Program-made: the position numbers and the translations under genes | Source of the DNA: Brytella acorum | GTDB lineage: Bacteria > Pseudomonadota > Alphaproteobacteria > Acetobacterales > Acetobacteraceae | NCBI RefSeq assembly: GCF_029309905.1 | Contig: NZ_JARBJP010000007.1 | Location: forward strand, 62,001 to 126,000 | DNA: 64,000 nucleotides | Direction: 5' to 3' | Shown here: positions 1 through 64,000 of the stretch, in pieces | Numbering within the stretch: position 1 is the first letter of the stretch | Layout of the letters: each line of letters opens with the position of its first letter | Notes under the pieces: generated by a model | Told to the model about the DNA's origin: nothing | The model's database searches: none | What the model saw: the letters and a program-made list of their open reading frames with translations, nothing else

Positions 1-35
1 TCCTGGATAACGGCAGTGATAAAAGCCTTGCTCAT
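1..35 (-). CDS. 5' end of an unidentified gene (partial)
   Basis: On the minus strand an ATG at 35 opens a frame reading MSKAFITAVIQ that runs off the window. A purine-rich AAGGAT lies about 13 bases upstream of the ATG. It diverges from the RgpF-like gene at 161, so the 125 bases between them should hold both promoters. Eleven residues are too few to assign a family. By context it probably belongs to the same polysaccharide island. Confidence 0.4.
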   Translation of the reverse strand, partial: MSKAFITAVIQ

Positions 36-160
36 AGAGGTCCGATCCTTGGCGATGCAGTCAGTCCGTCAAACAATAAAGGTTTGATACCGGAACATAC
101 TGACACAGGAACCAAATTTGTATCTTTTTTTCCGGCATTATCACGCAAAGAACCCAAGTA

Positions 161-1051
161 ATGACAGCGACCTGTCTTTTTGCACATTATGACCCGGTCC
201 CCACCATCGCGCCCCAGACGCAGCACCTGCTGCGACAGATCGTCGAGTGCGGCTACCGCGTACATGTCGCCCTCTCGGGTCATGACGACGCCTTGCTGGA
301 CGTGGCGAAGCGTATGTTTCCCGGTCTGCCCATCACCTTCCACCTGCGACCCAACGCGGGGCTCGACTTCGGGGCATGGCAGGATCTGATCGCCAAAGGC
401 GTCACGGAGGGGGCGACGGAAATCCTGCTGGCCAATGACAGCGTATTCGGCCCCCTGACGCCCCTGCCGCCGCTGGTCAGGCGTATGCGCGCCCGAAACA
501 CCGACGTCTGGGGTATGGTCGCCTCACGCGCCGTCGTCGATCATATCCAATCGTGGTTCATCGCGTTCAGCGCGGAAAGTTTCGCCCACCCTGCCGTCCG
601 GCGCATTTTCGAACAGCCCTTCGCGGACATGACCAAGGAGGAAATCGTTCTTCACGGCGAACTCGGGCTCGGCCTCGCCCTGAAAGCCGCAGGACTGCGC
701 GTCCAGGCGGCATGGGAGCCGAAACGCGGTCTGGCGAAGCTTCTTGCCACCAATCCGATGCACACCGACTGGCGTGCCGTCCTGAAATCCGGGCGCGTCC
801 CATTCATCAAAACCGAACTTCTGCGCGACAACCCCAGCGGAATTCCGGACACGCAGGACTGGCGCAAACTCATACCCGACCCCGCATTTTTCAATCCGGC
901 CTGGATCGACGCCTATCTCGCTTCCCATCCGCCACGTCCGGGTGTGCGACACGCAACATGGCGCGGCCGCCTCGTTCAGGCCGTCGCCGCCGAGGACCGG
1001 TGGTCGAGCCTCGCCCGTTTTGCAGCCGCTTCCCTCAGAACACGATCGTAA
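161..1051 (+). CDS. RgpF-like rhamnan synthesis / polysaccharide biosynthesis protein
   Basis: A 296-aa protein that resembles the Rhamnan_synth_F (RgpF, PF05045) family, whose members act in rhamnose-rich or O-antigen polysaccharide assembly. The clues are an N-terminal FAHYDP segment, then LRPNAGLDFGAW at about residues 65-76, then NDSVFGP followed by a DVWGMV...HIQSWF block at about residues 110-160. That order is typical of the family. There is no signal peptide or membrane segment, so it is expected to be cytoplasmic. Its last 76 bases overlap the end of the convergent glycosyltransferase gene (976-3726), so the two 3' ends share sequence. The exact sugar or acceptor cannot be read from sequence. 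Family assignment is from recognition, without a search. Confidence 0.75.
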   Translation: MTATCLFAHYDPVPTIAPQTQHLLRQIVECGYRVHVALSGHDDALLDVAKRMFPGLPITFHLRPNAGLDFGAWQDLIAKGVTEGATEILLANDSVFGPLTPLPPLVRRMRARNTDVWGMVASRAVVDHIQSWFIAFSAESFAHPAVRRIFEQPFADMTKEEIVLHGELGLGLALKAAGLRVQAAWEPKRGLAKLLATNPMHTDWRAVLKSGRVPFIKTELLRDNPSGIPDTQDWRKLIPDPAFFNPAWIDAYLASHPPRPGVRHATWRGRLVQAVAAEDRWSSLARFAAASLRTRS

Positions 1052-3726
1052 AAGGCGCTCAACTCACGAGCCTGGGTATCGTAATCCGACAACTGGTCCT
1101 TGAGCGGGTTCGTGTATGTATCGAACTCCCCGACCCGGCCGATGAGCGTGCCCATGGCGTCGGCCAGAGCCTGGGGATGACCGTTCAACGGGATGAGCGT
1201 GCCATTGACGCCGTCCGTGATCGGTTCCGCCTGCCCTCCCGGACTGGTGCTCACCACCCAGACGTCCCGTGCAAGCGCTTCGCGCACGGTCAGGCCGAAA
1301 CTTTCCTTCCATTGTGAGGGAAACAGCAGGACGTCGATCTCGTCATAGAACGCGTCCATGGTGTCCTGCGTATAGGCCGCCACGACGCGCAGTTCACCGC
1401 GAATGCCCCAGTCGACCCGATCTATCGAGTGAAAACCCAGATTGATCTTGTTATCGACGAGCGTCAGGGACCAGGCATTCTCCTCCAGCATGGCCGCCGC
1501 GCGCTTGAGCACACCGTAACCTTTGATATTTTCCGTCCCTCCCACGAACCCGAAGCGCAGCGGAGCCCCTGGAACACGCGCTTTGCGGGGCCGGGTCGGC
1601 CACCGGAAGCCGTTGCGATGAAGGGCTATTTTCTCGGGATCGACGCCATTGGCCACATAGAGCGCCCGATGCGTCTCGGACGGACTCAGCAGCAGGGCGG
1701 CGTTGCGCAGACCATGACGCATGACCGCTGCCCGGCTTTCGAGATGGGCCGCGCCCTTGACGCACTCCTGACAGATCCGCAGGTCTATTTTCTTCTGGAA
1801 ACAGTAACGTCCGTCTTCCCTGACCATGAACTGACGATCGCAAAGCCACCATGCGTCATGCAGGGTCAGGACATACGGAACGCCGCGCTCCTCGCACGCC
1901 CTGAGCAGCCCGACGCCGAGTCCCTGCAGAGCGTGGATATGCACCAGATCGGGCCGGAAAACATCGATCCACTCCGCGAAAACCGCGGCGGCTTCGGGAT
2001 TCTCGATCGCTCCGAGGGCATCTTCATTTTCCGACGCCCTGACAGCGAGAACATCGAGCCCCTCTGTCTGGTAACGCGATGCCGATTGGTCATACGCGGC
2101 GATGACATCCTGCCCCGTGAAGATCGCGAGCTTCATCTCGTAAGCAGCGAGACGCCGGGCCATCTCTTCAACGACGATCGTCGCGCCTCCGAACGAGAGC
2201 GGCGCGAAATAGATATTCACCAGCAGAACCCGGGGAACGGACCGATCCAGCGATGGAACGGGACCGAAGGCGGGGGCGACCTGCTCCCGAGCCATGGCCT
2301 GCGGCGCATAACGCGCCAGAACGTCCGCATAAGCCCGTTGACCGAGTCTGCGCCTGAGAGCCGCGTCGCCCGTCAGCCGGATGAAGGCGTCTTCCCATTG
2401 CACCTCGGTTTCTGCGGTCAGACCGTTTTCACCGCTCCGCACCACCACGCGAAACGCGGCGCGGGGAGAACAGATCGAGGGAAGTTCAAGAATAGAAGCT
2501 TCGATATACTTTATATTACTTTTGGCATCGTTGAAGCGCGTCTCTTCCAGAGGCGCGATGGCGATATCGGTGTTGGCGAGTTCCTGAAGATAGAGCGCGT
2601 AATCGAGCCCCTGACGCCGTTCGACCCTGTCACCAAAACCCTGCAACTCCTCGGGCAGGGAGACATCTCCAAAGATTCGAAGACATAGGGACGGCTCCCG
2701 CCGCATGGCACGTGCCAGTCCCCGCGAAGCGATGCGAAAATCGGCGTCATGCGTGTTAGTCCCGGAGCCGTAACAGACCCAGACACGCCCATCCCGGTCT
2801 GAGCGATGTTCACGGGCTGTCGTGGCAAAAGCCAGAGTCTGCGCATCCAGAGCGTTTTCAACAACGCGGACATCCTCAAGACCCGCTTCACGCATTGCTT
2901 CCGCGAGCGCATCCGTCGAAGCGATCCCGCGCCCGCAGGCCAGCATGCATTGCCGAAACAGCCCCACGCCAGACAGAAGAAGGTCGCGCTCCACCTGGGG
3001 AAGGGAATCTATATTTCCGTTCTGACGATATTCCGCAGCGTCGAAAATCAGATCGTCGACTTCCCAGACCGGATCGAGAGCGAGTCGATGGGCCTCGGAG
3101 ACGAGCGCCATGACCGAGTCGAAGCCCGGTGTCCGATAGAAAACGACATCCGTCGCACCCTGAAGGGCCGTCCAGGCCGCGCGACTCGCGCGCCAGTCCA
3201 CGACCGTCACCTGCCAGCCCAGTGTCTCAAGGGCTTCGCGCTTCTGCCACACACGGTACTTCGCGCACTGCTTGAGGCTAAGCTCCGCGATGATCACCAC
3301 ATGGCCGACCAGCAGATCAGGTGAGCGTATGACGGGCTGGCGATAGGCCTGAGCCGCCATGTTAATCCGTTGCTGAGCGAGGCGGAGCTTCCCTGGTTCG
3401 TCGCGCCTGACCAGCCGCTCCCACAGATGCCCCTCGCGCCAGATCTGCCGGAAACGCCCTGGCACTTCCCGCAAGGGACGCCCCGAGGGCAGACGCCCCA
3501 GGGAAAGCGCACGCACGAATCGCAGGGGCGCCGTTACACGCCAGGAAAGGGAGCGCTCACGCAGGGCCAGAAGCTCACGCAGCCCGTCGATTTCCGCACG
3601 CATGTCCCTGACGCGCAGCCCGGCAATATGATTGCTCGAACGATAGCTCCCGATCAGCTCGTCACGCGCGTTCGAAGGAAAAGGAGTTTCTTCGTGAAGG
3701 AAATCTTCGGCCGGCTTCTGTATCAT
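976..3726 (-). CDS. Two-domain glycosyltransferase (GT4-type C-terminal domain)
   Basis: A 916-aa protein with a short N-terminal helical segment ending in SWRVTAPLR, a linker common in bacterial surface-polysaccharide glycosyltransferases. It is followed by two glycosyltransferase-like domains. The first (about residues 140-490) contains EVDDLIF and ISIAPLE-like motifs (here IAIAPLEETRF) with DAKSNIKYIE. The second (about 505-890) is GT4-like, with LVHIHALQGLG, LTLHDAWW, FVGGTENIKGYG and FPSQWKESFGLTVREALA. The start at 3726 is preferred because the longer reading frame runs back into the terminator at 3774-3805 of the upstream gene. The first domain is clearly related to the central domain of the glycosyltransferase at 7493-10306. 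It probably builds a surface glycan; donor and acceptor are unknown. Confidence 0.8.
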   Translation of the reverse strand: MIQKPAEDFLHEETPFPSNARDELIGSYRSSNHIAGLRVRDMRAEIDGLRELLALRERSLSWRVTAPLRFVRALSLGRLPSGRPLREVPGRFRQIWREGHLWERLVRRDEPGKLRLAQQRINMAAQAYRQPVIRSPDLLVGHVVIIAELSLKQCAKYRVWQKREALETLGWQVTVVDWRASRAAWTALQGATDVVFYRTPGFDSVMALVSEAHRLALDPVWEVDDLIFDAAEYRQNGNIDSLPQVERDLLLSGVGLFRQCMLACGRGIASTDALAEAMREAGLEDVRVVENALDAQTLAFATTAREHRSDRDGRVWVCYGSGTNTHDADFRIASRGLARAMRREPSLCLRIFGDVSLPEELQGFGDRVERRQGLDYALYLQELANTDIAIAPLEETRFNDAKSNIKYIEASILELPSICSPRAAFRVVVRSGENGLTAETEVQWEDAFIRLTGDAALRRRLGQRAYADVLARYAPQAMAREQVAPAFGPVPSLDRSVPRVLLVNIYFAPLSFGGATIVVEEMARRLAAYEMKLAIFTGQDVIAAYDQSASRYQTEGLDVLAVRASENEDALGAIENPEAAAVFAEWIDVFRPDLVHIHALQGLGVGLLRACEERGVPYVLTLHDAWWLCDRQFMVREDGRYCFQKKIDLRICQECVKGAAHLESRAAVMRHGLRNAALLLSPSETHRALYVANGVDPEKIALHRNGFRWPTRPRKARVPGAPLRFGFVGGTENIKGYGVLKRAAAMLEENAWSLTLVDNKINLGFHSIDRVDWGIRGELRVVAAYTQDTMDAFYDEIDVLLFPSQWKESFGLTVREALARDVWVVSTSPGGQAEPITDGVNGTLIPLNGHPQALADAMGTLIGRVGEFDTYTNPLKDQLSDYDTQARELSAFYDRVLREAAAKRARLDHRSSAATA

Positions 3727-3740
3727 ATGGAACGTTATAC

Positions 3741-5024
3741 ACCTCGCAAGGTGAGGTGCCATGTGGTGGTGACAATAGAAAAAGCCGGGCACAAGGCCCG
3801 GCTTTCCTTCAACACATCCTGAAGCGGAGAATCAGCTCAGGTTGAAGTTGGAAGCGCTCAGATCCGTCACACCCACAAAGGTGATCTTGGAGTTGTCCGC
3901 CAGCTGGATCGTCGTGTTGCCACCAGCCACCGTCGCCGCATCCAGAACGTTATGCAGACCGCTGCTGTTCTGCAGGCCATAGCCATACAGCGCCATGATG
4001 TTCCCAGCAGCCGAGCCAAAGTCGGTGATCGTGTAGTCACCGCCAGCAAGACCATCCGTAATGACAAACAGGTTCGCCGCGCCCGAACCACCCGTCATCG
4101 TCGCATTGCCCGTGCCGCCAACCAGCGTATCGCTCGCCGAACCGCCAATCACCGTGTTGTCGCCAACACCAGCAAACGCATGCAGACCCATCGAAGCCGA
4201 CGAACCGTCAATCGTCTCGTTGCCGTCGTTGGCCACGAACAGCGCAGCACTCGACGTCGTGTTCACGAGCGCATCCAGCCCAGCCGCGCCAAAGATCGTC
4301 GCCGTACCAGCGTTGATCGTCGTCGTGCCCGTGCCGCTGATGAACGTCAGCGCGCCGCTGGCATCAATGTCGTTCGAAACGCCATGAACCACAAGCAGCG
4401 AGCTCGCCGCCGTGATGGTGTCGCCGATCGAGCCGACAACCGTTCCCGTGCCGCCGGAGAAGTTCACCGTCGAACCAAAGCCGCCAAACACGGTGCTGCC
4501 GTCGCCAACCGTGATCAGGTCGCTCGAAGCCGCGTCAACAACCGCAGCATGCGTCGCAAGCGTAACGGTCGACGAACCACCAAGCAGCGTGACCGTATCG
4601 TTGCTGCCAACCCCGTCGATCGTGTCCTGACCTTCGGAAACGACGTAGTTCGAACCCGAACCAAGAGTGAGCGTGTTCTTCGTGTCCATGCCCGTGGAAA
4701 TCGTCCACGAACCGTCGCTCTTGCTCGAATCAAACGTGCTGGTGCCCGCCGTGGCAACATATTTGCCAGACTGGTCGCCAACAGTGACGTCCGTGTTGCC
4801 AAGATTGCTGGTGAGAATGGACAGCGAAGAGCCCGTCGAGCCCGACGCATCAACCGTCACCTGACCATCAAGAACCGTCGAACCTTCAGAAGCAAGGGCC
4901 GCAACCACAAGGTTCGTATACGCACCCGTGACGCTATACGCACCACCCGCCGTCACAACACCCTGCAGAACAGACGCTCCACCAGGAAGCGTGTCCGAAT
5001 TGCCGCCAGGCTTGAGATCGAATG
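3741..5024. repeat. Direct repeat, copy A (1,284 bp, identical to 5682-6965)
   Basis: Read side by side, 3741-5024 matches 5682-6965 at a constant offset of 1,941 bases. Translations of several frames on both strands agree residue for residue, so synonymous positions match too. The tract covers codons 46 to the stop of gene A, the terminator, and about 33 bases beyond it. It ends abruptly in codon 45, after which the two genes are only similar. Confidence 0.95.
3774..3805 (-). terminator. Rho-independent terminator of RTX-like gene A
   Basis: A perfect 10-bp stem (3781-3790 with 3796-3805) closes an ACAAG loop, and on the minus strand it is followed by a run of five T. It lies 26 bases after the stop of the minus-strand gene at 3832. 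The same hairpin is present 1,941 bases further on, after copy B. Confidence 0.9.
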
Positions 5025-5157
5025 CAGCGAGGCTGTTTGAGGTCGACGCTTTGAGGATCGAGTTCTGATAGTCGATCGCCAGTTTCTGATTCAGACCACC
5101 ATCCACTGTGACCTGAACCGTCGTGCCTGAGGCACCGACGACGGTGATAATTGCCAT
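3832..5157 (-). CDS. Secreted RTX-like beta-repeat protein, copy A
   Basis: A 441-aa protein, strikingly rich in Gly, Ser, Thr, Ala, Asp and Val, with no Cys and no N-terminal signal peptide. The body is a run of beta-strand-like repeats. Near the C terminus GGSASDTLVGG-TGNATMTGG resembles degenerate RTX calcium-binding nonapeptides, followed by YTITDFG and a final ITFVGVTDLSASNF. This order is typical of type I secretion substrates in acetic acid bacteria, so export by a type I system is inferred. No secretion genes lie in the window. The start at 5157 is set by AAGGAG eight bases upstream; a longer frame back to 5241 has no such site. From residue 46 on it is identical to copy B, while the first 45 residues match at only 29 positions. 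Surface adhesin, S-layer-like or biofilm roles are possible but unproven. Confidence 0.8.
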   Translation of the reverse strand: MAIITVVGASGTTVQVTVDGGLNQKLAIDYQNSILKASTSNSLAAFDLKPGGNSDTLPGGASVLQGVVTAGGAYSVTGAYTNLVVAALASEGSTVLDGQVTVDASGSTGSSLSILTSNLGNTDVTVGDQSGKYVATAGTSTFDSSKSDGSWTISTGMDTKNTLTLGSGSNYVVSEGQDTIDGVGSNDTVTLLGGSSTVTLATHAAVVDAASSDLITVGDGSTVFGGFGSTVNFSGGTGTVVGSIGDTITAASSLLVVHGVSNDIDASGALTFISGTGTTTINAGTATIFGAAGLDALVNTTSSAALFVANDGNETIDGSSASMGLHAFAGVGDNTVIGGSASDTLVGGTGNATMTGGSGAANLFVITDGLAGGDYTITDFGSAAGNIMALYGYGLQNSSGLHNVLDAATVAGGNTTIQLADNSKITFVGVTDLSASNFNLS

Positions 5158-5264
5158 CTGTTTTGCTCCTTGGCTCTTTGCAGAACACCCAAGACTGAGC
5201 GTGAACAAAGATCGCCCAAATCTTCGTATCGGGACTAGCAAACGCCCCTACAACAAGCAAGCTT

Positions 5265-5295
5265 TTGTTAACCAACGTTAGGCGGTTGTTAACCA
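5265..5295. promoter_or_regulatory. Two TTGTTAACCA repeats upstream of copy A
   Basis: TTGTTAACCA occurs at 5265-5274 and again at 5286-5295, 21 bases apart (two helical turns). It contains TTAACC, the CtrA half-site type used by alphaproteobacteria. The repeats sit about 110-140 bases upstream of the copy A start and are absent from the equivalent place before copy B. A regulator-binding role is inferred. Confidence 0.35.
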
Positions 5296-5384
5296 GCAAG
5301 ACACAGCCTCGCCTTGCCTTCGAAAAGAATAGGAAATCGAATTAAAGTAAAACCGTCGGGAAAGTGGTATATTTTGCTTGCGCA

Positions 5385-5570
5385 TTTATAAAAAAAATAC
5401 TTAATATGTATATATTATGAAATAAATTATAAATACATTATTTATTTAATAAATATTTATATAAGTATTTATATAAGTATTTATATATATTCTATTTTAT
5501 AGTAAAAGTTTTTGAATATAAGGATATTTCATTTTAAATAACAAATATGAGCTTAATTTTTTCTTCCGCA
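5385..5570. other. Extremely AT-rich intergenic segment
   Basis: Between copy A and copy B lies about 615 bases with no credible gene. Its core is nearly pure A+T: bases 5401-5520 contain only 9 G or C in 120, in a window otherwise clearly GC-rich. It could be a promoter or silencer region bound by a nucleoid protein of the H-NS/Lsr2/MucR type, or a scar of horizontal transfer. The rest of the gap (5158-5384 and 5571-5681) is ordinary, apart from the repeats noted separately. Confidence 0.85.
5455..5488. repeat. 12-bp tandem repeat (ATTTATATAAGT, about 2.8 copies)
   Basis: ATTTATATAAGT at 5455-5466 and 5467-5478, then a partial third unit at 5479-5488. It is inside the AT-rich segment. Such short tandems can vary in copy number and so change promoter spacing. 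Confidence 0.8.
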
Positions 5571-5681
5571 AAAGTCGTGCCGCTATCACACATTATCCAG
5601 CACCTTCGATTCGGATGCATCTGCTAAACGCAGCGCCTCGAACATCGCATTCGCGACGAACGACATCTCTATCTCGCCCCA

Positions 5682-6965
5682 ACCTCGCAAGGTGAGGTGC
5701 CATGTGGTGGTGACAATAGAAAAAGCCGGGCACAAGGCCCGGCTTTCCTTCAACACATCCTGAAGCGGAGAATCAGCTCAGGTTGAAGTTGGAAGCGCTC
5801 AGATCCGTCACACCCACAAAGGTGATCTTGGAGTTGTCCGCCAGCTGGATCGTCGTGTTGCCACCAGCCACCGTCGCCGCATCCAGAACGTTATGCAGAC
5901 CGCTGCTGTTCTGCAGGCCATAGCCATACAGCGCCATGATGTTCCCAGCAGCCGAGCCAAAGTCGGTGATCGTGTAGTCACCGCCAGCAAGACCATCCGT
6001 AATGACAAACAGGTTCGCCGCGCCCGAACCACCCGTCATCGTCGCATTGCCCGTGCCGCCAACCAGCGTATCGCTCGCCGAACCGCCAATCACCGTGTTG
6101 TCGCCAACACCAGCAAACGCATGCAGACCCATCGAAGCCGACGAACCGTCAATCGTCTCGTTGCCGTCGTTGGCCACGAACAGCGCAGCACTCGACGTCG
6201 TGTTCACGAGCGCATCCAGCCCAGCCGCGCCAAAGATCGTCGCCGTACCAGCGTTGATCGTCGTCGTGCCCGTGCCGCTGATGAACGTCAGCGCGCCGCT
6301 GGCATCAATGTCGTTCGAAACGCCATGAACCACAAGCAGCGAGCTCGCCGCCGTGATGGTGTCGCCGATCGAGCCGACAACCGTTCCCGTGCCGCCGGAG
6401 AAGTTCACCGTCGAACCAAAGCCGCCAAACACGGTGCTGCCGTCGCCAACCGTGATCAGGTCGCTCGAAGCCGCGTCAACAACCGCAGCATGCGTCGCAA
6501 GCGTAACGGTCGACGAACCACCAAGCAGCGTGACCGTATCGTTGCTGCCAACCCCGTCGATCGTGTCCTGACCTTCGGAAACGACGTAGTTCGAACCCGA
6601 ACCAAGAGTGAGCGTGTTCTTCGTGTCCATGCCCGTGGAAATCGTCCACGAACCGTCGCTCTTGCTCGAATCAAACGTGCTGGTGCCCGCCGTGGCAACA
6701 TATTTGCCAGACTGGTCGCCAACAGTGACGTCCGTGTTGCCAAGATTGCTGGTGAGAATGGACAGCGAAGAGCCCGTCGAGCCCGACGCATCAACCGTCA
6801 CCTGACCATCAAGAACCGTCGAACCTTCAGAAGCAAGGGCCGCAACCACAAGGTTCGTATACGCACCCGTGACGCTATACGCACCACCCGCCGTCACAAC
6901 ACCCTGCAGAACAGACGCTCCACCAGGAAGCGTGTCCGAATTGCCGCCAGGCTTGAGATCGAATG
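5682..6965. repeat. Direct repeat, copy B (1,284 bp, identical to 3741-5024)
   Basis: Second member of the perfect direct repeat. It begins with the ACCTCGCAAGG sequence beyond the terminator and ends in codon 45 of gene B. Both genes have exactly the same length, so the repeat is colinear with no indel. Confidence 0.95.
5715..5746 (-). terminator. Rho-independent terminator of RTX-like gene B
   Basis: Same hairpin as at 3774-3805: 10-bp perfect stem, ACAAG loop and a T run on the minus strand. It lies 26 bases after the copy B stop and is part of the perfect repeat. Confidence 0.9.
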
Positions 6966-7098
6966 TCGCGAGCCCACCCTTGGCCTGTGCGCGAAGAATC
7001 GAGTTCTGATAATCGGCGACCATCTTCTGGCTCAGGCCGCCATCCACGGAAACCTGAATCGTCGCGCCTGAAGCGCCTACGACAGTAGTAATGGACAT
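5773..7098 (-). CDS. Secreted RTX-like beta-repeat protein, copy B
   Basis: A 441-aa paralogue of the product of 3832-5157, same length and same architecture: short N-terminal region, long Gly/Ser/Thr/Asp-rich beta-repeat body, degenerate RTX motifs, and a C-terminal ITFVGVTDLSASNF tail typical of type I secretion substrates. Residues 46-441 are identical to copy A. The first 45 residues differ at 16 positions, and the upstream DNA is unrelated. The start at 7098 is set by TTAGGAG about nine bases upstream. Different upstream regions with identical mature bodies suggest two expression patterns for the same product. Alternatively, recent gene conversion may have homogenised an older pair. Confidence 0.8.
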   Translation of the reverse strand: MSITTVVGASGATIQVSVDGGLSQKMVADYQNSILRAQAKGGLATFDLKPGGNSDTLPGGASVLQGVVTAGGAYSVTGAYTNLVVAALASEGSTVLDGQVTVDASGSTGSSLSILTSNLGNTDVTVGDQSGKYVATAGTSTFDSSKSDGSWTISTGMDTKNTLTLGSGSNYVVSEGQDTIDGVGSNDTVTLLGGSSTVTLATHAAVVDAASSDLITVGDGSTVFGGFGSTVNFSGGTGTVVGSIGDTITAASSLLVVHGVSNDIDASGALTFISGTGTTTINAGTATIFGAAGLDALVNTTSSAALFVANDGNETIDGSSASMGLHAFAGVGDNTVIGGSASDTLVGGTGNATMTGGSGAANLFVITDGLAGGDYTITDFGSAAGNIMALYGYGLQNSSGLHNVLDAATVAGGNTTIQLADNSKITFVGVTDLSASNFNLS

Positions 7099-7492
7099 AT
7101 CGCTAACTCCTAAAGCTCTTCTGCTGTGGATCACCGGGCATTAGAGCCCGAGGCAACAAACCAAGAGCGGCTTATATTTCGATCACTTGAATTCAGTCTT
7201 CTGGGGAGAGATGATTGACCTCATCGTTCTGCACGCCGTTTCCGGGGAGTTTTTGACTGCGAATCCTCCTCCCCAAATGCTCTCCATGACGGTTCACCCT
7301 ACCGCGATTTTCTTAATCAAAAGTTATCGGAACACCCGGGAATTCTCCCTCCATTCCGAAATAAAGTCTTTTTAAATCCACAACTTAATAAGAATTCACC
7401 TGAGGCGGGAGACCGTTTTTTACAGTCGCGACACTCGCATGATAGAAGAGATGCGCATGTTCAAACGATGTCATGTCTTAACGAGGTAACTC
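7099..7492. other. Divergent intergenic region between copy B and glycosyltransferase
   Basis: About 394 bases separating the minus-strand copy B gene from the plus-strand glycosyltransferase. A 62-codon frame at 7187-7375 has no ribosome site or recognisable product and I do not count it as a gene. The segment 7360-7400 is locally AT-rich and may hold promoters for both sides. No clear operator or hairpin was seen. Confidence 0.6.
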
Positions 7493-10306
7493 TTGACCAA
7501 CCCTCTGCATTTTACATTTTCAGACATCGACATTCCGGCTGAAACGATTCCACCTTCGGCCTGTTCTTATCCGGGCTCCGAATATCTGCCTTTCGTGTCA
7601 TGGCTCGTTCGCAGGACGTTCATGGGCCTGCCGAAATCAGCCGTTCTCACCGTCACGACACCCGCCGACTTCGTCTGGCTCCTGGGAGAAATTCTGGGCG
7701 ACGACCGGCTTGATGGCGGCATCCGAATCCGCCCCTTCCCCGATCCTGACATAGATTCCGTATGGTCGATCCGGATTGAAACCGCGCTCCCTCCGGACGG
7801 GCAGCTCCTCTCGGCCCATATTGCCTTGCGCGATGAGATCCTCGGCGAAGCGCCGAATACATGTTTCCGGCTGGACGTTCACGCTTGCCTTTCTTCGGAC
7901 ACTCCGTCCGGCTGGGTCGGCACGCCTATCGCCCGTCTTCTTGACCCCGGACAACGTCAGTTTCGTGCGGACATCCGCCGTCAGGCGGGCCTTGCCGCCG
8001 AGATCATCCGTCTGCGACGGGCGCTGATATCCACGACCAGACTGGCCGATCAGAACCGACGCATCCTGCTGGAGCAACGCGAAGCAGGACGCAGCCTCGA
8101 CGCATTGACGCAGGCGTGGCTGGAGGCCGACAGGGTGCGGAAAGCCGCTGAAAACAACCGGACGGCAGCGTTAGCCGAACACGATGCAGCTCAGGAACAG
8201 ACCGCTTCCGCGTCACGAGGATTGCGTCACCGCCTGGCGCGGCGCCTGTCTCCGGCCTCTTTTCCCCTCGCGCCATCGCCCGCACCCCTATCGCCTGAGC
8301 CCCTTCGGTCCCAAACAGCGCGATGCATTCTTTTCATCGCCGGAGAGCCCGACACACCCGGCGTCGCCTATCGCTGCGACCGGCTTGCCATCGCCGCGCG
8401 CGTGGCGGGGTACGAAGCCCGCGTCACGCCGTGCGCCGCAATCGGCCCGCATGATATCGCGTGGGCCGATATCATGGTTCTCTGGCGCGTCGAATTCAGT
8501 GGCCATGTGGACACCCTGCTTCGCCTCGGACAGGAAAAAGGCACGGTGACGATTTTCGATGCGGACGACATCGTGTTCGTGCCGCACCTCGCCCGCATCG
8601 ATATCATCGACGGCATCCGATCCATCGGCGCTACAGAAGAGAGAATCGAACGCTGTTTCGCGGATATGCGTCGTACAATGTTGCGCTGCGACCTCGGCTT
8701 CGCCACGACGAAGGAACTGGCCCACGTCATGCGCATCGACAAGCGTCTGACGTTGCTCGTACCCAATGTTTATGATCAGGCTACTTTGGCGCGAGCGCGC
8801 ATGGCTCACCGCATGCGCCCGACGCGCGAAGACGGACTCGTGCGCATCGGCTACGCCACCGGCTCACGCACCCACCAGCGCGACTTCGCACCTGTCGTAC
8901 CCGTCCTGCGCGATGTCCTTCTCGCCCGCCCCCATGCCCGTCTCGTTCTGTTCCGGGAAGCCGGGAACAAGCGGCCTGTGCTGCTCATGGAAGAATTTCC
9001 CGAACTGTCCGATGTCCAGGATCAGATCGAATGGCGCGACATGGTCCCGCTCACGGATCTCCCCGACGAGTTCGCGCGCTTCGACATCTCGATCGCGCCG
9101 CTGGAAACCGGGAACGTCTTTTGTGAAGCCAAGTCCGAAATCAAATATGTCGAACCTGCTCTGGCCGGCACGGTCTGCGTCGCATCGCCGACAGGCCCGT
9201 TCCGCCGCGTCATCCGCGATGGCATCACAGGCGTCCTCGCCGATTCCGCCAAAGCGTGGAAACAGGCGCTTCTGGTTCTGATCGACGACCCGGCGAAACG
9301 CGCCCGCATGGCGCGCGACGCGTACAATGACGTGCTCTGGCCTTTCGGCCCGCAGGCACAGGCACAGCGCCTGCGCACGGTTTTCGACGGGCTCGGTACG
9401 GGCGATCCTTCCGATGCGGCGCGTTCCGCCGAAACCCTGATCGCCCGGCAGATGCGCCCGCGCGCGCCACTGCCGACAATACCGGAAAGTACCGCCCTCC
9501 ATACGCAGGACTGTCTCCGGGAGGCCGAAGTCACCGTTGTCGTGACCTCCTACAATTACGCCAGCTATATCCTCGACGCGCTGGATTCCGTGCGGGACCA
9601 GACCCTGGAATGCCTCGACCTGATCGTCGTGGACGACGGATCAACCGACGATTCGACAGATCTCGTCCAACGCTGGATGGAACGCAACGCCTCCCGCTTC
9701 AACCGTCTGGCCCTGCTGCGTACCAATACGAATGCCGGGCTGGGGGGCGCGCGCAATGTCGGCATGGACGCGGCTGAAACGCCGTTTGTCATGCAGCTCG
9801 ACGCCGATAATCGTCTTCTGCCCGAAGCCTGCGCCGAACTGCGCGACAGCATGGCTGACGATCAGACGGCCTATGCCTATCCGATCATGAGAATTTTCAA
9901 CGCGACCGGCGTCGTCATGGTGGCCGCCACCCCCGACGATCCGCAAGGACATTCCAGACCCGCCCTCCTTGGCGATGTTCCTTTCGAGCCTCTCGCCATG
10001 ACGGGCGGCAACCATGTCGACGCGACAGCCATGATCGCCAAATGGGCGTGGGCCGCGGTCGGCGGATATTATGTCGCGCGCGATGCAATGGGATGGGAAG
10101 ACTATGATCTGTGGTGCCGTTGCGCCGAACTGGGCCTGACGGGCCGATACGTGCCGAAAATCCTGGCGGAATATCGTGCCCATGACGCCTCCATGACCAA
10201 TGGCGTTACGGAACGCGCCAGGCACAAGGCCCGCATCGTCGACTTCGTTGAGCGCCGTCATCCCTGGATCGACCTCGTGGCGGCCGACGCCCGTCAAAGA
10301 CAGTAG
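7493..10306 (+). CDS. Multi-domain glycosyltransferase (coiled coil + GT4-like + GT2)
   Basis: A 937-aa protein. Residues 1-160 are not recognised. About 165-240 is a Arg/Ala/Glu-rich coiled coil. About 270-640 is a GT4-like module (FDADDIVF at 355-362, then ISIAPLE and EAKSEIKYVE). About 680-930 is a GT2 fold: TVVVTSYNYASYI, DDGSTDDS at 714-721, QLDADN at 768-773 and GWEDYDLW near 867-874 supplying the ED motif of an inverting transferase. The start is a TTG at 7493 with GAGG seven bases upstream; ATG codons just upstream run into a stop. The middle module is paralogous to the first domain of the 916-aa enzyme at 976-3726. With at least two catalytic modules it could add successive sugars to a surface glycan or to the neighbouring Ser/Thr-rich protein; the acceptor is unknown. 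Confidence 0.82.
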   Translation: MTNPLHFTFSDIDIPAETIPPSACSYPGSEYLPFVSWLVRRTFMGLPKSAVLTVTTPADFVWLLGEILGDDRLDGGIRIRPFPDPDIDSVWSIRIETALPPDGQLLSAHIALRDEILGEAPNTCFRLDVHACLSSDTPSGWVGTPIARLLDPGQRQFRADIRRQAGLAAEIIRLRRALISTTRLADQNRRILLEQREAGRSLDALTQAWLEADRVRKAAENNRTAALAEHDAAQEQTASASRGLRHRLARRLSPASFPLAPSPAPLSPEPLRSQTARCILFIAGEPDTPGVAYRCDRLAIAARVAGYEARVTPCAAIGPHDIAWADIMVLWRVEFSGHVDTLLRLGQEKGTVTIFDADDIVFVPHLARIDIIDGIRSIGATEERIERCFADMRRTMLRCDLGFATTKELAHVMRIDKRLTLLVPNVYDQATLARARMAHRMRPTREDGLVRIGYATGSRTHQRDFAPVVPVLRDVLLARPHARLVLFREAGNKRPVLLMEEFPELSDVQDQIEWRDMVPLTDLPDEFARFDISIAPLETGNVFCEAKSEIKYVEPALAGTVCVASPTGPFRRVIRDGITGVLADSAKAWKQALLVLIDDPAKRARMARDAYNDVLWPFGPQAQAQRLRTVFDGLGTGDPSDAARSAETLIARQMRPRAPLPTIPESTALHTQDCLREAEVTVVVTSYNYASYILDALDSVRDQTLECLDLIVVDDGSTDDSTDLVQRWMERNASRFNRLALLRTNTNAGLGGARNVGMDAAETPFVMQLDADNRLLPEACAELRDSMADDQTAYAYPIMRIFNATGVVMVAATPDDPQGHSRPALLGDVPFEPLAMTGGNHVDATAMIAKWAWAAVGGYYVARDAMGWEDYDLWCRCAELGLTGRYVPKILAEYRAHDASMTNGVTERARHKARIVDFVERRHPWIDLVAADARQRQ

Positions 10307-10318
10307 AGCCTCCACCGA

Positions 10319-10339
10319 AAGGCGGCTTCAGGCCGCCTT
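10319..10339. terminator. Bidirectional hairpin between convergent genes
   Basis: An 8-bp stem (10319-10326 with 10332-10339) sits 12 bases after the glycosyltransferase stop and overlaps the TAA of the convergent protease gene. There is no long T run, so intrinsic termination is plausible rather than certain. Confidence 0.55.
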
Positions 10340-11276
10340 ACCGGCGACCGGGTGCCACCGAGCGGAAAAACACCTGTCGCGTGGCATAGGACAGCCAGAC
10401 GTCATGGCGCGCGAACCAGTCCGCGCCCATCAGCATGTCCGCGCCATCCTGCACGTCCGATACGGTCAGAACGGGCTCCCGCCAGAGACCGGCGCCGCTC
10501 TCCTCGTGACCCTCTCCGAGAGACAGGAGGTGGAATCGATGCCAGACATAGCGTTTCGCATTCATGTCCACACCGCTCGAAATCCCGCCGGGATCGCGCG
10601 CCAGAACGGCGTCATCGACCCCGGTCCTGCGCGCGAACGCGCGTGACACCACATGCGAACGCGCGCCGCTATCCACCAGCGCCCGCCCGGCAACACCGTC
10701 GAGCCGGAACGGCACCGTCAGCCGTCCACGATCCAGCGCCGCGGGCAATGTCTCGAACGGCGCGGGCCATGACGGCACATTGCGACAGGCGCCTCCACCC
10801 ACGGCCCAGAAGACCAGACGCCCGTGCGGGACATCGATCTCCAGATCGTAACCGCGCCACAGATCCGCGCCCATCAAGCCCATGATCGGCGGTTCGAGAT
10901 CGTCAGGAACGCCGGGCAACGCCCCCAGCGGCATCGGACGGGGCCCGAGTTCGAACCCGCCAAGCCGCAACGACCTCACGACGACCACCGGCGAAAGCGT
11001 TCCACGCCCGTTCGCGCCACGCATGACCGTCATGATGCGCGGATCCGCGCGCAGATCGAGGCGCTTCTGCGTCTCCGGCGTCACCAGACTGCCTTCCGAA
11101 CCCGTATCGACCAGCATCCGCCCGGCATGACCATCCAGCCGAACCGGGGCATTGAGAAACAGGGAATCGCTGCGGATCGAGACCTCCAGCACGGGCGCCA
11201 CATGGCACGACTCCGCCCTCGCGACATGGCTCCCCAACGCCATGAGCGCCGCCAGAACCCCGGCCCGTCGCCTCAT
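10338..11276 (-). CDS. Exported retropepsin-like aspartic protease, two tandem halves
   Basis: A 312-aa protein with an N-terminal signal peptide (ALMALGSHVARA then ES). It has two copies of the retropepsin-like signature in one chain: MLVDTGSEGSLV near residue 54, followed by GLMGADLW, and ALVDSGARSHVV near 203, followed by MLMGADWF. Each half therefore has the catalytic D-T/S-G and the hydrophobic-hydrophobic-G flap partner. Two halves in one polypeptide would fold as an internal dimer. Periplasmic location is inferred from the signal. Its ATG overlaps the xerC stop (ATGA), so the two genes are probably cotranscribed. Bacterial proteins of this kind (PF13650/PF13975) mostly have unknown substrates. 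Confidence 0.8.
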   Translation of the reverse strand: MRRRAGVLAALMALGSHVARAESCHVAPVLEVSIRSDSLFLNAPVRLDGHAGRMLVDTGSEGSLVTPETQKRLDLRADPRIMTVMRGANGRGTLSPVVVVRSLRLGGFELGPRPMPLGALPGVPDDLEPPIMGLMGADLWRGYDLEIDVPHGRLVFWAVGGGACRNVPSWPAPFETLPAALDRGRLTVPFRLDGVAGRALVDSGARSHVVSRAFARRTGVDDAVLARDPGGISSGVDMNAKRYVWHRFHLLSLGEGHEESGAGLWREPVLTVSDVQDGADMLMGADWFARHDVWLSYATRQVFFRSVAPGRR

Positions 11277-12268
11277 ATCTTCTTCCCCGCTTTCCCGTCC
11301 GTAACCGTCGCCTCCGGCATCCCACCGGCCATCGGATGGGCCGACCGCCAGACGGAGAGCAGATGGCGCTCATCCGCCAGCGTATAGACCTGCGTGGTCG
11401 AAAGACTGGCGTGACCCAGAAGTTCCTGAATGGACCGAAGATCCGCGCCGCCTTCAAGCATATGCGTGGCGAAGGAATGACGGAGCGCATGCGGCGTCGC
11501 GCTCGATGACAGACCGGCCTGTTCGCGCCAGGTCTGCATGGCGCGGCGTGCGACAGGCGCCTGCAACCGGCCGCCACGCACACCCGTAAACAGCGGCGCG
11601 TCAGGCGAGGGTGCGGGATGAACGCGCCGCCATGCCTCGAGCGCCGTCACGACGGCGGGAAGCAGCGGCACGATCCGCTCGCGCCCCCCCTTGCCCACGA
11701 TCCGCAGCAGACCATCCCCCGCGCCGCCGAGATCCCGACAGTCCAGATCCAGCGCCTCGCCGATGCGTAATCCCGCGCCATAAAGCAGCATGAAAAGCGC
11801 CTCGTCGCGCACCGCCCCTTCGGTCGTATGCGACAGCGCCGCGATATCCTCCGGCGCCTTCAAAGCATCCTCGCGCGACAAAGGGCGTGGCAGACGCTTT
11901 CTGGTTTTCGGCGCGGCAAGGAGCTGCGGCGCGGGGTTCTCGATCCCGTATCGCTCGGCGAGATAGCGGAAAAACGAGCGCAGGGCCGAAAGCCGCCGGG
12001 CCCGACTCCGCGCACGCCCGTCCGTCGTCACCACACGCCGGGTCGGCTTCTGCTCCGTTCGGGCGGTTTCATGCGCGAGCCATGCCCGGAGATCCGCCAC
12101 CTTGAGCTTTCCAAGCGCCGCGAGATCCGGCTCTCCGCCCAGATGATCGGTCAAAAACCCCAGGGCGAGACCAAGATCATGGCGATACGCCGCCACCGTC
12201 CGCATGCTGGAACGGCGCTCGCGCGCCATCCATTCCAGCCAGGTTTCGACGGCCTCGCCCGCTTTCAT
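11273..12268 (-). CDS. xerC: Tyrosine recombinase XerC
   Basis: A 331-aa site-specific recombinase. The N-terminal SAM-like domain (about 1-110) is followed by the catalytic domain with LRIGEALDL (catalytic Arg), GKGGRERIVP (Lys strand), HALRHSFATHM (H-x-x-R) and LLGHASLSTTQVYT (His and nucleophilic Tyr). With XerD it resolves chromosome dimers at dif during division. Length is slightly above the usual 300. It is followed by the aspartic protease gene with a 4-bp overlap and diverges from priA, leaving 105 bases between the two starts. The chromosomal-housekeeping role, rather than a phage integrase, is inferred from the sequence type and neighbours. Confidence 0.92.
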   Translation of the reverse strand: MKAGEAVETWLEWMARERRSSMRTVAAYRHDLGLALGFLTDHLGGEPDLAALGKLKVADLRAWLAHETARTEQKPTRRVVTTDGRARSRARRLSALRSFFRYLAERYGIENPAPQLLAAPKTRKRLPRPLSREDALKAPEDIAALSHTTEGAVRDEALFMLLYGAGLRIGEALDLDCRDLGGAGDGLLRIVGKGGRERIVPLLPAVVTALEAWRRVHPAPSPDAPLFTGVRGGRLQAPVARRAMQTWREQAGLSSSATPHALRHSFATHMLEGGADLRSIQELLGHASLSTTQVYTLADERHLLSVWRSAHPMAGGMPEATVTDGKAGKKI

Positions 12269-12373
12269 GCCCGCGCGGCCTCAACGGAAAACAGATGGAA
12301 CCCCGCCGTACGGCGACGCGCGCGCTCATTCGCGCTAGGCTCGATCCGGAGCAGGGAGCCATCGACAGTCAGC

Positions 12374-14614
12374 ATGATGCGGGAAACATTAGTCGAGCCG
12401 AAGGACAAGCGCGAGAGCCGCGAACGCCTGCCCGTTCTCCTGCCGCTCCCTTTCCCCGGCCCGCTGGACTATCTCCCCCCCTCCGTCGGCGACATTCCGG
12501 AGCCGGGAACGCTCGTCCGCGTCCCGCTCGGACGACGGGAGGAAACCGGCTGCGTCTGGGACGTCGACTCGACCGTGCCCCCCGATCTCGCGGCCCCGCC
12601 CGGACCCGCCATCGACGTCAGGCGGCTGCGTCCCATCCGCGCGACCCTCGACATTCCACGCCTGCCGCAATCCCTGCGCCGCTTCGTGGACTGGCTGGCC
12701 GCCTATACGCTGACGCCGCCCGGCCTCGTGCTCGCCATGGCCCTGCGTGCCTGCAACACCGACACGCCCCGCCCCAGGCTTGGCTGGACGCGTGGCGAAA
12801 CCGACCCCGCCGACATTCGCATGACCCCGGCCCGCGCACGCGTTCTCGGAGCCCTCGGCAACGCCCCGCGCTCGACGGGCGACCTCGCAAGCCTCGCCGA
12901 TGCCAGCCCCGCCGTCATACGCGGCATGGCCGCCATCGGCCTTTTGCGCGAAACACCCCTGCCGCCCGAGGCGCATTTCGCAACCCTCGACCCCGCCTTC
13001 AACCCGCCCGTTCTCTCCCCCGGACAGGCGGAGGTCGCGCAGGAGTTGCGCGCCGGTGTGGACGCGCGTTGTTTCAGCGCGACCTTGCTCGAAGGCGTGA
13101 CCGGGTCCGGCAAGACGGAAGTCTATCTCGAAGCGGTCGCCGAGGCCCTGCGGCAGGGCCGTCAGGTTCTCGTGCTGCTGCCCGAAATCGCGCTCTCGGC
13201 GCAATGGGCCGAGCGCTTCACGAAGCGCTTCGGCGCGCAGGCCGCCATCTGGCATTCGGACCTCGGCACGAAGCGTCGCCGCATCACGTGGCGCGCCGTG
13301 CTCGACGGTCAGGCGCGCGTGGTCGTCGGCGCGCGCTCCGCGCTGTTCCTGCCTTTCGTGGATCTGGGGCTGATCGTCGTGGATGAGGAACACGACACCG
13401 CCTTCAAGCAGGAAGACGGCGTGACCTATCACGGTCGCGACATGGCCGTCGTGCGCGCGCGCCTCGCCGATGTGCCGATCGTCCTGGCCTCCGCCACTCC
13501 GAGCCTCGAAACCGTCGCGAACGTCGAAGCCGGGCGCTACCGCCATCTGCACCTCGCGGACCGCCACGGCGGCGCCCTCATGCCCGATGTCGAACTTCTC
13601 GACATGCGCACCCATCCGCCCGAACGCGGGCTGTTCCTCTCGCCCGTCCTGACCGACGCCATCGAACAGAGCTTCGCCCGCGGCGAACAGGCCATGCTGT
13701 TCCTCAACCGGCGGGGTTACGCGCCCCTGACCCTCTGTCGCGCCTGCGGTTTTCGCATGGAATGCCCGAACTGTTCGGCCTGGCTGGTCGAGCATCGCGT
13801 CCGCCACGAACTCGCCTGTCATCATTGCGGCCATACCGAGCCCATGCCACCGACCTGCCCAGGCTGTCAGGCCGAGAACAGTCTCGTGCCGATCGGCCCC
13901 GGCATCGAACGCATCCTCGAGGAATCCCGCGCCCGTTTCCCTGATGCGCGCATTCTCGTCATGGCCTCGGACACGCTCGGCTCACCCCAGGCCACCGCCG
14001 AGGCCGTCCGTCAGATTTCGGCGCGCGAGGTCGATCTCATCATCGGTACGCAGATCGTCGCCAAAGGCTGGCATTTTCCGCATCTGACGCTCGTCGGCGT
14101 GGTGGATGCGGATCTCGGCCTCGGCGGCGGCGATCTGCGCGCCGCCGAACGCACGGTCCAGTTGCTCCATCAGGTGGCCGGCCGCGCGGGCCGCGCCGAA
14201 GCGCCCGGCCACGTGTTTCTCCAGAGCTATGTCTGCGAGCATCCCGTCATGAAAGCGCTCGTCTCGGGCGACTATCAGGGCTTCCTGGCCCAGGAAGCCG
14301 CCCAGCGCCGTCCGGGCTTCTGGCCGCCCTATGGCCGCCTCGCCGCGCTGATTGTCAGCGCCCACACCGCCGAAGCCGCCGATCGTCTCGCCCGCACGAT
14401 CGGCGAGCACGCCCCCCGGATCCCGGGCGTGCAGATTCTCGGTCCCGCCCCGGCGCCGCTCGCGCTGCTGCGGGGGCGTCACCGTCGCCGCCTCCTGCTG
14501 CGCGCGCCGCGCAACATCGCCGTTCAGCCTATCCTGCGCCATTGGCTGGCGGGACTGCGAACCGCGTCTCAGGAGAAAGTTGAAATCGACATCGATCCCG
14601 TGTCGTTTCTCTAA
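12374..14614 (+). CDS. priA: Primosomal protein N' (PriA helicase)
   Basis: A 746-aa 3'-5' helicase that restarts stalled replication forks by binding D-loops and loading the primosome. Visible features: an N-terminal 3'BD domain (LPLPFPGPLDYLPP), Walker A GVTGSGKTE at 241-249, DEEH at 337-340, SATPSLE, eight Cys in paired motifs from CRACG through CPGC (about 455-500) that bind two zinc ions, and GTQIVAKGWHFP with HQVAGRAGRA for motifs V and VI. Two adjacent ATG codons (12374 and 12377) are possible starts; an upstream frame extension is rejected because it lacks homology. Length fits the family (about 730). Confidence 0.95.
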   Translation: MMRETLVEPKDKRESRERLPVLLPLPFPGPLDYLPPSVGDIPEPGTLVRVPLGRREETGCVWDVDSTVPPDLAAPPGPAIDVRRLRPIRATLDIPRLPQSLRRFVDWLAAYTLTPPGLVLAMALRACNTDTPRPRLGWTRGETDPADIRMTPARARVLGALGNAPRSTGDLASLADASPAVIRGMAAIGLLRETPLPPEAHFATLDPAFNPPVLSPGQAEVAQELRAGVDARCFSATLLEGVTGSGKTEVYLEAVAEALRQGRQVLVLLPEIALSAQWAERFTKRFGAQAAIWHSDLGTKRRRITWRAVLDGQARVVVGARSALFLPFVDLGLIVVDEEHDTAFKQEDGVTYHGRDMAVVRARLADVPIVLASATPSLETVANVEAGRYRHLHLADRHGGALMPDVELLDMRTHPPERGLFLSPVLTDAIEQSFARGEQAMLFLNRRGYAPLTLCRACGFRMECPNCSAWLVEHRVRHELACHHCGHTEPMPPTCPGCQAENSLVPIGPGIERILEESRARFPDARILVMASDTLGSPQATAEAVRQISAREVDLIIGTQIVAKGWHFPHLTLVGVVDADLGLGGGDLRAAERTVQLLHQVAGRAGRAEAPGHVFLQSYVCEHPVMKALVSGDYQGFLAQEAAQRRPGFWPPYGRLAALIVSAHTAEAADRLARTIGEHAPRIPGVQILGPAPAPLALLRGRHRRRLLLRAPRNIAVQPILRHWLAGLRTASQEKVEIDIDPVSFL

Positions 14615-14642
14615 ATGCGTGTGGTTTTTATGAAAAGAACAC

Positions 14643-14668
14643 AAAAAGAGCGCTCTACGCCTCTTTTT
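14643..14668. terminator. Intrinsic terminator after priA
   Basis: AAAAAGAG (14643-14650) pairs with CTCTTTTT (14661-14668) across a 10-base loop. The A and T runs make it potentially active on both strands. It lies 29 bases after the priA stop. Confidence 0.75.
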
Positions 14669-14696
14669 AGTCATAAATATCCCAGCATTTATCGAG

Positions 14697-14736
14697 GCGA
14701 TACCGGGAGCGTGATGCAATGTATCCCCGGTATCGC
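14697..14736. repeat. Perfect 11-bp inverted repeat after the LysR gene
   Basis: GCGATACCGGG (14697-14707) is matched exactly by its reverse complement at 14726-14736, across 18 bases. It lies 19 bases beyond the stop of the minus-strand LysR gene. There is no T run directly after the stem on the minus strand, so it may be a 3'-end stabilising or Rho-related structure, or a protein site. Confidence 0.6.
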
Positions 14737-14754
14737 ACCGCCCAGAATGTGACC

Positions 14755-15687
14755 TCATGGCCGCGCCCGTGACGATCCCGGACCAGCCCCCGCTCCACGG
14801 CCCGACTCTGCTTCGCCCATCTCTCCGATCAGATCCAGAAAAGCGGCGACGGCCCGGCTGCGACTGCGTTCCCTGTGACTGAGTCCGAAGAAAGGGCGCG
14901 GCCCGAAATCGAGCGGGGCCGCATACAAGGCCCCTGAAGCCAGCGCCGCGGAGACCACGAGAGAAGAGAGCGCCGCCACGCCCGCGCCCGATTCCGCCGC
15001 CGTCCGCACGCTTTCATTCGAAGGCAGAACCAGAACATCGCGAAGCGTCGACGGATTAATCCCTGACTTCCGGAGCGCTCTGTCGAGAAACGAACGGGTC
15101 CCCGACCCCGGCTCACGCGCGATCCAGGCCGCGTTTTCAAGCCAGTTCCGATCGACGGTCTCTCCGTCAAACGGCGTCGACCGCACGAGCCGCAGACGAT
15201 CGAAGCCCACGGTCCATGCCATAAGCGCCGGATCATCGACATGGCCTTCCACGACGCCGAGTTCGGACCGCCCTTCGCGGACGGCATTGGCGACCTGCTC
15301 CGTATTGCCCAGTTCCACCAGAATCCGGATCGCGGGAAAGCGCCGTCGATATTCCACAACGAGCGGCGGCAGCCAGTAACCCGCGATCGTCTGGCTCGCC
15401 ATCATCCGCAGCGTGCCGCGCCTGAGACCGCCCAGCTCGTCGAGAACGTTCCGCGCATGCTCGGCATCGGCCAGAACGCGCCGCGCCTCGTCGAGAAAAA
15501 TCCGCCCGGCCTCCGTCAGAACGATACCCCGTCCGACGCGATCGAAAAGTCGGATCGCGTGACGGGCTTCCAGCGCCGCAATGGACGCGGACACTGTCGA
15601 TTGCGTGACGTTCAGGGCCCTGGCCGCCGCCGTCACGTGCTCGCGCTCGGCCACGCTGACAAAAATCCGAAGCTGCTCCAAAGTCAT
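14755..15687 (-). CDS. LysR-family transcriptional regulator (YeiE-like position)
   Basis: A 310-aa regulator with the LysR winged helix-turn-helix at residues 1-60 (MTLEQLRIFVSVAE, then AAARALNVTQSTVSASIAALE) and a periplasmic-binding-like effector domain from about residue 90. It diverges from the YeiH-type exporter gene, with 88 bases between start codons. A LysR gene next to yeiH is a well-known arrangement (yeiE-yeiH in enterobacteria), so it probably controls that transporter and itself. An AT-rich ATTTTTTTGATTG stretch lies between the two and is a candidate operator. The effector is unknown. Confidence 0.88.
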   Translation of the reverse strand: MTLEQLRIFVSVAEREHVTAAARALNVTQSTVSASIAALEARHAIRLFDRVGRGIVLTEAGRIFLDEARRVLADAEHARNVLDELGGLRRGTLRMMASQTIAGYWLPPLVVEYRRRFPAIRILVELGNTEQVANAVREGRSELGVVEGHVDDPALMAWTVGFDRLRLVRSTPFDGETVDRNWLENAAWIAREPGSGTRSFLDRALRKSGINPSTLRDVLVLPSNESVRTAAESGAGVAALSSLVVSAALASGALYAAPLDFGPRPFFGLSHRERSRSRAVAAFLDLIGEMGEAESGRGAGAGPGSSRARP

Positions 15688-15775
15688 TCATCGAATTTAA
15701 CGAACGAAACAAACAGATCAATTCATTTTTTTGATTGTTTGAAATCCACTATCCCGGCCGTCGGGAGAACCTTTC

Positions 15776-16846
15776 ATGCCACGATCCAGGCCACACCCGA
15801 CCTCGAACCGTCTCATCGCCGCGACGCGCGCGCGCCTGCCCGGCCTCGCGGCCTGCGCTGGCGTGACCGCGATCGCCTATGCTCTCGAGGCCGCGGAACA
15901 TGCCGCTTTCGGCCGTGCCTGGCTCGAAGCGCTCGTCCTCGCCATCGTGACGGGCACGGCGATACGCAGCGTCTGGACGCCCGATCCGCGCCATCAACCC
16001 GGCATCGCCTTCTGCGCCAGCACGCTCCTGGAAATTTCGGTCGTCCTGCTCGGCCTTTCCGTGAGCACGACCAGCCTTCTCGCCATCGGCCCGCTGCTGA
16101 TGGTCGGAATCGCCGCCATCGTGGCGGTCACCCTGCTGCTCGGCTTCGCCATCGGTCGGACGCTCGGCCTGCCCGCACGCATGGCGCTCCTGGTCGCGTG
16201 CGGCAACGCCATCTGCGGCAATTCCGCCATCGCCGCCGTCGCGCCCGTCATCCGGGCCGACAGCAGGGATGTCGCCGCCGCGATCGCCTTCACGGCCGTT
16301 CTGGGCGTGGCGGTCGTGCTGACCCTGCCATTCATCGGCATCGCCCTGGCCATGCAGGACAGCACCTATGGCGCTTTCGCGGGCTTGACGGTTTATGCGG
16401 TGCCGCAGGTCCTGGCCGCCACAGCCCCTTTCGGCAGCGTCGCCATGCAGGTCGGCACGGTGGTGAAACTGGTGCGCGTCCTGATGCTCGGACCCGTCTG
16501 CGTGACCCTCTCGCTGGTCGCCGCGCTTTTCTTCCCCGGGAGCGACACCCCGCACGACGAGACGCGCAAACACGGACGGATCTTCCGCTTCGTACCGTGG
16601 TTCATCATCGGCTTCCTGATCCTCATCGCGTTCCGTTCCACCGGCCTCGTGCCCGGCACGCTGGTCGCGCTGGCCAAAACCATGGCCACGGGACTCACGG
16701 TGATGTCCATGGGCGCGCTCGGTCTGGGCGTGGATCTCGGCTCCGTCGCCCGGGCCGGACTTCGCGTGGCCCTGACCGTGACGCTCTCGCTCCTGGGCCT
16801 CGCCACGCTCAGTCTCATCGTCCTGCGCCTGCTCCCCGGCGCATGA
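15776..16846 (+). CDS. YeiH family putative sulfate exporter
   Basis: A 356-aa inner-membrane protein with about ten hydrophobic segments. It matches the conserved-hypothetical-698 family (PF03601, YeiH): CGNAICGNSAIAAVAPVI at about residues 142-159, then AGLTVYAVPQVLAA and VVKLVRVLML. Members are annotated as putative sulfate exporters, though transport data are sparse. It is divergent from the LysR gene, which likely regulates it. The first Met at 15776 (MPRSRPHPTSNRL) gives a basic cytoplasmic tail before the first helix. The substrate is uncertain. Confidence 0.88.
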   Translation: MPRSRPHPTSNRLIAATRARLPGLAACAGVTAIAYALEAAEHAAFGRAWLEALVLAIVTGTAIRSVWTPDPRHQPGIAFCASTLLEISVVLLGLSVSTTSLLAIGPLLMVGIAAIVAVTLLLGFAIGRTLGLPARMALLVACGNAICGNSAIAAVAPVIRADSRDVAAAIAFTAVLGVAVVLTLPFIGIALAMQDSTYGAFAGLTVYAVPQVLAATAPFGSVAMQVGTVVKLVRVLMLGPVCVTLSLVAALFFPGSDTPHDETRKHGRIFRFVPWFIIGFLILIAFRSTGLVPGTLVALAKTMATGLTVMSMGALGLGVDLGSVARAGLRVALTVTLSLLGLATLSLIVLRLLPGA

Positions 16847-16864
16847 CGCGGCTTCCGCCCCGGC

Positions 16865-17344
16865 TCACACCGTCAACGCTTCGGCAAACATCGCCCTGTT
16901 CGCCGCCACGTCGGCCGCGCCCAGAACGGTGTTGTAATACCGCTTGTGATAGGCGCTCAGAGCCGCGGCATCCCGCGCATCGGGCAAAGGCGCGGGTGCG
17001 CGCAGATATCGCACCCGCGTCATGGCGCAGGCATAGCGCAGATTGCTGACAAGCTGCGCCAGCGGCGGCAGGTCGGGCGCCAGCATCGCCCTGATCGTGA
17101 CATGCAGCGCATGGCGCACCGGAAAATTCAGATAATTCACCCAGCAGTCGTCATGCGTCTCCGGCTCCATCTGCCACAGACCAAGCGCCGGCCCCGCCCC
17201 GAGTTGCCGGAGATAGACACATCGCGTTTCGACCAGCGCCGTACCGGTCACGAGGTTGATCGCCGCGGGCTGCGCCAGTCCCAGCGCCTCCAGCGTCGGC
17301 ACGACGACACAATGCTTGAGTTGACCGAGATCCAGCCCGTTCAT
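16865..17344 (-). CDS. Phage-like protein with transglycosylase-type signature
   Basis: A 159-aa protein. The segment LVTGTALVETRCVYLRQLG, then GPALGLWQMEP near residue 57, resembles the Glu...G-x-x-Q-M core of goose-lysozyme or SLT-type folds found in phage virion and lysis proteins. I recognise similar THDDCWVNYL-type sequences from phage genomes. It is the second gene of a two-gene minus-strand unit whose ATG overlaps the upstream stop (ATGA at 17341-17344). No other phage genes flank it. It may be a remnant or a domesticated cell-wall enzyme; function is not proven. Confidence 0.55.
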   Translation of the reverse strand: MNGLDLGQLKHCVVVPTLEALGLAQPAAINLVTGTALVETRCVYLRQLGAGPALGLWQMEPETHDDCWVNYLNFPVRHALHVTIRAMLAPDLPPLAQLVSNLRYACAMTRVRYLRAPAPLPDARDAAALSAYHKRYYNTVLGAADVAANRAMFAEALTV

Positions 17345-17673
17345 CCGTTCTGCCCCAGCGAAAACGCGAAATGCACCGCTCCCGTTCCGAGAACGGAGGT
17401 GATCAGCGTGATCAGGCCGGTCACCACCGCACGTTCGCCCAGCAGTCGATCGAGCTTTGAATTCACCTCCCGGTTGCCGCTATCGACTTTCACTTCCAGC
17501 GATTTCATCTGTTCGCGTAGCGATAGGATTTCGCGACGCATTTCCGCCCGCATCTGCTCCTGCTGATCCGATAACGTGCCGGACAGCGTTTCCAGTCTCA
17601 ACACACGGTCCTCAAGGAGCCTCAGTCCCAGTGGTGCGGCGCCCAGCGGGGTCATTTGCAGTTCAACAGTCAT
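17341..17673 (-). CDS. Small coiled-coil membrane protein, phage lysis-type
   Basis: A 110-aa protein: a short N-terminal strand-like part, a charged heptad-rich segment (about residues 25-80: LEDRVLRLETLSGTL, then MRREILSLREQMKSLEVKV), and one C-terminal hydrophobic segment (VVTGLITLITSVLGTGAVHF). The layout resembles phage coiled-coil/holin-like accessory proteins. It is translationally coupled to the following transglycosylase-like gene. The ATG at 17673 has GAGAG just upstream; a TTG one codon earlier is the alternative. Confidence 0.5.
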   Translation of the reverse strand: MTVELQMTPLGAAPLGLRLLEDRVLRLETLSGTLSDQQEQMRAEMRREILSLREQMKSLEVKVDSGNREVNSKLDRLLGERAVVTGLITLITSVLGTGAVHFAFSLGQNG

Positions 17674-17702
17674 CAAATTCTCTCGGATTTAAAATGCAGG
17701 CA

Positions 17703-17730
17703 TAAAAAAAGCGCCCGAAAAGCGGACGCT
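17703..17730 (-). terminator. Intrinsic terminator after the serine hydrolase gene
   Basis: On the minus strand AGCGTCCG pairs with CGGGCGCT (one G-U) around a TTTT loop, followed by seven T. It lies about 155 bases after the stop of the serine hydrolase gene and just upstream of the phage-like pair, insulating the two. Confidence 0.85.
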
Positions 17731-17885
17731 CATAATTGGCACTGTGCCATAGACATAGGCAAAACCATTCCGTCTTGCAACATTTTCCTTTTGAACAAAC
17801 CAGAAACCACCCGCCTCGATGACCCATGAAGAGACGCCCGGAACGCCTCGACACGTTCATGAAAGCCAACCCCGGCAGGGTAGAT

Positions 17886-19094
17886 TTAGCCGCGCGCTTC
17901 CAGCCCCAGCGCCCGCGCCGCCAGTGTGGCGACATCGCGACGCAGAGCCACGACATTGCCCTTTCCATCGGGATGAACACGATTGGTCAGGATCATCACG
18001 GCGCTGTCGGAGAAGGGATCGAACCAGAGCGACGTGCCGGTATAGCCGGTATGGCCGAAAGATCCCGTCGGAAAAATCGCGCCCCGAGGCGATGAAAAAT
18101 GGGTCGCGATATCCCACCCCAGACCCCGGATATCCGTGGCCTCTTTCAGGGGCTGCTGCGGCGTGGTCATGAGTTGCAGCGTTTCCCGTTTCAGGGGAAA
18201 GGCGCTGGCGCGCCCCTTCAGCCGATCCATCAGCGCGAGCGCGTAACGCGTCGTGTCTCCGGGTGTCGAGAAATACCCCGCATGACCGGCCACTCCGCCC
18301 ATGCGCCTAGCCGTCGGGTCATGCACCACGCCGTCCAGGATCACGCCATTCTCGTCATACTGCGTCGGCGCGATCACGGATTTCAGCGCGGCGGACGGCA
18401 GAAATCCCGACTGGTCCAGCCCCATCGGCTTCAGGATATGCTGCCGCGCATAGACGTCCAGCGGCAACCGGCTGAAATGCTCGACCAGAAAACCGAGCGC
18501 GAGAAAATTGATGTCGCTATAGACGAAATTCGTCCCCGGCGGATGGTCCGGCGTCGATCCGATGACCCGGCGCAGCCCCTCCTCCTTGCCCGTCCAGGGC
18601 GTCTTGAGATCGACATCCGGCGGCAGGCCGGAATAATGCGTCAGCAACATCCGGACGGTAATGCCGTCTTTGCCGTTCGCGGCAAATTCGGGCCAGTATC
18701 GCGCGACAGGATCGTCGAGCCCGAAAAACCCCGCCTCCCAGAACTGCATGAGGCTCGGCGCGGTGATCAGCACCTTGGTCAGGGACGCCATGTCGAAATG
18801 CGTCTCCCACGTCATCGGCAGACGCTCCGGCACCAGCGCGCGCGCGCCGAAAACACCCCGATAGACGAGCGCCCCGCGATGACACACGGTCACGACCGCG
18901 CCCGGCGTATGCCCCGCCGCGATGTCCCGCCGCACACGCCGCTCGATCGGCGCAAAGCGTTCTCCCGGCGTCGCCGCACATCCCGTTACCAGAAGCGGAG
19001 CCGTCCAGACCGGCAGCGAGCCCCAGACCGGTAGCGAACCCATGAGCGCACGGCGGCTCATGCGAAACGAATCACGCGCATCATTGTGTTTCAT
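17886..19094 (-). CDS. Lipoprotein serine hydrolase, class C beta-lactamase/PBP4-like fold
   Basis: A 402-aa enzyme of the Beta-lactamase (PF00144) family. It has the S-x-x-K nucleophile motif (ASLTKVL), the Y-x-N-like motif (YSDINF) and an H-T-G third motif (GHTGYTG). The N terminus carries MSRRALMG, a twin-arginine-like motif, and a lipobox at LLVTGC, so it appears to be an exported lipoprotein. Family members are peptidoglycan-acting DD-peptidases, esterases or beta-lactamases; the HTG third box fits an esterase/peptidase more than an AmpC. The start at 19094 has an AGGA eight bases upstream; frames further upstream to 19130 are possible. It diverges from a solute symporter. Confidence 0.82.
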   Translation of the reverse strand: MKHNDARDSFRMSRRALMGSLPVWGSLPVWTAPLLVTGCAATPGERFAPIERRVRRDIAAGHTPGAVVTVCHRGALVYRGVFGARALVPERLPMTWETHFDMASLTKVLITAPSLMQFWEAGFFGLDDPVARYWPEFAANGKDGITVRMLLTHYSGLPPDVDLKTPWTGKEEGLRRVIGSTPDHPPGTNFVYSDINFLALGFLVEHFSRLPLDVYARQHILKPMGLDQSGFLPSAALKSVIAPTQYDENGVILDGVVHDPTARRMGGVAGHAGYFSTPGDTTRYALALMDRLKGRASAFPLKRETLQLMTTPQQPLKEATDIRGLGWDIATHFSSPRGAIFPTGSFGHTGYTGTSLWFDPFSDSAVMILTNRVHPDGKGNVVALRRDVATLAARALGLEARG

Positions 19095-19223
19095 GAACGC
19101 CATCCTGTCGCGATCTTCCGGGACCGACAATCCCCTCCCCGCGCCACGGGCGATAACCCAGGCTCATGGAACGGACACGTTCAGGATGTTTGCGAAAGGC
19201 GAACGACGGGGTAGGCAGGAGCC

Positions 19224-20642
19224 ATGTCCATCGCCGTGCTCGTCATCGTCGCCTATATGGTGCTCCTGCCCACCATCTCCCTGGCGCTCTCACGCGGCCA
19301 GCACGGCGACCCCTCGCGCGCCCATCACGATCTGCCCGCCTGGGCCATCTGCCTGTCGATCGTGGCCACGGAAACCTCGACCCTGACCGTCGTGAGCGTC
19401 CCCGGCGTCGCCTACGGACGTTCTTTCGTCTTCACGGGCCTTGCGATCGGCTATCTGATCGGGCGCGTGATCGTGGCGCTTTTCTTCCTGCCCCTGTTTC
19501 GCGACCGGGACATGGCGAGCGCCTACGAATATCTGGGCCAGCGCTTCGGTTCCGTCACGCAACGCCTCGTATCGGCCACCTTCCTCGTTACACGCGTTCT
19601 GGCGGAATCCGTCCGCCTCTTCGCGGGCATGCTCCCCGTCGCCGCGTTATGCGCCGCCTCGGGCCTGCCGGGCGTGACGAGCCCGTTCGGACGGCTCGCC
19701 CTGCTAATCGTCATCATGGCGCTCACCCTGTCCTACACGATGCTCGGCGGTCTGCGCGCCGTCATCTGGTCGGACTCCATCCAGCTCGTGCTCTATCTCA
19801 CAGGCGCCTTTGCCGGCATCGCGATCCTGCTCCACCGCCTGCCCGACGGCGCACTCGCCGAGACGATCAGCCATGCCCGTCTTTTCTCGCACGGCCTGCC
19901 GCCGCTCACCGATCCCTTCACCTTCGCCGCCGCGATCCTGGGCGGGACGGTGCTGACACTGGCCTCGCACGGCACGGACCAGCTCATGATCCAGCGCTGC
20001 CTCGCGGCGCGCAGCCTGCGCGGCGCTCAGAGCGCCATGATCGGCAGCGCGCTGCTTGTCGCCGTGCTTTTCACGTCGCTTTCCCTCATCGGCGCGCTCC
20101 TGAGCACACAAAACCACGCCGCGCCGCTGGCCACCCCCGATCACCTTTTCCCGGATTTCATCCTCACGCTGCCGCCAGCCCTGTGCGGCCTTCTGGTAGC
20201 AGGAATCCTCGCAGCCACGATGGGATCGCTCTCGAGCGCGATGAACGCCATGACAGGCGCGGTCATGGGCGATTTCCGCCCCCTCCTGGCCCGTTTTCCC
20301 TGGCCCGAAACGGCACTGTCACGCGGCATCACCGCCTTCTGGGGAGCGGCTCTGATCGTCGCTACGCTCGCCTTTTCCGGCGGCCCGCAATCGACCGTGC
20401 TTTTCGCCTTCTCGATCACGTCCTACTGCTATGGCACCGTGCTGGGCGTCTTTCTGCTGGCCATGACAAGCCCGCGCGCCACCGGGCGCGACGCGCTCAT
20501 CGCATTTGCAATTTCCGTGCTCACCGTCGCCACGCTCTCCCGGATTGAGCTGGACGGGCACGGCATCGCCTTCTCATGGCTCGTGCCCGCCGGAGCTGTG
20601 GCCGGGCTGGCAGCCGGACGCCTGAGCAGCCTGCGAACCTGA
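19224..20642 (+). CDS. Sodium:solute symporter (SSS family)
   Basis: A 472-aa membrane protein with about 13 hydrophobic segments. Marks of the SSS family (PF00474) include STLTVVSVPGVAYG near residue 50, then ASAYEYLGQRFG, and the later SHGTDQLMIQRCL near residue 250, where GTDQ/MIQR is strongly conserved. The substrate could be a sugar, amino acid or sialic-acid-like compound. AGGAG sits just before the ATG. It is divergent from a cell-wall-type serine hydrolase, so uptake of a product made outside the cytoplasm is possible but unproven. Confidence 0.85.
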   Translation: MSIAVLVIVAYMVLLPTISLALSRGQHGDPSRAHHDLPAWAICLSIVATETSTLTVVSVPGVAYGRSFVFTGLAIGYLIGRVIVALFFLPLFRDRDMASAYEYLGQRFGSVTQRLVSATFLVTRVLAESVRLFAGMLPVAALCAASGLPGVTSPFGRLALLIVIMALTLSYTMLGGLRAVIWSDSIQLVLYLTGAFAGIAILLHRLPDGALAETISHARLFSHGLPPLTDPFTFAAAILGGTVLTLASHGTDQLMIQRCLAARSLRGAQSAMIGSALLVAVLFTSLSLIGALLSTQNHAAPLATPDHLFPDFILTLPPALCGLLVAGILAATMGSLSSAMNAMTGAVMGDFRPLLARFPWPETALSRGITAFWGAALIVATLAFSGGPQSTVLFAFSITSYCYGTVLGVFLLAMTSPRATGRDALIAFAISVLTVATLSRIELDGHGIAFSWLVPAGAVAGLAAGRLSSLRT

Positions 20643-20663
20643 CAGAGCCTTTCTGACAGCGGA

Positions 20664-21086
20664 TCAGCCCGCGGGAACAGCCCGCGGCTTCCCGTCATGA
20701 TCGATGGCCACCATCACGAACACCGCATGGGCGCAATATTCAAGCGCCTCGTCCCCGGGCTGGCGCGCCCAGAGCTCCGTCTGAAACTGCATCGATGTCC
20801 GCCCGACATGCACCGGATGGCAGTAGATCTGTATTTCATGCCCCGGCAGCAATGGCCGCACCAACCGCAGGTCATTCACCCCCGCCGTCATCACCCGTCC
20901 CTTCGCACGCGCATTGCCCGCCAGCGTCGCCGCGATGTCGAGCTGCGCCATGATCCAGCCGCCGAACATCGTACCCACCGAATTCAGATCGCTCGCCAGA
21001 CACAACGTCCGCAGGAAGACATCCCCCGTTGGAGCCGTCGGTTTCTCGCGGCGATGAGGATGGGTGGGAGAAGAGGTGCCGCTCAT
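20664..21086 (-). CDS. Acyl-CoA thioesterase, YciA-like hotdog protein
   Basis: A 140-aa single hotdog-domain protein. TGDVFLRTLCLASDLNS, then GTMFGGWIMAQLD match the YciA/BACH-type thioesterase family (the D-x-N-x-x-G-x-x-F-G-G motif). It hydrolyses acyl-CoA thioesters in the cytoplasm. The start is uncertain: homology begins about 18 residues after the ATG at 21086. Other candidates are the ATG at 21095 and a TTG at 21146 with GGAGG directly before it. It converges on the symporter gene, with 21 bases between stops. Confidence 0.85.
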   Translation of the reverse strand: MSGTSSPTHPHRREKPTAPTGDVFLRTLCLASDLNSVGTMFGGWIMAQLDIAATLAGNARAKGRVMTAGVNDLRLVRPLLPGHEIQIYCHPVHVGRTSMQFQTELWARQPGDEALEYCAHAVFVMVAIDHDGKPRAVPAG

Positions 21087-21188
21087 GGGTTCCATGTCCG
21101 TCGTGAAGGAGACGTTATTGTTGGAACCGTCCAGGAAACGCGACAAGCCTCCGAAGCGGCCCCGGCGATCACGAACGACTGAACGGCT

Positions 21189-22025
21189 TCACTCCAGCGG
21201 CGCAATGGCTTGCGTCGCGGCATAGGTTTCCGCCTCGGCCGGAAAGCTCCGCTCCCGCACGGCCTGGGCATAGGCTTCGACCGCACCGCGCGCCGCATCG
21301 CCCAGCGTCCCGAAACGCCGGACGAATTTCGGCGCGCGCGGCGTCAGCCCCAGCATATCCTCCAGCACGAGAATCTGCCCGTCGCACCGCGCGGATGCAC
21401 CAATGCCGATCGTCGGAATCGAAAGGTTTTCCGTAATCCGCACGGCCAGAGGCTCAACCATTCCCTCAAGAACAACCGCGAACGCACCGGCTTCGCTCAC
21501 GGCCAACGCATCGGCCTCGATTATTGCCCAGTCGGCCTCGTCACGACCCTGCGTCCGAAACCCGCCCATCGTCATGACCGATTGCGGCGTCAGTCCGATA
21601 TGGGCCATGACCGGCACGCCACGACGTGTCAGGAAAGCAATCGTCTCGCGCATGGCCACACCGCCTTCGAGCTTCACGGCGGCGCATCCCGTCTCGCGCA
21701 TCACACGCGACGCATTTTCGAAGGCCTGTTCCGGACGGCTCTCGTAGCTGCCGAACGGCAGATCGACGACGACCAGCGCATGGCTCGCCGCTTGCGCCAC
21801 GCTCCGACCATGCAGAATCATGAGTTCAAGCGTCGCCCCCAGTGTCGACGTCATGCCGTGCTCAACCATCGCCACACTATCGCCGACGAGGATGACATCG
21901 ACATGCGGATCGACCAGCCGCGCCGACAGGGCGCTATAGGCGGTCAACGCCACGATCGGCGCGCCTCCCTTGCGCGCGCGGATTTTCGGGACCGACAGGC
22001 CGGAGGAGGAACTCTGAACACTCAT
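21189..22025 (-). CDS. panB: 3-methyl-2-oxobutanoate hydroxymethyltransferase
   Basis: A 278-aa enzyme that transfers a hydroxymethyl group from methylene-tetrahydrofolate to 2-oxoisovalerate, making ketopantoate for pantothenate and CoA synthesis. Recognised by [54 protein letters not shown] and the ending [20 protein letters not shown]. Metal-binding Asp and catalytic Glu lie in these blocks. The ATG at 22025 is preferred over one 13 codons upstream, because the family usually begins just before this point. panC and panE are not in the window. Confidence 0.95.
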
Positions 22026-22128
22026 GAAAACGAGTCTGCCCGATCGCCGGGTCGCAAACAACATGCGGAATCAGAGAGATTAAGGTCCCCTTGCAGAACC
22101 CGGAGGCCGGGCGCTCTCCTTCCAGGAC

Positions 22129-22767
22129 CTACCCTGAAACGGCGAGGCGCGTCAGAAACGCCTTCATGGACTGCCGGGCGCGGGCCGCTTCGCGACCCAG
22201 CGCGATCAGCGCACCGATCTGCCCCGGCTGACGCGCCAGCCCCCCGATCAGCCGCGGCACGGAAATCCGTCCACCGGCCAGCACATCGCAGGCGACCGGC
22301 GGCAGATCACGACGCGCATCGTCACAGACCACGCGCAGCACGGCAAACGGCAGCCCGCTTTGCGCCACCAGCCCGCTTTCCATATCAACAGCCAGACAGC
22401 CGCTCCGCTTGTACAGCGCCTCTTTCTCAGCCGCCGTCACGACCAGCGTATCGCTGTGACGCAGCCCGTCTCCCAGCGCATCGGGCAACGCCGCCCCGAA
22501 ACGCGCCCGCATCGCGGAGTCCGTTTCGTAGGTGACGCCATCGACATCCACCCAGGCCGCGACCTGAACGGCTCCGGCGCGAACGTCCGGTGAAAGACCC
22601 GCCGAGCATCCGAATGACAGCAGCGACGTCGCGCCCGACCGTCGCAGACGATCCATCGCCCCGCACGCGCCCTCGAACGTCGCGCCGCTCACGGCGATCG
22701 GCGCATCCGGCAGAAGCATCCGCAGAAGCTTCGCTTCGGCTTTCAGGCCAACCAGCGCGCCAAGCAT
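22129..22767 (-). CDS. hpnG: Hopanoid-associated phosphorylase / nucleosidase HpnG
   Basis: A 212-aa member of the phosphorylase superfamily. The AVDMESG motif (near residue 126) is the purine-nucleoside-phosphorylase signature, and SFGCSAGLSP the early Gly-rich loop. HpnG removes adenine from adenosylhopane, leading to ribosylhopane and bacteriohopanetetrol. The shc stop and hpnG start overlap as TGATG at 22765-22769, so translation is coupled. The adenosylhopane synthase hpnH is not in this window. Confidence 0.9.
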   Translation of the reverse strand: MLGALVGLKAEAKLLRMLLPDAPIAVSGATFEGACGAMDRLRRSGATSLLSFGCSAGLSPDVRAGAVQVAAWVDVDGVTYETDSAMRARFGAALPDALGDGLRHSDTLVVTAAEKEALYKRSGCLAVDMESGLVAQSGLPFAVLRVVCDDARRDLPPVACDVLAGGRISVPRLIGGLARQPGQIGALIALGREAARARQSMKAFLTRLAVSG

Positions 22768-24758
22768 CAGAACCCGTACTCGACGCGCCCGGCATTGCTC
22801 AGGCCGAGATTGCGGAAACGCGACAGCGCCATGAGCGGAAAGAACTGCTTGTAGCCGTGATAGCGAAGATAGAAGACCTTGGGGAAACCGACGGCGTTAT
22901 AAGGCTCTTCCTGCCACTCGCCGTCCTCGCCCTGCACGGTCACGAGATACGCGATGCCACGACGGACAGCCTCACTGTCGCGGCGTCCCACCGCCATCAG
23001 TCCCAGAACGGCCCAGGCCGTCTGCGTCGGCAGGCTCGTCTTGTATTCTCCCGGCGGTCCGCCTTCGTAGCTCGCGCAATCCTCGCCCCAGCCACCGTCG
23101 GAACGCTGCACACTCTCCAGCCAGCGCACCGCCCGCAGGACCGCCGGATCGTCATGCGGCACGCCCGCCGCGTTAAACGCACACAGAACCGACCAGGTGC
23201 CGTAGATATAGTTCGTGCCCCAGCGCCCGAACCAGCATCCCTCCGGCTCCTGCTCCCTGCGCAGATATTCGAGCCCACGGTCCATGACCGGCCGGTCATC
23301 CGGATCGCCAAGCTGGGCCAGGAAGGAAATGCAGCGCGCGGACACATCCGCCGTCGGCGGGTCGAGCAGCGCGCCATGATCGGCGAACGGAATGTGATTG
23401 AGAACGTCGAGGTCGTTGTCGATATCGAACGCGCCCCAGCCGCCATCGGTGCTCTGCATGCCGATGATCCATTCCCGCGCGCGTGAAATGGCTTCCCTGT
23501 TCCCCTCGGGATCTTCACGATGCATCAACATACCGACGACAGCCGTGTCATCCACATCGGGGTAATAGTCGTTCTCGTACTGGAACGCCCAGCCGCCGGG
23601 GCGGACATCCGGGCAGTTCAGCGCCCAGTCACCCTTCACATCGAGAATCTGACGCTCGCGCAGCCATGCCATGCTCTTGCGCAGGCTGGCTTTCGTCTCG
23701 GCCGGTTTGGTCGCCGCCGGGCCGGAAGACGCTTCCGCCATGGCCAGACCAGCCAGTCCGGTGTCCCAGACAGGCGAGACGCAGGGCTGACAATAGGTTT
23801 CATCGCCATTATGGACGAGAAGATCCTGCACGGCCTGCCATGCCTGCGCCGCGCGCGGATCATTATCGGGAACGCCGAGCGCGCGATACATCATCACGAC
23901 ATTGGCCATGGCCGGATAGATCGCACCCAGACCACCACCGCTCAGACGCGGCTCGATGAACTCGATGGCCCGACGGAACGCTTTCTCGCGCAGAGCTTTG
24001 GGAAAGCGGTACTGAAGCGGCTGCAGCGCCACATCCACATATTTGAACGCATGCCCCCAGATGGAGCGGAACGGTCCGCGGATCCAGTCTTTCACCGCGT
24101 CGGGCGGCGTGACGAACAGCTCCTGGATATGGATGCCGCGCGGATTGATCGCCCGTGGCTCCTTAGCCCGCAGCACCAGCAGAGGCGCTATGACCGAGCG
24201 CGACCAGTAGGACATGTTCCACATCGAAAACAGTGCCCGTTTGGGCATCAGCATCAGCTCGATCGGCATGGCCGGCGTCGCGCACCAGGGCACTTCACCG
24301 AACAACGCCATCTGAAACCGCGTGAAAACATTGCTGCGCGCCGCGCCGCCACGATCCAGGATCGCCTCGCGCGCCAGTTTCATATGCGGGGCGTCGATAT
24401 CGTCGCCGATCGCCTTCAGCGCGAAATAGGCTTTCACGGACGCCGAAAGATCAAAGCCGCCATCATGATAAAGCGGCCAGCCGCCGTGCTCGCCCTGAAT
24501 GCGACGCAGATAATGACCGATCCGAGCCTGAAGCCCGTCATCGATCCGGTCCAGATAGTGCTCAAGCAGCACATATTCCGCCGGAATCGTCGCATCGGCT
24601 TCCAGCTCGAAAACCCAATGCCCATCCTCGCGCTGCCGCCCGCTCAGGGCAGCATGCGCGGCTTCCACGGCCTGCTGAACCTGGCGCGCATCGGCAGCGG
24701 CCGCATCGGGCACCACCGGCGTTTCAGGCCGTTCCAGAACGTCGGAATAGATCAACAT
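22767..24758 (-). CDS. shc: Squalene-hopene cyclase
   Basis: A 663-aa class II triterpene cyclase (HpnF) that folds squalene into hopene at the membrane face. The catalytic DVDDTA motif is at residues 401-406, with D403 the proton donor. Several QW-type repeats are visible (GHWVFELEAD, DGGWGAFDID, DGGWGEDCAS, GEWQEEPYNA), and the hallmark FRSIWGH and GLAGLAMAEAS regions are present. Length matches bacterial enzymes. The gene follows hpnE with an 89-base gap, where a separate promoter is possible, and it overlaps hpnG. Confidence 0.97.
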   Translation of the reverse strand: MLIYSDVLERPETPVVPDAAAADARQVQQAVEAAHAALSGRQREDGHWVFELEADATIPAEYVLLEHYLDRIDDGLQARIGHYLRRIQGEHGGWPLYHDGGFDLSASVKAYFALKAIGDDIDAPHMKLAREAILDRGGAARSNVFTRFQMALFGEVPWCATPAMPIELMLMPKRALFSMWNMSYWSRSVIAPLLVLRAKEPRAINPRGIHIQELFVTPPDAVKDWIRGPFRSIWGHAFKYVDVALQPLQYRFPKALREKAFRRAIEFIEPRLSGGGLGAIYPAMANVVMMYRALGVPDNDPRAAQAWQAVQDLLVHNGDETYCQPCVSPVWDTGLAGLAMAEASSGPAATKPAETKASLRKSMAWLRERQILDVKGDWALNCPDVRPGGWAFQYENDYYPDVDDTAVVGMLMHREDPEGNREAISRAREWIIGMQSTDGGWGAFDIDNDLDVLNHIPFADHGALLDPPTADVSARCISFLAQLGDPDDRPVMDRGLEYLRREQEPEGCWFGRWGTNYIYGTWSVLCAFNAAGVPHDDPAVLRAVRWLESVQRSDGGWGEDCASYEGGPPGEYKTSLPTQTAWAVLGLMAVGRRDSEAVRRGIAYLVTVQGEDGEWQEEPYNAVGFPKVFYLRYHGYKQFFPLMALSRFRNLGLSNAGRVEYGF

Positions 24759-24847
24759 CGTCGGCTATCGTCCTCAAATGACCATAAAAACAGGGATTTT
24801 ACTCCATTGTCGCAAATCGGTCATCATTCTTGATGCATCCGAGCCGT

Positions 24848-26140
24848 TCAGCCCCCCGGCAGAAGCCCCGAAGCCCGGCTTGCCGTCACCCCTGAACGGA
24901 TCGCGCCCTCGATGGTCGAAGGCAGTCCCGTCTGCGTCCAGTCGCCCGCGAGAACCATATTCCCGAACGGCGTGGCCGCACCGGGACGTAGCCTGTCCTG
25001 CGCAGGCGTGGCGGCGAAGGTCGCACGCTTCTCCCACACGAGTCGAACCGGCGGCATCACGACAGGCAAACCACCGCTCACGACCGGTCCGATCACGCGG
25101 CGCACCTCCTGCCAGATGGTTGCTTTCAAATTTTCGTGATCTCTTGACCCATATCGGTTGGCCGCGCTCACCGTCACCGAAAGAATGTCGTCCTTGACGA
25201 ACACCCACTCCGTAATCCCGCCGACCACGCCGACGAATCCGGCCTGCGCGACGCGCCCGCGCACATCCGGCACTTCCGGCAGGCGGTAATGCACGTTGAC
25301 GATGCTCTCGAACGCGTCCGGCGCCGTGAAACCGGGCCAGTGGGGCGCCAGAAGACCGGAGGCCACAGGGGCGGGCACCGCCATCACAACATGATCCTCC
25401 GCCCCGAGCGCCATGGTTTCGGCCCCGAAAACCAGAGCCGTCACACGTCCATCACGCGTCTCCAGCCCCGTCACGCGCGCGCCATGACGCACTTCGCTCC
25501 CCAGCGCACCCAGATGCGCGACGGCCGGGTCCACAAAGCTCTCCGACAGCCCTTCGGACGGATACCAGGGACAGCACGCCATGCCGCCCTTCGCCAGAGA
25601 CTGCTCGACGATGTTCCCCAGCAGCCGCGCGCTGCCCGTCGCACAATCGGTGTTGAGCGCCGAGACGGCGAAGGGTTCCAGAAGGCGGCGGCTCAGCATT
25701 CCCGGGATCAGACAGGACTCGACGGTTGCCGCGTCATCCGCCTTCAGCAGCCGGAAGAGCGAACCCAGTTCGCGCATCTTCATGCCCGGCACGCGCGCCC
25801 CGCCCGGCAACGCCCAGAACGGCACCCGTCCTCTGGAGAGCCTGAGCGCCCAGGCCAGATCGGCTTCGAGATCGAAATAGGGGAAAATCGGAACGCCGGG
25901 GCCTTTGAGGGATTTCTCGGCCCCGATCAGCCCCAGATAGCGAAACACAGCGTCATTGGCGGAGAGCACCAGATGATTGCCGTTATCGATGCGCGTGCCG
26001 AGCGCCTTGTCATGATAGGAGCGCGCCCGCCCACCACAGGCCGGCCCCGCCTCATGGACCGTCACGAACGCGCGCCCCGCCAGCTCGATGGCCGCCGAAA
26101 GCCCGGCGAGCCCGCCGCCGATCACATGCACATGGGTCAT
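24848..26140 (-). CDS. hpnE: Hydroxysqualene dehydroxylase HpnE
   Basis: A 430-aa FAD-dependent amine-oxidase-like protein. The dinucleotide motif HVIGGGLAGLSAAIEL is at the N terminus, then GGRARSYHD and IDNGNHLVLSA, and the C-terminal FAD motif GDWTQTGLPSTIEGAIRSG. HpnE removes the hydroxyl of hydroxysqualene to give squalene, the step before the cyclase. The start at 26140 has GAGGG seven bases upstream and is 10 bases after the hpnD stop, so the two are cotranscribed. A frame extending upstream into hpnD is rejected. Confidence 0.93.
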   Translation of the reverse strand: MTHVHVIGGGLAGLSAAIELAGRAFVTVHEAGPACGGRARSYHDKALGTRIDNGNHLVLSANDAVFRYLGLIGAEKSLKGPGVPIFPYFDLEADLAWALRLSRGRVPFWALPGGARVPGMKMRELGSLFRLLKADDAATVESCLIPGMLSRRLLEPFAVSALNTDCATGSARLLGNIVEQSLAKGGMACCPWYPSEGLSESFVDPAVAHLGALGSEVRHGARVTGLETRDGRVTALVFGAETMALGAEDHVVMAVPAPVASGLLAPHWPGFTAPDAFESIVNVHYRLPEVPDVRGRVAQAGFVGVVGGITEWVFVKDDILSVTVSAANRYGSRDHENLKATIWQEVRRVIGPVVSGGLPVVMPPVRLVWEKRATFAATPAQDRLRPGAATPFGNMVLAGDWTQTGLPSTIEGAIRSGVTASRASGLLPGG

Positions 26141-26150
26141 GACGTCGCCC

Positions 26151-27029
26151 TCAGACCGCGTAGGCAATCAACGACCGCACGCCGCGCACGAGCTTGCTGA
26201 CCTTCACCGGCCGTTCCGGATGACGCCAGCCGCGCTTCATCAGAGCCGCCAGAACACAGGCATAGGACGCCGCCATCATGCGCGCCGGTCGCATCGCCCG
26301 GTGATCGCAGCGCTTCATCGCCACGACCGCCGCGCGGAAATGATCCTGTGCCCGCGCCGCGAGAACGCGGCACAGCGTATCCAGCCCCTGCGCATAGAGC
26401 GCCTCGTTCGGATCGAGCGGCACATCGTAACGCTGCAACAGCTCGCGGGGCAGGTATAGCCGTCCGCGCCCCGCATCCTCGTCGAGATCGCGCAGGATAT
26501 TGGTCAGCTGGAGCGCGCGGCCCAGATGATACGCCACCCTGTCCGCCGCTTCCGAGGCATCGCCGAAAGCCCGGACCGACAGACGACCCACCGCCGAAGC
26601 CACCCGATCGCAATAGAGGTCGAGCGTCGCCTCGTCAGGCGCCACGATGATGGTCTCGGCGTCCATGGCCATGCCGTCGATCACCGCGTCGAAATCCGCC
26701 TGGCGCAGATCGTAGCGACGCACGGCGTCATACAGCGCCCGATCCAGCGCATCCTGCGTCTCGCCCGCGTAAATACGCACGATGCGTTGATGCCACCCGG
26801 CCAGCGCCGCGCCGCGATCCGGCACGACAACGTCGCCATCGGCGATATCGTCGACCTCGCGACAGAACGCGTAGATCGCGAACATGGCATAGCGTCGATC
26901 CTTCGGCAGGACCTTCATGCCCCGCGCGAACGATGTGCCCGACCGGGTCACCACCGCCTCGACATGCATACGATCGGTATCGGTTACGCGGCTTTCGCCG
27001 GCTTGCCATCCGCTCAAGGCTCTCTCCAT
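26151..27029 (-). CDS. hpnD: Presqualene diphosphate synthase HpnD
   Basis: A 292-aa trans-prenyltransferase of the squalene/phytoene synthase family. It condenses two farnesyl diphosphates into presqualene diphosphate. The two Asp-rich sites are REVDDIADGD near residue 57 and NILRDLDEDAGRGRLYLP near 180. It heads the hpnD-hpnE-shc-hpnG order. The partner hpnC (hydroxysqualene synthase), usually immediately upstream, is absent here; instead a plus-strand cupin gene lies divergently. The ATG at 27029 lacks a clear ribosome site; one at 26969 is an alternative. Confidence 0.93.
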   Translation of the reverse strand: MERALSGWQAGESRVTDTDRMHVEAVVTRSGTSFARGMKVLPKDRRYAMFAIYAFCREVDDIADGDVVVPDRGAALAGWHQRIVRIYAGETQDALDRALYDAVRRYDLRQADFDAVIDGMAMDAETIIVAPDEATLDLYCDRVASAVGRLSVRAFGDASEAADRVAYHLGRALQLTNILRDLDEDAGRGRLYLPRELLQRYDVPLDPNEALYAQGLDTLCRVLAARAQDHFRAAVVAMKRCDHRAMRPARMMAASYACVLAALMKRGWRHPERPVKVSKLVRGVRSLIAYAV

Positions 27030-27179
27030 GCCATGCCGGGACGTCCCGACCGTAATGAACCGCTGGCGCTTCTAGCCGTAAAACATCAAGACGACAAAGT
27101 GACCGCCGTTTCATGCCGTTCCACGTCATGAAAATCTGACGTTTCGTCTTTCCTCCACAGAGCACGGAGAATTTCCAGC

Positions 27180-27641
27180 ATGTCCATATCCCTGTCCATG
27201 TCCCGGACCACCATTCTCGCCGCCCTCTGCTGCGCCATACCCGTCGCTGCCCGCGCCGCACCGCCGAAAAGCGCCACGGCCCACGCGCAGACGCTGCTCA
27301 AAGACGATCACTCCTGGAACGGCGTCGCCTATGAGCACTATCCGACCACCCAGCCCCAGCTCACGATGCTGAAGCTGACCATTCCGCCCCATACGGCGTT
27401 GCCCTGGCACCACCACCCGGTTCCAAACGCGGGATACGTCCTCGAAGGGCAGTTGACGATCCAGGATCGGGAAAGCGGCAAAGAGAAAACCTTCCATCAG
27501 GGCGAGGCGTTCGCCGAGAGCGTCAACGACATCCATCGCGGGGTTTCGGGCGACACCCGAACGGTTCTGCTGCTGACCTATTCCGGCACCCCCGGCACGC
27601 CGACCTCGGTTCCCGAAGACCAGAAAAATCCGGAATACTGA
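27180..27641 (+). CDS. Secreted cupin-domain protein
   Basis: A 153-aa protein with a signal peptide (ILAALCCAIPVAARA then AP) and one cupin domain. The first cupin motif is PPHTALPWHHHPVPNAGYVLEGQL, with His/His and Glu positions for a metal; the second, HQGEAFAES...HRGV, is weaker. Expected to be periplasmic. Function is not predictable beyond metal-dependent binding or dioxygenase/isomerase chemistry. It is divergent from hpnD, with 150 bases between starts. Confidence 0.75.
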   Translation: MSISLSMSRTTILAALCCAIPVAARAAPPKSATAHAQTLLKDDHSWNGVAYEHYPTTQPQLTMLKLTIPPHTALPWHHHPVPNAGYVLEGQLTIQDRESGKEKTFHQGEAFAESVNDIHRGVSGDTRTVLLLTYSGTPGTPTSVPEDQKNPEY

Positions 27642-27753
27642 GCGGGTTCCAACCCGAAGGTTTTCACGTCGGAACGACATTGACAGCGCCATGCCGCCCT
27701 CCCTAGCGTGGTGCGGGATTCAGAAATCGCCCGCAGCACAGGGAGACGCGCAT

Positions 27754-28932
27754 ATGGCCACGGTTTTTTCGAAAGAGGTTGAGGACGATCTCCGCGCCCG
27801 TGGCTATTCACGCCGCCAGTTCGGGCGCATTTCTTCCCTGCTGTCGGTGGGCGCCGCATTCGGCAGCCTGATGCCGGAAGCCTTCGCCGCCGCCCCCAGA
27901 AAAGATCCGGGCTTCGTCGGCCATACCGACATGATCCGCATCAGCACCAACGAGTGCTGGACGGGACCGTTCCCTTCCCCGGCGGCGGCCGGACAGGCGA
28001 TCGTCCTTCAGGGCAACCGCTACGAACCCGACCACCTGCGCAAAACCCTGATCGAGACCGCTGCCACGGTGGAAGGCGTTCCGGTCGGGAACGTTCTGCC
28101 CTGGCCCGGCTCGTCGGAGCCTCTGCTACGCACGGTCATCTGCTTCTGCTCGCCGACGCGCGGCGTCGTAACCGCCAACCCGACCTATGAGGCGGTCTGG
28201 GGAAGCGCCGAATGGCTCAGGACCAAGCTGACCCGCGTGCCGCTCTCGGCCGCCAACAACTACGCCACCGATGTCCGCGCCATGCTGCGCGCCGACCCGA
28301 ACGCCGGCATGTATTATATCTGTTCGCCGAACAACCCGACCGGCACGGTGACGTCGCTCGAAGACATCCAGTGGCTGGCCGACAACAAGCCGAAGGACGC
28401 GGTGCTGGTCGTCGACGAGGCCTATATCCACTTCTCGACCGCCCGGAGCGCCATTCCCCTCACACAAGGCCGTGACGACGTCCTCGTTCTGCGCACCTTC
28501 TCCAAACTCTTCGGCATGGCCGGTCTGCGTCTCGGCCTTACCTTCGCAAGCCCCGCCCTGCACGACCGCATGATGCGTTTCGACGGCGAGAACCTCATCA
28601 GCATGCTGAGCGTCGTCGCCATGGCCGTCGGTGGCCCAAGCCTCGTCGAAAAGGACATGATCCTCCAGCGCCGCAATGACATGATCGCCGCACGCGACAT
28701 GACGTTGGCCCATCTGACCAGGCGAAACATTCGCTTTATTCCCGGAAGCCAGGCCAACATGATTCTGGTCGACTGGAAAAAACCGGCCCCCGCCGTCAAG
28801 GAAGCCTTCGCGCGGCAGAAGATCGAGATCGGCCGCAACTGGCCCATCTGGCCGACCATGTCACGCGTGACGATCGGATCGATGCGGGACATGGAAGGAT
28901 TCTGCGCCGCGCTGGACAGGATCATGGCGTGA
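27754..28932 (+). CDS. Tat-exported PLP-dependent aminotransferase (HisC-like)
   Basis: A 392-aa fold-type I aminotransferase. RISTNECWTGP, ANPTYEAVWG, CSPNNPTGTV, VVDEAYIHF and the PLP lysine in TFSKLFGMAGLRLG define a histidinol-phosphate-aminotransferase-like enzyme. Unusually, residues 11-40 read YSRRQFGRISSLLSVG...AFA followed by AAP, a convincing twin-arginine signal with a cleavage site. GGGAG eight bases before the ATG at 27754 supports this start, so the signal is part of the protein. A Tat route would let it be exported already folded with PLP. Periplasmic substrate and role are unknown; the ordinary biosynthetic HisC would be cytoplasmic. Confidence 0.8.
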   Translation: MATVFSKEVEDDLRARGYSRRQFGRISSLLSVGAAFGSLMPEAFAAAPRKDPGFVGHTDMIRISTNECWTGPFPSPAAAGQAIVLQGNRYEPDHLRKTLIETAATVEGVPVGNVLPWPGSSEPLLRTVICFCSPTRGVVTANPTYEAVWGSAEWLRTKLTRVPLSAANNYATDVRAMLRADPNAGMYYICSPNNPTGTVTSLEDIQWLADNKPKDAVLVVDEAYIHFSTARSAIPLTQGRDDVLVLRTFSKLFGMAGLRLGLTFASPALHDRMMRFDGENLISMLSVVAMAVGGPSLVEKDMILQRRNDMIAARDMTLAHLTRRNIRFIPGSQANMILVDWKKPAPAVKEAFARQKIEIGRNWPIWPTMSRVTIGSMRDMEGFCAALDRIMA

Positions 28933-28982
28933 TCACGCGAACCGGTGACAGGCTCCGCCCCAGAAGAGATGGAGTTTTCACA

Positions 28983-29041
28983 TAAAAATCGAGGCACGGC
29001 ATGACATGGCGATGCCGCGAAATCTATGGATGCTGTGCCTC
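28983..29041 (-). terminator. Nested hairpin and T run at the end of 29024-29569
   Basis: GAGGCAC (28991-28997) pairs with GTGCCTC (29035-29041), enclosing CGGCAT/ATGCCG (28997-29002 with 29012-29017). On the minus strand the structure is followed by GATTTTTATG. It overlaps the stop codon of the small secreted protein gene, and probably ends that transcript. Confidence 0.6.
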
Positions 29042-29569
29042 TGACGACGGGCTCGACGTCAAAGGCGCGCAGTAGCCCGTGCCGACATGGCGTTGCGGGT
29101 CGAAAGCTTCCTTCTCGGGACGACGCTCCAACACGACGTGTCTGGGCGTCGTGTCCCACGGAGAGGTCATCATCCCCTCCAGAGCCCTGTCGGTCTTCAC
29201 GCCGTCAAAAGACAGTCGGCGGGAGCCGCCCGGCAATGAGGCCACAAAAGCGAAACGTCCGGGCGCCCGCGCGTCGTTGACGATCTTCGCAGGCGCCGGT
29301 TCCATGAAAACACCTTCGGACCAGTAAATCCAAAGATCCGGATGCGGGCCACCGCCCTGCTCTTTCACGACGTAGCCCGCGACGTCCCCGCTTTCCTTTT
29401 CGTAACAGCTATTGGTGTAGAACGCGGTCTCTGAAGTCTTTTCCGCTCCGGCGCAAGGATGCGCGAAAGTCGCCATGGCCAGCAACGACGATCCAGGGAA
29501 ACACACCTTCCTCCGAATTTTCAGGGCCCACATCCAGACCTGCGCCAACTCCGTCTCTCCCTTTCCCAT
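29024..29569 (-). CDS. Putative secreted protein of unknown function
   Basis: A 181-aa protein, not recognised. Residues 13-42 (MWALKIRRKVCFPGSSLLAMATF...CAGA) look like a signal peptide, so the true start may be the ATG at 29533. The mature part has two Cys (NSCYEK and GTGYCAP), which could form a disulfide, and no clear domain. It begins 21 bases after the stop of the M1-type peptidase gene, on the same strand, and ends in a terminator-like structure, so the two are probably one operon. Confidence 0.6.
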   Translation of the reverse strand: MGKGETELAQVWMWALKIRRKVCFPGSSLLAMATFAHPCAGAEKTSETAFYTNSCYEKESGDVAGYVVKEQGGGPHPDLWIYWSEGVFMEPAPAKIVNDARAPGRFAFVASLPGGSRRLSFDGVKTDRALEGMMTSPWDTTPRHVVLERRPEKEAFDPQRHVGTGYCAPLTSSPSSEAQHP

Positions 29570-29590
29570 CGCGCGCGATAGACGACCCGA

Positions 29591-31600
29591 TCAGGGCACG
29601 GAAACATCGCGCACATTATCCGTCCGGTCCGGCTCCGGAAGCTTGTGATCCGGATCGAGTTCGGCCCGCGCGACCCGCTTGCCGTCCGGCAGGGTGATCG
29701 TCACATGATCATGCAGATACCAGCTTTCCGTCGGCACCACCCGATCCTCATGAGAGCCATCCGCATAGGTGACGCACAGCGTCACCGGCAGGAGCAGCTT
29801 GCCCGTGTTGCGCACGACGACCATCGTGCCGCCGTCCTTGGCCGCCGCGACGCTGTCGAGCGCGTAGCCCGGCGCCCAGTTCTCGAAATACCAGCCCCGC
29901 CAGAACCATGTCAGATCCTCGCCCGTTTCGCTGCTCATGAAGCGGAAGAAATCCGAAGGCGTCGGATGGTGGAACGCCCAGGAGGCGATATAACGCCGGA
30001 AAGCCGGGTCGAACCGTTCCGGTCCGAGGATCTGCTCGCGCAACAGCATCAGCCCGTAGGCCGATTTGAAATAGGTCACCGGATGGCGGTATTTTTCCGA
30101 TACCAGTTCGGACGGCGTCATGAGCGTCGGCGCCTGCGGATCGGTCAGAACCGGCAGGATATCCTCCGCCGGACGACCGGTTTTCGGCGCGAACTCGCTA
30201 TCGCTCTTGGGCGCGTATTCCCCGTGATTGAAATGGTCCGATGCATAGACGTCGATGAACGTGTTGAAGCCTTCATCCATGAAGGCGTTGCGACGCTCGT
30301 TGGAGCCGACGATCATCGGAAACCAGTCATGGCCCAGCTCATGCGTCGTGATCCAGAACAGTTCCGGCCCGTGATCCTCCCATCCATCGAACACGATGCC
30401 GGGATATTCCATACCCGCGCCATGACCGCCCAGATTGACGGCGTTCGGCCAGGGATAGGCGAACCACTGCTGCGAAAAATACTCGATGGCGTGTTTGACA
30501 TAATCCGTCGAGCGATCCCACGCCTGCGGTCCGATCCCCTCGCGCGGATAGACCGACATCGCCAGTCGCGGCACCGGCTTCATGCCCGGCGCGGGGGCGA
30601 CCGGCGGCAGGTTGATGCGAGCGGCATCCCACACGAAGGCATCTGACGCCGCGAAAGACACGTCGCGCGTGTTGGTCATGTGGAAGCGCCAGGTTTTCTC
30701 TCCCGCACGGGCCAGATGGCTCGCGGGATCGGTCACGTCCTCCGCCGTGCGGATCATAACGCGCGTGTCGCTCTTCCCGGCGGCGTCGAGGCGGGATCGC
30801 TCCTTCGGCGTGAGAACTTCCGCCGGGTTGACCAGCGCGCCGGACCCGGCGACCGTGAAGTTCCACGGAACCGTCACCGCATAGTCGAAATCGCCGTAAT
30901 CGAGGAAGAATTCCTGCCCGAGGAAGGGCAGCGTGTCCCAGCCGCGCCGGTCATCGTACACGGCCATGCGGGGATACCACTGCGCGACCTCGAAGATCGT
31001 GCCGTCCCTGACCGGCGTCACCGCCGTCCGGCCACCCCAGACGCCCGGTATGGTGTGATGCCACACGATATGCAGCCGCACCCTGCCGCCATGGGCCAGC
31101 GCAGTCGGAAGACGCACCTGCATACGGGTATCGGAGACGAGCGTCGCGACCGCCTGACGGTGAGCAGCCTCTCCAACCTCCACCCGTTCGATCACCATGC
31201 CGTCCGTATGGTGCGGATGACGCTCCGGGTTGGAGAACCCGGCCCGCGCGCCGTCCTTGTAGATGTTCTGATCGAGCTGCACCCACAGGACATCCAGCGC
31301 ATCCGGGCTGTTGTTCGTATAGGTGATGGTCTCGTCGCCGCCCAGAACGTGGGAAGCCGGATCGATATGCGCGCTAATGCTGTAATCCGCGCGATTCTGC
31401 CAGTAATCCGGCCCCGGCAGCCCACTGCCCGAACGATATCGGTCAGAGGCGTCCGGCAGAACCAGAGGCGCGAAGACCTGCCGCATCGCCAGAGGCGCAT
31501 TCTGGCTGGGAGCGGGAGGCTCCCCCGCGCTCGCCGTTGCGAGCAAAAAGGCCGGGGAAGACAGGAAGATCGTCGAACACCACAGGAAAAGACGCCGCAT
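29591..31600 (-). CDS. Exported M1-family metallopeptidase
   Basis: A 669-aa protein with a signal peptide (STIFLSSPAFLLATASA then GE). The zinc site is HELGHDWFP (HExxH), followed 18-19 residues later by MDEGFNTF supplying the third ligand Glu; GMEYPGIVFDGW acts as the substrate-recognition segment. The N-terminal beta-sandwich (about residues 60-270) is typical of M1 aminopeptidases, and the C-terminal part has a beta-sandwich-like stretch. It probably degrades peptides in the periplasm. The ATG at 31600 is preferred because the signal peptide begins there; the frame extends upstream without homology. A small secreted protein gene follows. Confidence 0.88.
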   Translation of the reverse strand: MRRLFLWCSTIFLSSPAFLLATASAGEPPAPSQNAPLAMRQVFAPLVLPDASDRYRSGSGLPGPDYWQNRADYSISAHIDPASHVLGGDETITYTNNSPDALDVLWVQLDQNIYKDGARAGFSNPERHPHHTDGMVIERVEVGEAAHRQAVATLVSDTRMQVRLPTALAHGGRVRLHIVWHHTIPGVWGGRTAVTPVRDGTIFEVAQWYPRMAVYDDRRGWDTLPFLGQEFFLDYGDFDYAVTVPWNFTVAGSGALVNPAEVLTPKERSRLDAAGKSDTRVMIRTAEDVTDPASHLARAGEKTWRFHMTNTRDVSFAASDAFVWDAARINLPPVAPAPGMKPVPRLAMSVYPREGIGPQAWDRSTDYVKHAIEYFSQQWFAYPWPNAVNLGGHGAGMEYPGIVFDGWEDHGPELFWITTHELGHDWFPMIVGSNERRNAFMDEGFNTFIDVYASDHFNHGEYAPKSDSEFAPKTGRPAEDILPVLTDPQAPTLMTPSELVSEKYRHPVTYFKSAYGLMLLREQILGPERFDPAFRRYIASWAFHHPTPSDFFRFMSSETGEDLTWFWRGWYFENWAPGYALDSVAAAKDGGTMVVVRNTGKLLLPVTLCVTYADGSHEDRVVPTESWYLHDHVTITLPDGKRVARAELDPDHKLPEPDRTDNVRDVSVP

Positions 31601-31685
31601 ACCACCCCCGGGAACATCAAGAACGTTCCTATGCGGTACCGTAACGCTTTCGATCCGGCAAGACGACCGTAGGCCGAACCTTCTA

Positions 31686-32522
31686 TCAGAACTCCTGGTA
31701 GAAGGACGGATCCTGATTTTTGGTGCGTCCGTCCGGACGGGCCAATGTTGCGATCGCGGCCATATCATCCGCAGTCAGTTCGAAGTCGAACAGGAACAGA
31801 TTGTCCTTCTGTCGCTCGGGCTTGGCGGATTTGGGGATCGGCACGACGCCAAGCTGCGTATGCCAACGCAGGATCACCTGCGGAACGCTCCGGCCCAGGC
31901 GCTCGGCAATCTTCGTCAGGACCGGGTCCTTGAGCATGGCGCTCGCACGGCCAAGCGGACTCCATGCCTGGGTTACGATATCATGCGCCTTGTTCCAGGC
32001 GCGCTGCGCGTCCTGCGGAAAATACGGATGCAGCTCGATCTGGTTGACGCTCGGAACCTCGCCGGTCGCTTCGATGATGCGCTCAAGATGCTCGGGCAGG
32101 AAATTGCACACCGCGACCGAGCGAACCAGACCGCGCCGCCTGGCTTCCACCAGCGCCTTCCAGGCCTCGACATACTTGCCCTCTTTGGGATTGGGCCAGT
32201 GAATATAATAGAGGTCGTAATAGTCGAGCTGGGCGCGATAGAGCGACTCCTCGATCGTAGCCAGCGCTTCGTCATACTGATGATGACGTCCCGGCAGCTT
32301 CGAGGCCACGATGAGCTTGTCGCGGGAAACACGCCCGTCTCGCACGGCTTTGCCGACCGCGCCTTCGTTTTCGTAATTGAACGCGCTGTCCAGCCATACG
32401 TAACCTACGTCGATCGCGCTTTTCATCGCCTCGACGCCGGCCGAACCATTGAGCTTGTACGTTCCGAACGAAACGGCGGGCAGCGTCAGTCCATCATGGG
32501 TTTTGAGAACTGGGATGGTCAT
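31686..32522 (-). CDS. Aldo/keto reductase
   Basis: A 278-aa NADPH-dependent TIM-barrel oxidoreductase of the AKR superfamily. The tetrad is visible: Asp and Tyr in WLDSAFNYENE, Lys in VASKLPG, and His in YYIHWPNP. IPKSAKPERQKDN is the cofactor-binding loop. It resembles 2,5-diketogluconate reductase-type enzymes, which fits acetic acid bacteria, but the substrate cannot be fixed. AAGGA seven bases upstream supports the ATG at 32522. Confidence 0.9.
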   Translation of the reverse strand: MTIPVLKTHDGLTLPAVSFGTYKLNGSAGVEAMKSAIDVGYVWLDSAFNYENEGAVGKAVRDGRVSRDKLIVASKLPGRHHQYDEALATIEESLYRAQLDYYDLYYIHWPNPKEGKYVEAWKALVEARRRGLVRSVAVCNFLPEHLERIIEATGEVPSVNQIELHPYFPQDAQRAWNKAHDIVTQAWSPLGRASAMLKDPVLTKIAERLGRSVPQVILRWHTQLGVVPIPKSAKPERQKDNLFLFDFELTADDMAAIATLARPDGRTKNQDPSFYQEF

Positions 32523-32601
32523 GATGTGTCCTTTCACCGGATGGCGGCATATCCGGAGTTAAAGACTCACATCGCCCGACGGTTCAATTCAGGCCACGCG
32601 T

Positions 32602-33114
32602 TTATGACCGCCGCGTATCCGCGAGCGCGCCCGGCCGCACGAGTCCGACGATCACGATGGCCGCCAGAACCGCGGAATAAACGCCTTCGAGCGCCGCCAT
32701 CGAGAAAGGGAGTCCGAACACGTAGCTTGGCGCATCACAAGGTTTTGTCGGCCGCAGCGGCATGCTCAGCAGCCTCTCACGATAGGTGCTGCCATGCACG
32801 ATCGGCGCCCGACACGACGGAAACGGGCTCTCCCACCAGTGATGCTCGACCCCCACATGCACAAATGAGAGCAACGCGCTCGCGGTAAGCAGAACAAGCC
32901 CCGCAACCAGAGACCAGAATCCGACACGCCGGGGCACGACGAACGCCAGAACGCCCGCGACAAAAATAAACCGCCACGGTACGCGCTCGACCAGGCAGAG
33001 TTCGCATGGCACTTCACCGAGAACGTGCTGCGAATACCACGCCGTTCCCAATGCGAAGAAACTTGCGAAAATCAGCAGAACCCCGAGACTGCTCTGAACG
33101 GCCGAACGTGTCAT
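32602..33114 (-). CDS. dsbB: Disulfide bond formation protein DsbB
   Basis: A 170-aa inner-membrane protein with four hydrophobic segments. The first periplasmic Cys pair is CELC (residues 37-40, followed by LVERVPW), and the second is PSCRAP...KPCD (about 100-126). DsbB reoxidises DsbA and passes electrons to quinone. Its ATG overlaps the otsA stop by 4 bases, so it is at the end of an otsB-otsA-dsbB operon. The link between trehalose and disulfide formation may only be positional. Confidence 0.9.
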   Translation of the reverse strand: MTRSAVQSSLGVLLIFASFFALGTAWYSQHVLGEVPCELCLVERVPWRFIFVAGVLAFVVPRRVGFWSLVAGLVLLTASALLSFVHVGVEHHWWESPFPSCRAPIVHGSTYRERLLSMPLRPTKPCDAPSYVFGLPFSMAALEGVYSAVLAAIVIVGLVRPGALADTRRS

Positions 33115-34454
33115 GATGGACTGGCTGTCTCCCCAAGCACCTCAAGAAAATGCCGCGCCCAATGCGCCGCGGTATTGCGCGTCACTTCCTCGTTCAGCGC
33201 TTCCCATCGTTTTTGCCGCTCGTCCAGAGGCATCGTCAATGCCTGGTCGAGCGCATCGGCCACATCGTCGCAATCATAAGGATTGATGAGCAGCGCGTTT
33301 TCCATTTCCGGCGCCGCTCCCGCGAAATGGGACAGAACCAGCACGCCGGGATCCGCAGCGTCCTGAGCCGCCACGAACTCCTTGGCGACGAGGTTCATGC
33401 CATCGCGCAACGGTGTGACGAGCGCCACATCCGCGAGCCGGTGAAAGCTCGCCAGCAACGCACGCGGCACGGGCTGGGTCAGATAGCGGATGGGCGTCCA
33501 GTCGAAATCGGCATGCTGGCCGTTGATGAAACCCACCAGCTCATCGAGTTCGCGGCGCAGCGTCTGATAACTGGAGACCCCGGCGCGTGACAGCGGCGAG
33601 ATCTGCAGGAAAACAGCGCCCCGCAGATGCTCCGGATACCGCTTGAGAAGGGTCTCGTAACCCCGAAGCCGCTCGGGAATGCCCTTCGAGTAATCCAGGC
33701 GATCCACGCCCAGGATCAGCTTGCGTCCGCGCAGGCTGTCCTTGAGGCGTTTCACTTCGGGATCGCGAATGTTGTCAACGGCCTGCTGCGCGAATTCCTT
33801 GGGATCGATTCCGATGGGGAAGGCCTGCGCCGCCTTGTCGAGACCGCAGCCACGGAAGCATTCGTTGAGATTGCGCACGTCCTCCTCGGTCTGAAGACCG
33901 ATCAGATCATACGAAACCATCTCCCGGAGGAATTCCGCCGCCGGAGGCAGGACGCGCATGACGCTCCACGGCGGGAACGGAATATGCAGGAAGAAACCGA
34001 TCTTGCATTTGACGCCGCGTTTGCGCAGTTCGGCACCCAGCGGCATCAGATGATAGTCATGAACCCAGATCGTATCGTCCGGCTTCAGAAACCGGACAAG
34101 ATGATCGGCGAACATCGCATTCACCTCGCGATAGACCCTCAGATCCTCACGATGAAAGTCGATGATCCCGATACGATAATGAAAGAGCGGCCAGAGCAGG
34201 GCATTTGAGAAGTTTTCGTAAAAACGCTCGTATTGCTCCCGTGTCAGATCCACCGTCGCAAAAGTGACGCCTTCAACCTTGTCGAAAACCGGCTCCTGAT
34301 CCGCTGAGTCTTCGGAATACTGCCCCGACCAGCCGAACCAGACGCTCTCCACCCCTTTCATCGCATCACGAAGCCCCACGGCGAGGCCGCCGGCGGGCTG
34401 TGTGCGCTCGCGGGGCGACGGCACCCGGTTGGAAACAACGATCAGACGTCCCAT
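33111..34454 (-). CDS. otsA: Trehalose-6-phosphate synthase
   Basis: A 447-aa GT20 enzyme that joins UDP-glucose and glucose-6-phosphate. It shows LIVVSNRVP, PAGGLAVGL, DTIWVHDYHLMPLG, GFFLHIPFPPWSV, GVDRLDYSKGIPERL and VTPLRDGMNLVAKEFVA, all conserved family motifs. Trehalose protects from osmotic and desiccation stress. The start at 34454 has GGAGG seven bases upstream; it overlaps the otsB 3' end by 13 bases, so expression is coupled. Confidence 0.96.
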   Translation of the reverse strand: MGRLIVVSNRVPSPRERTQPAGGLAVGLRDAMKGVESVWFGWSGQYSEDSADQEPVFDKVEGVTFATVDLTREQYERFYENFSNALLWPLFHYRIGIIDFHREDLRVYREVNAMFADHLVRFLKPDDTIWVHDYHLMPLGAELRKRGVKCKIGFFLHIPFPPWSVMRVLPPAAEFLREMVSYDLIGLQTEEDVRNLNECFRGCGLDKAAQAFPIGIDPKEFAQQAVDNIRDPEVKRLKDSLRGRKLILGVDRLDYSKGIPERLRGYETLLKRYPEHLRGAVFLQISPLSRAGVSSYQTLRRELDELVGFINGQHADFDWTPIRYLTQPVPRALLASFHRLADVALVTPLRDGMNLVAKEFVAAQDAADPGVLVLSHFAGAAPEMENALLINPYDCDDVADALDQALTMPLDERQKRWEALNEEVTRNTAAHWARHFLEVLGETASPS

Positions 34455-35200
34455 GCACGCACCTCCGCGTAATGTCGCAGCCACATGCGGAAAGCATGAG
34501 GGGTCGGAAAGTCTTCCGGGATCCGGAAGCCCACACCGCCGACGAGTTCGGCCGCCCTTATGCCGTCCATATCGGTCACATCATCGCCCACGAAAATCGG
34601 GCGACGTCCCGCGAAGGGAGCTGCCTCCATAAGGGCGCGCACCGCGTTCCCCTTGTCGATCCCGGCCGGGCGAATCTCCCATGCCATTTTCGCGGGATGA
34701 AGCTCAAAGGCGCTCTGGCCCTCCAGCCATGATCGCATCGCCGCTTCCATCGGAGATCCGGCTTCCGGCGCGCCACGATAATGCAACACGAACCCGGCCC
34801 GTTTGCGCTCAAGACTGGCGCCAGGCCAGGCCGCGACAAGACGTTCGGCCTCCATCAGCCATGCCGGAGGCAATTCCAGCAGTGTATCCCGGCTGATCGG
34901 ATCGCCAGGATGGCGGCGGATGGCCACCCCGTGCTCGCCACAAACCGCCGTCGGGACGCCCGGCAGGAAATGATCAACCTGTTCGATCGGGCGGCCGGTC
35001 ACGATCGCAAGCGCCCCTCCGCAGAGGTCGCGCAGCCGTATCAGCGTTTCGGCAAGTCCGGGCTCGACCACCACGCTGTCAGGCGTCGGTGCGATATCGA
35101 CGAGCGTCCCGTCAAAATCGAGCAGAAAAGCAGCGTGCCCAGGCGCGATGTCGATATGCGGCGATACTGTCGTATCCCGCGTCGCAGTCGTGTCTGTCAT
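34442..35200 (-). CDS. otsB: Trehalose-6-phosphate phosphatase
   Basis: A 252-aa HAD-superfamily phosphatase. The nucleophile motif is LLDFDGTLVDIAP, motif II is IVTGRP, Lys is in EIRPAGIDKGNAV, and motif IV is FVGDDVTDMDG. It removes phosphate from trehalose-6-phosphate made by OtsA. GGAGG ten bases upstream marks the start. It is the first gene of otsB-otsA-dsbB. Confidence 0.95.
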   Translation of the reverse strand: MTDTTATRDTTVSPHIDIAPGHAAFLLDFDGTLVDIAPTPDSVVVEPGLAETLIRLRDLCGGALAIVTGRPIEQVDHFLPGVPTAVCGEHGVAIRRHPGDPISRDTLLELPPAWLMEAERLVAAWPGASLERKRAGFVLHYRGAPEAGSPMEAAMRSWLEGQSAFELHPAKMAWEIRPAGIDKGNAVRALMEAAPFAGRRPIFVGDDVTDMDGIRAAELVGGVGFRIPEDFPTPHAFRMWLRHYAEVRAWDV

Positions 35201-35309
35201 GGTCCAGTTTCCTCCTTTTAAGGCGGCTTCACCCTGACCAGGGACGGTAATCGGTGCATTGTGACATCATATCGTGACAAAAACAGGGGACGTCGCGATA
35301 TTTCCTCTG

Positions 35310-36092
35310 TCAAGGGTCCTGCAAAGGCTGCGGAGGCGGCAATCTGTCGCCGTTCCGAGCCGGATCCGGGGGCGGGGAAGGCGGCGAGAGCGGCAGAGGC
35401 CCCGCACCCGCCGGAGCGGAAGGTTCGGCGGAAGGCGCCAGCATCATCGGCCCGGACGACGTCTCGTTCGAAGGTGAAGATGCCTGCCTGCGGCCGGATT
35501 GCGGGGGCGCCTGAAGAGGCTGAACCGCGCCCGGTGTGGGGGCCAGCTGGATGACGCCCGCCTCACCTGTCAGAGCTTCCCCGTCACCCGAGACGGTCTG
35601 CTGGGCAGTGGGCGTGTCGGTCGAGATCCGGGGCTGAGGGGCCGCCGGAAGAGGGCCGACCAAAGGCGCGCGCACATCCCCGCCACAGGATACGACACTC
35701 ACCTGATAAAGCGGACTTTGCAGGACGGCGAGAGCGGGTTCGGCGGCCATCATCCAGCCGTCGAATTTCACGGCGGGATCGGAATCATCGGTCATCGTCG
35801 CCTGGATCGCGGCGTCTCCGGGCAGCGTCGGCGGCCGATCCACGCAGCGATGCAGCGCGATATGCAGGCTGCCGTACCGCCCTTCCCCGTCAACCGGAAT
35901 GGTCAGAAGCTCGATACGCGAGTCCACGCGATTGAGAACCCGCAGAACAGCCGCGCCACGCCCCTGCCAAGTGACCGCCGGATACATCACAGGACCCGCC
36001 ACGGGCGTAGCCGCCACAGCGCAAGGCGCAAATCCGAAACAACCGGCCACCAGAAACGGAATAGAGAGCGGAATCGAAAAGGGATGGCGCAC
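35310..36092 (-). CDS. Exported DUF2155 protein with Pro-rich tail
   Basis: A 260-aa protein with a signal peptide (LVAGCFGFAPCAVAA then TP). Residues 36-130 match DUF2155 (WQGRGAAVLRVLNRVDSRIE, then GSLHIALHRCV, then FDGWMMAAEPAL). The last 110 residues are a Pro/Ser/Ala-rich low-complexity tail. DUF2155 proteins are common in alphaproteobacteria and have no settled function. It follows mlaD and a small gene, with a 2-base gap. Confidence 0.8.
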   Translation of the reverse strand: MRHPFSIPLSIPFLVAGCFGFAPCAVAATPVAGPVMYPAVTWQGRGAAVLRVLNRVDSRIELLTIPVDGEGRYGSLHIALHRCVDRPPTLPGDAAIQATMTDDSDPAVKFDGWMMAAEPALAVLQSPLYQVSVVSCGGDVRAPLVGPLPAAPQPRISTDTPTAQQTVSGDGEALTGEAGVIQLAPTPGAVQPLQAPPQSGRRQASSPSNETSSGPMMLAPSAEPSAPAGAGPLPLSPPSPPPDPARNGDRLPPPQPLQDP

Positions 36093-36094
36093 GT

Positions 36095-36301
36095 TCAGGC
36101 CCCGGGCTCGCGCAATCGCGCCACCATATCGTTGAAAAAAACCCGCATCGCCTCCGGCGCGACGCCCATCAGCACCGCGTCCTCGAAGGCATCCTGCATG
36201 ACCTGCCGCAGCTCTTCCTCGTTCTCGCGCAGAACCTTCAGCTTTTCCACGCAGCCGATCGGCGCGCCGTCGCGGTCCAGCCAGGCCGTCGCAGCACTCA
36301 T
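36095..36301 (-). CDS. Small conserved protein between mlaD and DUF2155 gene
   Basis: A 68-aa acidic, helical protein (LRENEEELRQVMQDAFEDAVLMG). It starts within the mlaD stop (ATGA overlap 36298-36301) and ends 2 bases before the next start, which strongly suggests a real operon member. No signal or membrane segment; function unknown. Confidence 0.65.
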   Translation of the reverse strand: MSAATAWLDRDGAPIGCVEKLKVLRENEEELRQVMQDAFEDAVLMGVAPEAMRVFFNDMVARLREPGA

Positions 36302-36816
36302 TCCAGCCCTCCCGAGGCCTTCCCCGACTGCGGCTTGGATTTCTGCAACGTATCCGTCACCGAGAAGATGAACTTGCTCAGCAACTGCTCCAGACTGATG
36401 GAGCCCTGCGTCTGGATAACTTCGCCGCCCGCCTTGAGCATCGTCTCGCTGCCACCCGGCGAGAGCGCGATGTACTTGCCGCCCAGCAGGGAGTCGGACG
36501 TAACGATCGCGGCGCTGTCGACCGGCAGTTTGATATCGGGACGCACTGTAAAGGTCACGCGTGCCCTGAAATCCTTGGGATCCACGACCTCGCCCGTCAC
36601 ATGCCCGACGGTAATGCCGGAAAGACGGACGTCGGAACCGACATCGAGACCGTCAATCTGATTGAAAACCGCGTTCAACGGATAACCGTCGCTCCCCGAA
36701 CGATGTCGGCCGCCAATGGCGACCACGATCAGGACGACTAGAACCCCCAGCACCAGCAGACCGGTAACGAGTTCTACAGTGGCAGGGCGCGCACGGACGC
36801 CGGTCGCTGCACTCAT
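36298..36816 (-). CDS. mlaD: MlaD/MCE-domain lipid transport protein
   Basis: A 172-aa protein with one N-terminal membrane segment (LVTGLLVLGVLVVLIVVAIG) and an MCE domain: FNQIDGLDVGSDVRLSGITVGHV, then SDSLLGGKYIAL. It would anchor in the inner membrane and help move phospholipids between membranes as the substrate-binding part of an Mla-type ABC system. The permease and ATPase genes are not in the window. The following small gene overlaps its stop. The ribosome site is weak. Confidence 0.9.
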   Translation of the reverse strand: MSAATGVRARPATVELVTGLLVLGVLVVLIVVAIGGRHRSGSDGYPLNAVFNQIDGLDVGSDVRLSGITVGHVTGEVVDPKDFRARVTFTVRPDIKLPVDSAAIVTSDSLLGGKYIALSPGGSETMLKAGGEVIQTQGSISLEQLLSKFIFSVTDTLQKSKPQSGKASGGLE

Positions 36817-36918
36817 GGAAGTCAGGCCCCGAAGACATCAAAGGTGAAGGACATGCCGTCAGTACTACAGGCTAAACCGGGTGGCGTCCATGCATCCCGT
36901 CCCGCGCCTCATCCGATG

Positions 36919-36962
36919 TTATCCCCCATATCCACGTTATACGGAGTATTATCCACCATATC
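36919..36962 (+). promoter_or_regulatory. 30-bp-spaced direct repeat in the TSCPD gene promoter
   Basis: TTATCCCCCATATC (36919-36932) and TTATCCACCATATC (36949-36962) differ at one base and start 30 bases apart, three helical turns. Between them is a near-palindrome, TTATAC-GGA-GTATTA. Helically phased repeats are typical of regulator sites such as those of NrdR or DnaA; TTATCCACC is one mismatch from a DnaA box. The repeats lie 52-95 bases upstream of the TSCPD gene. Confidence 0.5.
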
Positions 36963-37013
36963 GCAGGCTTTAAGGCGCTTTCTTGCGGTCTCCCGCAGGC
37001 CTAGGATCACGAC

Positions 37014-38579
37014 ATGACAGCAGCCCGCCAGTATTGGAACGGCGTTCGCATGCGCACTGCGCACGTCACCGCCGACCCCGATGACCCGACCGTCCAGTCC
37101 GTCATCCTGCCCGCCCCGTGGGACGACGAAGCCGCGTGCGCGCTGCTTCAGCTCGCACCGCCACGCGGCCCGGAATCGATGGCCGCCATCCGGCTGACCA
37201 CGGAAGCCGGTCGCTGGCTGGCGGAGATGGACGCCCTGCCCGCGCCCGCTTCCGGCAAAGATCTCCTGCCACCCGGCAAGGCGCTCGCCTGCCTCCTCCT
37301 GATGCGTCAGCTCGCGCCGATCGCGTCCGTCTGGCAAGGCATGCAGGATCGCAACGGCGGTTTCATCGTCAATCTTGCGGCCTTCGTTCAGGACGGACTG
37401 TTCGCCACCGACGCGTTCATCGCCAGCATCCGGCTGGCCTGCGACGTGCTACGGCGCAAATACGGGGTCGCGGCCGACACGCTGAACGGTGAACTCCCGC
37501 TTTTCGAGGCTCTCGCTCCACGTATGCCGGACGAAGAGACTCGAACCGGCCCCGCGGGCACGCTGCTTCTGACCAACCTCGACGCCTGCCTTGCCCTGCT
37601 GGGTATGGACTATGACAGCCATCTCGGCCGCGACGCCGCCTGCGCGCTGGCATGGCTGGCCTCATCTCTGGCCAGACAGGGAGCCGGGCCCGTGCCCCTG
37701 CCCCCGGCATCCCTTCCGATCCCCGGGCTGGCCGAGCATGCTGCCCTGATCCGCGACGAGAGCGGTATCGCCGAAGACGCGCCCCGTCATGCGCCGATCG
37801 AAACCGGCTTTTCGTCGCCAGGTCCCGTGGATGCGCTGCTCGGCGTCGAATCCTGCGGACTGACGCCCATCTTTTCCCCTCTGGACGCGGAAGGGCATCT
37901 GCGGCCTAGCACGATCGCGCGTCTGGCCCATCGCGGATTCACGCCCGAAACGGCTCTGGCCGCCGCCATGACCGGCACGTCTCCGATTTCCCTCCCCGGC
38001 CCGACCGCCCATCAGGCCATGCATCGCGCGCTGAACGGCTTCGTGGATCGCATGCCCGCGCGCCCGGACCCGCTCGCCCTGCCAAGCCGCCCCGCCCGCC
38101 TCGAACGCGGAACACGCCGCCCGCTCCCCGCACGGCATGGCGGCTTCACGCAGCGCGCTTCGGTCGGCGGTCACAAGCTCTATCTGCGGACGGGCGAATA
38201 CGAAGACGGCTCGATCGGTGAGGTTTCCATCGTTCCAGCCCGCGAAAGCGCGATGGTGCGCGGCCTGCTCGACAGCGTGGGACAGGCGGTGACGGTCGGT
38301 CTGCAATACGGCGCGCCACTGGACGCCTATGTGGCACGCTTCGCCCATACGCGTTTCGGTCCCTGCGGAACGGTCGAGGGCGATCCGATCGCAGCCTATG
38401 CCACGTCTCTGCTCGATTATGCGTTTCGGGCCCTGTCCGAAGCCTATCTCGGCAAGCGCCTGCCGGACGCGGCGCCGGAGGCCGAACCGGAAGCCATGGA
38501 AGATCCCATGCTTCCCTTGTCCATGCCCGAAGACTCAGGCACGCCGCGCCGCAGGGCGGGGCTGAGACTGGTCGGTTGA
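37014..38579 (+). CDS. TSCPD-domain protein, NrdJ C-terminus-like, no catalytic domain
   Basis: A 521-aa protein. Residues about 380-485 match the TSCPD region near the end of vitamin B12-dependent ribonucleotide reductase NrdJ: KLYLRTGEYEDGSIGEVSI, then GLQYGAPLDAYV, then FARTRF-like FAHTRFGPCG, and SSLLDYAFRAL-like LLDYAFRALSEAYLG. Class II reductases carry this after a catalytic barrel of several hundred residues; no such barrel, and none of its Cys motifs, are visible here. The first 370 residues have only faint resemblance to other NrdJ parts. It may be a regulatory or structural relative of NrdJ. The promoter contains a phased repeat pair. Confidence 0.75.
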   Translation: MTAARQYWNGVRMRTAHVTADPDDPTVQSVILPAPWDDEAACALLQLAPPRGPESMAAIRLTTEAGRWLAEMDALPAPASGKDLLPPGKALACLLLMRQLAPIASVWQGMQDRNGGFIVNLAAFVQDGLFATDAFIASIRLACDVLRRKYGVAADTLNGELPLFEALAPRMPDEETRTGPAGTLLLTNLDACLALLGMDYDSHLGRDAACALAWLASSLARQGAGPVPLPPASLPIPGLAEHAALIRDESGIAEDAPRHAPIETGFSSPGPVDALLGVESCGLTPIFSPLDAEGHLRPSTIARLAHRGFTPETALAAAMTGTSPISLPGPTAHQAMHRALNGFVDRMPARPDPLALPSRPARLERGTRRPLPARHGGFTQRASVGGHKLYLRTGEYEDGSIGEVSIVPARESAMVRGLLDSVGQAVTVGLQYGAPLDAYVARFAHTRFGPCGTVEGDPIAAYATSLLDYAFRALSEAYLGKRLPDAAPEAEPEAMEDPMLPLSMPEDSGTPRRRAGLRLVG

Positions 38580-38630
38580 TCGTCAGATCGAACCTTCACA
38601 AACACCACTGCCACAAGGTTGAAGAACACA

Positions 38631-39095
38631 ATGTCGGAAACGCCGCTCGATCGCCTCGCCGCCCTTGGCCTGACCCTTCCTCAGGCCGCGACCCCCGTCG
38701 CGACCTATGTCGCCGCCGTACAGACAGGCAATATGCTCGTTATCTCCGGGCAACTCCCGCTTGTTGAAGGCAAGCTCAGGGCGACAGGCAAACTCGGAGA
38801 CGTGATTGCGCCCGAACTCGGCAAAGAATGTGCCCGGCTCTGTCTGCTCAACGTTCTGGCCCAGGTTCAGGCCGCCATCGGCGATCTCGGCAAGGTCAAG
38901 CGCGTCGTCCGCCTGGGCGGTTTCATGGCCTGCACCCCGGACTTCACGCAGCATGCCGCCGTCATGAACGGCGCATCCGACCTCGCTGTGGCCGTGTTCG
39001 GGGACGCTGGCCGCCATGCCCGTTCGACTGTCGGCGTTCCGTCGCTGCCGCTAGACGCACCGGTCGAGGTCGAAGCCCTCTTCGAAGTCGGCTGA
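38631..39095 (+). CDS. RidA family protein
   Basis: A 154-aa protein of the RidA/YjgF/UK114 family, reading ISGQLPL, then GECARLCLLNVL-like GKECARLCLLNVLAQVQA, then VRLGGFM and HARSTVGVPSLPLDAPVEVEA. The Arg in HARSTV is the family's imine-binding residue. RidA proteins remove reactive 2-aminoacrylate-type intermediates, protecting PLP enzymes. A start at ATG 38631 is preferred over a TTG at 38619. It follows the TSCPD gene on the same strand, and a DUF482 gene comes next. Confidence 0.9.
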   Translation: MSETPLDRLAALGLTLPQAATPVATYVAAVQTGNMLVISGQLPLVEGKLRATGKLGDVIAPELGKECARLCLLNVLAQVQAAIGDLGKVKRVVRLGGFMACTPDFTQHAAVMNGASDLAVAVFGDAGRHARSTVGVPSLPLDAPVEVEALFEVG

Positions 39096-39161
39096 CCAGC
39101 CCCGTCCATCCCTTGCACCCACCCTTTGCAATCGAGGCGCGCACGCTTCACACTGGCCGCC

Positions 39162-40310
39162 ATGCCGGAATGGTCACTGACACTGCACGCCTCGATCCAT
39201 GAGATCGACTCCGCCCTTTGGAACCGTTGCGCGGGAGGGGACAACCCCTTCGTCAGCCACGGCTTCCTGTCGGCCCTTGAAGACAGCGGCTCCGTCGGCG
39301 CCCGCACGGGCTGGATTCCGCGTCACGCCGTTCTGCGCGACCAGACCGGAACGATCGCCGCCGTCGCGCCCCTTTTTGGAAAGGGACACTCCTACGGAGA
39401 GTATGTTTTCGACCAGACATGGGCGCAGGCCTATGAGCAGGCGGGCGGACGCTACTACCCCAAGTTTCAGGTCGCCGTTCCCTTCTCTCCGGTCACGGGT
39501 CCACGCCTGCTGATCGATCCGGCCCAGCCGGAGCCGGAAATCCTCGCGCACGCCATGGCCGAAGCCCTCGCCCAGGCTTGCGACGAACTCGGACTTTCCT
39601 CAATCCACGCAACATTCTGCACGGCCACGGACCAGCAGCGACTGGTCGAGGCCGGATGGCTGGCGCGCTATGGCCTGCAATATCAGTGGCATAACCGCGA
39701 TTATCGCGACTTTGAAGATTTTCTCTCCGCGCTCTCGTCCCGCAAACGCAAGACGCTGCGCCGCGAACGCCGGGACGCGCAAGCCTGTGGCCTGACATTT
39801 CATACCAAGCAGGGTCACGACATCACCGACGCCGACTGGCGCGCTTTCTATCGGTTCTACCAGTCGACAGTGGATCGGAAGTGGGGCAACGCCTACCTGA
39901 CCGAACGTTTCTTCCCGCTTCTCGCCGCACGGCTCGGCGCCCAGGTCGTCCTCATGACCGCCGAACATGACGGCACGCCCGTTGCCGCCGCGCTGAACAT
40001 CATGGGCGGCGGCGTGCTCTACGGGCGCAACTGGGGCTGCGAGGGGCAGTGGCCCTTCCTGCATTTCGAGCTGTGCTATTATCGTGCCATCGAATTCGCG
40101 ATTGCGCACGGCCTCAGCCGCGTCGAAGCCGGCGCTCAGGGCGAACACAAAATTCAGCGCGGCTATCTGCCCGTCCTGACACGTTCGACCCATCACCTTC
40201 GAGATCCTGCCCTGCGCGATGCGGTCGCGAATTTTCTGGTCAGCGAACGGGACGCCATCATGGCCGAGAAAGACGCCCTGGAGACGTTATCTCCCTATCG
40301 CGACGCGTAA
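39162..40310 (+). CDS. DUF482/peptidogalycan-type GNAT acyltransferase
   Basis: A 382-aa protein of PF04339 (DUF482, FemAB-like, two GNAT-type domains). WIPRHAVLRDQTGTIAAVAPLFGKGHSYGEYVFD, then YYPKFQVAVPFSPVTGPRLL and QYQWHNRDYRDFEDFLSALSSRKRKTLRRERR are characteristic. FLHFELCYYRAIEFAI then EAGAQGEHKIQRGYLP ends the core. Family members are thought to transfer acyl or aminoacyl groups, but the acceptor is unknown. The ATG at 39162 is used; a TTG frame begins at 39126. Confidence 0.88.
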   Translation: MPEWSLTLHASIHEIDSALWNRCAGGDNPFVSHGFLSALEDSGSVGARTGWIPRHAVLRDQTGTIAAVAPLFGKGHSYGEYVFDQTWAQAYEQAGGRYYPKFQVAVPFSPVTGPRLLIDPAQPEPEILAHAMAEALAQACDELGLSSIHATFCTATDQQRLVEAGWLARYGLQYQWHNRDYRDFEDFLSALSSRKRKTLRRERRDAQACGLTFHTKQGHDITDADWRAFYRFYQSTVDRKWGNAYLTERFFPLLAARLGAQVVLMTAEHDGTPVAAALNIMGGGVLYGRNWGCEGQWPFLHFELCYYRAIEFAIAHGLSRVEAGAQGEHKIQRGYLPVLTRSTHHLRDPALRDAVANFLVSERDAIMAEKDALETLSPYRDA

Positions 40311-40369
40311 AGCGCGGACAATCTCACGCGTATCGAGGTTGGAAAGAGCATCCCGGCATCCTTTCTTAT

Positions 40370-40384
40370 TGAGATTGATTATCA
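40370..40384. promoter_or_regulatory. Fur-box-like sequence
   Basis: TGAGATTGATTATCA matches 12 of 15 positions of the 7-1-7 Fur pattern TGATAATnATTATCA, inside a longer AT-rich stretch (about 40366-40398). It lies 55-70 bases upstream of a possible small gene (40439) and roughly 290 bases before flgF. The fit is by eye only. Confidence 0.35.
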
Positions 40385-40438
40385 TTTGCTCTATCATTCC
40401 GAAGCAGCACTTTCCAATCCCAGAGGGGAATTCGTGAG

Positions 40439-40651
40439 ATGATCCGATACATGTCCGCCGGAGCGGCCAATATCGCCCGACTGATGGCGCCTTCCGATGC
40501 CACGCACCCTTTTTCAAACGAGTGGCGGGAAGCGCGTGAATTTCTCGGCTTTCCGGCCGCGCGATCGAACCCATCTTCTCTTCCGACTCGCTCCGAAATA
40601 AAGAAATCCGGCGAGCGTCAACCTTTTGGCAATGAACAGGCGGTCAGATAG
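40439..40651 (+). CDS. Possible small gene upstream of flgF
   Basis: A 70-aa frame opening with ATG at 40439, preceded by GAGGGG about 12 bases upstream. It ends 22 bases before flgF. It has no recognisable domain, signal peptide or membrane segment, and the sequence looks low in order-promoting residues. It may be real, a leader, or non-coding. Confidence 0.3.
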   Translation: MIRYMSAGAANIARLMAPSDATHPFSNEWREAREFLGFPAARSNPSSLPTRSEIKKSGERQPFGNEQAVR

Positions 40652-40673
40652 TCGGGAACTTGAGGACCGACTT

Positions 40674-41414
40674 ATGGAAAACGCCACTTATATTGCGCTG
40701 TCCCGGCTGGACACCGAACAGCGTGCCATGAGTATCGTGGCGAACAACATCGCCAATGCCTCGACCAATGGTTTCAAGGCCCAGCACATTCTTTTCAGCG
40801 ATTATCTGTCCAGACAGAACGGCGCTCAGGCCCCTGACGGCGAGACCAATCTTCAATATAATCAGGATCTCGCCACATTCCGCGATATCGGACAGGGCCA
40901 GTTCGAACAGACCGGCAATCCGCTCGATATCGCCATTGGCGGCGACGGCTATTTCACCGTCAAAACGGCGAACGGCAACCGCCTCACCCGTTCCGGTCGC
41001 TTCGTCCGCGCCATGGACGGCTCCGTGACGGACGAGGCCTCCAATCCCCTTCTGGATCGCAACGGGCAACCGATCCGCATCCCGCGACAGGACCAGACGG
41101 TCACCATCGCCTCCGATGGCACGATCTCGACGGAAAACGGCGTGATCGGACAGATCGGCATCGTTGTTCCGCAGGATAACAACAAGCTGCAGGTCGAGGG
41201 GGGCAAGCTTCTCGTCGCCAACACGCAGACCCGGCAGGACCCGCAACCCAAGCTCGTGCAGGGCATGGTCGAAAGCAGCAACGTCCAGCTCATGTCGGAA
41301 GTGACGCAGATGATGCAGATCCAGCGCAATTTCGAGTTCATGTCCGAGTTTGTCCAGAACGAGGCCACACGCCAGCAGAACGCGATTTCCCGGATCGTTC
41401 AGGCGTCGTCCTGA
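40674..41414 (+). CDS. flgF: Flagellar basal-body rod protein FlgF
   Basis: A 246-aa rod protein of the FlgF/FlgG family. MENATYIALSRL, then MSIVANNIANASTNGFKA is the N-terminal rod motif; IAIGGDGYF and LTRSGRF lie in the middle; the C-terminal coiled coil ends QLMSEVTQMMQIQRNFEF. It builds the proximal rod of the flagellar axle in the periplasm. The start at 40674 has GAGGA eight bases upstream. First clear gene of flgF-flgG-flgA-flgH. Confidence 0.95.
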   Translation: MENATYIALSRLDTEQRAMSIVANNIANASTNGFKAQHILFSDYLSRQNGAQAPDGETNLQYNQDLATFRDIGQGQFEQTGNPLDIAIGGDGYFTVKTANGNRLTRSGRFVRAMDGSVTDEASNPLLDRNGQPIRIPRQDQTVTIASDGTISTENGVIGQIGIVVPQDNNKLQVEGGKLLVANTQTRQDPQPKLVQGMVESSNVQLMSEVTQMMQIQRNFEFMSEFVQNEATRQQNAISRIVQASS

Positions 41415-41470
41415 TCCGTCACCGCTCCCTCCGCCCCCGCACCGACTGATATCCCGAAGGACCACTGCTC

Positions 41471-42268
41471 ATGATGCGCTCACTGGACATCGCCGGCACC
41501 GGCATGCAGGCCCAGCAGACGAACGTCGAGACGATCTCAAACAACATCGCGAACATGACGACGACGGGCTACAAACGTTCACGCGCGGAATTCCAGGACC
41601 TGATCTACCAGAACATGCGTCGGGTCGGCACGACGAGTTCGGACACGGGCACCATCATCCCCGCCGGTGCGCAGGTCGGCCTGGGCGTCCGCACCGCCGC
41701 CATCTATCGCATCAACGAACAGGGCACGCTGGAGCAGACCAGCAACTCCCTCGATATGGCGATCGAAGGTCGAGGATATTTTCAGGTCCAGCTTCCTTCC
41801 GGCGAAACGGCCTATACCCGGGACGGCACCTTCTCCCTTTCCGATTCCGGCACGATCGTCACGGCCGATGGCTACACGCTCATTCCGCCGATCAGCATTC
41901 CGCAGAACGCCCTCACGGTTTCCGTGGACACGTCGGGGCAGGTCGCCGTCACGACCCCGGGCCAGACCACGTCACAGATCGTCGGACAGATACAGCTCGC
42001 CACCTTCATCAACGAAAACGGCCTCGCCGCCATGGGACAGAACCTGTTCCTTCAGACTCAGGCATCAGGCGATCCGAACGTCGGCAATCCGAATTCGACC
42101 CAGGGTATCGGACAGGTCATGCAAGGCTATGTCGAAGCGTCGAACGTCAATGTCGTGACCGAGATCACGGACCTTATCTCCGCCCAGCGCGCTTACGAGA
42201 TGAACAGTAAAGTCATCACTGCATCGGACGACATGATGCAGACGCTGACCAACCTCAGCCGCTCCTGA
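41471..42268 (+). CDS. flgG: Flagellar distal rod protein FlgG
   Basis: A 265-aa protein: MMRSLDIAGTGMQAQQTNVETISNNIANMTTTGYKRSRAEF is the FlgG N terminus, MAIEGRGYFQ and AYTRDGTFSL the core, and NVVTEITDLISAQRAYEMNSKVI the C-terminal helix. It forms the distal rod that passes through the P and L rings. AAGGA lies upstream. Starts 56 bases after flgF. Confidence 0.97.
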   Translation: MMRSLDIAGTGMQAQQTNVETISNNIANMTTTGYKRSRAEFQDLIYQNMRRVGTTSSDTGTIIPAGAQVGLGVRTAAIYRINEQGTLEQTSNSLDMAIEGRGYFQVQLPSGETAYTRDGTFSLSDSGTIVTADGYTLIPPISIPQNALTVSVDTSGQVAVTTPGQTTSQIVGQIQLATFINENGLAAMGQNLFLQTQASGDPNVGNPNSTQGIGQVMQGYVEASNVNVVTEITDLISAQRAYEMNSKVITASDDMMQTLTNLSRS

Positions 42269-42270
42269 TC

Positions 42271-43299
42271 ATGGGCCGGGCCGTCATTCGTATGCCACCC
42301 GGTACAGCCAGGCTATGGCGCCTCGCGACTCTGACGCTGGTCGCGGTCGGCTGGCTCGGGCTGTCACCCGGCATGGCCGCAACATTACGGCACGAGGTCG
42401 TGCTGCGTGGCGAAAAAGTCCATCTGTCGGATCTGTTCGATGGTGTCTCGCCTGATCAGGATACGGTTCTGGGCGAAGCGCCGGCCCTGGGCAAAAGCTA
42501 CGAGGTCAGTGGTCCGCAGCTCACGGCCATCGCCGCCCAGTACGGTATCGACTGGCCCGATGCGTCCCCGCTGGTCAGCGTGACCGTCCGTCGCGGGGCG
42601 CATGTCTACGGCCATGATTATGCGATGTCGCTCCTGCAAGCCGCCCTGCATGTGACCCCGCGGGATCCGGATACCGAACTCGTCATCGATCACTTCGATC
42701 CGCTGGTCGTGCCGCTCGATATCGACACGCCGCCCCATCTGGTTCAGGTCAATTACAGCGGCGTCCAGAACGGAAGTTTCTCGGCCGTCATGACCATCGA
42801 CGGGGATACGCCCCTCGAAACACGTGTGTCAGGCCAGATCGTGCACCAGGTACAGGCTCTCACGGTGCGCCATACCGTTCAGATCGGCGAACCGATCACG
42901 GCTGACAACCTGATCGTCTCCCGCATGCGCGCCGATCAGCTTCCCGTTGACAGTTTGCACGATCCCGAAGAGGCCATGACGCTAACGGCACGCGTACCGC
43001 TGACGCCGGATCGTCCCCTGACCAGCGCGCAGCTTCTGCACCCGATGCTGGTCCACAAGGACAACTCCGTCGTCATGATTTACAACATGGCGTCCCTGCG
43101 CGTCACTGCCTCCGGCATCGCCCTCGCAGACGGCATCCGCAACGACATGGTCGAAGTACTCAATCCCTCGACGAAAATGGTCATTACCGGCCGGGTGACG
43201 GATCGTTCGCAGATCGAGATCCTGCCGGGCGCCATGCCGGTGCCGATGGACAACCGCATGCGCGCTTCCGCCGCGACAGCTTTCGCCCGCCGATCCTGA
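42271..43299 (+). CDS. flgA: Flagellar P-ring assembly chaperone FlgA
   Basis: A 342-aa periplasmic protein with an N-terminal signal-like segment (LATLTLVAVGWLGLSPGMA then AT). It has the SAF-type domain near residues 200-270 (LTVRHTVQIGEPITADNLIVSRM, then ARVPLTPDRPLTSAQL) and ends with the AGEIGDIITVLNP-like GIRNDMVEVLNPSTKMVITGRV. FlgA helps FlgI assemble into the P ring. The ATG is 2 bases after the flgG stop. flgI is not in the window. Confidence 0.92.
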   Translation: MGRAVIRMPPGTARLWRLATLTLVAVGWLGLSPGMAATLRHEVVLRGEKVHLSDLFDGVSPDQDTVLGEAPALGKSYEVSGPQLTAIAAQYGIDWPDASPLVSVTVRRGAHVYGHDYAMSLLQAALHVTPRDPDTELVIDHFDPLVVPLDIDTPPHLVQVNYSGVQNGSFSAVMTIDGDTPLETRVSGQIVHQVQALTVRHTVQIGEPITADNLIVSRMRADQLPVDSLHDPEEAMTLTARVPLTPDRPLTSAQLLHPMLVHKDNSVVMIYNMASLRVTASGIALADGIRNDMVEVLNPSTKMVITGRVTDRSQIEILPGAMPVPMDNRMRASAATAFARRS

Positions 43300-43397
43300 A
43301 AATCCGCCTAAGCGTGAATTTCGCGCCAAGCATTTACCGTTCCTTAGTTTCCGTCAGGCATCATACGACACCGACGGAAACAGGACGGCATGCGGAC

Positions 43398-44129
43398 ATG
43401 AAACAATATGCTCTTCTCATGGCCTCCGCGATGACGTTGGGCCTGACAGGTTGCAGCAATCTTGCGCAGCTTTCGGAAGTCGGTCGTCCGCCCAGAATGA
43501 CAAAAATCTCGGACCCGACCCTGGCGCAGAACTACCGTCCGGTCACGATGCCCATGCCCGCCCTGCAAGCGCCCAACTCCGAACCGGCGAGTCTCTGGCA
43601 CAGCGGCAGCCGCGCGTTCTTCAAGGACCAGCGCGCGTCTCAGGTCGGGGACCTCGTCACGATTCTCGTCGAAATCTCCGATACCGCGCAGCTCAACAAC
43701 AACACCACGGCACAGCGAAGTGCCGCGGAAAATTTCGGCATTCCGCAGCTTTTCGGCGTCAAACAGAAGGTCATCTCGCATGTCATCGGCGCCGACACGC
43801 TTCAGACGGCCAGTGACAACAACAATGCGGCCACGGGCCGCATCACACGCAATGAAAGCGTGACGCTCAGCCTGGCCGGAACCATCACCCAGGTTCTGCC
43901 CAACGGCAATTTCGTCGTGATGGCCCAGCAGCAGGTCCGCGTGAACAGCGAACTGCGCCAGCTTTACGTCAGCGGCATCGTGCGCCCACAGGACATCACC
44001 GCCGACAACACCGTCACGCATGAACGCATGGCGGAAGCCCGCATTTCATACGGCGGTCGCGGCACACTCACCCAGATGCAGACGCCGCGTTACGGCCAGC
44101 AGGTCATGGACGCCGTGCTGCCCTTCTGA
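43398..44129 (+). CDS. flgH: Flagellar L-ring lipoprotein FlgH
   Basis: A 243-aa outer-membrane lipoprotein. The signal ends in the lipobox LGLTGC(S). SLWHSGSRAFFKDQRASQVGDLVTI, then NESVTLSLAGTITQVLPNGNFVV, then GGRGTLTQMQTPRYGQQVMDAVLPF match FlgH. It forms the outer-membrane bushing of the flagellum. The ATG at 43398 begins the lipoprotein signal; a longer frame at 43314 is rejected. Last gene of the run; it converges on sucA. Confidence 0.95.
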   Translation: MKQYALLMASAMTLGLTGCSNLAQLSEVGRPPRMTKISDPTLAQNYRPVTMPMPALQAPNSEPASLWHSGSRAFFKDQRASQVGDLVTILVEISDTAQLNNNTTAQRSAAENFGIPQLFGVKQKVISHVIGADTLQTASDNNNAATGRITRNESVTLSLAGTITQVLPNGNFVVMAQQQVRVNSELRQLYVSGIVRPQDITADNTVTHERMAEARISYGGRGTLTQMQTPRYGQQVMDAVLPF

Positions 44130-44145
44130 CGCTTTCGCCCCGCCG

Positions 44146-47028
44146 TCAGAACAGCGCCAGCGCCGTCCCGACGACCCCTTGCTGCTCGGCAAGATGGACG
44201 CTCGCAAGGCCCGTGGCGGGCGACGCCGAAGCCGGACGCCCGACGAAATGCGAACGTCCCGCGGTGTGACCGATTTCCGTCAGGACGTCCTCGATCCGCC
44301 GGTCCACGAAATGCCACGCGCCCCCGTTCTGCGATTCCTCCTGGCACCAGATAATCTTCGCGTTCGGATAGCGCGACAGCACCCCGCCCAAAGCCGCCCC
44401 CGGGAACGGGTAGATCTGCTCCAGACGGATCAGCGCGACGTCGCGCCGGTCGGAAGAGGCGCGGGCCGCGTGGAGGTCATAATAAACCTTGCCCGAACAC
44501 AGCACGACGCGCGTGATCTGATCGTCCGGCAGAAGCTCGTCCGTCTCACACAGCACCGGGCGAAAGCCAGTCCCCGTCCTGAAATCCGCCATGGCGGAAA
44601 CGGTGCTCTTGTGGCGAAGGAGCGATTTGGGCGTCATCACAATCAGCGGTTTGCGATGCGGGCTGACGACCTGCCGCCGCAGGACGTGGAAATAATTGGC
44701 AGGCGTCGTGATGTTGCAGACGCGCAGATTGTCTTCCGCGCAAAGCTGGAGATAGCGCTCCAGACGTGCGGACGAATGCTCCGGCCCCTGGCCTTCATAA
44801 CCATGCGGCAACAGCATCACGAGACCGGACGTCCGCAGCCATTTCGTCTCGCCCGATGCGATGAACTGGTCGATGATCACCTGCGCTCCGTTGGCGAAAT
44901 CACCGAACTGCGCCTCCCAGAGCACCAGGGCCTCGGGCTCTCCCAGCGTGTAGCCATATTCAAAGCCAAGCACGCCGAACTCGGAGAGAAGTGAGTTATA
45001 GACCTCCAGCGGCGCGCGCGCATTGGGCATGGCGTTGAGCGGTGTGTATTCCTGCTGGTTGAGCTGGTCGATCAGCACCGCATGACGCTGGCTGAACGTC
45101 CCGCGCTGGCAGTCCTCGCCCGAGAGACGCACCCTGTGGCCTTCCAGAACGAGGCTGCCGAAAGCCAGCGCCTCTCCCGTCGCCCAGTCGATCCCTTCGC
45201 CGGACGCCAGCGCATGGGCGCGCGCGTCAATGACGCGGCGCAGACGCGGGTGCAGCGCGAAATCGGATGGCAGTTGGGTGAGCGCATGGACGATCTCGTC
45301 CAGCTGCGCCTCGCCGATCCCCGTTGAAGGTTCGTCTTCGGAAACCCCGCTGCGCGACGGACTGCCGTCGCGCCCCGCATCGATCCACTCCGCGCGATTG
45401 GGACGATAGCTGCGCGAACGCTCGAACTCTTCGTCGAGACGGCTCTGGAAAGAGTCCCACTGCTTCGTGACCGCCGCATCGTCCATGATGTACTCGCGCA
45501 CGAGCCGATGGGCATACAGGGTCCGCGTCGTCGGACGCGCCGCGATGGCCTTGTACATCGTCGGCTGCGTGAACGCCGGTTCATCGGCTTCGTTATGGCC
45601 ATGACGACGATAGCAGACGAGATCGAGCACGATATCGGCGTTGAATTCCCGACGAAAATCCGCGGCCAGCCGCGCACAGTAAATGGCCGCCTCAGGCTCG
45701 TCGCCATTCACGTGCAGGATCGGCGCCTGCACGGCCTTGGCAATATCCGTGCAATACATGCCCGAATACCCATGGGCCGACACGGTCGTGAAGCCGATCT
45801 GGTTGTTGATCACAACATGGACCGTGCCGCCCGTGCGATAGCCGACCAGCTGGGACATCGCCATGGTCTCGTAGGCGATACCCTGACCGGCGAACGCGGC
45901 GTCTCCATGCACCAGCAGGCCGAGATGGCGGTATCGCCCTTCCAGACCCACGCAGCCGTCGCGATCCTGCGCCGCGCGGACCTGCCCGATCACGACGGGA
46001 TCGACGGCTTCGAGATGCGACGGGTTAGGCAGGAGTGACACGCGCACGTTCTGCCCCGCGACCCGCAGCACCGCTGCCGTTCCCAGATGATATTTGACGT
46101 CCCCGGAACCCTGCACGTCCGTCGGCTTGAAGGAAGCGCCCGCAAACTCGCTGAAAATCGCCGCGAATGGCTTGCGCACGACATTGACCATCGTGTTCAG
46201 ACGCCCGCGATGCGCCATGCCGAGTGCGACGGAGCGCGTCCCGTGGCTGGCCGATCGCTCGATGATGGCATGCAGCACCGGAATCGTGACTTCGCTGCCC
46301 TCCAAGCCGAAGCGCTTGGTACCCGTGAAGCGCTTCTGGCAGAAACTCTCGAAGCCCTCGGCCTCCGTCAGCTGCCCGAGAATGCGACGCTTCTGCTCGG
46401 GCGAAAAACTGTGCCGCCAGTCATCGCTCTCCAGCCGCTGCTGAAGCCAGCGCCGGATCGCCGGGTCCTGGATGTGCATGTATTCCACGCCGATCGGCCC
46501 GCAATACGTCTCGCGCAGGGCCGCGAGCACTTCACGAATGGTTGCCGTCTCCCGATGCGGCATGAGCGTGTGCAACATCGTGCCGAGATAGATCGAACGG
46601 TCGAAATCCTCCGGTCCAAACCCGTACGTCGCCGGATCGAGATCCTCATGCGGCTGGGGAACATGCAGGCCCAGAGGGTCCAGCCGGGCCTCGACATGCC
46701 CGCGCACGCGATAGGCGCGGATCATCTGCACGGCGCGCAGACTGTCATCGACACTCGCCGTGATCATCGGCCCCTCGGGAGACTGAAGGGCGGAAGTCGT
46801 TACGCCCGGGGCTTTTTCGCGTTCGGCGACCGGAGCCGCCGCTTTCATCCAGCTGGCGCCGCTCATTTCGGCGAGGATCTGGGCCCGTTCCTCGTCAAAT
46901 CCGGAAAACAGCGTCGCCAGAGAGGAATCGACGCTCGAGGGGTTTTGCGCCCATCGCGCATACATCTCCGCGAGCCACGCAAGATTTTCGCCGTTGAGGG
47001 CTTCGCCGCCGCTTACGATGTCATCCAT
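44146..47028 (-). CDS. sucA: 2-oxoglutarate dehydrogenase E1 component
   Basis: A 960-aa thiamin-diphosphate enzyme of the TCA cycle that decarboxylates 2-oxoglutarate. Recognised by LAEMYARWAQNPSSVD, HRGRLN near residue 260, LPNPSHLEAVDPVV, INNQIGFTT, HVNGDEPEA, CYRRHGHNEADEP, PHGYEGQGPEHSSARLERYLQL and the ending EESQNGGAWHFVD. Length fits (about 930-950). The start at 47028 has GGGGA five bases upstream. sucB and lpd, normally adjacent, do not follow: the next gene is flgH in the opposite direction, 16 bases away. Confidence 0.97.
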   Translation of the reverse strand: MDDIVSGGEALNGENLAWLAEMYARWAQNPSSVDSSLATLFSGFDEERAQILAEMSGASWMKAAAPVAEREKAPGVTTSALQSPEGPMITASVDDSLRAVQMIRAYRVRGHVEARLDPLGLHVPQPHEDLDPATYGFGPEDFDRSIYLGTMLHTLMPHRETATIREVLAALRETYCGPIGVEYMHIQDPAIRRWLQQRLESDDWRHSFSPEQKRRILGQLTEAEGFESFCQKRFTGTKRFGLEGSEVTIPVLHAIIERSASHGTRSVALGMAHRGRLNTMVNVVRKPFAAIFSEFAGASFKPTDVQGSGDVKYHLGTAAVLRVAGQNVRVSLLPNPSHLEAVDPVVIGQVRAAQDRDGCVGLEGRYRHLGLLVHGDAAFAGQGIAYETMAMSQLVGYRTGGTVHVVINNQIGFTTVSAHGYSGMYCTDIAKAVQAPILHVNGDEPEAAIYCARLAADFRREFNADIVLDLVCYRRHGHNEADEPAFTQPTMYKAIAARPTTRTLYAHRLVREYIMDDAAVTKQWDSFQSRLDEEFERSRSYRPNRAEWIDAGRDGSPSRSGVSEDEPSTGIGEAQLDEIVHALTQLPSDFALHPRLRRVIDARAHALASGEGIDWATGEALAFGSLVLEGHRVRLSGEDCQRGTFSQRHAVLIDQLNQQEYTPLNAMPNARAPLEVYNSLLSEFGVLGFEYGYTLGEPEALVLWEAQFGDFANGAQVIIDQFIASGETKWLRTSGLVMLLPHGYEGQGPEHSSARLERYLQLCAEDNLRVCNITTPANYFHVLRRQVVSPHRKPLIVMTPKSLLRHKSTVSAMADFRTGTGFRPVLCETDELLPDDQITRVVLCSGKVYYDLHAARASSDRRDVALIRLEQIYPFPGAALGGVLSRYPNAKIIWCQEESQNGGAWHFVDRRIEDVLTEIGHTAGRSHFVGRPASASPATGLASVHLAEQQGVVGTALALF

Positions 47029-47266
47029 CCCGGTCCCCGCTTCATGACCTGTCACACACATACGCTTCACTGCGGGCGTAGAGCAGGAACCAGGCAAGGC
47101 CAAGAGAGAAGCGAAACCTCCATGGAGATTTGAGTCCCTGACCGCATAGCGGGTCGCCGCGGGCGGCTCCTTTTTCTCCCCCTTTTCCGCATTCGGCCAC
47201 CCGGGGAAATCCGGGAGACGCCCAAAAGGATTGTCGGGGCCGGACCTGGGGTGTTAAGCCCCGGTT

Positions 47267-47593
47267 ATGAGCAAAAACACACCGCCCTGCCCGCAATGCA
47301 CGCTGGATGAGACGCATCTCGAAGGTGCGAACTATATTTGTGATACCTGTGGTTATGAGTGGCCAGCCGAAATCGCCGAAGCCGCGTCGATGGACGAGAT
47401 CGTCAAAGACGCCAACGGATCGACACTCGCCGATGGCGACACGGTCGTCGTCATCAAGGATCTCAAGGTGAAAGGCTCTTCGACGACGCTGAAAGTCGGC
47501 ACCAAGATCAAGAACATCCGGCTGCGCGGCGGCGATCACGCCGTCGAAGCGGGGGGCTACATGCTCAAGGCCGAATTCCTGCGCAAGGCCTGA
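47267..47593 (+). CDS. yjdM: Zinc-ribbon protein YjdM (PhnA family)
   Basis: A 108-aa protein. A zinc ribbon (CPQC near residue 9 and CDTC near 27) is followed by the PhnA domain: STLADGDTVVVIKDLKVKGSSTTLKVGTKIKNIRL. Family members were first annotated as alkylphosphonate-utilisation proteins, but PhnA has no part in C-P lyase and the role is unclear. Its last 37 bases overlap the end of a convergent gene. It lies beside a Zur-box-linked zinc cluster. Confidence 0.9.
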   Translation: MSKNTPPCPQCTLDETHLEGANYICDTCGYEWPAEIAEAASMDEIVKDANGSTLADGDTVVVIKDLKVKGSSTTLKVGTKIKNIRLRGGDHAVEAGGYMLKAEFLRKA

Positions 47594-47979
47594 GCGCTCG
47601 CGCGGGAGCGGCCGCGAGCTTTCGACAGGCTCCGGTTCCCCATCCGTAGTACCGGCACGGCCGCGGCGTCATGCGGCAGGGAGCGGCCATTCTCCGCCGA
47701 ATAGCGCGCGCCGAAGGCCTCGCGCTCGAGTCTCTCGCAATAATCGAGATAGCGGATCAAGGCCCGCTCGGCGCGCATCGTGCGACCATAAACGCGTTTA
47801 TAGTGCTTCCAGAGCATGAGGACGTTGACCGACCAGGCATCATAGGCATGCTCGGTCACACGCTGCCGGACCAGCGGCGGCAACTGATCGAAAGCCTCCC
47901 ATTCCCTGCCCTCATAACGCCGCCACATCTCATGGCGCAGCGTGCGTTCATTGGTGGGATCGAAGGACGGTTCAGGCAT
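47557..47979 (-). CDS. DUF6525-like small protein
   Basis: A 140-aa basic protein. [43 protein letters not shown] is typical of a short family (DUF6525) that sits beside CobW-type GTPases in alphaproteobacteria. The C-terminal 50 residues are Arg/Ser/Ala-rich and probably disordered. The start at 47979 lies inside the GTPase stop (8-bp overlap) and GGAGG is about 12 bases upstream, so it is cotranscribed with that gene. Function unknown. Confidence 0.7.
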
Positions 47980-49201
47980 CGTCGGACACAACCTCCGAGG
48001 CCGAACGCCATGCCGGGAAAGGATCGGGCAGATGGGCGTAAAGAAGCGGATCGAACCGGCCGCCGGGAAATTCGGGAACAAGACAGCCGTCGAGTGCGGC
48101 ACGGATACCGTCCTCATCCATCTCCCGGGTTCCGATGAACACCATCTCCTGACGACGATCGGCATAGACCGGGTCCCAGTTCGAAAAGAGATGGCCGCGC
48201 CACTCGTCACTGTCAGGCCATTGCGAGCGGGGAATTTCGCACCACCATAAACCGAGGGCCTGCGTGCGCACCAGCGCACCCGCCTGCCCCAGCTCTCCCA
48301 CCCATTCAGGCCGCGTCGCCAGCCAGAAATGGCCCTTCGAACGCACGACGCCGGGCCATGTCCTGTCTATGAACGTCTTGAAACGATCCGGCAGGAACGG
48401 GCGGCGCGCCCGGTAGACGAAGCTCCGGATGCCATATTCCTCGGTTTCGGGAACGTGCTCCGAAGAGCCGAAAAGCTCCTTGTACCAGAGCGGGTGCTGA
48501 TGCGCCTTTTCATAATCGAAGCGATGCGTATTCAGCACGCGCGCCAGCGGCACGACGCCCATATCCGTCTCGATGATATCGGCATCCGGATTGAGGCTCA
48601 CGATGATCTGCCGGGCGGCTTCGCGCTGGTCCGGTGTCGCGGCGGAGACCTTGTTCAGCACGACGACATCGGCAAACTCGATCTGCTCGACCAGCAGATC
48701 GACCAACGCCCGCTCGTCCTCCTCGCCAGCCACTTCACCACGGTCGCGCAGAAAATCCGTCGAGCTGTAATCCCTGAGCAGGTTCACGGCATCGACGACC
48801 GTCACCATCGTATCGAGGCGGGCCAGATCGGAGAGGCTCCGGCCTTCCTCGTCACGAAATTCGAAAGTCGCGGCCACGGGCAGCGGCTCCGCGATCCCGG
48901 TGGATTCGATCAGCAGATAGTCGAAGCGCCCCTCGCGGGCGAGGCGCTGGACCTCCTGAAGCAGGTCATCGCGCAATGTGCAGCAGATGCAACCATTGGT
49001 CATTTCCACGAGTTTCTCGTCCGTACGCGACAGGTCACTGCCCTCGCGCACGAGATCGGCGTCAATGTTCACGTCACTCATGTCGTTGACGATCACAGCG
49101 ACCCTGCGGCCTTCCCGATTGTTCAGGATGTGATTGAGCAACGTCGTCTTTCCGGCCCCGAGAAACCCCGAAAGAACGGTGACAGGCAGTTTGGCGGACA
49201 T
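47972..49201 (-). CDS. CobW-family zinc-associated GTPase
   Basis: A 409-aa G3E P-loop GTPase. Walker [10 protein letters not shown] spans residues 12-20; the family's CxCC metal motif is in [12 protein letters not shown] near residue 70; ESTGIAEP and LNKVSA are Walker B and the base motif. The C-terminal COG0523 domain reads [12 protein letters not shown], then [15 protein letters not shown]. Such GTPases act as zinc metallochaperones or zinc-starvation factors. AAGGAG nine bases upstream fixes the start. A perfect Zur-like palindrome lies 59 bases upstream of the ATG, supporting zinc-responsive regulation. It diverges from a DUF1826 gene. Confidence 0.9.
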
Positions 49202-49259
49202 GGAGCAGGCTCCTTTCCTGTGGCCACGAGGGCGATTGCGCTGGTGCGATCCTAGATCG

Positions 49260-49273
49260 TATGTTATAACATA
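49260..49273. promoter_or_regulatory. Zur-box-like palindrome between GTPase and DUF1826 genes
   Basis: TATGTTATAACATA is a perfect 14-bp palindrome, continued by ACAA; it is close to the alphaproteobacterial Zur pattern (TGTTATAnnATAACA). It lies between two divergent start codons (49201 minus, 49295 plus), 21 bases upstream of the DUF1826 ATG. Confidence 0.75.
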
Positions 49274-49294
49274 ACAATACACCGGAGCCATCGC

Positions 49295-49909
49295 ATGTCC
49301 TCGATCTGCCCGACACGTCTGCATATGAACGCCGTGGCCGCCTTTCGCCCGATCGAAGAGCCAGACAGGCATATCGTGGTGAGGGAACGCGCGCTGGACG
49401 ACATTCTCGTTCGCTCGATTGCGCAATATCTCAGAGCAGGACCGGGGCTGATCCTCACGCGGGGAACGCCGGACGCCATCTACGCGGAAATCCGCTCGCT
49501 GTTTCCGCTGGGCTGCATTCCGCTTCTGGCGGATGCGATCCAGCTGGCCCGCCAGTATCGGCAACTGGCCGGAACACCGGATCTGCGTCTGCGACTGGAA
49601 CGCATCGATGACGACAGTTGCCGCTGTTTTCACATCGACAACGTGCCGCTGCGGCTTCTGTGCACCTATGCGGGTCCGGGCGTTCAATGGAAAACGGCCG
49701 ATGACGAGACCATTCACGACACGTCGGAAGGCAGCCTCATCCTGCTGAAAGGACGCCTGTTTCCACGTCGTTCAGACGATGGAGCCGTCCTGCATCGCTC
49801 TCCGCCACTCTCGACGATGGCGCCGGGAACCCAGCGGCTTCTCCTGACTCTCGATCATCCGGACGCCTGCACCGTCGTCATGACGCGAGCACCGATGGCA
49901 GCAGTCTGA
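49295..49909 (+). CDS. DUF1826 protein
   Basis: A 204-aa protein of DUF1826, a family found next to CobW-type GTPases and Zur sites. The core is [36 protein letters not shown]: the C-x-C-F-H-x-D stretch is a plausible metal site. CGGAG lies eight bases before the ATG at 49295; ATG 49325 is an alternative. Divergent from the GTPase and sharing its palindrome. The next gene starts 1 base after its stop. Molecular function of the family is unknown. Confidence 0.8.
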
Positions 49910-49910
49910 C

Positions 49911-50483
49911 ATGTTCGTCATCGAAAGCTGGCCGGCGGGAGAAATCGGGCCGCATCTGACGGCATCGGCCGACACCCGGATCGTAAGCGACATCCTGATG
50001 CCGTTCGTTGACGCCGTAATCTGGGCGCGAAGGGTGCCCCGGGACTGGGACGCGCGCCTCGGTGCGACCGGCGGAGACCTGACCAGGAGCGCCATTCTCT
50101 CGGGCCCCTTCGATCACGTGCTCAAGCAGGTTGAAGGGCTTGCGCTGGGCGGAAACCGGACGCCCTTTCTGAAGGACGATGTTGAACAGATCATATCGCT
50201 GACCGCAGCCCTCGGCATGTCGCATGAGGTGCGGCTGCAATGGCTTCATGTCGAAGACCGCTTCGCGCCTGGACCGTTGGATCATGGCAGGCTCAGGGCG
50301 CTGTGTGTCTATGGAACGGGCAGCATCGCGTGGTCCTGCCAGAATGACGCGTCGGGGATGGAGCCCGTGGCCCTCGACCCCTATGGCATCCTGTTCACCA
50401 AGCCCCTTATGAGTCTCGCCCCCAGCGCCGCATTTCAGGCCAGCGGCCCGGCCTGCTACGCCCTTTGCGTGGACGTGGCCTGA
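49911..50483 (+). CDS. Degenerate DUF1826-like paralogue
   Basis: A 190-aa protein starting 1 base after the previous gene. It has a DUF1826-like layout: AVIWARRVPRDWDARLGA near the start, then EVRLQWLHVEDRFAPGPLDHGRLRALCVYGTGSIAW. It is shorter on conserved metal residues: where its neighbour has C-R-C-F-H-x-D, this one has D-R-F-A-P-G-P. This suggests tandem duplication with loss of the site in one copy, or a split of DUF1826 roles. The comparison is by eye; the assignment to DUF1826 is tentative. Confidence 0.55.
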   Translation: MFVIESWPAGEIGPHLTASADTRIVSDILMPFVDAVIWARRVPRDWDARLGATGGDLTRSAILSGPFDHVLKQVEGLALGGNRTPFLKDDVEQIISLTAALGMSHEVRLQWLHVEDRFAPGPLDHGRLRALCVYGTGSIAWSCQNDASGMEPVALDPYGILFTKPLMSLAPSAAFQASGPACYALCVDVA

Positions 50484-50491
50484 GAACCGCC

Positions 50492-51757
50492 TCAGAACAG
50501 CTCGCGCACCGCCGTCGCGAAACTGGGAGAAAGCGGCAGGAGCGGCGTCAGGGTGGACTGCCATGCATGGTAGACATCCGCCTTGCCCGGATAAACGACC
50601 TCGGATGGGCGGTTGTTCGCGTCCAGCTCCTGAATCCACCCCCCGTCCCGGCGATCGATCATGTGCAGGTCGATATAATCCCAGATCGTGCGATACCATG
50701 CCTCATAGCGCGCATGGCCCGTTCGTTTCAGCAGCGCCGCCGCCGCCGTCAGGGCCTCGGCCTGGCACCAGTGCGGCCGGTTCTCCACCACCGGCACAAG
50801 ATCGTTGTCGACCGTATAAAGCAGGCCGCCCTTGCCGTTGCGGTCCCACCCCGCGGCCATGCCGCTCTCGAACAGGGCCGTGCTGTCGGTCAGCAGCCAC
50901 TCCGGCGCCGCGCCGTCTTCCCGCAGCAGGGCCGCTTCGAGTTTCAGCAGCAGATGCGACCATTCCACGAAATGGCCCGGCGTCATCCCATAGGGGCGCA
51001 GATCGTCCGTCGGCTGATCGCGATGGTAGTCCGGATGATAGGTCCAGCTTCGGTCGTAATGTTCACGCACGCCATAAGCCGCGTCGCGCGCCAGCATATG
51101 AATGAAGCATTCGACGACCCGCAGCGCCCGGTATCGCCATACCGGGTCTCCCGTCACATCCGCCAGCGCCATGCAGGCCTCGACGGAATGCATGTTGGAA
51201 TTGGCGCCCCGGTAATCCTCTTCATCCGACCAGTCTTCCGCGAAGCTCTCGCGAAAAACGCCTTCTTCCTCGCTCCAGAAGTGCGTCTCCCAGATCGAGG
51301 TCGCCAGTTCCAGCAGGATTTCGGCTCCCGGCACCCCCGCCACGGAGGCCGACGAGGCCGCGAGCGCCACAAAGGCGTGCAGGTAGTTCTGCTTGCGCGT
51401 CTGCGACGCTGCGGGGCGTCCGTCGGTCAGCCCGGCGAACCACCCGCCATGCTCGGCATCGCGTAACGGCCCGAGCAGCGACCGCACGCCATGTTCGGCA
51501 AGCGGCATGCAGCCCGGCAGGCCGCGCATGGCGGCGATCGCATAGACATGTGTGGCGCGCGCCGTCAGCGTCGTGTCCGGCGCGGCGTCCGGCGTGAGCC
51601 GACCCTGTCCGTCCAGCGGACCGAAGCCACCTTCGAGTCGCGATGCCTTGGAAAAATCGAGCAGCCGCAGCCCCTGATGCTCCAGCCAGTAGCGATGGGG
51701 CGTCGATCGCAGCCAGCTCGACACCGGCACCATCAGGGAGGGCAGCATTTCAGCCAT
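50492..51757 (-). CDS. AGE-family sugar epimerase/isomerase
   Basis: A 421-aa (alpha/alpha)6-barrel enzyme of the N-acylglucosamine 2-epimerase superfamily. The signature patches are LTARATHVYAIAAM, QNYLHAFVALA, GANSNMHSVEACMAL, PGHFVEWSHLLL, ENRPHWCQAEAL and YPGKADVYHAWQS. These His residues form the active site of mannose or sulfoquinovose isomerases (YihS type) and epimerases. The precise sugar is not determinable. Start at 51757, overlapping the SDR stop (8 bases), so the two are coupled in one operon. Confidence 0.85.
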   Translation of the reverse strand: MAEMLPSLMVPVSSWLRSTPHRYWLEHQGLRLLDFSKASRLEGGFGPLDGQGRLTPDAAPDTTLTARATHVYAIAAMRGLPGCMPLAEHGVRSLLGPLRDAEHGGWFAGLTDGRPAASQTRKQNYLHAFVALAASSASVAGVPGAEILLELATSIWETHFWSEEEGVFRESFAEDWSDEEDYRGANSNMHSVEACMALADVTGDPVWRYRALRVVECFIHMLARDAAYGVREHYDRSWTYHPDYHRDQPTDDLRPYGMTPGHFVEWSHLLLKLEAALLREDGAAPEWLLTDSTALFESGMAAGWDRNGKGGLLYTVDNDLVPVVENRPHWCQAEALTAAAALLKRTGHARYEAWYRTIWDYIDLHMIDRRDGGWIQELDANNRPSEVVYPGKADVYHAWQSTLTPLLPLSPSFATAVRELF

Positions 51758-52610
51758 TGACGATTTTCCCGCCATTCACATGCAGGGTCTGGCCCGTCAC
51801 GAAGCTTGAATCCGCCGAGGCGAGATAGACATAGGCCGGACCGAGTTCCGCGGGCTCACCACAACGGCCCATCGGCGTGTCCTTTCCGAGGTCGGCCACG
51901 GCCTGCGGGTCGACCGGTCCCCAGCTTGCGGGCTGGAGCGGCGTCCAGACGGGTCCGGGCGCCACGGCGTTGACCCGGATGTCCTTCGATGCGAGCTGAA
52001 GGGCGAGAGAACGGGTGAAGCCCATTTCGGCGGCCTTCGTCGTGCTGTAGGCGACCAGCGCATCATTGCCCGCGAACGCATTGATCGAAGACGTGGCGAT
52101 GATCGCGGACCCGGCTTTCAGATGCGGCAGCGCCGCGCGCGTGATGTAGAAATAGCCGTTGATATTGACGTCCATATGGTGTTGCCACACCGCATCCGTG
52201 ATGTCGGTGAGGTCTTCGCTGACATATTGCACACCGGCATTGTTCACGACGATATCCAGCCCGCCGAGCGTCTCGACCACCTTGCCGACGGCCTCGTTGC
52301 AGAACTGGCTCGAAGCGACGTTTCCGGCGATCGCCAGGCCCTTGCGGCCTTCGGCTTCTATCAGGCGGACGGTTTCCCGGGCGTCTTCATGTTCGTCCAG
52401 ATAGATGATCGCGACATCCGCGCCTTCCCGGGCGAAATGCAGCGCCGCCGACCGGCCGATTCCGCTATCGCCTCCGGTCACGAGCGCCTTCCTGCCCGCC
52501 AGCTTGCCGCTCCCCCTGTAATCGGGACGGATATGAACGGCGAGCGGCTTCATGGCCTTTTCGACGCCGGGCTGATGATCCTGGCTCTGGGGTGGGATGT
52601 TGAGTGACAT
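51750..52610 (-). CDS. Short-chain dehydrogenase/reductase (YghA-like)
   Basis: A 286-aa NAD(P)-dependent oxidoreductase. The cofactor site is VTGGDSGIGRSAALHFAREGA, NNAG is in VVNNAGVQYV, and the catalytic YSTTK is in ALVAYSTTKAAEMG; TSSINAF holds the Ser. The N-terminal extension (LNIPPQSQDHQPG, then MKPLAVHIRPDYRGSGKLAGR) is typical of the YghA/general-stress GSP39 group. GAGGAG seven bases upstream fixes the ATG. Cotranscribed with the sugar isomerase. Confidence 0.92.
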   Translation of the reverse strand: MSLNIPPQSQDHQPGVEKAMKPLAVHIRPDYRGSGKLAGRKALVTGGDSGIGRSAALHFAREGADVAIIYLDEHEDARETVRLIEAEGRKGLAIAGNVASSQFCNEAVGKVVETLGGLDIVVNNAGVQYVSEDLTDITDAVWQHHMDVNINGYFYITRAALPHLKAGSAIIATSSINAFAGNDALVAYSTTKAAEMGFTRSLALQLASKDIRVNAVAPGPVWTPLQPASWGPVDPQAVADLGKDTPMGRCGEPAELGPAYVYLASADSSFVTGQTLHVNGGKIVNG

Positions 52611-52841
52611 GGTCGGGCTCCTCGATCGTTTTTAAGCACGGCTTCTCCTTCAACAGCGGCCCAGCGGCCATGAGGTTGCATAAACCGGATCGGCGCGGGA
52701 TCGCGAGGCGCGTATCCCATCCCTCCCGGCCGGCCAGTGACAGGGCTGGCGGCCTTGCGATCACGACTGCGAAAATCCGCGAGCGACCATCCTGCGCGGC
52801 CTTCCGTTCGCTGTTACACTGCCGCCAGAATCGTAAGGATA

Positions 52842-53639
52842 ATGGGCTTCATGACCACACGCAGATCCATCCTCACCCTGGCCGCTCTGGCTGGCCTCGG
52901 CATCGGCGTCATGCAGGGCGCTTCAGCGCAGACCGTCGTGCCGCTCGCGCGGCGCAACACGGGGGTCGGCATTGCCGCAGCCCTGAGCAACCGTGATCGA
53001 CCCGAGGCGGATCGGACCCTGGATGCGACGCGTAAACCCGCCGGTCTGCTCGCATTCGCCGGTGTGAAGCGCGGCATGAACATCGCGGACATCATGCCCG
53101 GCCACGGTTATTTCACACGGATTTTCAGCAATGCGGTCGGCAAGGACGGACATGTCTGGGCGGTGAATTCACAGGAGCACGTGGCGCATCATCCCAAGGC
53201 CGCGGACCCCATCAACGAAATCGCCGCCGATCCGGCCTTCGACAATGTAACTTCAGTCGTTCAGCCGCTGAACGCCATCACCCTGCCCAAGCCGCTCGAT
53301 CTCGCCTGGACGTCGCAGAACTACCACGACGTCTATTATGGCGCGGGCCCGGACGCAGCGCTCGCATTTGACAGATCCGTCTTCACCGCTTTGCGCAAGG
53401 GCGGCGTTTTCATGGTGATCGATCATGTCGGCACTCCGGGCACGAATCCCGCCGATGCCGCCAGGCTCCATCGGATCGATCCAGCCCTCATCCGCCAGCA
53501 GCTCGAATCCGTCGGATTCCAGTTCGAGGGGGAGAGCAAGCTGCTGGCCAATCCGCAGGACAGGCATGACGTGCCCGTTTTCGATCCGTCGGTGCGTGGC
53601 CATACCGATCAGGTGGTTCTGAAGTTCCGCAAACCCTGA
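52842..53639 (+). CDS. Exported methyltransferase-like protein (COG4798 type)
   Basis: A 265-aa protein with an N-terminal twin-arginine-like signal: TTRRSILTLAALAGLGIGVMQGASA then Q. The remainder resembles predicted methyltransferases (COG4798): FAGVKRGMNIADIMPGHGYFTRIFSNAVGKDGHVWAVNS contains the SAM-site-like D-I-M-P-G-x-G-Y-F-T. A methyltransferase fold outside the cytoplasm is puzzling, as SAM is cytoplasmic; it may have another function. Starts at 52842 (ATG with AAGGA 3 bases upstream) or 52851 (12 bases). It converges on the cytochrome gene. Confidence 0.75.
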   Translation: MGFMTTRRSILTLAALAGLGIGVMQGASAQTVVPLARRNTGVGIAAALSNRDRPEADRTLDATRKPAGLLAFAGVKRGMNIADIMPGHGYFTRIFSNAVGKDGHVWAVNSQEHVAHHPKAADPINEIAADPAFDNVTSVVQPLNAITLPKPLDLAWTSQNYHDVYYGAGPDAALAFDRSVFTALRKGGVFMVIDHVGTPGTNPADAARLHRIDPALIRQQLESVGFQFEGESKLLANPQDRHDVPVFDPSVRGHTDQVVLKFRKP

Positions 53640-53699
53640 CATCCGCGCCATGGCGTCTGTTGTCCGACGGCCGTCATGAGACGGGGTCAGCGCCGTTTT

Positions 53700-54176
53700 T
53701 CAGGGCAGCTTACCGGTTTTCTCCAGAGCCGCACGCTCGGCGGCCACATCCTGGACGGATTTGGCCTTCGCGCGGGCCGCCGCGAGCTGGGAGGCCTGAA
53801 TATCCGCCGCCGGAGCCTTGATTCCCGTCGCATAGCGCAGGAGGGCCGCGATCTGCTCGTCATTCAGTTTGTTGAAAGACGGCATGTAGCCCGCATAATC
53901 ATTACCCTGCGCGTGGATTTTGCCCCGCAGGCCGAACAGCAGCACATCAATGAGATAATCCCGCCCGCCGTCGCGCTGCGCGATGAACCCAAGCCGCCCC
54001 GCCAGCGGCGGAAATTCGCCAGGCATGCCGACGCCGCCATTTTGATGACAGGCGACGCAGCGGGAGACGAACAGCGCGCCGCCATCCTCCTCAGCGCGGG
54101 CGACCTCGCCCGCGAGCAGGGATATCCCGAGCAGCCCGACCAGTCCGACATGTCGGAACATCATAGTGTTCGTCAT
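53700..54176 (-). CDS. Periplasmic cytochrome c
   Basis: A 158-aa single-haem c-type cytochrome. The signal peptide (VGLVGLLGISLLAGEVARA then EE) is followed by CVACH, the haem attachment site, at about residues 40-44, and a distal Met in YAGYMPSF. The C-terminal tail is Ala/Lys-rich and helical. It likely passes electrons to an oxidase or dehydrogenase; no partner dehydrogenase is adjacent. Divergent from the TolC-like gene. Confidence 0.85.
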   Translation of the reverse strand: MTNTMMFRHVGLVGLLGISLLAGEVARAEEDGGALFVSRCVACHQNGGVGMPGEFPPLAGRLGFIAQRDGGRDYLIDVLLFGLRGKIHAQGNDYAGYMPSFNKLNDEQIAALLRYATGIKAPAADIQASQLAAARAKAKSVQDVAAERAALEKTGKLP

Positions 54177-54329
54177 GATGTTGGGTTCCTCTTTTCCTGG
54201 ATGTCTCTTCGTACGGGTGTCACCGCACGGACCGGCCTCGAAACGCTCTCGCGCTTATAGGGATTTTCCTCAATCCGACAAAATCTGATAAGGAACCCGG
54301 CGCGTATCACGCCCTTGCGAGCGGAGAAC

Positions 54330-55607
54330 ATGATCGAGCCTATAGGGACATTCGGACCGTCCACCCGAACCAGGCGATCGCCTTCCACGCGCCGTTTCTT
54401 CATGACAAGCGTGGCTGTTGCCCTGTCCCTGATCTGCGTACGGCCCGCAGGAGCCGAAACGCTTCATGACGCGATCATCAGTGCCTGGGCGCGAGACCCC
54501 GTCGGACGCGCCGCCAATGTGGACGCGATGGCCGCGCATCGCACAGCCGACGCCTCGGAATCCTGGTTTCCCGGCGGACCGGTGATCAACGGCGAATATC
54601 TCGACGATCATTTCATCGGCAGCAATGTCGGCTACACGACCTATCAGGGCAGCATCGGCGTCCCGCTCTGGTTGCCCGGCCAGGGAACGGCGACGGTCAA
54701 AAACGCACTGGCCGATGAGGCGGCGGCCCGCGCCAACGGAAAAGTGGCCCGCCTCGCCATGGCCGTCCGGCTCCTCGATCTGACAAGCGCCGCAACCCTC
54801 CTGACGCGGGAAGCGCAGAACATGCGCCAGACCAGCGCGGTTCTCGCCCAGGCCCTGCAGGCTACCTCACGCGCCCTCGCACAGGGCGAAATCCCGGCGA
54901 CCGACAACGAGGCGCTGCTCGGCGAGAAGGAAGATCTCGACGGTCGCATCGCGGAAACGGAACAGAAAATCGAGACGACCCGCGCCGAACTGGAAACACT
55001 GACGGGGCATGATACGATCCCGGATCTGATGAACCTCGATGGCCATCTTCTCGTCGGACAGGGACTGTCGCTCGATCCGAAGAACGATCCGCGCATCGAA
55101 ATGGCGAACGCGACGGTGCAGGCCGCTCACGCCTCCTACAACGTGGCGGCCCATTCCTTCATGCCCGCACCGGAAGTGGGCATCATGGTTTTGAAGCAGG
55201 GTCAGTATGGCAGTCCGTGGGACACGCAGGTCGGTGTTCAGTTCAGCACCACGCTTCCCAGCGAGGCACGCAATACGCCGATGATGATGAAGGAGACCAA
55301 GGCGATCGGCGCAGCCGAGCGGGACGCGGAACTCACGCGCCGCAAGGTGACCGTCGAATACCGCCAGACCCGCGCGCAACTCGCCTCCGCCCTCGAAATT
55401 CTCCGCCACGCCGACAGGACGCAGAAAGCCCTGCAGGATCGTGCCGGGCAGATGGACAAGGCATGGCGCGTCGGCGAAACCTCCGCCATCGAATATCTCC
55501 GCGCCCGCCAGGCGGCTCTGGCGGCGCAGCAACGCGCCACCCAGGCCGATGTCATCTGGCACGCTGCCATGGTGCGGATGGTTCTCATGGCCGGGCGCAC
55601 ACCCTGA
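54330..55607 (+). CDS. TolC/OEP-family outer-membrane efflux protein
   Basis: A 425-aa protein with a signal peptide (MTSVAVALSLICVRPAGA then ET). The OEP pattern is present: ETLHDAIISAWARDPVGRAANV, long helices of coiled-coil type (LAQALQATSRALAQGEIPATDNEALL), and a second repeat near AEATVQAAHASYNVA-like residues, ending ARQAALAAQQRATQADV. Such proteins are the outer-membrane ducts of RND or type I systems. No inner-membrane pump or adaptor is adjacent. The ATG at 54330 has GGAG five bases upstream. The pabB frame begins within its stop. Confidence 0.83.
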   Translation: MIEPIGTFGPSTRTRRSPSTRRFFMTSVAVALSLICVRPAGAETLHDAIISAWARDPVGRAANVDAMAAHRTADASESWFPGGPVINGEYLDDHFIGSNVGYTTYQGSIGVPLWLPGQGTATVKNALADEAAARANGKVARLAMAVRLLDLTSAATLLTREAQNMRQTSAVLAQALQATSRALAQGEIPATDNEALLGEKEDLDGRIAETEQKIETTRAELETLTGHDTIPDLMNLDGHLLVGQGLSLDPKNDPRIEMANATVQAAHASYNVAAHSFMPAPEVGIMVLKQGQYGSPWDTQVGVQFSTTLPSEARNTPMMMKETKAIGAAERDAELTRRKVTVEYRQTRAQLASALEILRHADRTQKALQDRAGQMDKAWRVGETSAIEYLRARQAALAAQQRATQADVIWHAAMVRMVLMAGRTP

Positions 55608-56905
55608 AATCGCACATCCTGGGAACGCCTTGCGCTCCCGTCGAGCTTCCCTGGCGCTCGCCAGACGCCTGTCTGGCCGCCTGGCACGACGAACCCTGGC
55701 TTGCGATGCTCGATAGCGGCGGCCCTCTCTCGGGCCGGACGCGCTGGTCGGTGCTCTGTCGGCGTCCCGTCGCGACACTCGTCACCTGCGAGGAGTCGGG
55801 GTGGGACGCGTTGCGCGCTCTGCTGCCGCCCCGTCAGGCAGAGGGCGCGCTCCCTTTCCAGGGTGGCCTCGTCGGCATGGCGAGCTACGGGGCCGGATTG
55901 AAGCTGGAGAAAATCCCCAGCGCCCATGCGGATGACACACCGCACCTCGTCGCGGGCCTGTTCGCCGATGCTCTCGTTTTCGACCGGCAGGACAAGCGGC
56001 TCTACTGGTCCTCCCTGACGAACAGGCCACCGCCCGAACTGCCTTCCTGCACGCGCCGACCCGCCGCACCGCCCGTCTTGCCGTTCAGGCCGGATCTCGA
56101 CGCGACGCAGTGGATCAGGGCGGTCGATTCCGTGCGGGACTACATCGCCGCCGGAGATCTGTTCCAGGCCAATCTGACGGTCCGGTTCCACGCCAGCCGC
56201 CCCGCTGGGCTGGCCGTCGTCGATCTGTATCGCGCCCTGCGAAAATCGATGGCCGCTCCTTTTGGCGGATTACTGAAATCGCCCGGTTTCTCGCTCCTCA
56301 GCGGCTCGGTCGAGCGCTTCCTGAGCATGGATGCGCAAGGTCGGATCGAAACGCGTCCGATCAAGGGCACGGCCCCTCTTGGCCCGTCGGAAGCCGAAAA
56401 CCGCGCCATCGCCCTCGCCTTGGCCGGGGACGAGAAGGAATACGCGGAAAACCTGATGATCACCGATCTGATGCGCAACGATATCGGACGCGTGAGCCAG
56501 CTCGGATCGGTCACGGTTCCGGAACTCTGCCAGGTCGAGCGTTTCGCCCACTGGCATCATCTCGTCTCCTGCGTGCGGAGCATCATCCGCCCCGGTCTGG
56601 ACGCCATCGACCTGCTACGCGCCACATTGCCGCCCGGCTCCGTTACCGGCGCGCCCAAGCATCGCGCCATGCAGATCATCGACACCATCGAGCGCTCCGC
56701 GCGCGGCGCCTATTGCGGAAGTTTTTTCCGCATCGGCTTCGATGGCGCCCTCGACAGCAGCGTCATCATCCGTACTCTGGCGATCCTGAAAGACCGGCTC
56801 GAAATCGGCACTGGCGGCGGCATCACCTATCCCTCCGACCCAGCGCGGGAATATGAGGAAATGCGTCTGAAGGCTGCGCCCCTGCTTTCCCTTTTCGACC
56901 CATGA
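55604..56905 (+). CDS. pabB: Aminodeoxychorismate synthase component I (PabB); unusual start
   Basis: A 433-aa chorismate-binding enzyme making 4-amino-4-deoxychorismate for folate. IAAGDLFQANLTVRF, then SGSVERFLSM, RPIKGTAPLG, MITDLMRNDIGRVS, then PPGSVTGAPKHRAMQIID and GTGGGITYPSDPAREYEE match. The homologous N terminus (ELPWRSPDACLAAW) lies before any ATG, GTG or TTG in frame. The best fit is CTG at 55604, which overlaps the TGA stop of the tolC-like gene (CTGA). The first canonical start, ATG at 55706, would cut off about 34 residues of the family's N-terminal region. pabC follows with an ATGA overlap. Confidence 0.85.
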   Translation: MKSHILGTPCAPVELPWRSPDACLAAWHDEPWLAMLDSGGPLSGRTRWSVLCRRPVATLVTCEESGWDALRALLPPRQAEGALPFQGGLVGMASYGAGLKLEKIPSAHADDTPHLVAGLFADALVFDRQDKRLYWSSLTNRPPPELPSCTRRPAAPPVLPFRPDLDATQWIRAVDSVRDYIAAGDLFQANLTVRFHASRPAGLAVVDLYRALRKSMAAPFGGLLKSPGFSLLSGSVERFLSMDAQGRIETRPIKGTAPLGPSEAENRAIALALAGDEKEYAENLMITDLMRNDIGRVSQLGSVTVPELCQVERFAHWHHLVSCVRSIIRPGLDAIDLLRATLPPGSVTGAPKHRAMQIIDTIERSARGAYCGSFFRIGFDGALDSSVIIRTLAILKDRLEIGTGGGITYPSDPAREYEEMRLKAAPLLSLFDP

Positions 56906-57705
56906 GCGATCTCGTCTGGATCGACGGCACGCTCCGCCCCGCCCGGGATGCCGGGATCGACCCCGCCGATCGCGGCTTCCTGCTGGGCGACGGGCTTTTC
57001 GAAACCATGCGCGTGACCAACGGGACGATCCCGCACCGGACGCGCCATTTCCACCGCCTGTGCGACAGCGCCAGAATCCTGCGCTTCCCGACGCTGGACA
57101 TGACTGCTCTGGCGCAAGGTCTGGACACCGTCATCACGGCCAACGCCATCGTGAACGGCAGCGCACGCCTGACGCTGACGCGCGGCATCGGACCACGAGG
57201 CCTGATGCCGCCGACCAAGCCCCGCCCCACGGTGCTGATCACCACGCAGCCCTCTCCCGCCAGGCAGCCCGGCGCCGCCCGGCTGCATGTGAGCCATCAG
57301 ATTCGCGACGGCGCCTCGCCGCTGAGCCGTCTCAAGACCCTGAACTACCTGCCGGGGATTCTCGCCCGTATGGAAGCGGCGGATATCGGGGCCGATGACG
57401 GGCTGCTGTGCAACGCCGCCGGACGGATCGCGAGCGCCAGCGCCGCATCGCTGATCGTCCTGACGCCGGAGGGGCTTGTCACCCCTGCTCTCACGGAAGG
57501 CGCTATGGCCGGAATCAGCCGCGCCTGTCTGGTCGAAAGCGGTCTGGTCCGGGAAGGCCATATCGAGCCGGACTTCCCTCAGGTCAGCGCCGCATGGATC
57601 GTCAACGCCCTGACTCTGCGCCCGGTCGGTCAGATCGGCGGGCGCTCGCTCTCCCTCATCCCGGCAGGGACCGAACGTCTCCGCGCCTGCGTTCATCCAT
57701 CATGA
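56902..57705 (+). CDS. pabC: Aminodeoxychorismate lyase-type PLP enzyme (PabC)
   Basis: A 267-aa fold-type IV PLP enzyme. DRGFLLGDGLFETMRV, then the PLP Lys region SRLKTLNYLPGILARMEA, and AGRIASASAASL fit the PabC/branched-chain aminotransferase IV family. PabC releases 4-aminobenzoate from aminodeoxychorismate. The ATG overlaps the pabB stop by 4 bases. Because of the neighbour, PabC is more likely than a branched-chain or D-amino-acid transaminase, which share the fold. Confidence 0.88.
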   Translation: MSDLVWIDGTLRPARDAGIDPADRGFLLGDGLFETMRVTNGTIPHRTRHFHRLCDSARILRFPTLDMTALAQGLDTVITANAIVNGSARLTLTRGIGPRGLMPPTKPRPTVLITTQPSPARQPGAARLHVSHQIRDGASPLSRLKTLNYLPGILARMEAADIGADDGLLCNAAGRIASASAASLIVLTPEGLVTPALTEGAMAGISRACLVESGLVREGHIEPDFPQVSAAWIVNALTLRPVGQIGGRSLSLIPAGTERLRACVHPS

Positions 57706-57743
57706 AGGCATGGCCACAGGAAAGGCTTGAACCGACCCGGCAT

Positions 57744-57758
57744 GTTCTGTATTTGTTC
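57744..57758 (+). promoter_or_regulatory. LexA (SOS) box of alphaproteobacterial type
   Basis: GTTCTGTATTTGTTC fits GTTC-N7-GTTC exactly. It sits 68 bases upstream of the radical-SAM gene and overlaps a likely promoter: TTGAAC at 57727-57732 and TATTTG at 57750-57755, 17 bases apart. Confidence 0.8.
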
Positions 57759-57826
57759 TTGTTGAGCGATTCGCCGCACACCGCCGCGAGGAAGTCTTTC
57801 CGTCTCAGCACACCGGATTCAGACGC

Positions 57827-59074
57827 ATGGCCCAGCTGGACACCACCGAGAAACTGACCATCCTCGCCGACGCCGCGAAATACGATGCGTCATGCTCTTC
57901 CTCCGGCGGGAAAAAGCGCGATTCCCGTGGCGGCAAGGGCATGGGCTCGACGACGGGCGGCGGCATCTGCCACGCTTACGCGCCGGATGGCCGATGCATC
58001 AGCCTGCTGAAAATCCTGCTGACCAACAGTTGCATTTTCGACTGCCATTACTGCATCAACCGCAAATCCTCGAATGTGCGGCGCGCCCGTTTCACGGCGA
58101 AAGAAGTGGTGGATCTCACGCTCGATTTCTACAGCCGCAATTACATCGAGGGGCTGTTTCTCTCGTCGGGCATCATCCATACGCCCAACTACACGATGGA
58201 ACAGATTGTCGAAGTCGCGCGCAGCCTGCGCGAGGATCATGATTTTCGCGGCTATATCCACCTGAAAACCATTCCCGACGCGGACCCGGAACTGGTGGCC
58301 CAGGCCGGACGCCACGCCGATCGCGTCTCGATCAATGTCGAACTCCCGACCGCCAGCGGCCTGCGGAAGCTTGCGCCGGAAAAATCCGAAACCCGGATCG
58401 AGGGCGCGATGGGCACCATGCGCACGGCCATCGAGGATGGAGCGGATGCCCGCAGGCGCTACCGTTCCGCGCCGCGCTTCGCGCCGGCGGGACAATCCAC
58501 GCAGATGATCATCGGCGCGGACGCGGCGACGGACCGCGATATCGTCGCCCGCGCGGCGACGCTCTACAGCCGCTTCGCCCTGCGGCGGGTCTATTACTCC
58601 GCCTTCAGCCCCATTCCGCATGCGAGCGCCGTGCTCCCGCTCAAGCGACCGCCCCTGATGCGCGAACACCGGCTTTATCAGTCGGACTGGATGGTTCGTT
58701 TCTACAGTTATACGCCCGATGAAGTCGGCGCGGCGGTGGACCCGGAAACCGGGATGCTGCCGCTGGACATCGACCCGAAACTGGCCTGGGCGCTGCGGTT
58801 CCGGGAGCATTTCCCGGTCGATGTGAACCGCGCCCCGCGCGAGGCGCTCCTGCGCGTGCCGGGCCTTGGACCGAAAGCCGTTCGCGCCATTCTGACCGCG
58901 AGACGGTGGCGCAGGCTCCGCATGGAAGATATCGCGCGCCTGACCGTTTCGGTCAAAAAGCTGCGGTTGTTCATCATCACGGATGACTGGAAACCGGTGA
59001 TGCTGGCGGACCGCGCCGATCTGCGGACATTGGCGGCACCCAAGGCCGTCCAGTTCGAGCTTTTTGCCGCGTGA
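57827..59074 (+). CDS. DNA repair-type radical SAM protein (TIGR03916-like)
   Basis: A 415-aa radical-SAM protein. The cluster motif CIFDCHYC (C-x3-C-x2-C) is at about residues 69-76, preceded by the SCSSSGGKKRDSRGG and GICHAYAPDGRCISLLKILLTNSC family regions. Toward the C terminus is a helix-hairpin-helix (LRVPGLGPKAVRAIL), a DNA-binding feature. The family is described as putative DNA modification/repair radical-SAM. The next gene, a TIGR03915-like protein, overlaps its stop by 4 bases. An SOS box upstream supports a repair role. No UdgX gene accompanies the pair. Confidence 0.88.
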   Translation: MAQLDTTEKLTILADAAKYDASCSSSGGKKRDSRGGKGMGSTTGGGICHAYAPDGRCISLLKILLTNSCIFDCHYCINRKSSNVRRARFTAKEVVDLTLDFYSRNYIEGLFLSSGIIHTPNYTMEQIVEVARSLREDHDFRGYIHLKTIPDADPELVAQAGRHADRVSINVELPTASGLRKLAPEKSETRIEGAMGTMRTAIEDGADARRRYRSAPRFAPAGQSTQMIIGADAATDRDIVARAATLYSRFALRRVYYSAFSPIPHASAVLPLKRPPLMREHRLYQSDWMVRFYSYTPDEVGAAVDPETGMLPLDIDPKLAWALRFREHFPVDVNRAPREALLRVPGLGPKAVRAILTARRWRRLRMEDIARLTVSVKKLRLFIITDDWKPVMLADRADLRTLAAPKAVQFELFAA

Positions 59075-59928
59075 CGATGCGTACGGTCCATCTGGAAGCG
59101 GAAGACGATTTCGACGGGTGGCGGGACGCGGCCCGCGCCCTTGTCACGGAGCGTGTTCCGGCGGAGCGGGTCGTCTGGCAGGTGGGCGAGCGCCCGACCG
59201 ATCTTTTCAGCGGCGAGCGGATTGCCGCCACGCACGCAAAGCCATTCGGCGTGCCGCGCCACTTCGTTTCGCTGGCCCGCCAGGCCATCCGACACAGCAC
59301 GCCGGAGCGCTTTGCCCTGCTTTACGCACTGTTGCTGCGGGTGCTGGAAAATCCGCATCGACTCGGAGACCGCGCCGACCCCCGGATTCACCGGATCGAA
59401 CGTCTGGCCCATGCTGTGGGCCACGATATCCACAAAATGCAGGCTTTCGTGCGCTTTCGCAAAGTCAGCGACGGCGACCGTGAACGGTTTGTCGCATGGT
59501 TCGAGCCGGAACATCACATCCTGCGCGCCAATGCCCGCTTTTTCATCAAGCGCTTCACCAACATGCGCTGGTCGATCCTGACGCCACGCGGTTCGATGCA
59601 TTGGGACGGCGAAAGCCTCTCCGAAGGACCGCCCTCACAGCGCCGCGACGCGCCGCACGACGATCAGGTCGAGACGGTGTGGAAGGCCTATTATGCCGCC
59701 ATTTTCAATCCGGCGCGCCTCATGAAAAAAGCGATGATGAAGGAAATGCCGCGGAAATACTGGCAGAACATGCCTGAAACGGCGTTGATCCCGGCCCTGA
59801 TCGCCGGGGCCTACGAACGCGAACAACGCATGATCGAACAGGCGCGCCTGACACTGCCCGTTTTCTCTCCCGAACAGGCTCCCGACGAGAGAGAAAACGA
59901 GAGAGAAAACGGCAGGCGCGCTCAATAA
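59071..59928 (+). CDS. TIGR03915/DUF4130-like DNA metabolism protein
   Basis: A 285-aa protein. HDIHKMQAFVRFRKV, then FVAWFEPEHHILRANARFFIKRFTNMRWSILTPRGSMHWDG, and WKAYYAAIFNPARLMKKAMMKEMPRKYWQNMPET are typical of the DUF4130 (TIGR03915) family, which is often fused to or next to a UdgX uracil-DNA glycosylase-like domain. That domain is absent here. Coupled to the radical-SAM gene (ATGA at 59071-59074) and probably in the same SOS operon. Its stop overlaps the convergent Gly-rich gene by 7 bases. Confidence 0.85.
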   Translation: MTMRTVHLEAEDDFDGWRDAARALVTERVPAERVVWQVGERPTDLFSGERIAATHAKPFGVPRHFVSLARQAIRHSTPERFALLYALLLRVLENPHRLGDRADPRIHRIERLAHAVGHDIHKMQAFVRFRKVSDGDRERFVAWFEPEHHILRANARFFIKRFTNMRWSILTPRGSMHWDGESLSEGPPSQRRDAPHDDQVETVWKAYYAAIFNPARLMKKAMMKEMPRKYWQNMPETALIPALIAGAYEREQRMIEQARLTLPVFSPEQAPDERENERENGRRAQ

Positions 59929-60560
59929 CCGCCCGGATAGGGCATGCCGTAACCCGGCGCCGCGTAGACCGGAGGCGCGTAGCCTTCATAGCCGCCGTAA
60001 TACGGGGTTTCGTAACCTCCATACCCCCCGTAGCCGCCATAGGGAGAGGCATAGGCCGACGCCACCGAGGCGCCCACGATGGCTCCGGTCATCATGCCGA
60101 GACCAACACCCCAGCCGCCCCAGCCCCAGCCGCCGCCCCAGCCAGGCATACCCCAACCATAGCCGACCCAGCCGGGGCCGCCCCAACCCCAGCCGGGACC
60201 GCGCCAGCCACCGCCCCAGCGTGATCCCCAGACCGGACCGCGCCAGCCGCCGCCCCACCCGCCGCCACGCCAGCCACCGCCCCAGCCGGGACCACGCCAG
60301 CCGGGACCACGCCCGCCGCCCCAGCCATGATCGCCGCCTCTCCAGTCGCCGCGCCCGCCACCGCCATGGAATTCGCCGCCATGGAACCCGCCACCACCGG
60401 GACCACCTCCCCGAAAACCGCCGCCACCGCCGCCATGGAAACCCCCACCGCCGCCGCCGTGGAAACCACCCCCGCCGCCATGCTGCGCCAGGGCCGCGGG
60501 GCCAGTTGAAACCACGAGCGTTGCCGCCATCAGGAAACCAAGCATCTTGCGCGGCTTCAT
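59922..60560 (-). CDS. Secreted Gly-rich protein
   Basis: A 212-aa low-complexity protein with a signal peptide (MLGFLMAATLVVSTGPAALA then Q). The mature part starts with HGGGGGFHGGGG-type repeats, then WRGPGWGGG-type Trp/Arg/Gly repeats, then a hydrophobic VGLGMMTGAIVGASVASAYA stretch with a Tyr/Gly-rich tail. A start at 60560 has AAGGA nine bases upstream. It may be an envelope structural protein or a glycine-zipper-like protein; nothing firmer can be said. Confidence 0.7.
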   Translation of the reverse strand: MKPRKMLGFLMAATLVVSTGPAALAQHGGGGGFHGGGGGGFHGGGGGGFRGGGPGGGGFHGGEFHGGGGRGDWRGGDHGWGGGRGPGWRGPGWGGGWRGGGWGGGWRGPVWGSRWGGGWRGPGWGWGGPGWVGYGWGMPGWGGGWGWGGWGVGLGMMTGAIVGASVASAYASPYGGYGGYGGYETPYYGGYEGYAPPVYAAPGYGMPYPGGY

Positions 60561-60758
60561 GTCTTTCATCCTTTCACGCCATGCTTCATGACCCGGTCTC
60601 ACCAATCGGGTCGGGAAACACGTTCGGGGCATTGCTGCCTCATCCACATAAGTACATCGTCACGGAAATACCGCTAAAAAAGGGCCTTTTCAGCACGGGA
60701 TTGAGTCGAAATGTCACACCGGCGCTCGATCTGGCGCGCCTGTTGTCGCGCTTTACGG

Positions 60759-61295
60759 TCATCGACGGCTCTTCCGTGCCACGACCTGACCGCCCAGCCG
60801 CGAGAGAACGTCACGCAAAGGCCCGTCAGCCATATCCGCGATCTCGACGGGACGTGGCTCGGGCCTGATGACAGGGAGCGCCGCCACAGCCATGGTGGCG
60901 TCCTGCACCGGCCTGATGCGTTCCACGAGCCCGGCCCCTCCGGGCCGATCGAAAGACCGTGGCAGCGTTCCGAAATAACCGTTGATTCTCTCGATCAACT
61001 GCGGCGCGAGATGCTGGATCTCCATGGCGACCGGCCCGGCGCACGCCACGGTCAGCGTGCCGGCCGCGATCCGGCGCGGCGTTGTCTGCGCCGCGAGAGC
61101 CGGTCCCACGATGGCTTCCCATTCGAGCATCAGGCGCACCGCCGGCGTGTTCTGGCGGGAGAATGCCGGACGCGTGATGGCTGGCAGGATCGACCCGATC
61201 GGCCGCGCGACGAAACTCCGCCGTGTGGCCTTTTCCGCCGCATCGGGTGTGGCGATGGATTTCGGGGCCTTGCTCCGCTTCGTTTCCTTCGTCAT
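60759..61295 (-). CDS. dciA: DUF721 protein, DciA-like helicase loader
   Basis: A 178-aa protein. The domain (about residues 45-140: LMLEWEAIVGPALAAQTTPRRIAAGTLTVACAGPVAMEIQHLAPQLIERIN) is DUF721/DciA, which loads the DnaB replicative helicase in many bacteria lacking DnaC. The N-terminal part is basic and probably disordered. The start at 61295 is just 9 bases from the divergent mutY start. Confidence 0.85.
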   Translation of the reverse strand: MTKETKRSKAPKSIATPDAAEKATRRSFVARPIGSILPAITRPAFSRQNTPAVRLMLEWEAIVGPALAAQTTPRRIAAGTLTVACAGPVAMEIQHLAPQLIERINGYFGTLPRSFDRPGGAGLVERIRPVQDATMAVAALPVIRPEPRPVEIADMADGPLRDVLSRLGGQVVARKSRR

Positions 61296-61304
61296 ATCCC
61301 GGGC

Positions 61305-62372
61305 GTGTCTCCTTCTGCCTCCCACCTGCTTCAGTGGTATGACCGTCATCGTCGTGATCTCCCATGGCGCGCGGCCGATCACGAGTCTCCCGATCCCTAC
61401 CACGTCTGGCTCAGCGAAATCATGCTGCAACAGACGACGGTCACGGCGGTCCGAAGTTATTACGCGCGTTTTCTCGCACGTTTCCCGACCATCACGACGC
61501 TCGCCGCAGCGCCGCGCGACGACGTCCTCGCCCTGTGGGCGGGGCTTGGCTATTACAGCCGCGCCCGCAACCTGCACGCCTGCGCGCAGATCGTCGCGGC
61601 CCGGGGCGGTTTCCCCAAAAGCGTCGGAGAACTTCGCGCGCTCCCAGGCATCGGGGAATACACGTCCCGCGCCGTCGCCGCGATCGCTTTCAATGAACCC
61701 GTCGTGCCCGTTGACGGCAATGTGGAGCGCGTGACGGCGCGCGTCTTCGCCATCGAGGAAGCGCTACCCGGGGCTCGCCCCGCCATCGCGCGCGCGGCGG
61801 CGACCCTCAACACCGATCCGGAAGCACAGGCGCGGCCAAGTGCGTTCGCGCAGGCGCTGTTCGACCTGGGCGCCACGATCTGCACGCCGCGCAATCCGGC
61901 CTGCGGGATCTGTCCGTGGCAGGACGGGTGCGCGGCCCGAAAGGCGGGTCTGGCCGCCGAACTTCCCCGCCGCGCCAAGCGCATGGCCAAGCCGCCACGC
62001 TACGGCGTCTGCTTCGTGCTTCGCGACCAGAAGGGCAATTTCTGGCTGACGCGCCGCCCCGAAACCGGCCTGCTGGCGGGAATGACGGCCTTTCCTGGAA
62101 CGCCGTGGCGCGCGACCCGCTGGACCGTCGAGGAAGCCGCACGCCATGCCCCTTCGACGGTCGATTTTGAACTCGTCGGGGACGTCGTGCATGTGTTCAC
62201 GCACCTGACGCTCCATCTGAGCGTTTATCGGGGTATCATCAACACGTTCGGCCAGAATTCTGACGGGTTTGCGTGCCACCCGGACAACGTCATGCGACAG
62301 GCGCTCCCCAGCGTCATGCGCAAATGCCTGCGCCTGGCGGCCCCGGATCTATGCAAGGAGACAGAGCAATGA
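61305..62372 (+). CDS. mutY: A/G-specific adenine DNA glycosylase MutY
   Basis: A 355-aa HhH-GPD glycosylase that removes adenine opposite 8-oxoguanine. LLQWYDRHRRDLPWR begins the family domain; EIMLQQTTV, the hairpin LPGIGEYTSRAV, the catalytic VPVDGNVERV, and a [4Fe-4S] C-x6-C-x2-C-x5-C in CTPRNPACGICPWQDGC are clear. The C-terminal NUDIX-like part recognises 8-oxoguanine. The best start is a GTG at 61305; no ATG is in frame near it. The following gene overlaps its stop by 4 bases. Confidence 0.93.
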   Translation: MSPSASHLLQWYDRHRRDLPWRAADHESPDPYHVWLSEIMLQQTTVTAVRSYYARFLARFPTITTLAAAPRDDVLALWAGLGYYSRARNLHACAQIVAARGGFPKSVGELRALPGIGEYTSRAVAAIAFNEPVVPVDGNVERVTARVFAIEEALPGARPAIARAAATLNTDPEAQARPSAFAQALFDLGATICTPRNPACGICPWQDGCAARKAGLAAELPRRAKRMAKPPRYGVCFVLRDQKGNFWLTRRPETGLLAGMTAFPGTPWRATRWTVEEAARHAPSTVDFELVGDVVHVFTHLTLHLSVYRGIINTFGQNSDGFACHPDNVMRQALPSVMRKCLRLAAPDLCKETEQ

Positions 62373-62977
62373 GTGCATCCGCCGGTCAGAACCGCTTCTG
62401 GCTCCTGAACCACTTCGGACGTTTTCTGGAACTCGATCTCATGCGGGACTGCCTGTTTTCCCGCACGCTCGACAGCACGGCCTATCCCGGCATCTTCTTC
62501 TTCGCGGACGACCCGCATGCGGGTCGGGCCGACGTGGAACTTCGCAAAGCGGTCTCCCTGCCGATGCCCTTCCCCCCTCTCACGCTCCTGCCGCAGGCGA
62601 GTGGACTGGTGGCCTTCGAAACGCGCGATACGGACGAGCCGCGGTATATGAGAAGTCTGCTGGACCGGCACCTGGATTTCAACGCGGCAGCCATCAGGGA
62701 ATGGGAGTTGTACCTTCCGGTCGATGAAGAGCATCTCCATGCTTTTATCCTGCTCGGCCAGCCCGCACTGACGTCGATCCACGATACGGGCGGCCACGCG
62801 CTCTCTCCGCTTGAATTCACGGACAATTTCCAGGTCGTTTTCGGCAAGATCGCATTGCCTCTTCTGCCGAATTTTCAGGCATTCGCGGAGATTGCCCACC
62901 TCGTTCCGGGGACGGAGACGGCTCTTGAACTGACCGACGGGAAGGCGGCGGTCTCCCTCGTCGTCACACGTCACTGA
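62369..62977 (+). CDS. Conserved-looking protein of unknown function, coupled to mutY
   Basis: A 202-aa protein, not recognised. It has no signal peptide or membrane segment; PGIFFFADDPHAGRADVELRKAVSLPMPFPPLTLLP and HAFILLGQPALTS are its most structured parts. AAGGAG eight bases upstream and an ATG overlapping the mutY stop indicate cotranscription with mutY. A role linked to DNA repair is only suggested by position. Confidence 0.7.
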   Translation: MSASAGQNRFWLLNHFGRFLELDLMRDCLFSRTLDSTAYPGIFFFADDPHAGRADVELRKAVSLPMPFPPLTLLPQASGLVAFETRDTDEPRYMRSLLDRHLDFNAAAIREWELYLPVDEEHLHAFILLGQPALTSIHDTGGHALSPLEFTDNFQVVFGKIALPLLPNFQAFAEIAHLVPGTETALELTDGKAAVSLVVTRH

Positions 62978-63089
62978 CACCTCCCGAAGCCCGCCATTTC
63001 GCATCCGAAGAATTATCGATACGCTTCAGAAACCGGCCTTCAGATCCCGCGTTGAAGAAGCCGACTCACTATTCGGAGGAGATCAGACA

Positions 63090-63293
63090 GTGAAACAGGT
63101 AAAAGTCGCGCGCACTCTTCGCGTTTTTCTCGCGGCCGTTGTTGTCGTGGGAGCCGCTTCCACACTCTCGGCGTGCAACACTGTCAGCGGCGCGGGCAAG
63201 GACGTAAGTTCGGTGGGCCATGACGTCACGAACGGCGCCAACTACACGCAATCCAAGTGGAAGCAGACGACGCCGCAGGCGGCGACCCAGTGA
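63090..63293 (+). CDS. Entericidin-like small lipoprotein
   Basis: A 67-aa protein starting with GTG at 63090 (GGAGGAG about nine bases upstream). The signal ends in the lipobox LSAC, and NTVSGAGKDVSSVGHDVTNGA follows, matching the entericidin A/B family (PF08085). Entericidins are small membrane lipoproteins linked to stress and lysis in Enterobacteria; in alphaproteobacteria their role is not settled. Confidence 0.85.
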   Translation: MKQVKVARTLRVFLAAVVVVGAASTLSACNTVSGAGKDVSSVGHDVTNGANYTQSKWKQTTPQAATQ

Positions 63294-63334
63294 TGCGTTA
63301 ACCGGTCAGGCCGTTCCGCCAGACAGGTGATCAG

Positions 63335-63376
63335 ACGCGCGTCACTCCGAAAAACCGGAGAGGCGCGCGTTTTTTC
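63335..63376 (+). terminator. Intrinsic terminator after the entericidin-like gene
   Basis: ACGCGCG near 63335-63341 pairs with CGCGCGT at 63364-63370, with an inner CTCCG/CGGAG stem across AAAAACC, then six T. It lies about 40 bases after the stop. Confidence 0.85.
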
Positions 63377-63490
63377 GTAATGGCTCTTCACACGACGCCC
63401 CGGTTTGCAGGACATACAGACTTGCAAATCACCCTGCGCATACCCATTGATGAGGGGGCATGCCGTCTGGTTCTGGCATGTCACAATCGA

Positions 63491-63638
63491 GACGTTCTCA
63501 GGGCGGGGTGAAACTCCCCACCGGCGGTAGGTGCGCAAGCACAAGCCCGCGAGCGCCTCCGGCCCTTGGCCGGAGGGTCAAGCAGACCCGGTCAGAGTCC
63601 GGGGCCGACGGTCATAGTCCGGATGAAAGAGAACGCGG
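63491..63638 (+). ncRNA. FMN riboswitch (RFN element)
   Basis: Conserved RFN pieces in order: TTCTCAGGGCGGGGTGAAA, CCCCACCGGCGGTA, AGCCCGCGAGCG, a variable stem (63558-63579), GGTCAGAGTCCGGGGCCGAC, then GTCATAGTCCGGATG AAAGAGAACG. It binds FMN and lowers expression of the riboflavin genes that follow. It lies 85 bases upstream of the ribD start. Confidence 0.95.
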
Positions 63639-63700
63639 TCAGGAACGGGGCATGACCGTGCGGTCACGCCGCGCGCCCTGACGTGACGCCCTGAATCCGT

Positions 63701-63714
63701 CTCTCGCAGGAGAG
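63701..63714 (+). promoter_or_regulatory. Small hairpin over the ribD ribosome site
   Basis: CTCTC (63701-63705) pairs with GAGAG (63710-63714) across GCAG, and the right arm is part of the AGGAGAGGAA ribosome site of ribD. This could be the translational switch controlled by the FMN riboswitch upstream. Confidence 0.5.
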
Positions 63715-63723
63715 GAACAGGGT

Positions 63724-64000
63724 GTGGATGCGTCCCCGCACACCAGCATGATCATCAACGCGACCACCGATCCCGGTGCCGTCCGCCATGCATTCCGCGC
63801 GGCCATCGACGCCGCTGTCGCATTCATGGGCGCTACCGCGCCGAATCCTCCCGTCGGCTGCGCTCTCCTCGATGCCGAGGGCCAGATTCTCGTCACAGCC
63901 GCGCATCAGCGCGCAGGAACGCCCCACGCGGAGGCGCGCGCCCTGAGCCTGGCACGGGCCGATGGCGTGATCGACCGCGTTCGCACCGCCATCGTGACAC
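63724..64000 (+). CDS. ribD: Riboflavin biosynthesis deaminase/reductase RibD (partial, 3' end cut)
   Basis: The N-terminal part of RibD, which deaminates and reduces pyrimidine intermediates of riboflavin synthesis. AFMGATAPNPPVGCALLD carries the deaminase core and TPHAEARALSLA the zinc-binding H-A-E motif. The frame runs past base 64000. The start is either GTG at 63724, close to an AGGA ribosome site, or ATG at 63748. The FMN riboswitch upstream confirms the pathway. Confidence 0.92.
   Translation, partial: MDASPHTSMIINATTDPGAVRHAFRAAIDAAVAFMGATAPNPPVGCALLDAEGQILVTAAHQRAGTPHAEARALSLARADGVIDRVRTAIVT

What the first reader, a model, noticed from the sequence alone, without database searches (positions are those of the whole stretch)
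36919..38579. Orphan NrdJ-tail protein with a phased promoter repeat
The gene encodes the TSCPD region of class II ribonucleotide reductase without its catalytic barrel. The promoter holds TTATCC[C/A]CCATATC twice, 30 bases apart. Regulators of ribonucleotide reductase genes often use helically phased boxes. A free-standing tail could sense or modulate dNTP synthesis.
Basis: partly seen in the sequence, partly recalled or inferred. Interest (0 to 1): 0.65.

Follow-up and report, generated by a model that had tools for sequence, protein, structure and literature searches.

The report
Shrunken, catalytically dead ribonucleotide reductase
This gene looks like what is left of a DNA-building-block enzyme (class II ribonucleotide reductase) that lost its active site but was kept, in its old place on the chromosome, by most sampled members of a bacterial family, which suggests that its tail has a second job.

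Summary
The gene (37014-38579, 521 aa) and the repeat (TTATCC[C/A]CCATATC at 36919 and 36949) are real. The protein is not a bare NrdJ tail: it aligns collinearly with NrdJ over shrunken barrel pieces plus TSCPD. The radical-cysteine motif and the C-terminal CxxC are gone. It sits where nrdJ sits, between divergent mlaD and ridA, in 2 of 38 outgroup loci. A TSCPD match is listed in 141 of 150 genomes of the order; none of the 150 reaches the full NrdJ cut-off. Whole-gene dN/dS is 0.08-0.30 in 10 pairs. Other reduced NrdJ forms occur in other alphaproteobacteria.

A NrdR-type box pair, in 24 of 36 cases spaced exactly 32 bp, lies upstream in 36 of 49 promoters (0-2 of 50 in four control windows; outgroup nrdJ 25 of 35). 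In the window and six close relatives it is eroded (0 of 7). The first repeat copy is conserved in 16 of 50 promoters; two exact copies occur only here.

So 'orphan NrdJ tail with RNR-type control' is largely right for the family, less so for this promoter. Its function (non-catalytic accessory or regulator of dNTP supply) is inferred, not shown.

The parts
37014..38579 (+). free-standing shrunken NrdJ derivative, 521 aa, no catalytic motifs
37365..37952 (+). barrel remnant (residues 118-313), collinear with NrdJ 499-735
   Evidence: hhalign without TSCPD E 2.7e-15; 20 column shuffles best E 0.2
37029..37154 (+). weak N-terminal remnant (residues 6-47), like NrdJ 13-58
   Evidence: hhalign E 0.029 as second match (0.0026 when residues 1-60 are compared alone); collinear
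38109..38483 (+). TSCPD region (residues 366-490)
   Evidence: model of the domain pLDDT 76.8
38505..38528 (+). C-terminal PMLPLSMP motif (relatives often PLLPLDLP), followed by a conserved LRLV(G/S)-type end; not seen in the NrdJ aligned here
36919..36932 (+). repeat copy 1 TTATCCCCCATATC; exact TTATCC[AC]CCATATC in 16 of 50 promoters (own included), 90-97 bp before the start
36949..36962 (+). repeat copy 2 TTATCCACCATATC; a second exact copy only in this genome among 50 promoters
36932..36947 (+). degenerate NrdR-like box CCACGTTATACGGAGT, in the place of CCACAATATACAGTGG of relatives such as L130
   Evidence: score 15 of 23; alignment
36298..36816 (-). mlaD (MlaD PF02470), divergent neighbour shared with the nrdJ locus of two outgroup genomes
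38631..39095 (+). ridA-like (YjgF) downstream neighbour shared with the nrdJ locus
39162..40310 (+). FemAB-like (PF04339) neighbour

Best explanation
The gene is an in-place remnant of nrdJ. Shown: it is collinear with NrdJ, has lost the catalytic and reducing cysteine motifs and most of the barrel, occupies the place that nrdJ has in two outgroup genomes, and is kept by purifying selection in most sampled genomes of its order, most of which (27 of 30 tested) carry a close class I NrdA. The promoters of most relatives keep a NrdR-type box pair, which in the window has eroded to one degenerate box next to a conserved TTATCC[AC]CCATATC element. Inferred: the retained TSCPD domain does a non-catalytic job in dNTP supply or its coupling to replication, as a protein- or ligand-binding accessory produced when NrdR repression is lifted.
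For: Homology: hhalign of 21 free-standing proteins vs 18 NrdJ, probability 100, E 4.9e-64, residues 118-490 to NrdJ 499-1094; non-TSCPD part alone E 2.7e-15; a relative (L072) also hits NrdJ_Z (27.3 bits) and the RNR barrel model just under its cut-off. Dead: NPCSE in 18 of 18 NrdJ, 0 of 21 free; tail CxxC 18 of 18 vs 0 of 21. Locus: 2 of 38 outgroup loci (L001, L023) show mlaD, nrdJ, ridA in the same order and strands, 6 of 38 show ridA; of 60 free loci 56 show ridA, 44 femAB, 24 mlaD. Spread: TSCPD match listed in 141 of 150 genomes of the order, 0 of 150 reach the NrdJ cut-off. Selection: whole-gene dN/dS 0.075-0.301 in 10 pairs, TSCPD 0-0.200. Promoter: NrdR pair p<0.05 in 36 of 49 vs 2/50, 1/50, 2/50, 0/50 in control windows; nrdA 18 of 26, outgroup nrdJ 25 of 35. 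Parallels: G043 (278 aa), G271 (272 aa), G273 (663 aa), Asticcacaulis L033 (929 aa).
Against: No experiment links the protein to dNTPs. Neither the window genome (p 0.176) nor six close relatives (L063-L068) have a significant NrdR pair (0 of 7); six further promoters also lack one (L073, L091, L124, L125, L138, L139). The pair statistic leans on a strong first box: other spacings still give 14-24 of 49. 32 of 38 outgroup nrdJ loci show none of the window's neighbours within their flanks (many are from other phyla). 9 of 150 genomes lack a listed TSCPD match, and one of them (G062) has NrdA, so the protein is not obligatory for NrdA. G013 keeps the gene without the NrdA type of the others, so that NrdA cannot be a universal partner.
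Confidence: 0.6

Rival explanations
1. The TSCPD protein has left dNTP metabolism and now does something else, for example metal or sulfur handling, RNA/DNA or clamp binding; the NrdR-type promoter is inherited baggage that is eroding.
For: Many of the best structural matches of the TSCPD model are IscU/SufU chains (Foldseek ranks 1-5, best E 8.7e-03; VIA Z up to 6.8). The NrdR pair is not significant in the window and six close relatives. The C-terminal PLLPLDLP motif loosely resembles the clamp hexapeptide QL[SP]LPL quoted in PMC3836487.
Against: No match reaches E 0.001; the top VIA row is a lipoyltransferase (Z 7.4), and the tool warns that Z under 8 may be only a common arrangement. Most promoters of the family keep the NrdR pair at a near-fixed place. 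The motif lacks the leading Q.
Confidence: 0.25
2. The TTATCC[AC]CC repeat is mainly a DnaA-type element that ties the gene to replication initiation.
For: TTATCC lies in 25 of 50 promoters, its reverse complement in 1 of 50; [TC]TATCC[AC]C in 30 of 50, with a copy 79-97 bp before the start; perfect TTATCCACA in 5 of 50. DnaA activates class Ia RNR genes in E. coli (PMC4009431, passage).
Against: The two window copies are imperfect DnaA boxes (TTATCCCCC, TTATCCACC); in distant relatives TTATCCACA overlaps the NrdR box CCACA and may follow from it; the DnaA box consensus is recalled.
Confidence: 0.25
3. A split class II enzyme: this protein is the tail subunit of a separate NrdJ barrel.
For: It keeps NrdJ tail sequence; a free barrel plus free tail could in principle reassemble.
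Against: The genome shows no NrdJ barrel: the only other RNR catalytic match is NrdA of class I, with NrdB beside it. No conserved cysteine and no CxxC.
Confidence: 0.03
4. A pseudogene drifting to loss.
For: Large deletions; 9 of 150 genomes lack a listed match.
Against: No stops inside any match listed; dN/dS below 1 in every part of the gene in all 10 pairs (highest 0.631, C-tail on 27 codons).
Confidence: 0.02

Closest known systems
Class II ribonucleotide reductase NrdJ of the alphaproteobacterial type (NCBIfam NF005736 / PRK07562)
   Same: collinear sequence, TSCPD domain, chromosomal place between mlaD and ridA (as in 2 outgroup loci), NrdR-type promoter in most relatives
   Different: 521 instead of about 1220 aa; barrel mostly deleted; radical-cysteine motif and C-terminal CxxC lost
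TSCPD domain family PF12637
   Same: domain present over the curated cut-off (38 vs 22.8 bits)
   Different: free-standing with shrunken barrel pieces and a family-specific C-terminal motif; no relative of known structure found by sequence
NrdR regulon (NrdR box pairs at RNR promoters)
   Same: pair of palindromic 16-mers, in 24 of 36 significant cases 32 bp start to start, upstream of the gene in most relatives scored
   Different: the gene is not an active RNR; pair eroded in the window genome; no binding test
NCBIfam PRK06948 'ribonucleotide reductase-like protein'
   Same: barrel remnant of one relative hits it weakly (L072, E 4.5e-05)
   Different: 604-aa model; the window protein does not hit it at E 1

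Membership tests
Class II RNR NrdJ (active enzyme) | thiyl-radical cysteine motif NPCSE | tested here: not met
   18 of 18 NrdJ, 0 of 21 free-standing
Class II RNR NrdJ (active enzyme) | C-terminal redox CxxC | tested here: not met
   18 of 18 NrdJ, 0 of 21 free-standing
Class II RNR NrdJ (active enzyme) | score over curated cut-off of NF005736 (1737 bits) | tested here: not met
   130.5 bits
Class II RNR NrdJ (active enzyme) | adenosylcobalamin-dependent ribonucleotide reduction | not testable with these tools
   needs biochemistry
NrdJ-derived (descent) | collinear homology beyond TSCPD | tested here: met
   E 2.7e-15 without TSCPD, 20 shuffles best 0.2
NrdJ-derived (descent) | same chromosomal locus as nrdJ in outgroups | tested here: met
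   mlaD, nrdJ, ridA in 2 of 38 outgroup loci (L001, L023); ridA about 2 kb on in 4 more; 32 show no shared neighbour within their flanks
TSCPD PF12637 | score over gathering cut-off | tested here: met
   38 vs 22.8 bits
NrdR regulon | pair of NrdR boxes about 31-32 bp apart upstream, family level | tested here: met
   36 of 49 promoters p<0.05; controls 0-2 of 50
NrdR regulon | pair of NrdR boxes in the window genome itself | tested here: inconclusive
NrdR regulon | NrdR encoded in the genome | tested here: met
   168.9 bits, cut-off 124.65
NrdR regulon | NrdR binding and repression | not testable with these tools
   needs EMSA/MST and reporter assays
DnaA-regulated promoter | perfect TTATCCACA box in the window promoter (consensus recalled) | tested here: not met
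   only imperfect TTATCCCCC and TTATCCACC; perfect box in 5 of 50 promoters
IscU/SufU/SufE-type fold | structural match of the TSCPD model | tested here: inconclusive
   Foldseek best E 8.7e-03; VIA Z up to 6.8 among these chains, top row a lipoyltransferase at Z 7.4

The most novel reading that the evidence does not exclude
The NrdJ tail (TSCPD domain) has an unrecognised function that outlasts ribonucleotide reduction. In several alphaproteobacterial lineages nrdJ lost its catalysis and the tail was kept, in one nearly whole family still with NrdR-type boxes, so that dATP-sensing NrdR regulates a dead RNR that acts as a non-catalytic effector of dNTP supply or replication.
Probability: 0.5. 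Interest if true: 0.75.

Novelty: new variant of a known kind. Interest (0 to 1): 0.6.

Why it matters
A pseudo-enzyme derived from an essential DNA-precursor enzyme, kept by most sampled genomes of a family and tied by its promoter to the RNR repressor, would show that the uncharacterised NrdJ tail does something separable from catalysis. If the family is, as I infer, the acetic acid bacteria and their kin, the question can be tested in easily grown bacteria that have no full NrdJ. I did not look up how these genes are annotated elsewhere.

Tried and rejected
Split class II RNR: rejected, no NrdJ barrel found in the genome. Pseudogene: rejected by dN/dS. Phage origin: PHROGs gave no match at E 0.1. 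Regulon search with the promoter motif: exact matches occur only at this gene in the 8 genomes tested; of the single-mismatch sites I looked only at the surroundings of L044 and L045 (which then stopped with an error) and saw no clear regulon. The search for a second copy found one copy only; the genus holds no other genome here.

One origin for all reduced NrdJ forms: the best TSCPD trees place G043, G271 and Asticcacaulis among full NrdJs, but the AU test does not reject one clade (p 0.154) and long branches are in play. Independence therefore rests mainly on the different parts kept: G043 keeps a C-terminal CxxC and no barrel, while the window family keeps barrel remnants and no CxxC. G273 was placed with the window family without strong support (94/88).

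Fold search: no match at E<=0.001; no PDB relative by sequence (the three hits at E 0.045-0.76 look like chance). Full-length model: pLDDT 44, only TSCPD confident, made on an alignment that is poor in the middle.

Print: the word TSCPD is in 2 of 5.39 million papers, one of them clinical (listing). The listings, and the 15 shown of 107, name no paper on this protein. Papers PMC12051234, PMC9110341, PMC4009431, PMC4409342, PMC3836487, PMC3019208 and PMC9531940 were seen as passages only; PMC4409342, PMC3019208 and PMC9531940 gave nothing used.

Full report
OBSERVATION. The ORF 37014-38579 (+, 521 aa) carries the TSCPD domain PF12637 at residues 384-478 (38 bits, cut-off 22.8) and hits the NrdJ model NF005736 only at 967-1083 of 1222 (130.5 bits against a cut-off of 1737). 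The repeat TTATCC[C/A]CCATATC is at 36919-36932 and 36949-36962, 30 bp apart. With up to 2 mismatches these are the only matches in the window; 3 of 100 shuffles have two or more. In eight genomes (own and seven relatives) the exact motif was found seven times, in six genomes, each time upstream of this gene or its orthologue (gene positions). G013 has a one-mismatch copy there and G009's contig begins inside the gene.

THE GENOME. The whole assembly (3.32 Mb, 42 contigs, 99.8% complete) shows no full NrdJ and one copy of this gene. Its RNR is class I: NrdA (693 aa, 1031 bits to PRK09102, cut-off 620) with NrdB close by on the same contig. NrdR is present (168.9 bits, cut-off 124.65).

NOT A BARE TAIL. 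I aligned 21 free-standing relatives, own included (A1), and 18 full NrdJ (A2). hhalign gives probability 100 and E 4.9e-64, with residues 118-490 collinear to NrdJ 499-1094 and large gaps on the short side. With the TSCPD part removed, residues 118-313 still match NrdJ 499-735 at E 2.7e-15, while the best of 20 column shuffles reaches 0.2. Three further weak matches are in the right order (6-47 to 13-58, E 0.029; 295-346 to 807-885, E 0.13; 85-109 to 134-158, E 0.46); alone they prove nothing. A relative (L072) also hits NrdJ_Z at 347-408 (27.3 bits) and the Pfam RNR barrel model at 23.2 bits, just under its cut-off of 23.9. The motif NPCSE is in 18 of 18 NrdJ and 0 of 21 free-standing proteins, the tail CxxC likewise 18 of 18 and 0 of 21, and no alignment column has more than 6 cysteines of 21. 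The protein therefore looks like a shrunken, catalytically dead NrdJ.

SAME LOCUS. In two of 38 outgroup loci, L001 and L023 (both alphaproteobacterial), a full nrdJ lies between divergent mlaD and ridA, as this gene does; L001 also has femAB further on. In four more (L005, L011, L012, L016) ridA lies about 2 kb downstream. The other 32 show none of the window's neighbours within their flanks; many of them belong to other phyla. Of 60 free-standing loci, 56 show ridA, 44 femAB and 24 mlaD; many loci are cut before mlaD, so these are lower bounds. The gene is best read as the positional orthologue of nrdJ.

SPREAD AND SELECTION. Of 60 genomes searched with the protein, own included, 50 had a match: all 36 of the own family, with open frames of 74-678 aa apart from one of 1071 aa (short ones are pieces, often on fragmented contigs); and 14 of 24 genomes of other families, in frames of 1128-1327 aa except G043 (282 aa). 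In the order, 0 of 150 genomes reach the NrdJ cut-off and 141 of 150 have a listed TSCPD match; the nine without are G062, G070, G074, G116, G123, G151, G162, G166, G193 (the list was cut at about E 2e-20, so some may hold a more diverged copy). 27 of 30 genomes tested have a close NrdA, 75-100% identical, one of them (G004) in part only; G023 and G026 gave none and G013 only a distant one. NrdB is present in 8 of 8 tested. Whole-gene dN/dS (Nei-Gojobori) is 0.075-0.301 in 10 pairs; N-terminal plus barrel part 0.078-0.339; TSCPD 0-0.200; C-tail 0.084-0.631 on 27-39 codons. Whole-gene dS exceeds 1 in two pairs, so those ratios are rough.

PARALLEL CASES. In the class, 94 of 152 genomes have a TSCPD match, 87 of these in frames of 1100 aa or more (my count). 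Of the seven shorter, G237 is at a contig edge and G272 comes from a 640-contig assembly and was not checked; two are f1 (G000, G060). Three are new: G043 (278 aa; divergent mlaD on one side, ridA and femAB on the other; keeps a CxxC tail and has no barrel), G271 (272 aa, single-contig genome; of the window's neighbours only a DUF2155-like gene is near) and G273 (663 aa with a barrel remnant of 52.7 bits, ridA downstream, mlaD divergent). All three have a catalytic subunit that scores like the own class I NrdA (207-224 bits to NrdJ_Z, own 216) and no NrdJ over the cut-off; that these are class I is inferred. Asticcacaulis L033 (929 aa) keeps TSCPD but scores only 382.5 bits to NF005736. TSCPD trees put G043, G271 and L033 among full NrdJs, but one clade is not rejected (AU p 0.154). 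Several losses are likely, not proven.

PROMOTER. The NrdR box consensus acaCwAtATaTwGtg is from PMC4009431 (passage); most sites are two boxes with a 15-16 bp spacer, and 14-17 bp spacers bind (PMC12051234, passages). I scored pairs at 30-33 bp start to start in 150 bp before the start codon. Of 60 loci, ten were dropped before scoring (L069, L080, L083, L086, L070, L075, L119, L126, L127, L129: contig edge or unsure start), and L079 was too short, leaving 49. A pair with p<0.05 against 300 dinucleotide shuffles occurs in 36 of 49; the spacing is 32 bp in 24, 33 bp in 8 (all genus g66), 31 in 2 and 30 in 2, with box 1 72-91 bp before the start, e.g. CCACAGGATTTTGTGG ... CCACAAAATACACTTC. By hand count this is 22 of 35 genera. 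Controls in the same loci: 2 of 50, 1 of 50, 2 of 50, 0 of 50. Wrong spacings give 14-24 of 49, because box 1 alone is strong. By the same score, with 100 shuffles, nrdA promoters (200 bp; some starts mis-set) give 18 of 26, the own nrdA among them, and outgroup nrdJ (250 bp) 25 of 35. Sequences of one genus are not independent.

In relatives such as L130, TTATCCCCCATAT is followed directly by a good box CCACAATATACAGTGG. The exact motif is in 16 of 50 promoters, 90-97 bp before the start; only the window has two exact copies, but L066 has a second TTATCC at the same 30 bp, L122 two TTATCCACA 32 bp apart, and L067 a second TTATCC 40 bp on. TTATCC occurs in 25 of 50 promoters and its reverse complement in 1 of 50; perfect TTATCCACA in 5 of 50. 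A second factor, perhaps DnaA, may therefore read this element.

MECHANISM. Shown: descent, locus, loss of catalytic motifs, selection, box pairs in relatives. Inferred: NrdR represses the gene when dATP is high (mechanism in PMC9110341, passages) and the protein acts without catalysis. The class I RNR may be its partner, but G013 keeps the gene without that NrdA, having instead a class II-type RNR over the NrdJ_Z cut-off, and G062 has NrdA without a listed TSCPD match; so a strict NrdA subunit is unlikely. The TSCPD model (pLDDT 76.8) finds mostly IscU/SufU chains at the top of Foldseek (best E 8.7e-03) and a lipoyltransferase (Z 7.4) followed by IscU/SufU chains in VIA-align, below any firm threshold. 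A conserved C-terminal PLLPLDLP-type motif loosely recalls clamp-binding hexapeptides (PMC3836487, passages). These are leads only.

VERDICT. A new variant of a known kind: a NrdJ-derived pseudo-enzyme whose family keeps NrdR-type promoter boxes. The exact 30-bp repeat is a local oddity on top of it.

Noticed in passing
L034: A record titled Klebsiella pneumoniae MAG carries a NrdJ that groups with Myxococcota NrdJs in the tree: probably a mis-binned contig.
   Followed up: no
L175 (G013:C1:2441776-2443584): G013 lacks the NrdA type of most other family members tested but has a class II-type RNR over the NrdJ_Z cut-off: perhaps RNR replacement in one genus.
   Followed up: no
L033:1868-4654: Asticcacaulis taihuensis carries a 929-aa NrdJ-like protein with a diverged barrel, an intact-looking TSCPD domain and no CxxC tail.
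   Followed up: partly
window:38505-38579: Family-specific C-terminal motif of the type PLLPLDLP ... LRLV(G/S), not seen in the NrdJ aligned here.
   Followed up: partly
L045, L098, L099, L100: Single-mismatch variants TTATCC[AC]CAATATC occur once each in four of eight genomes; whether they are orthologous sites was not worked out.
   Followed up: no
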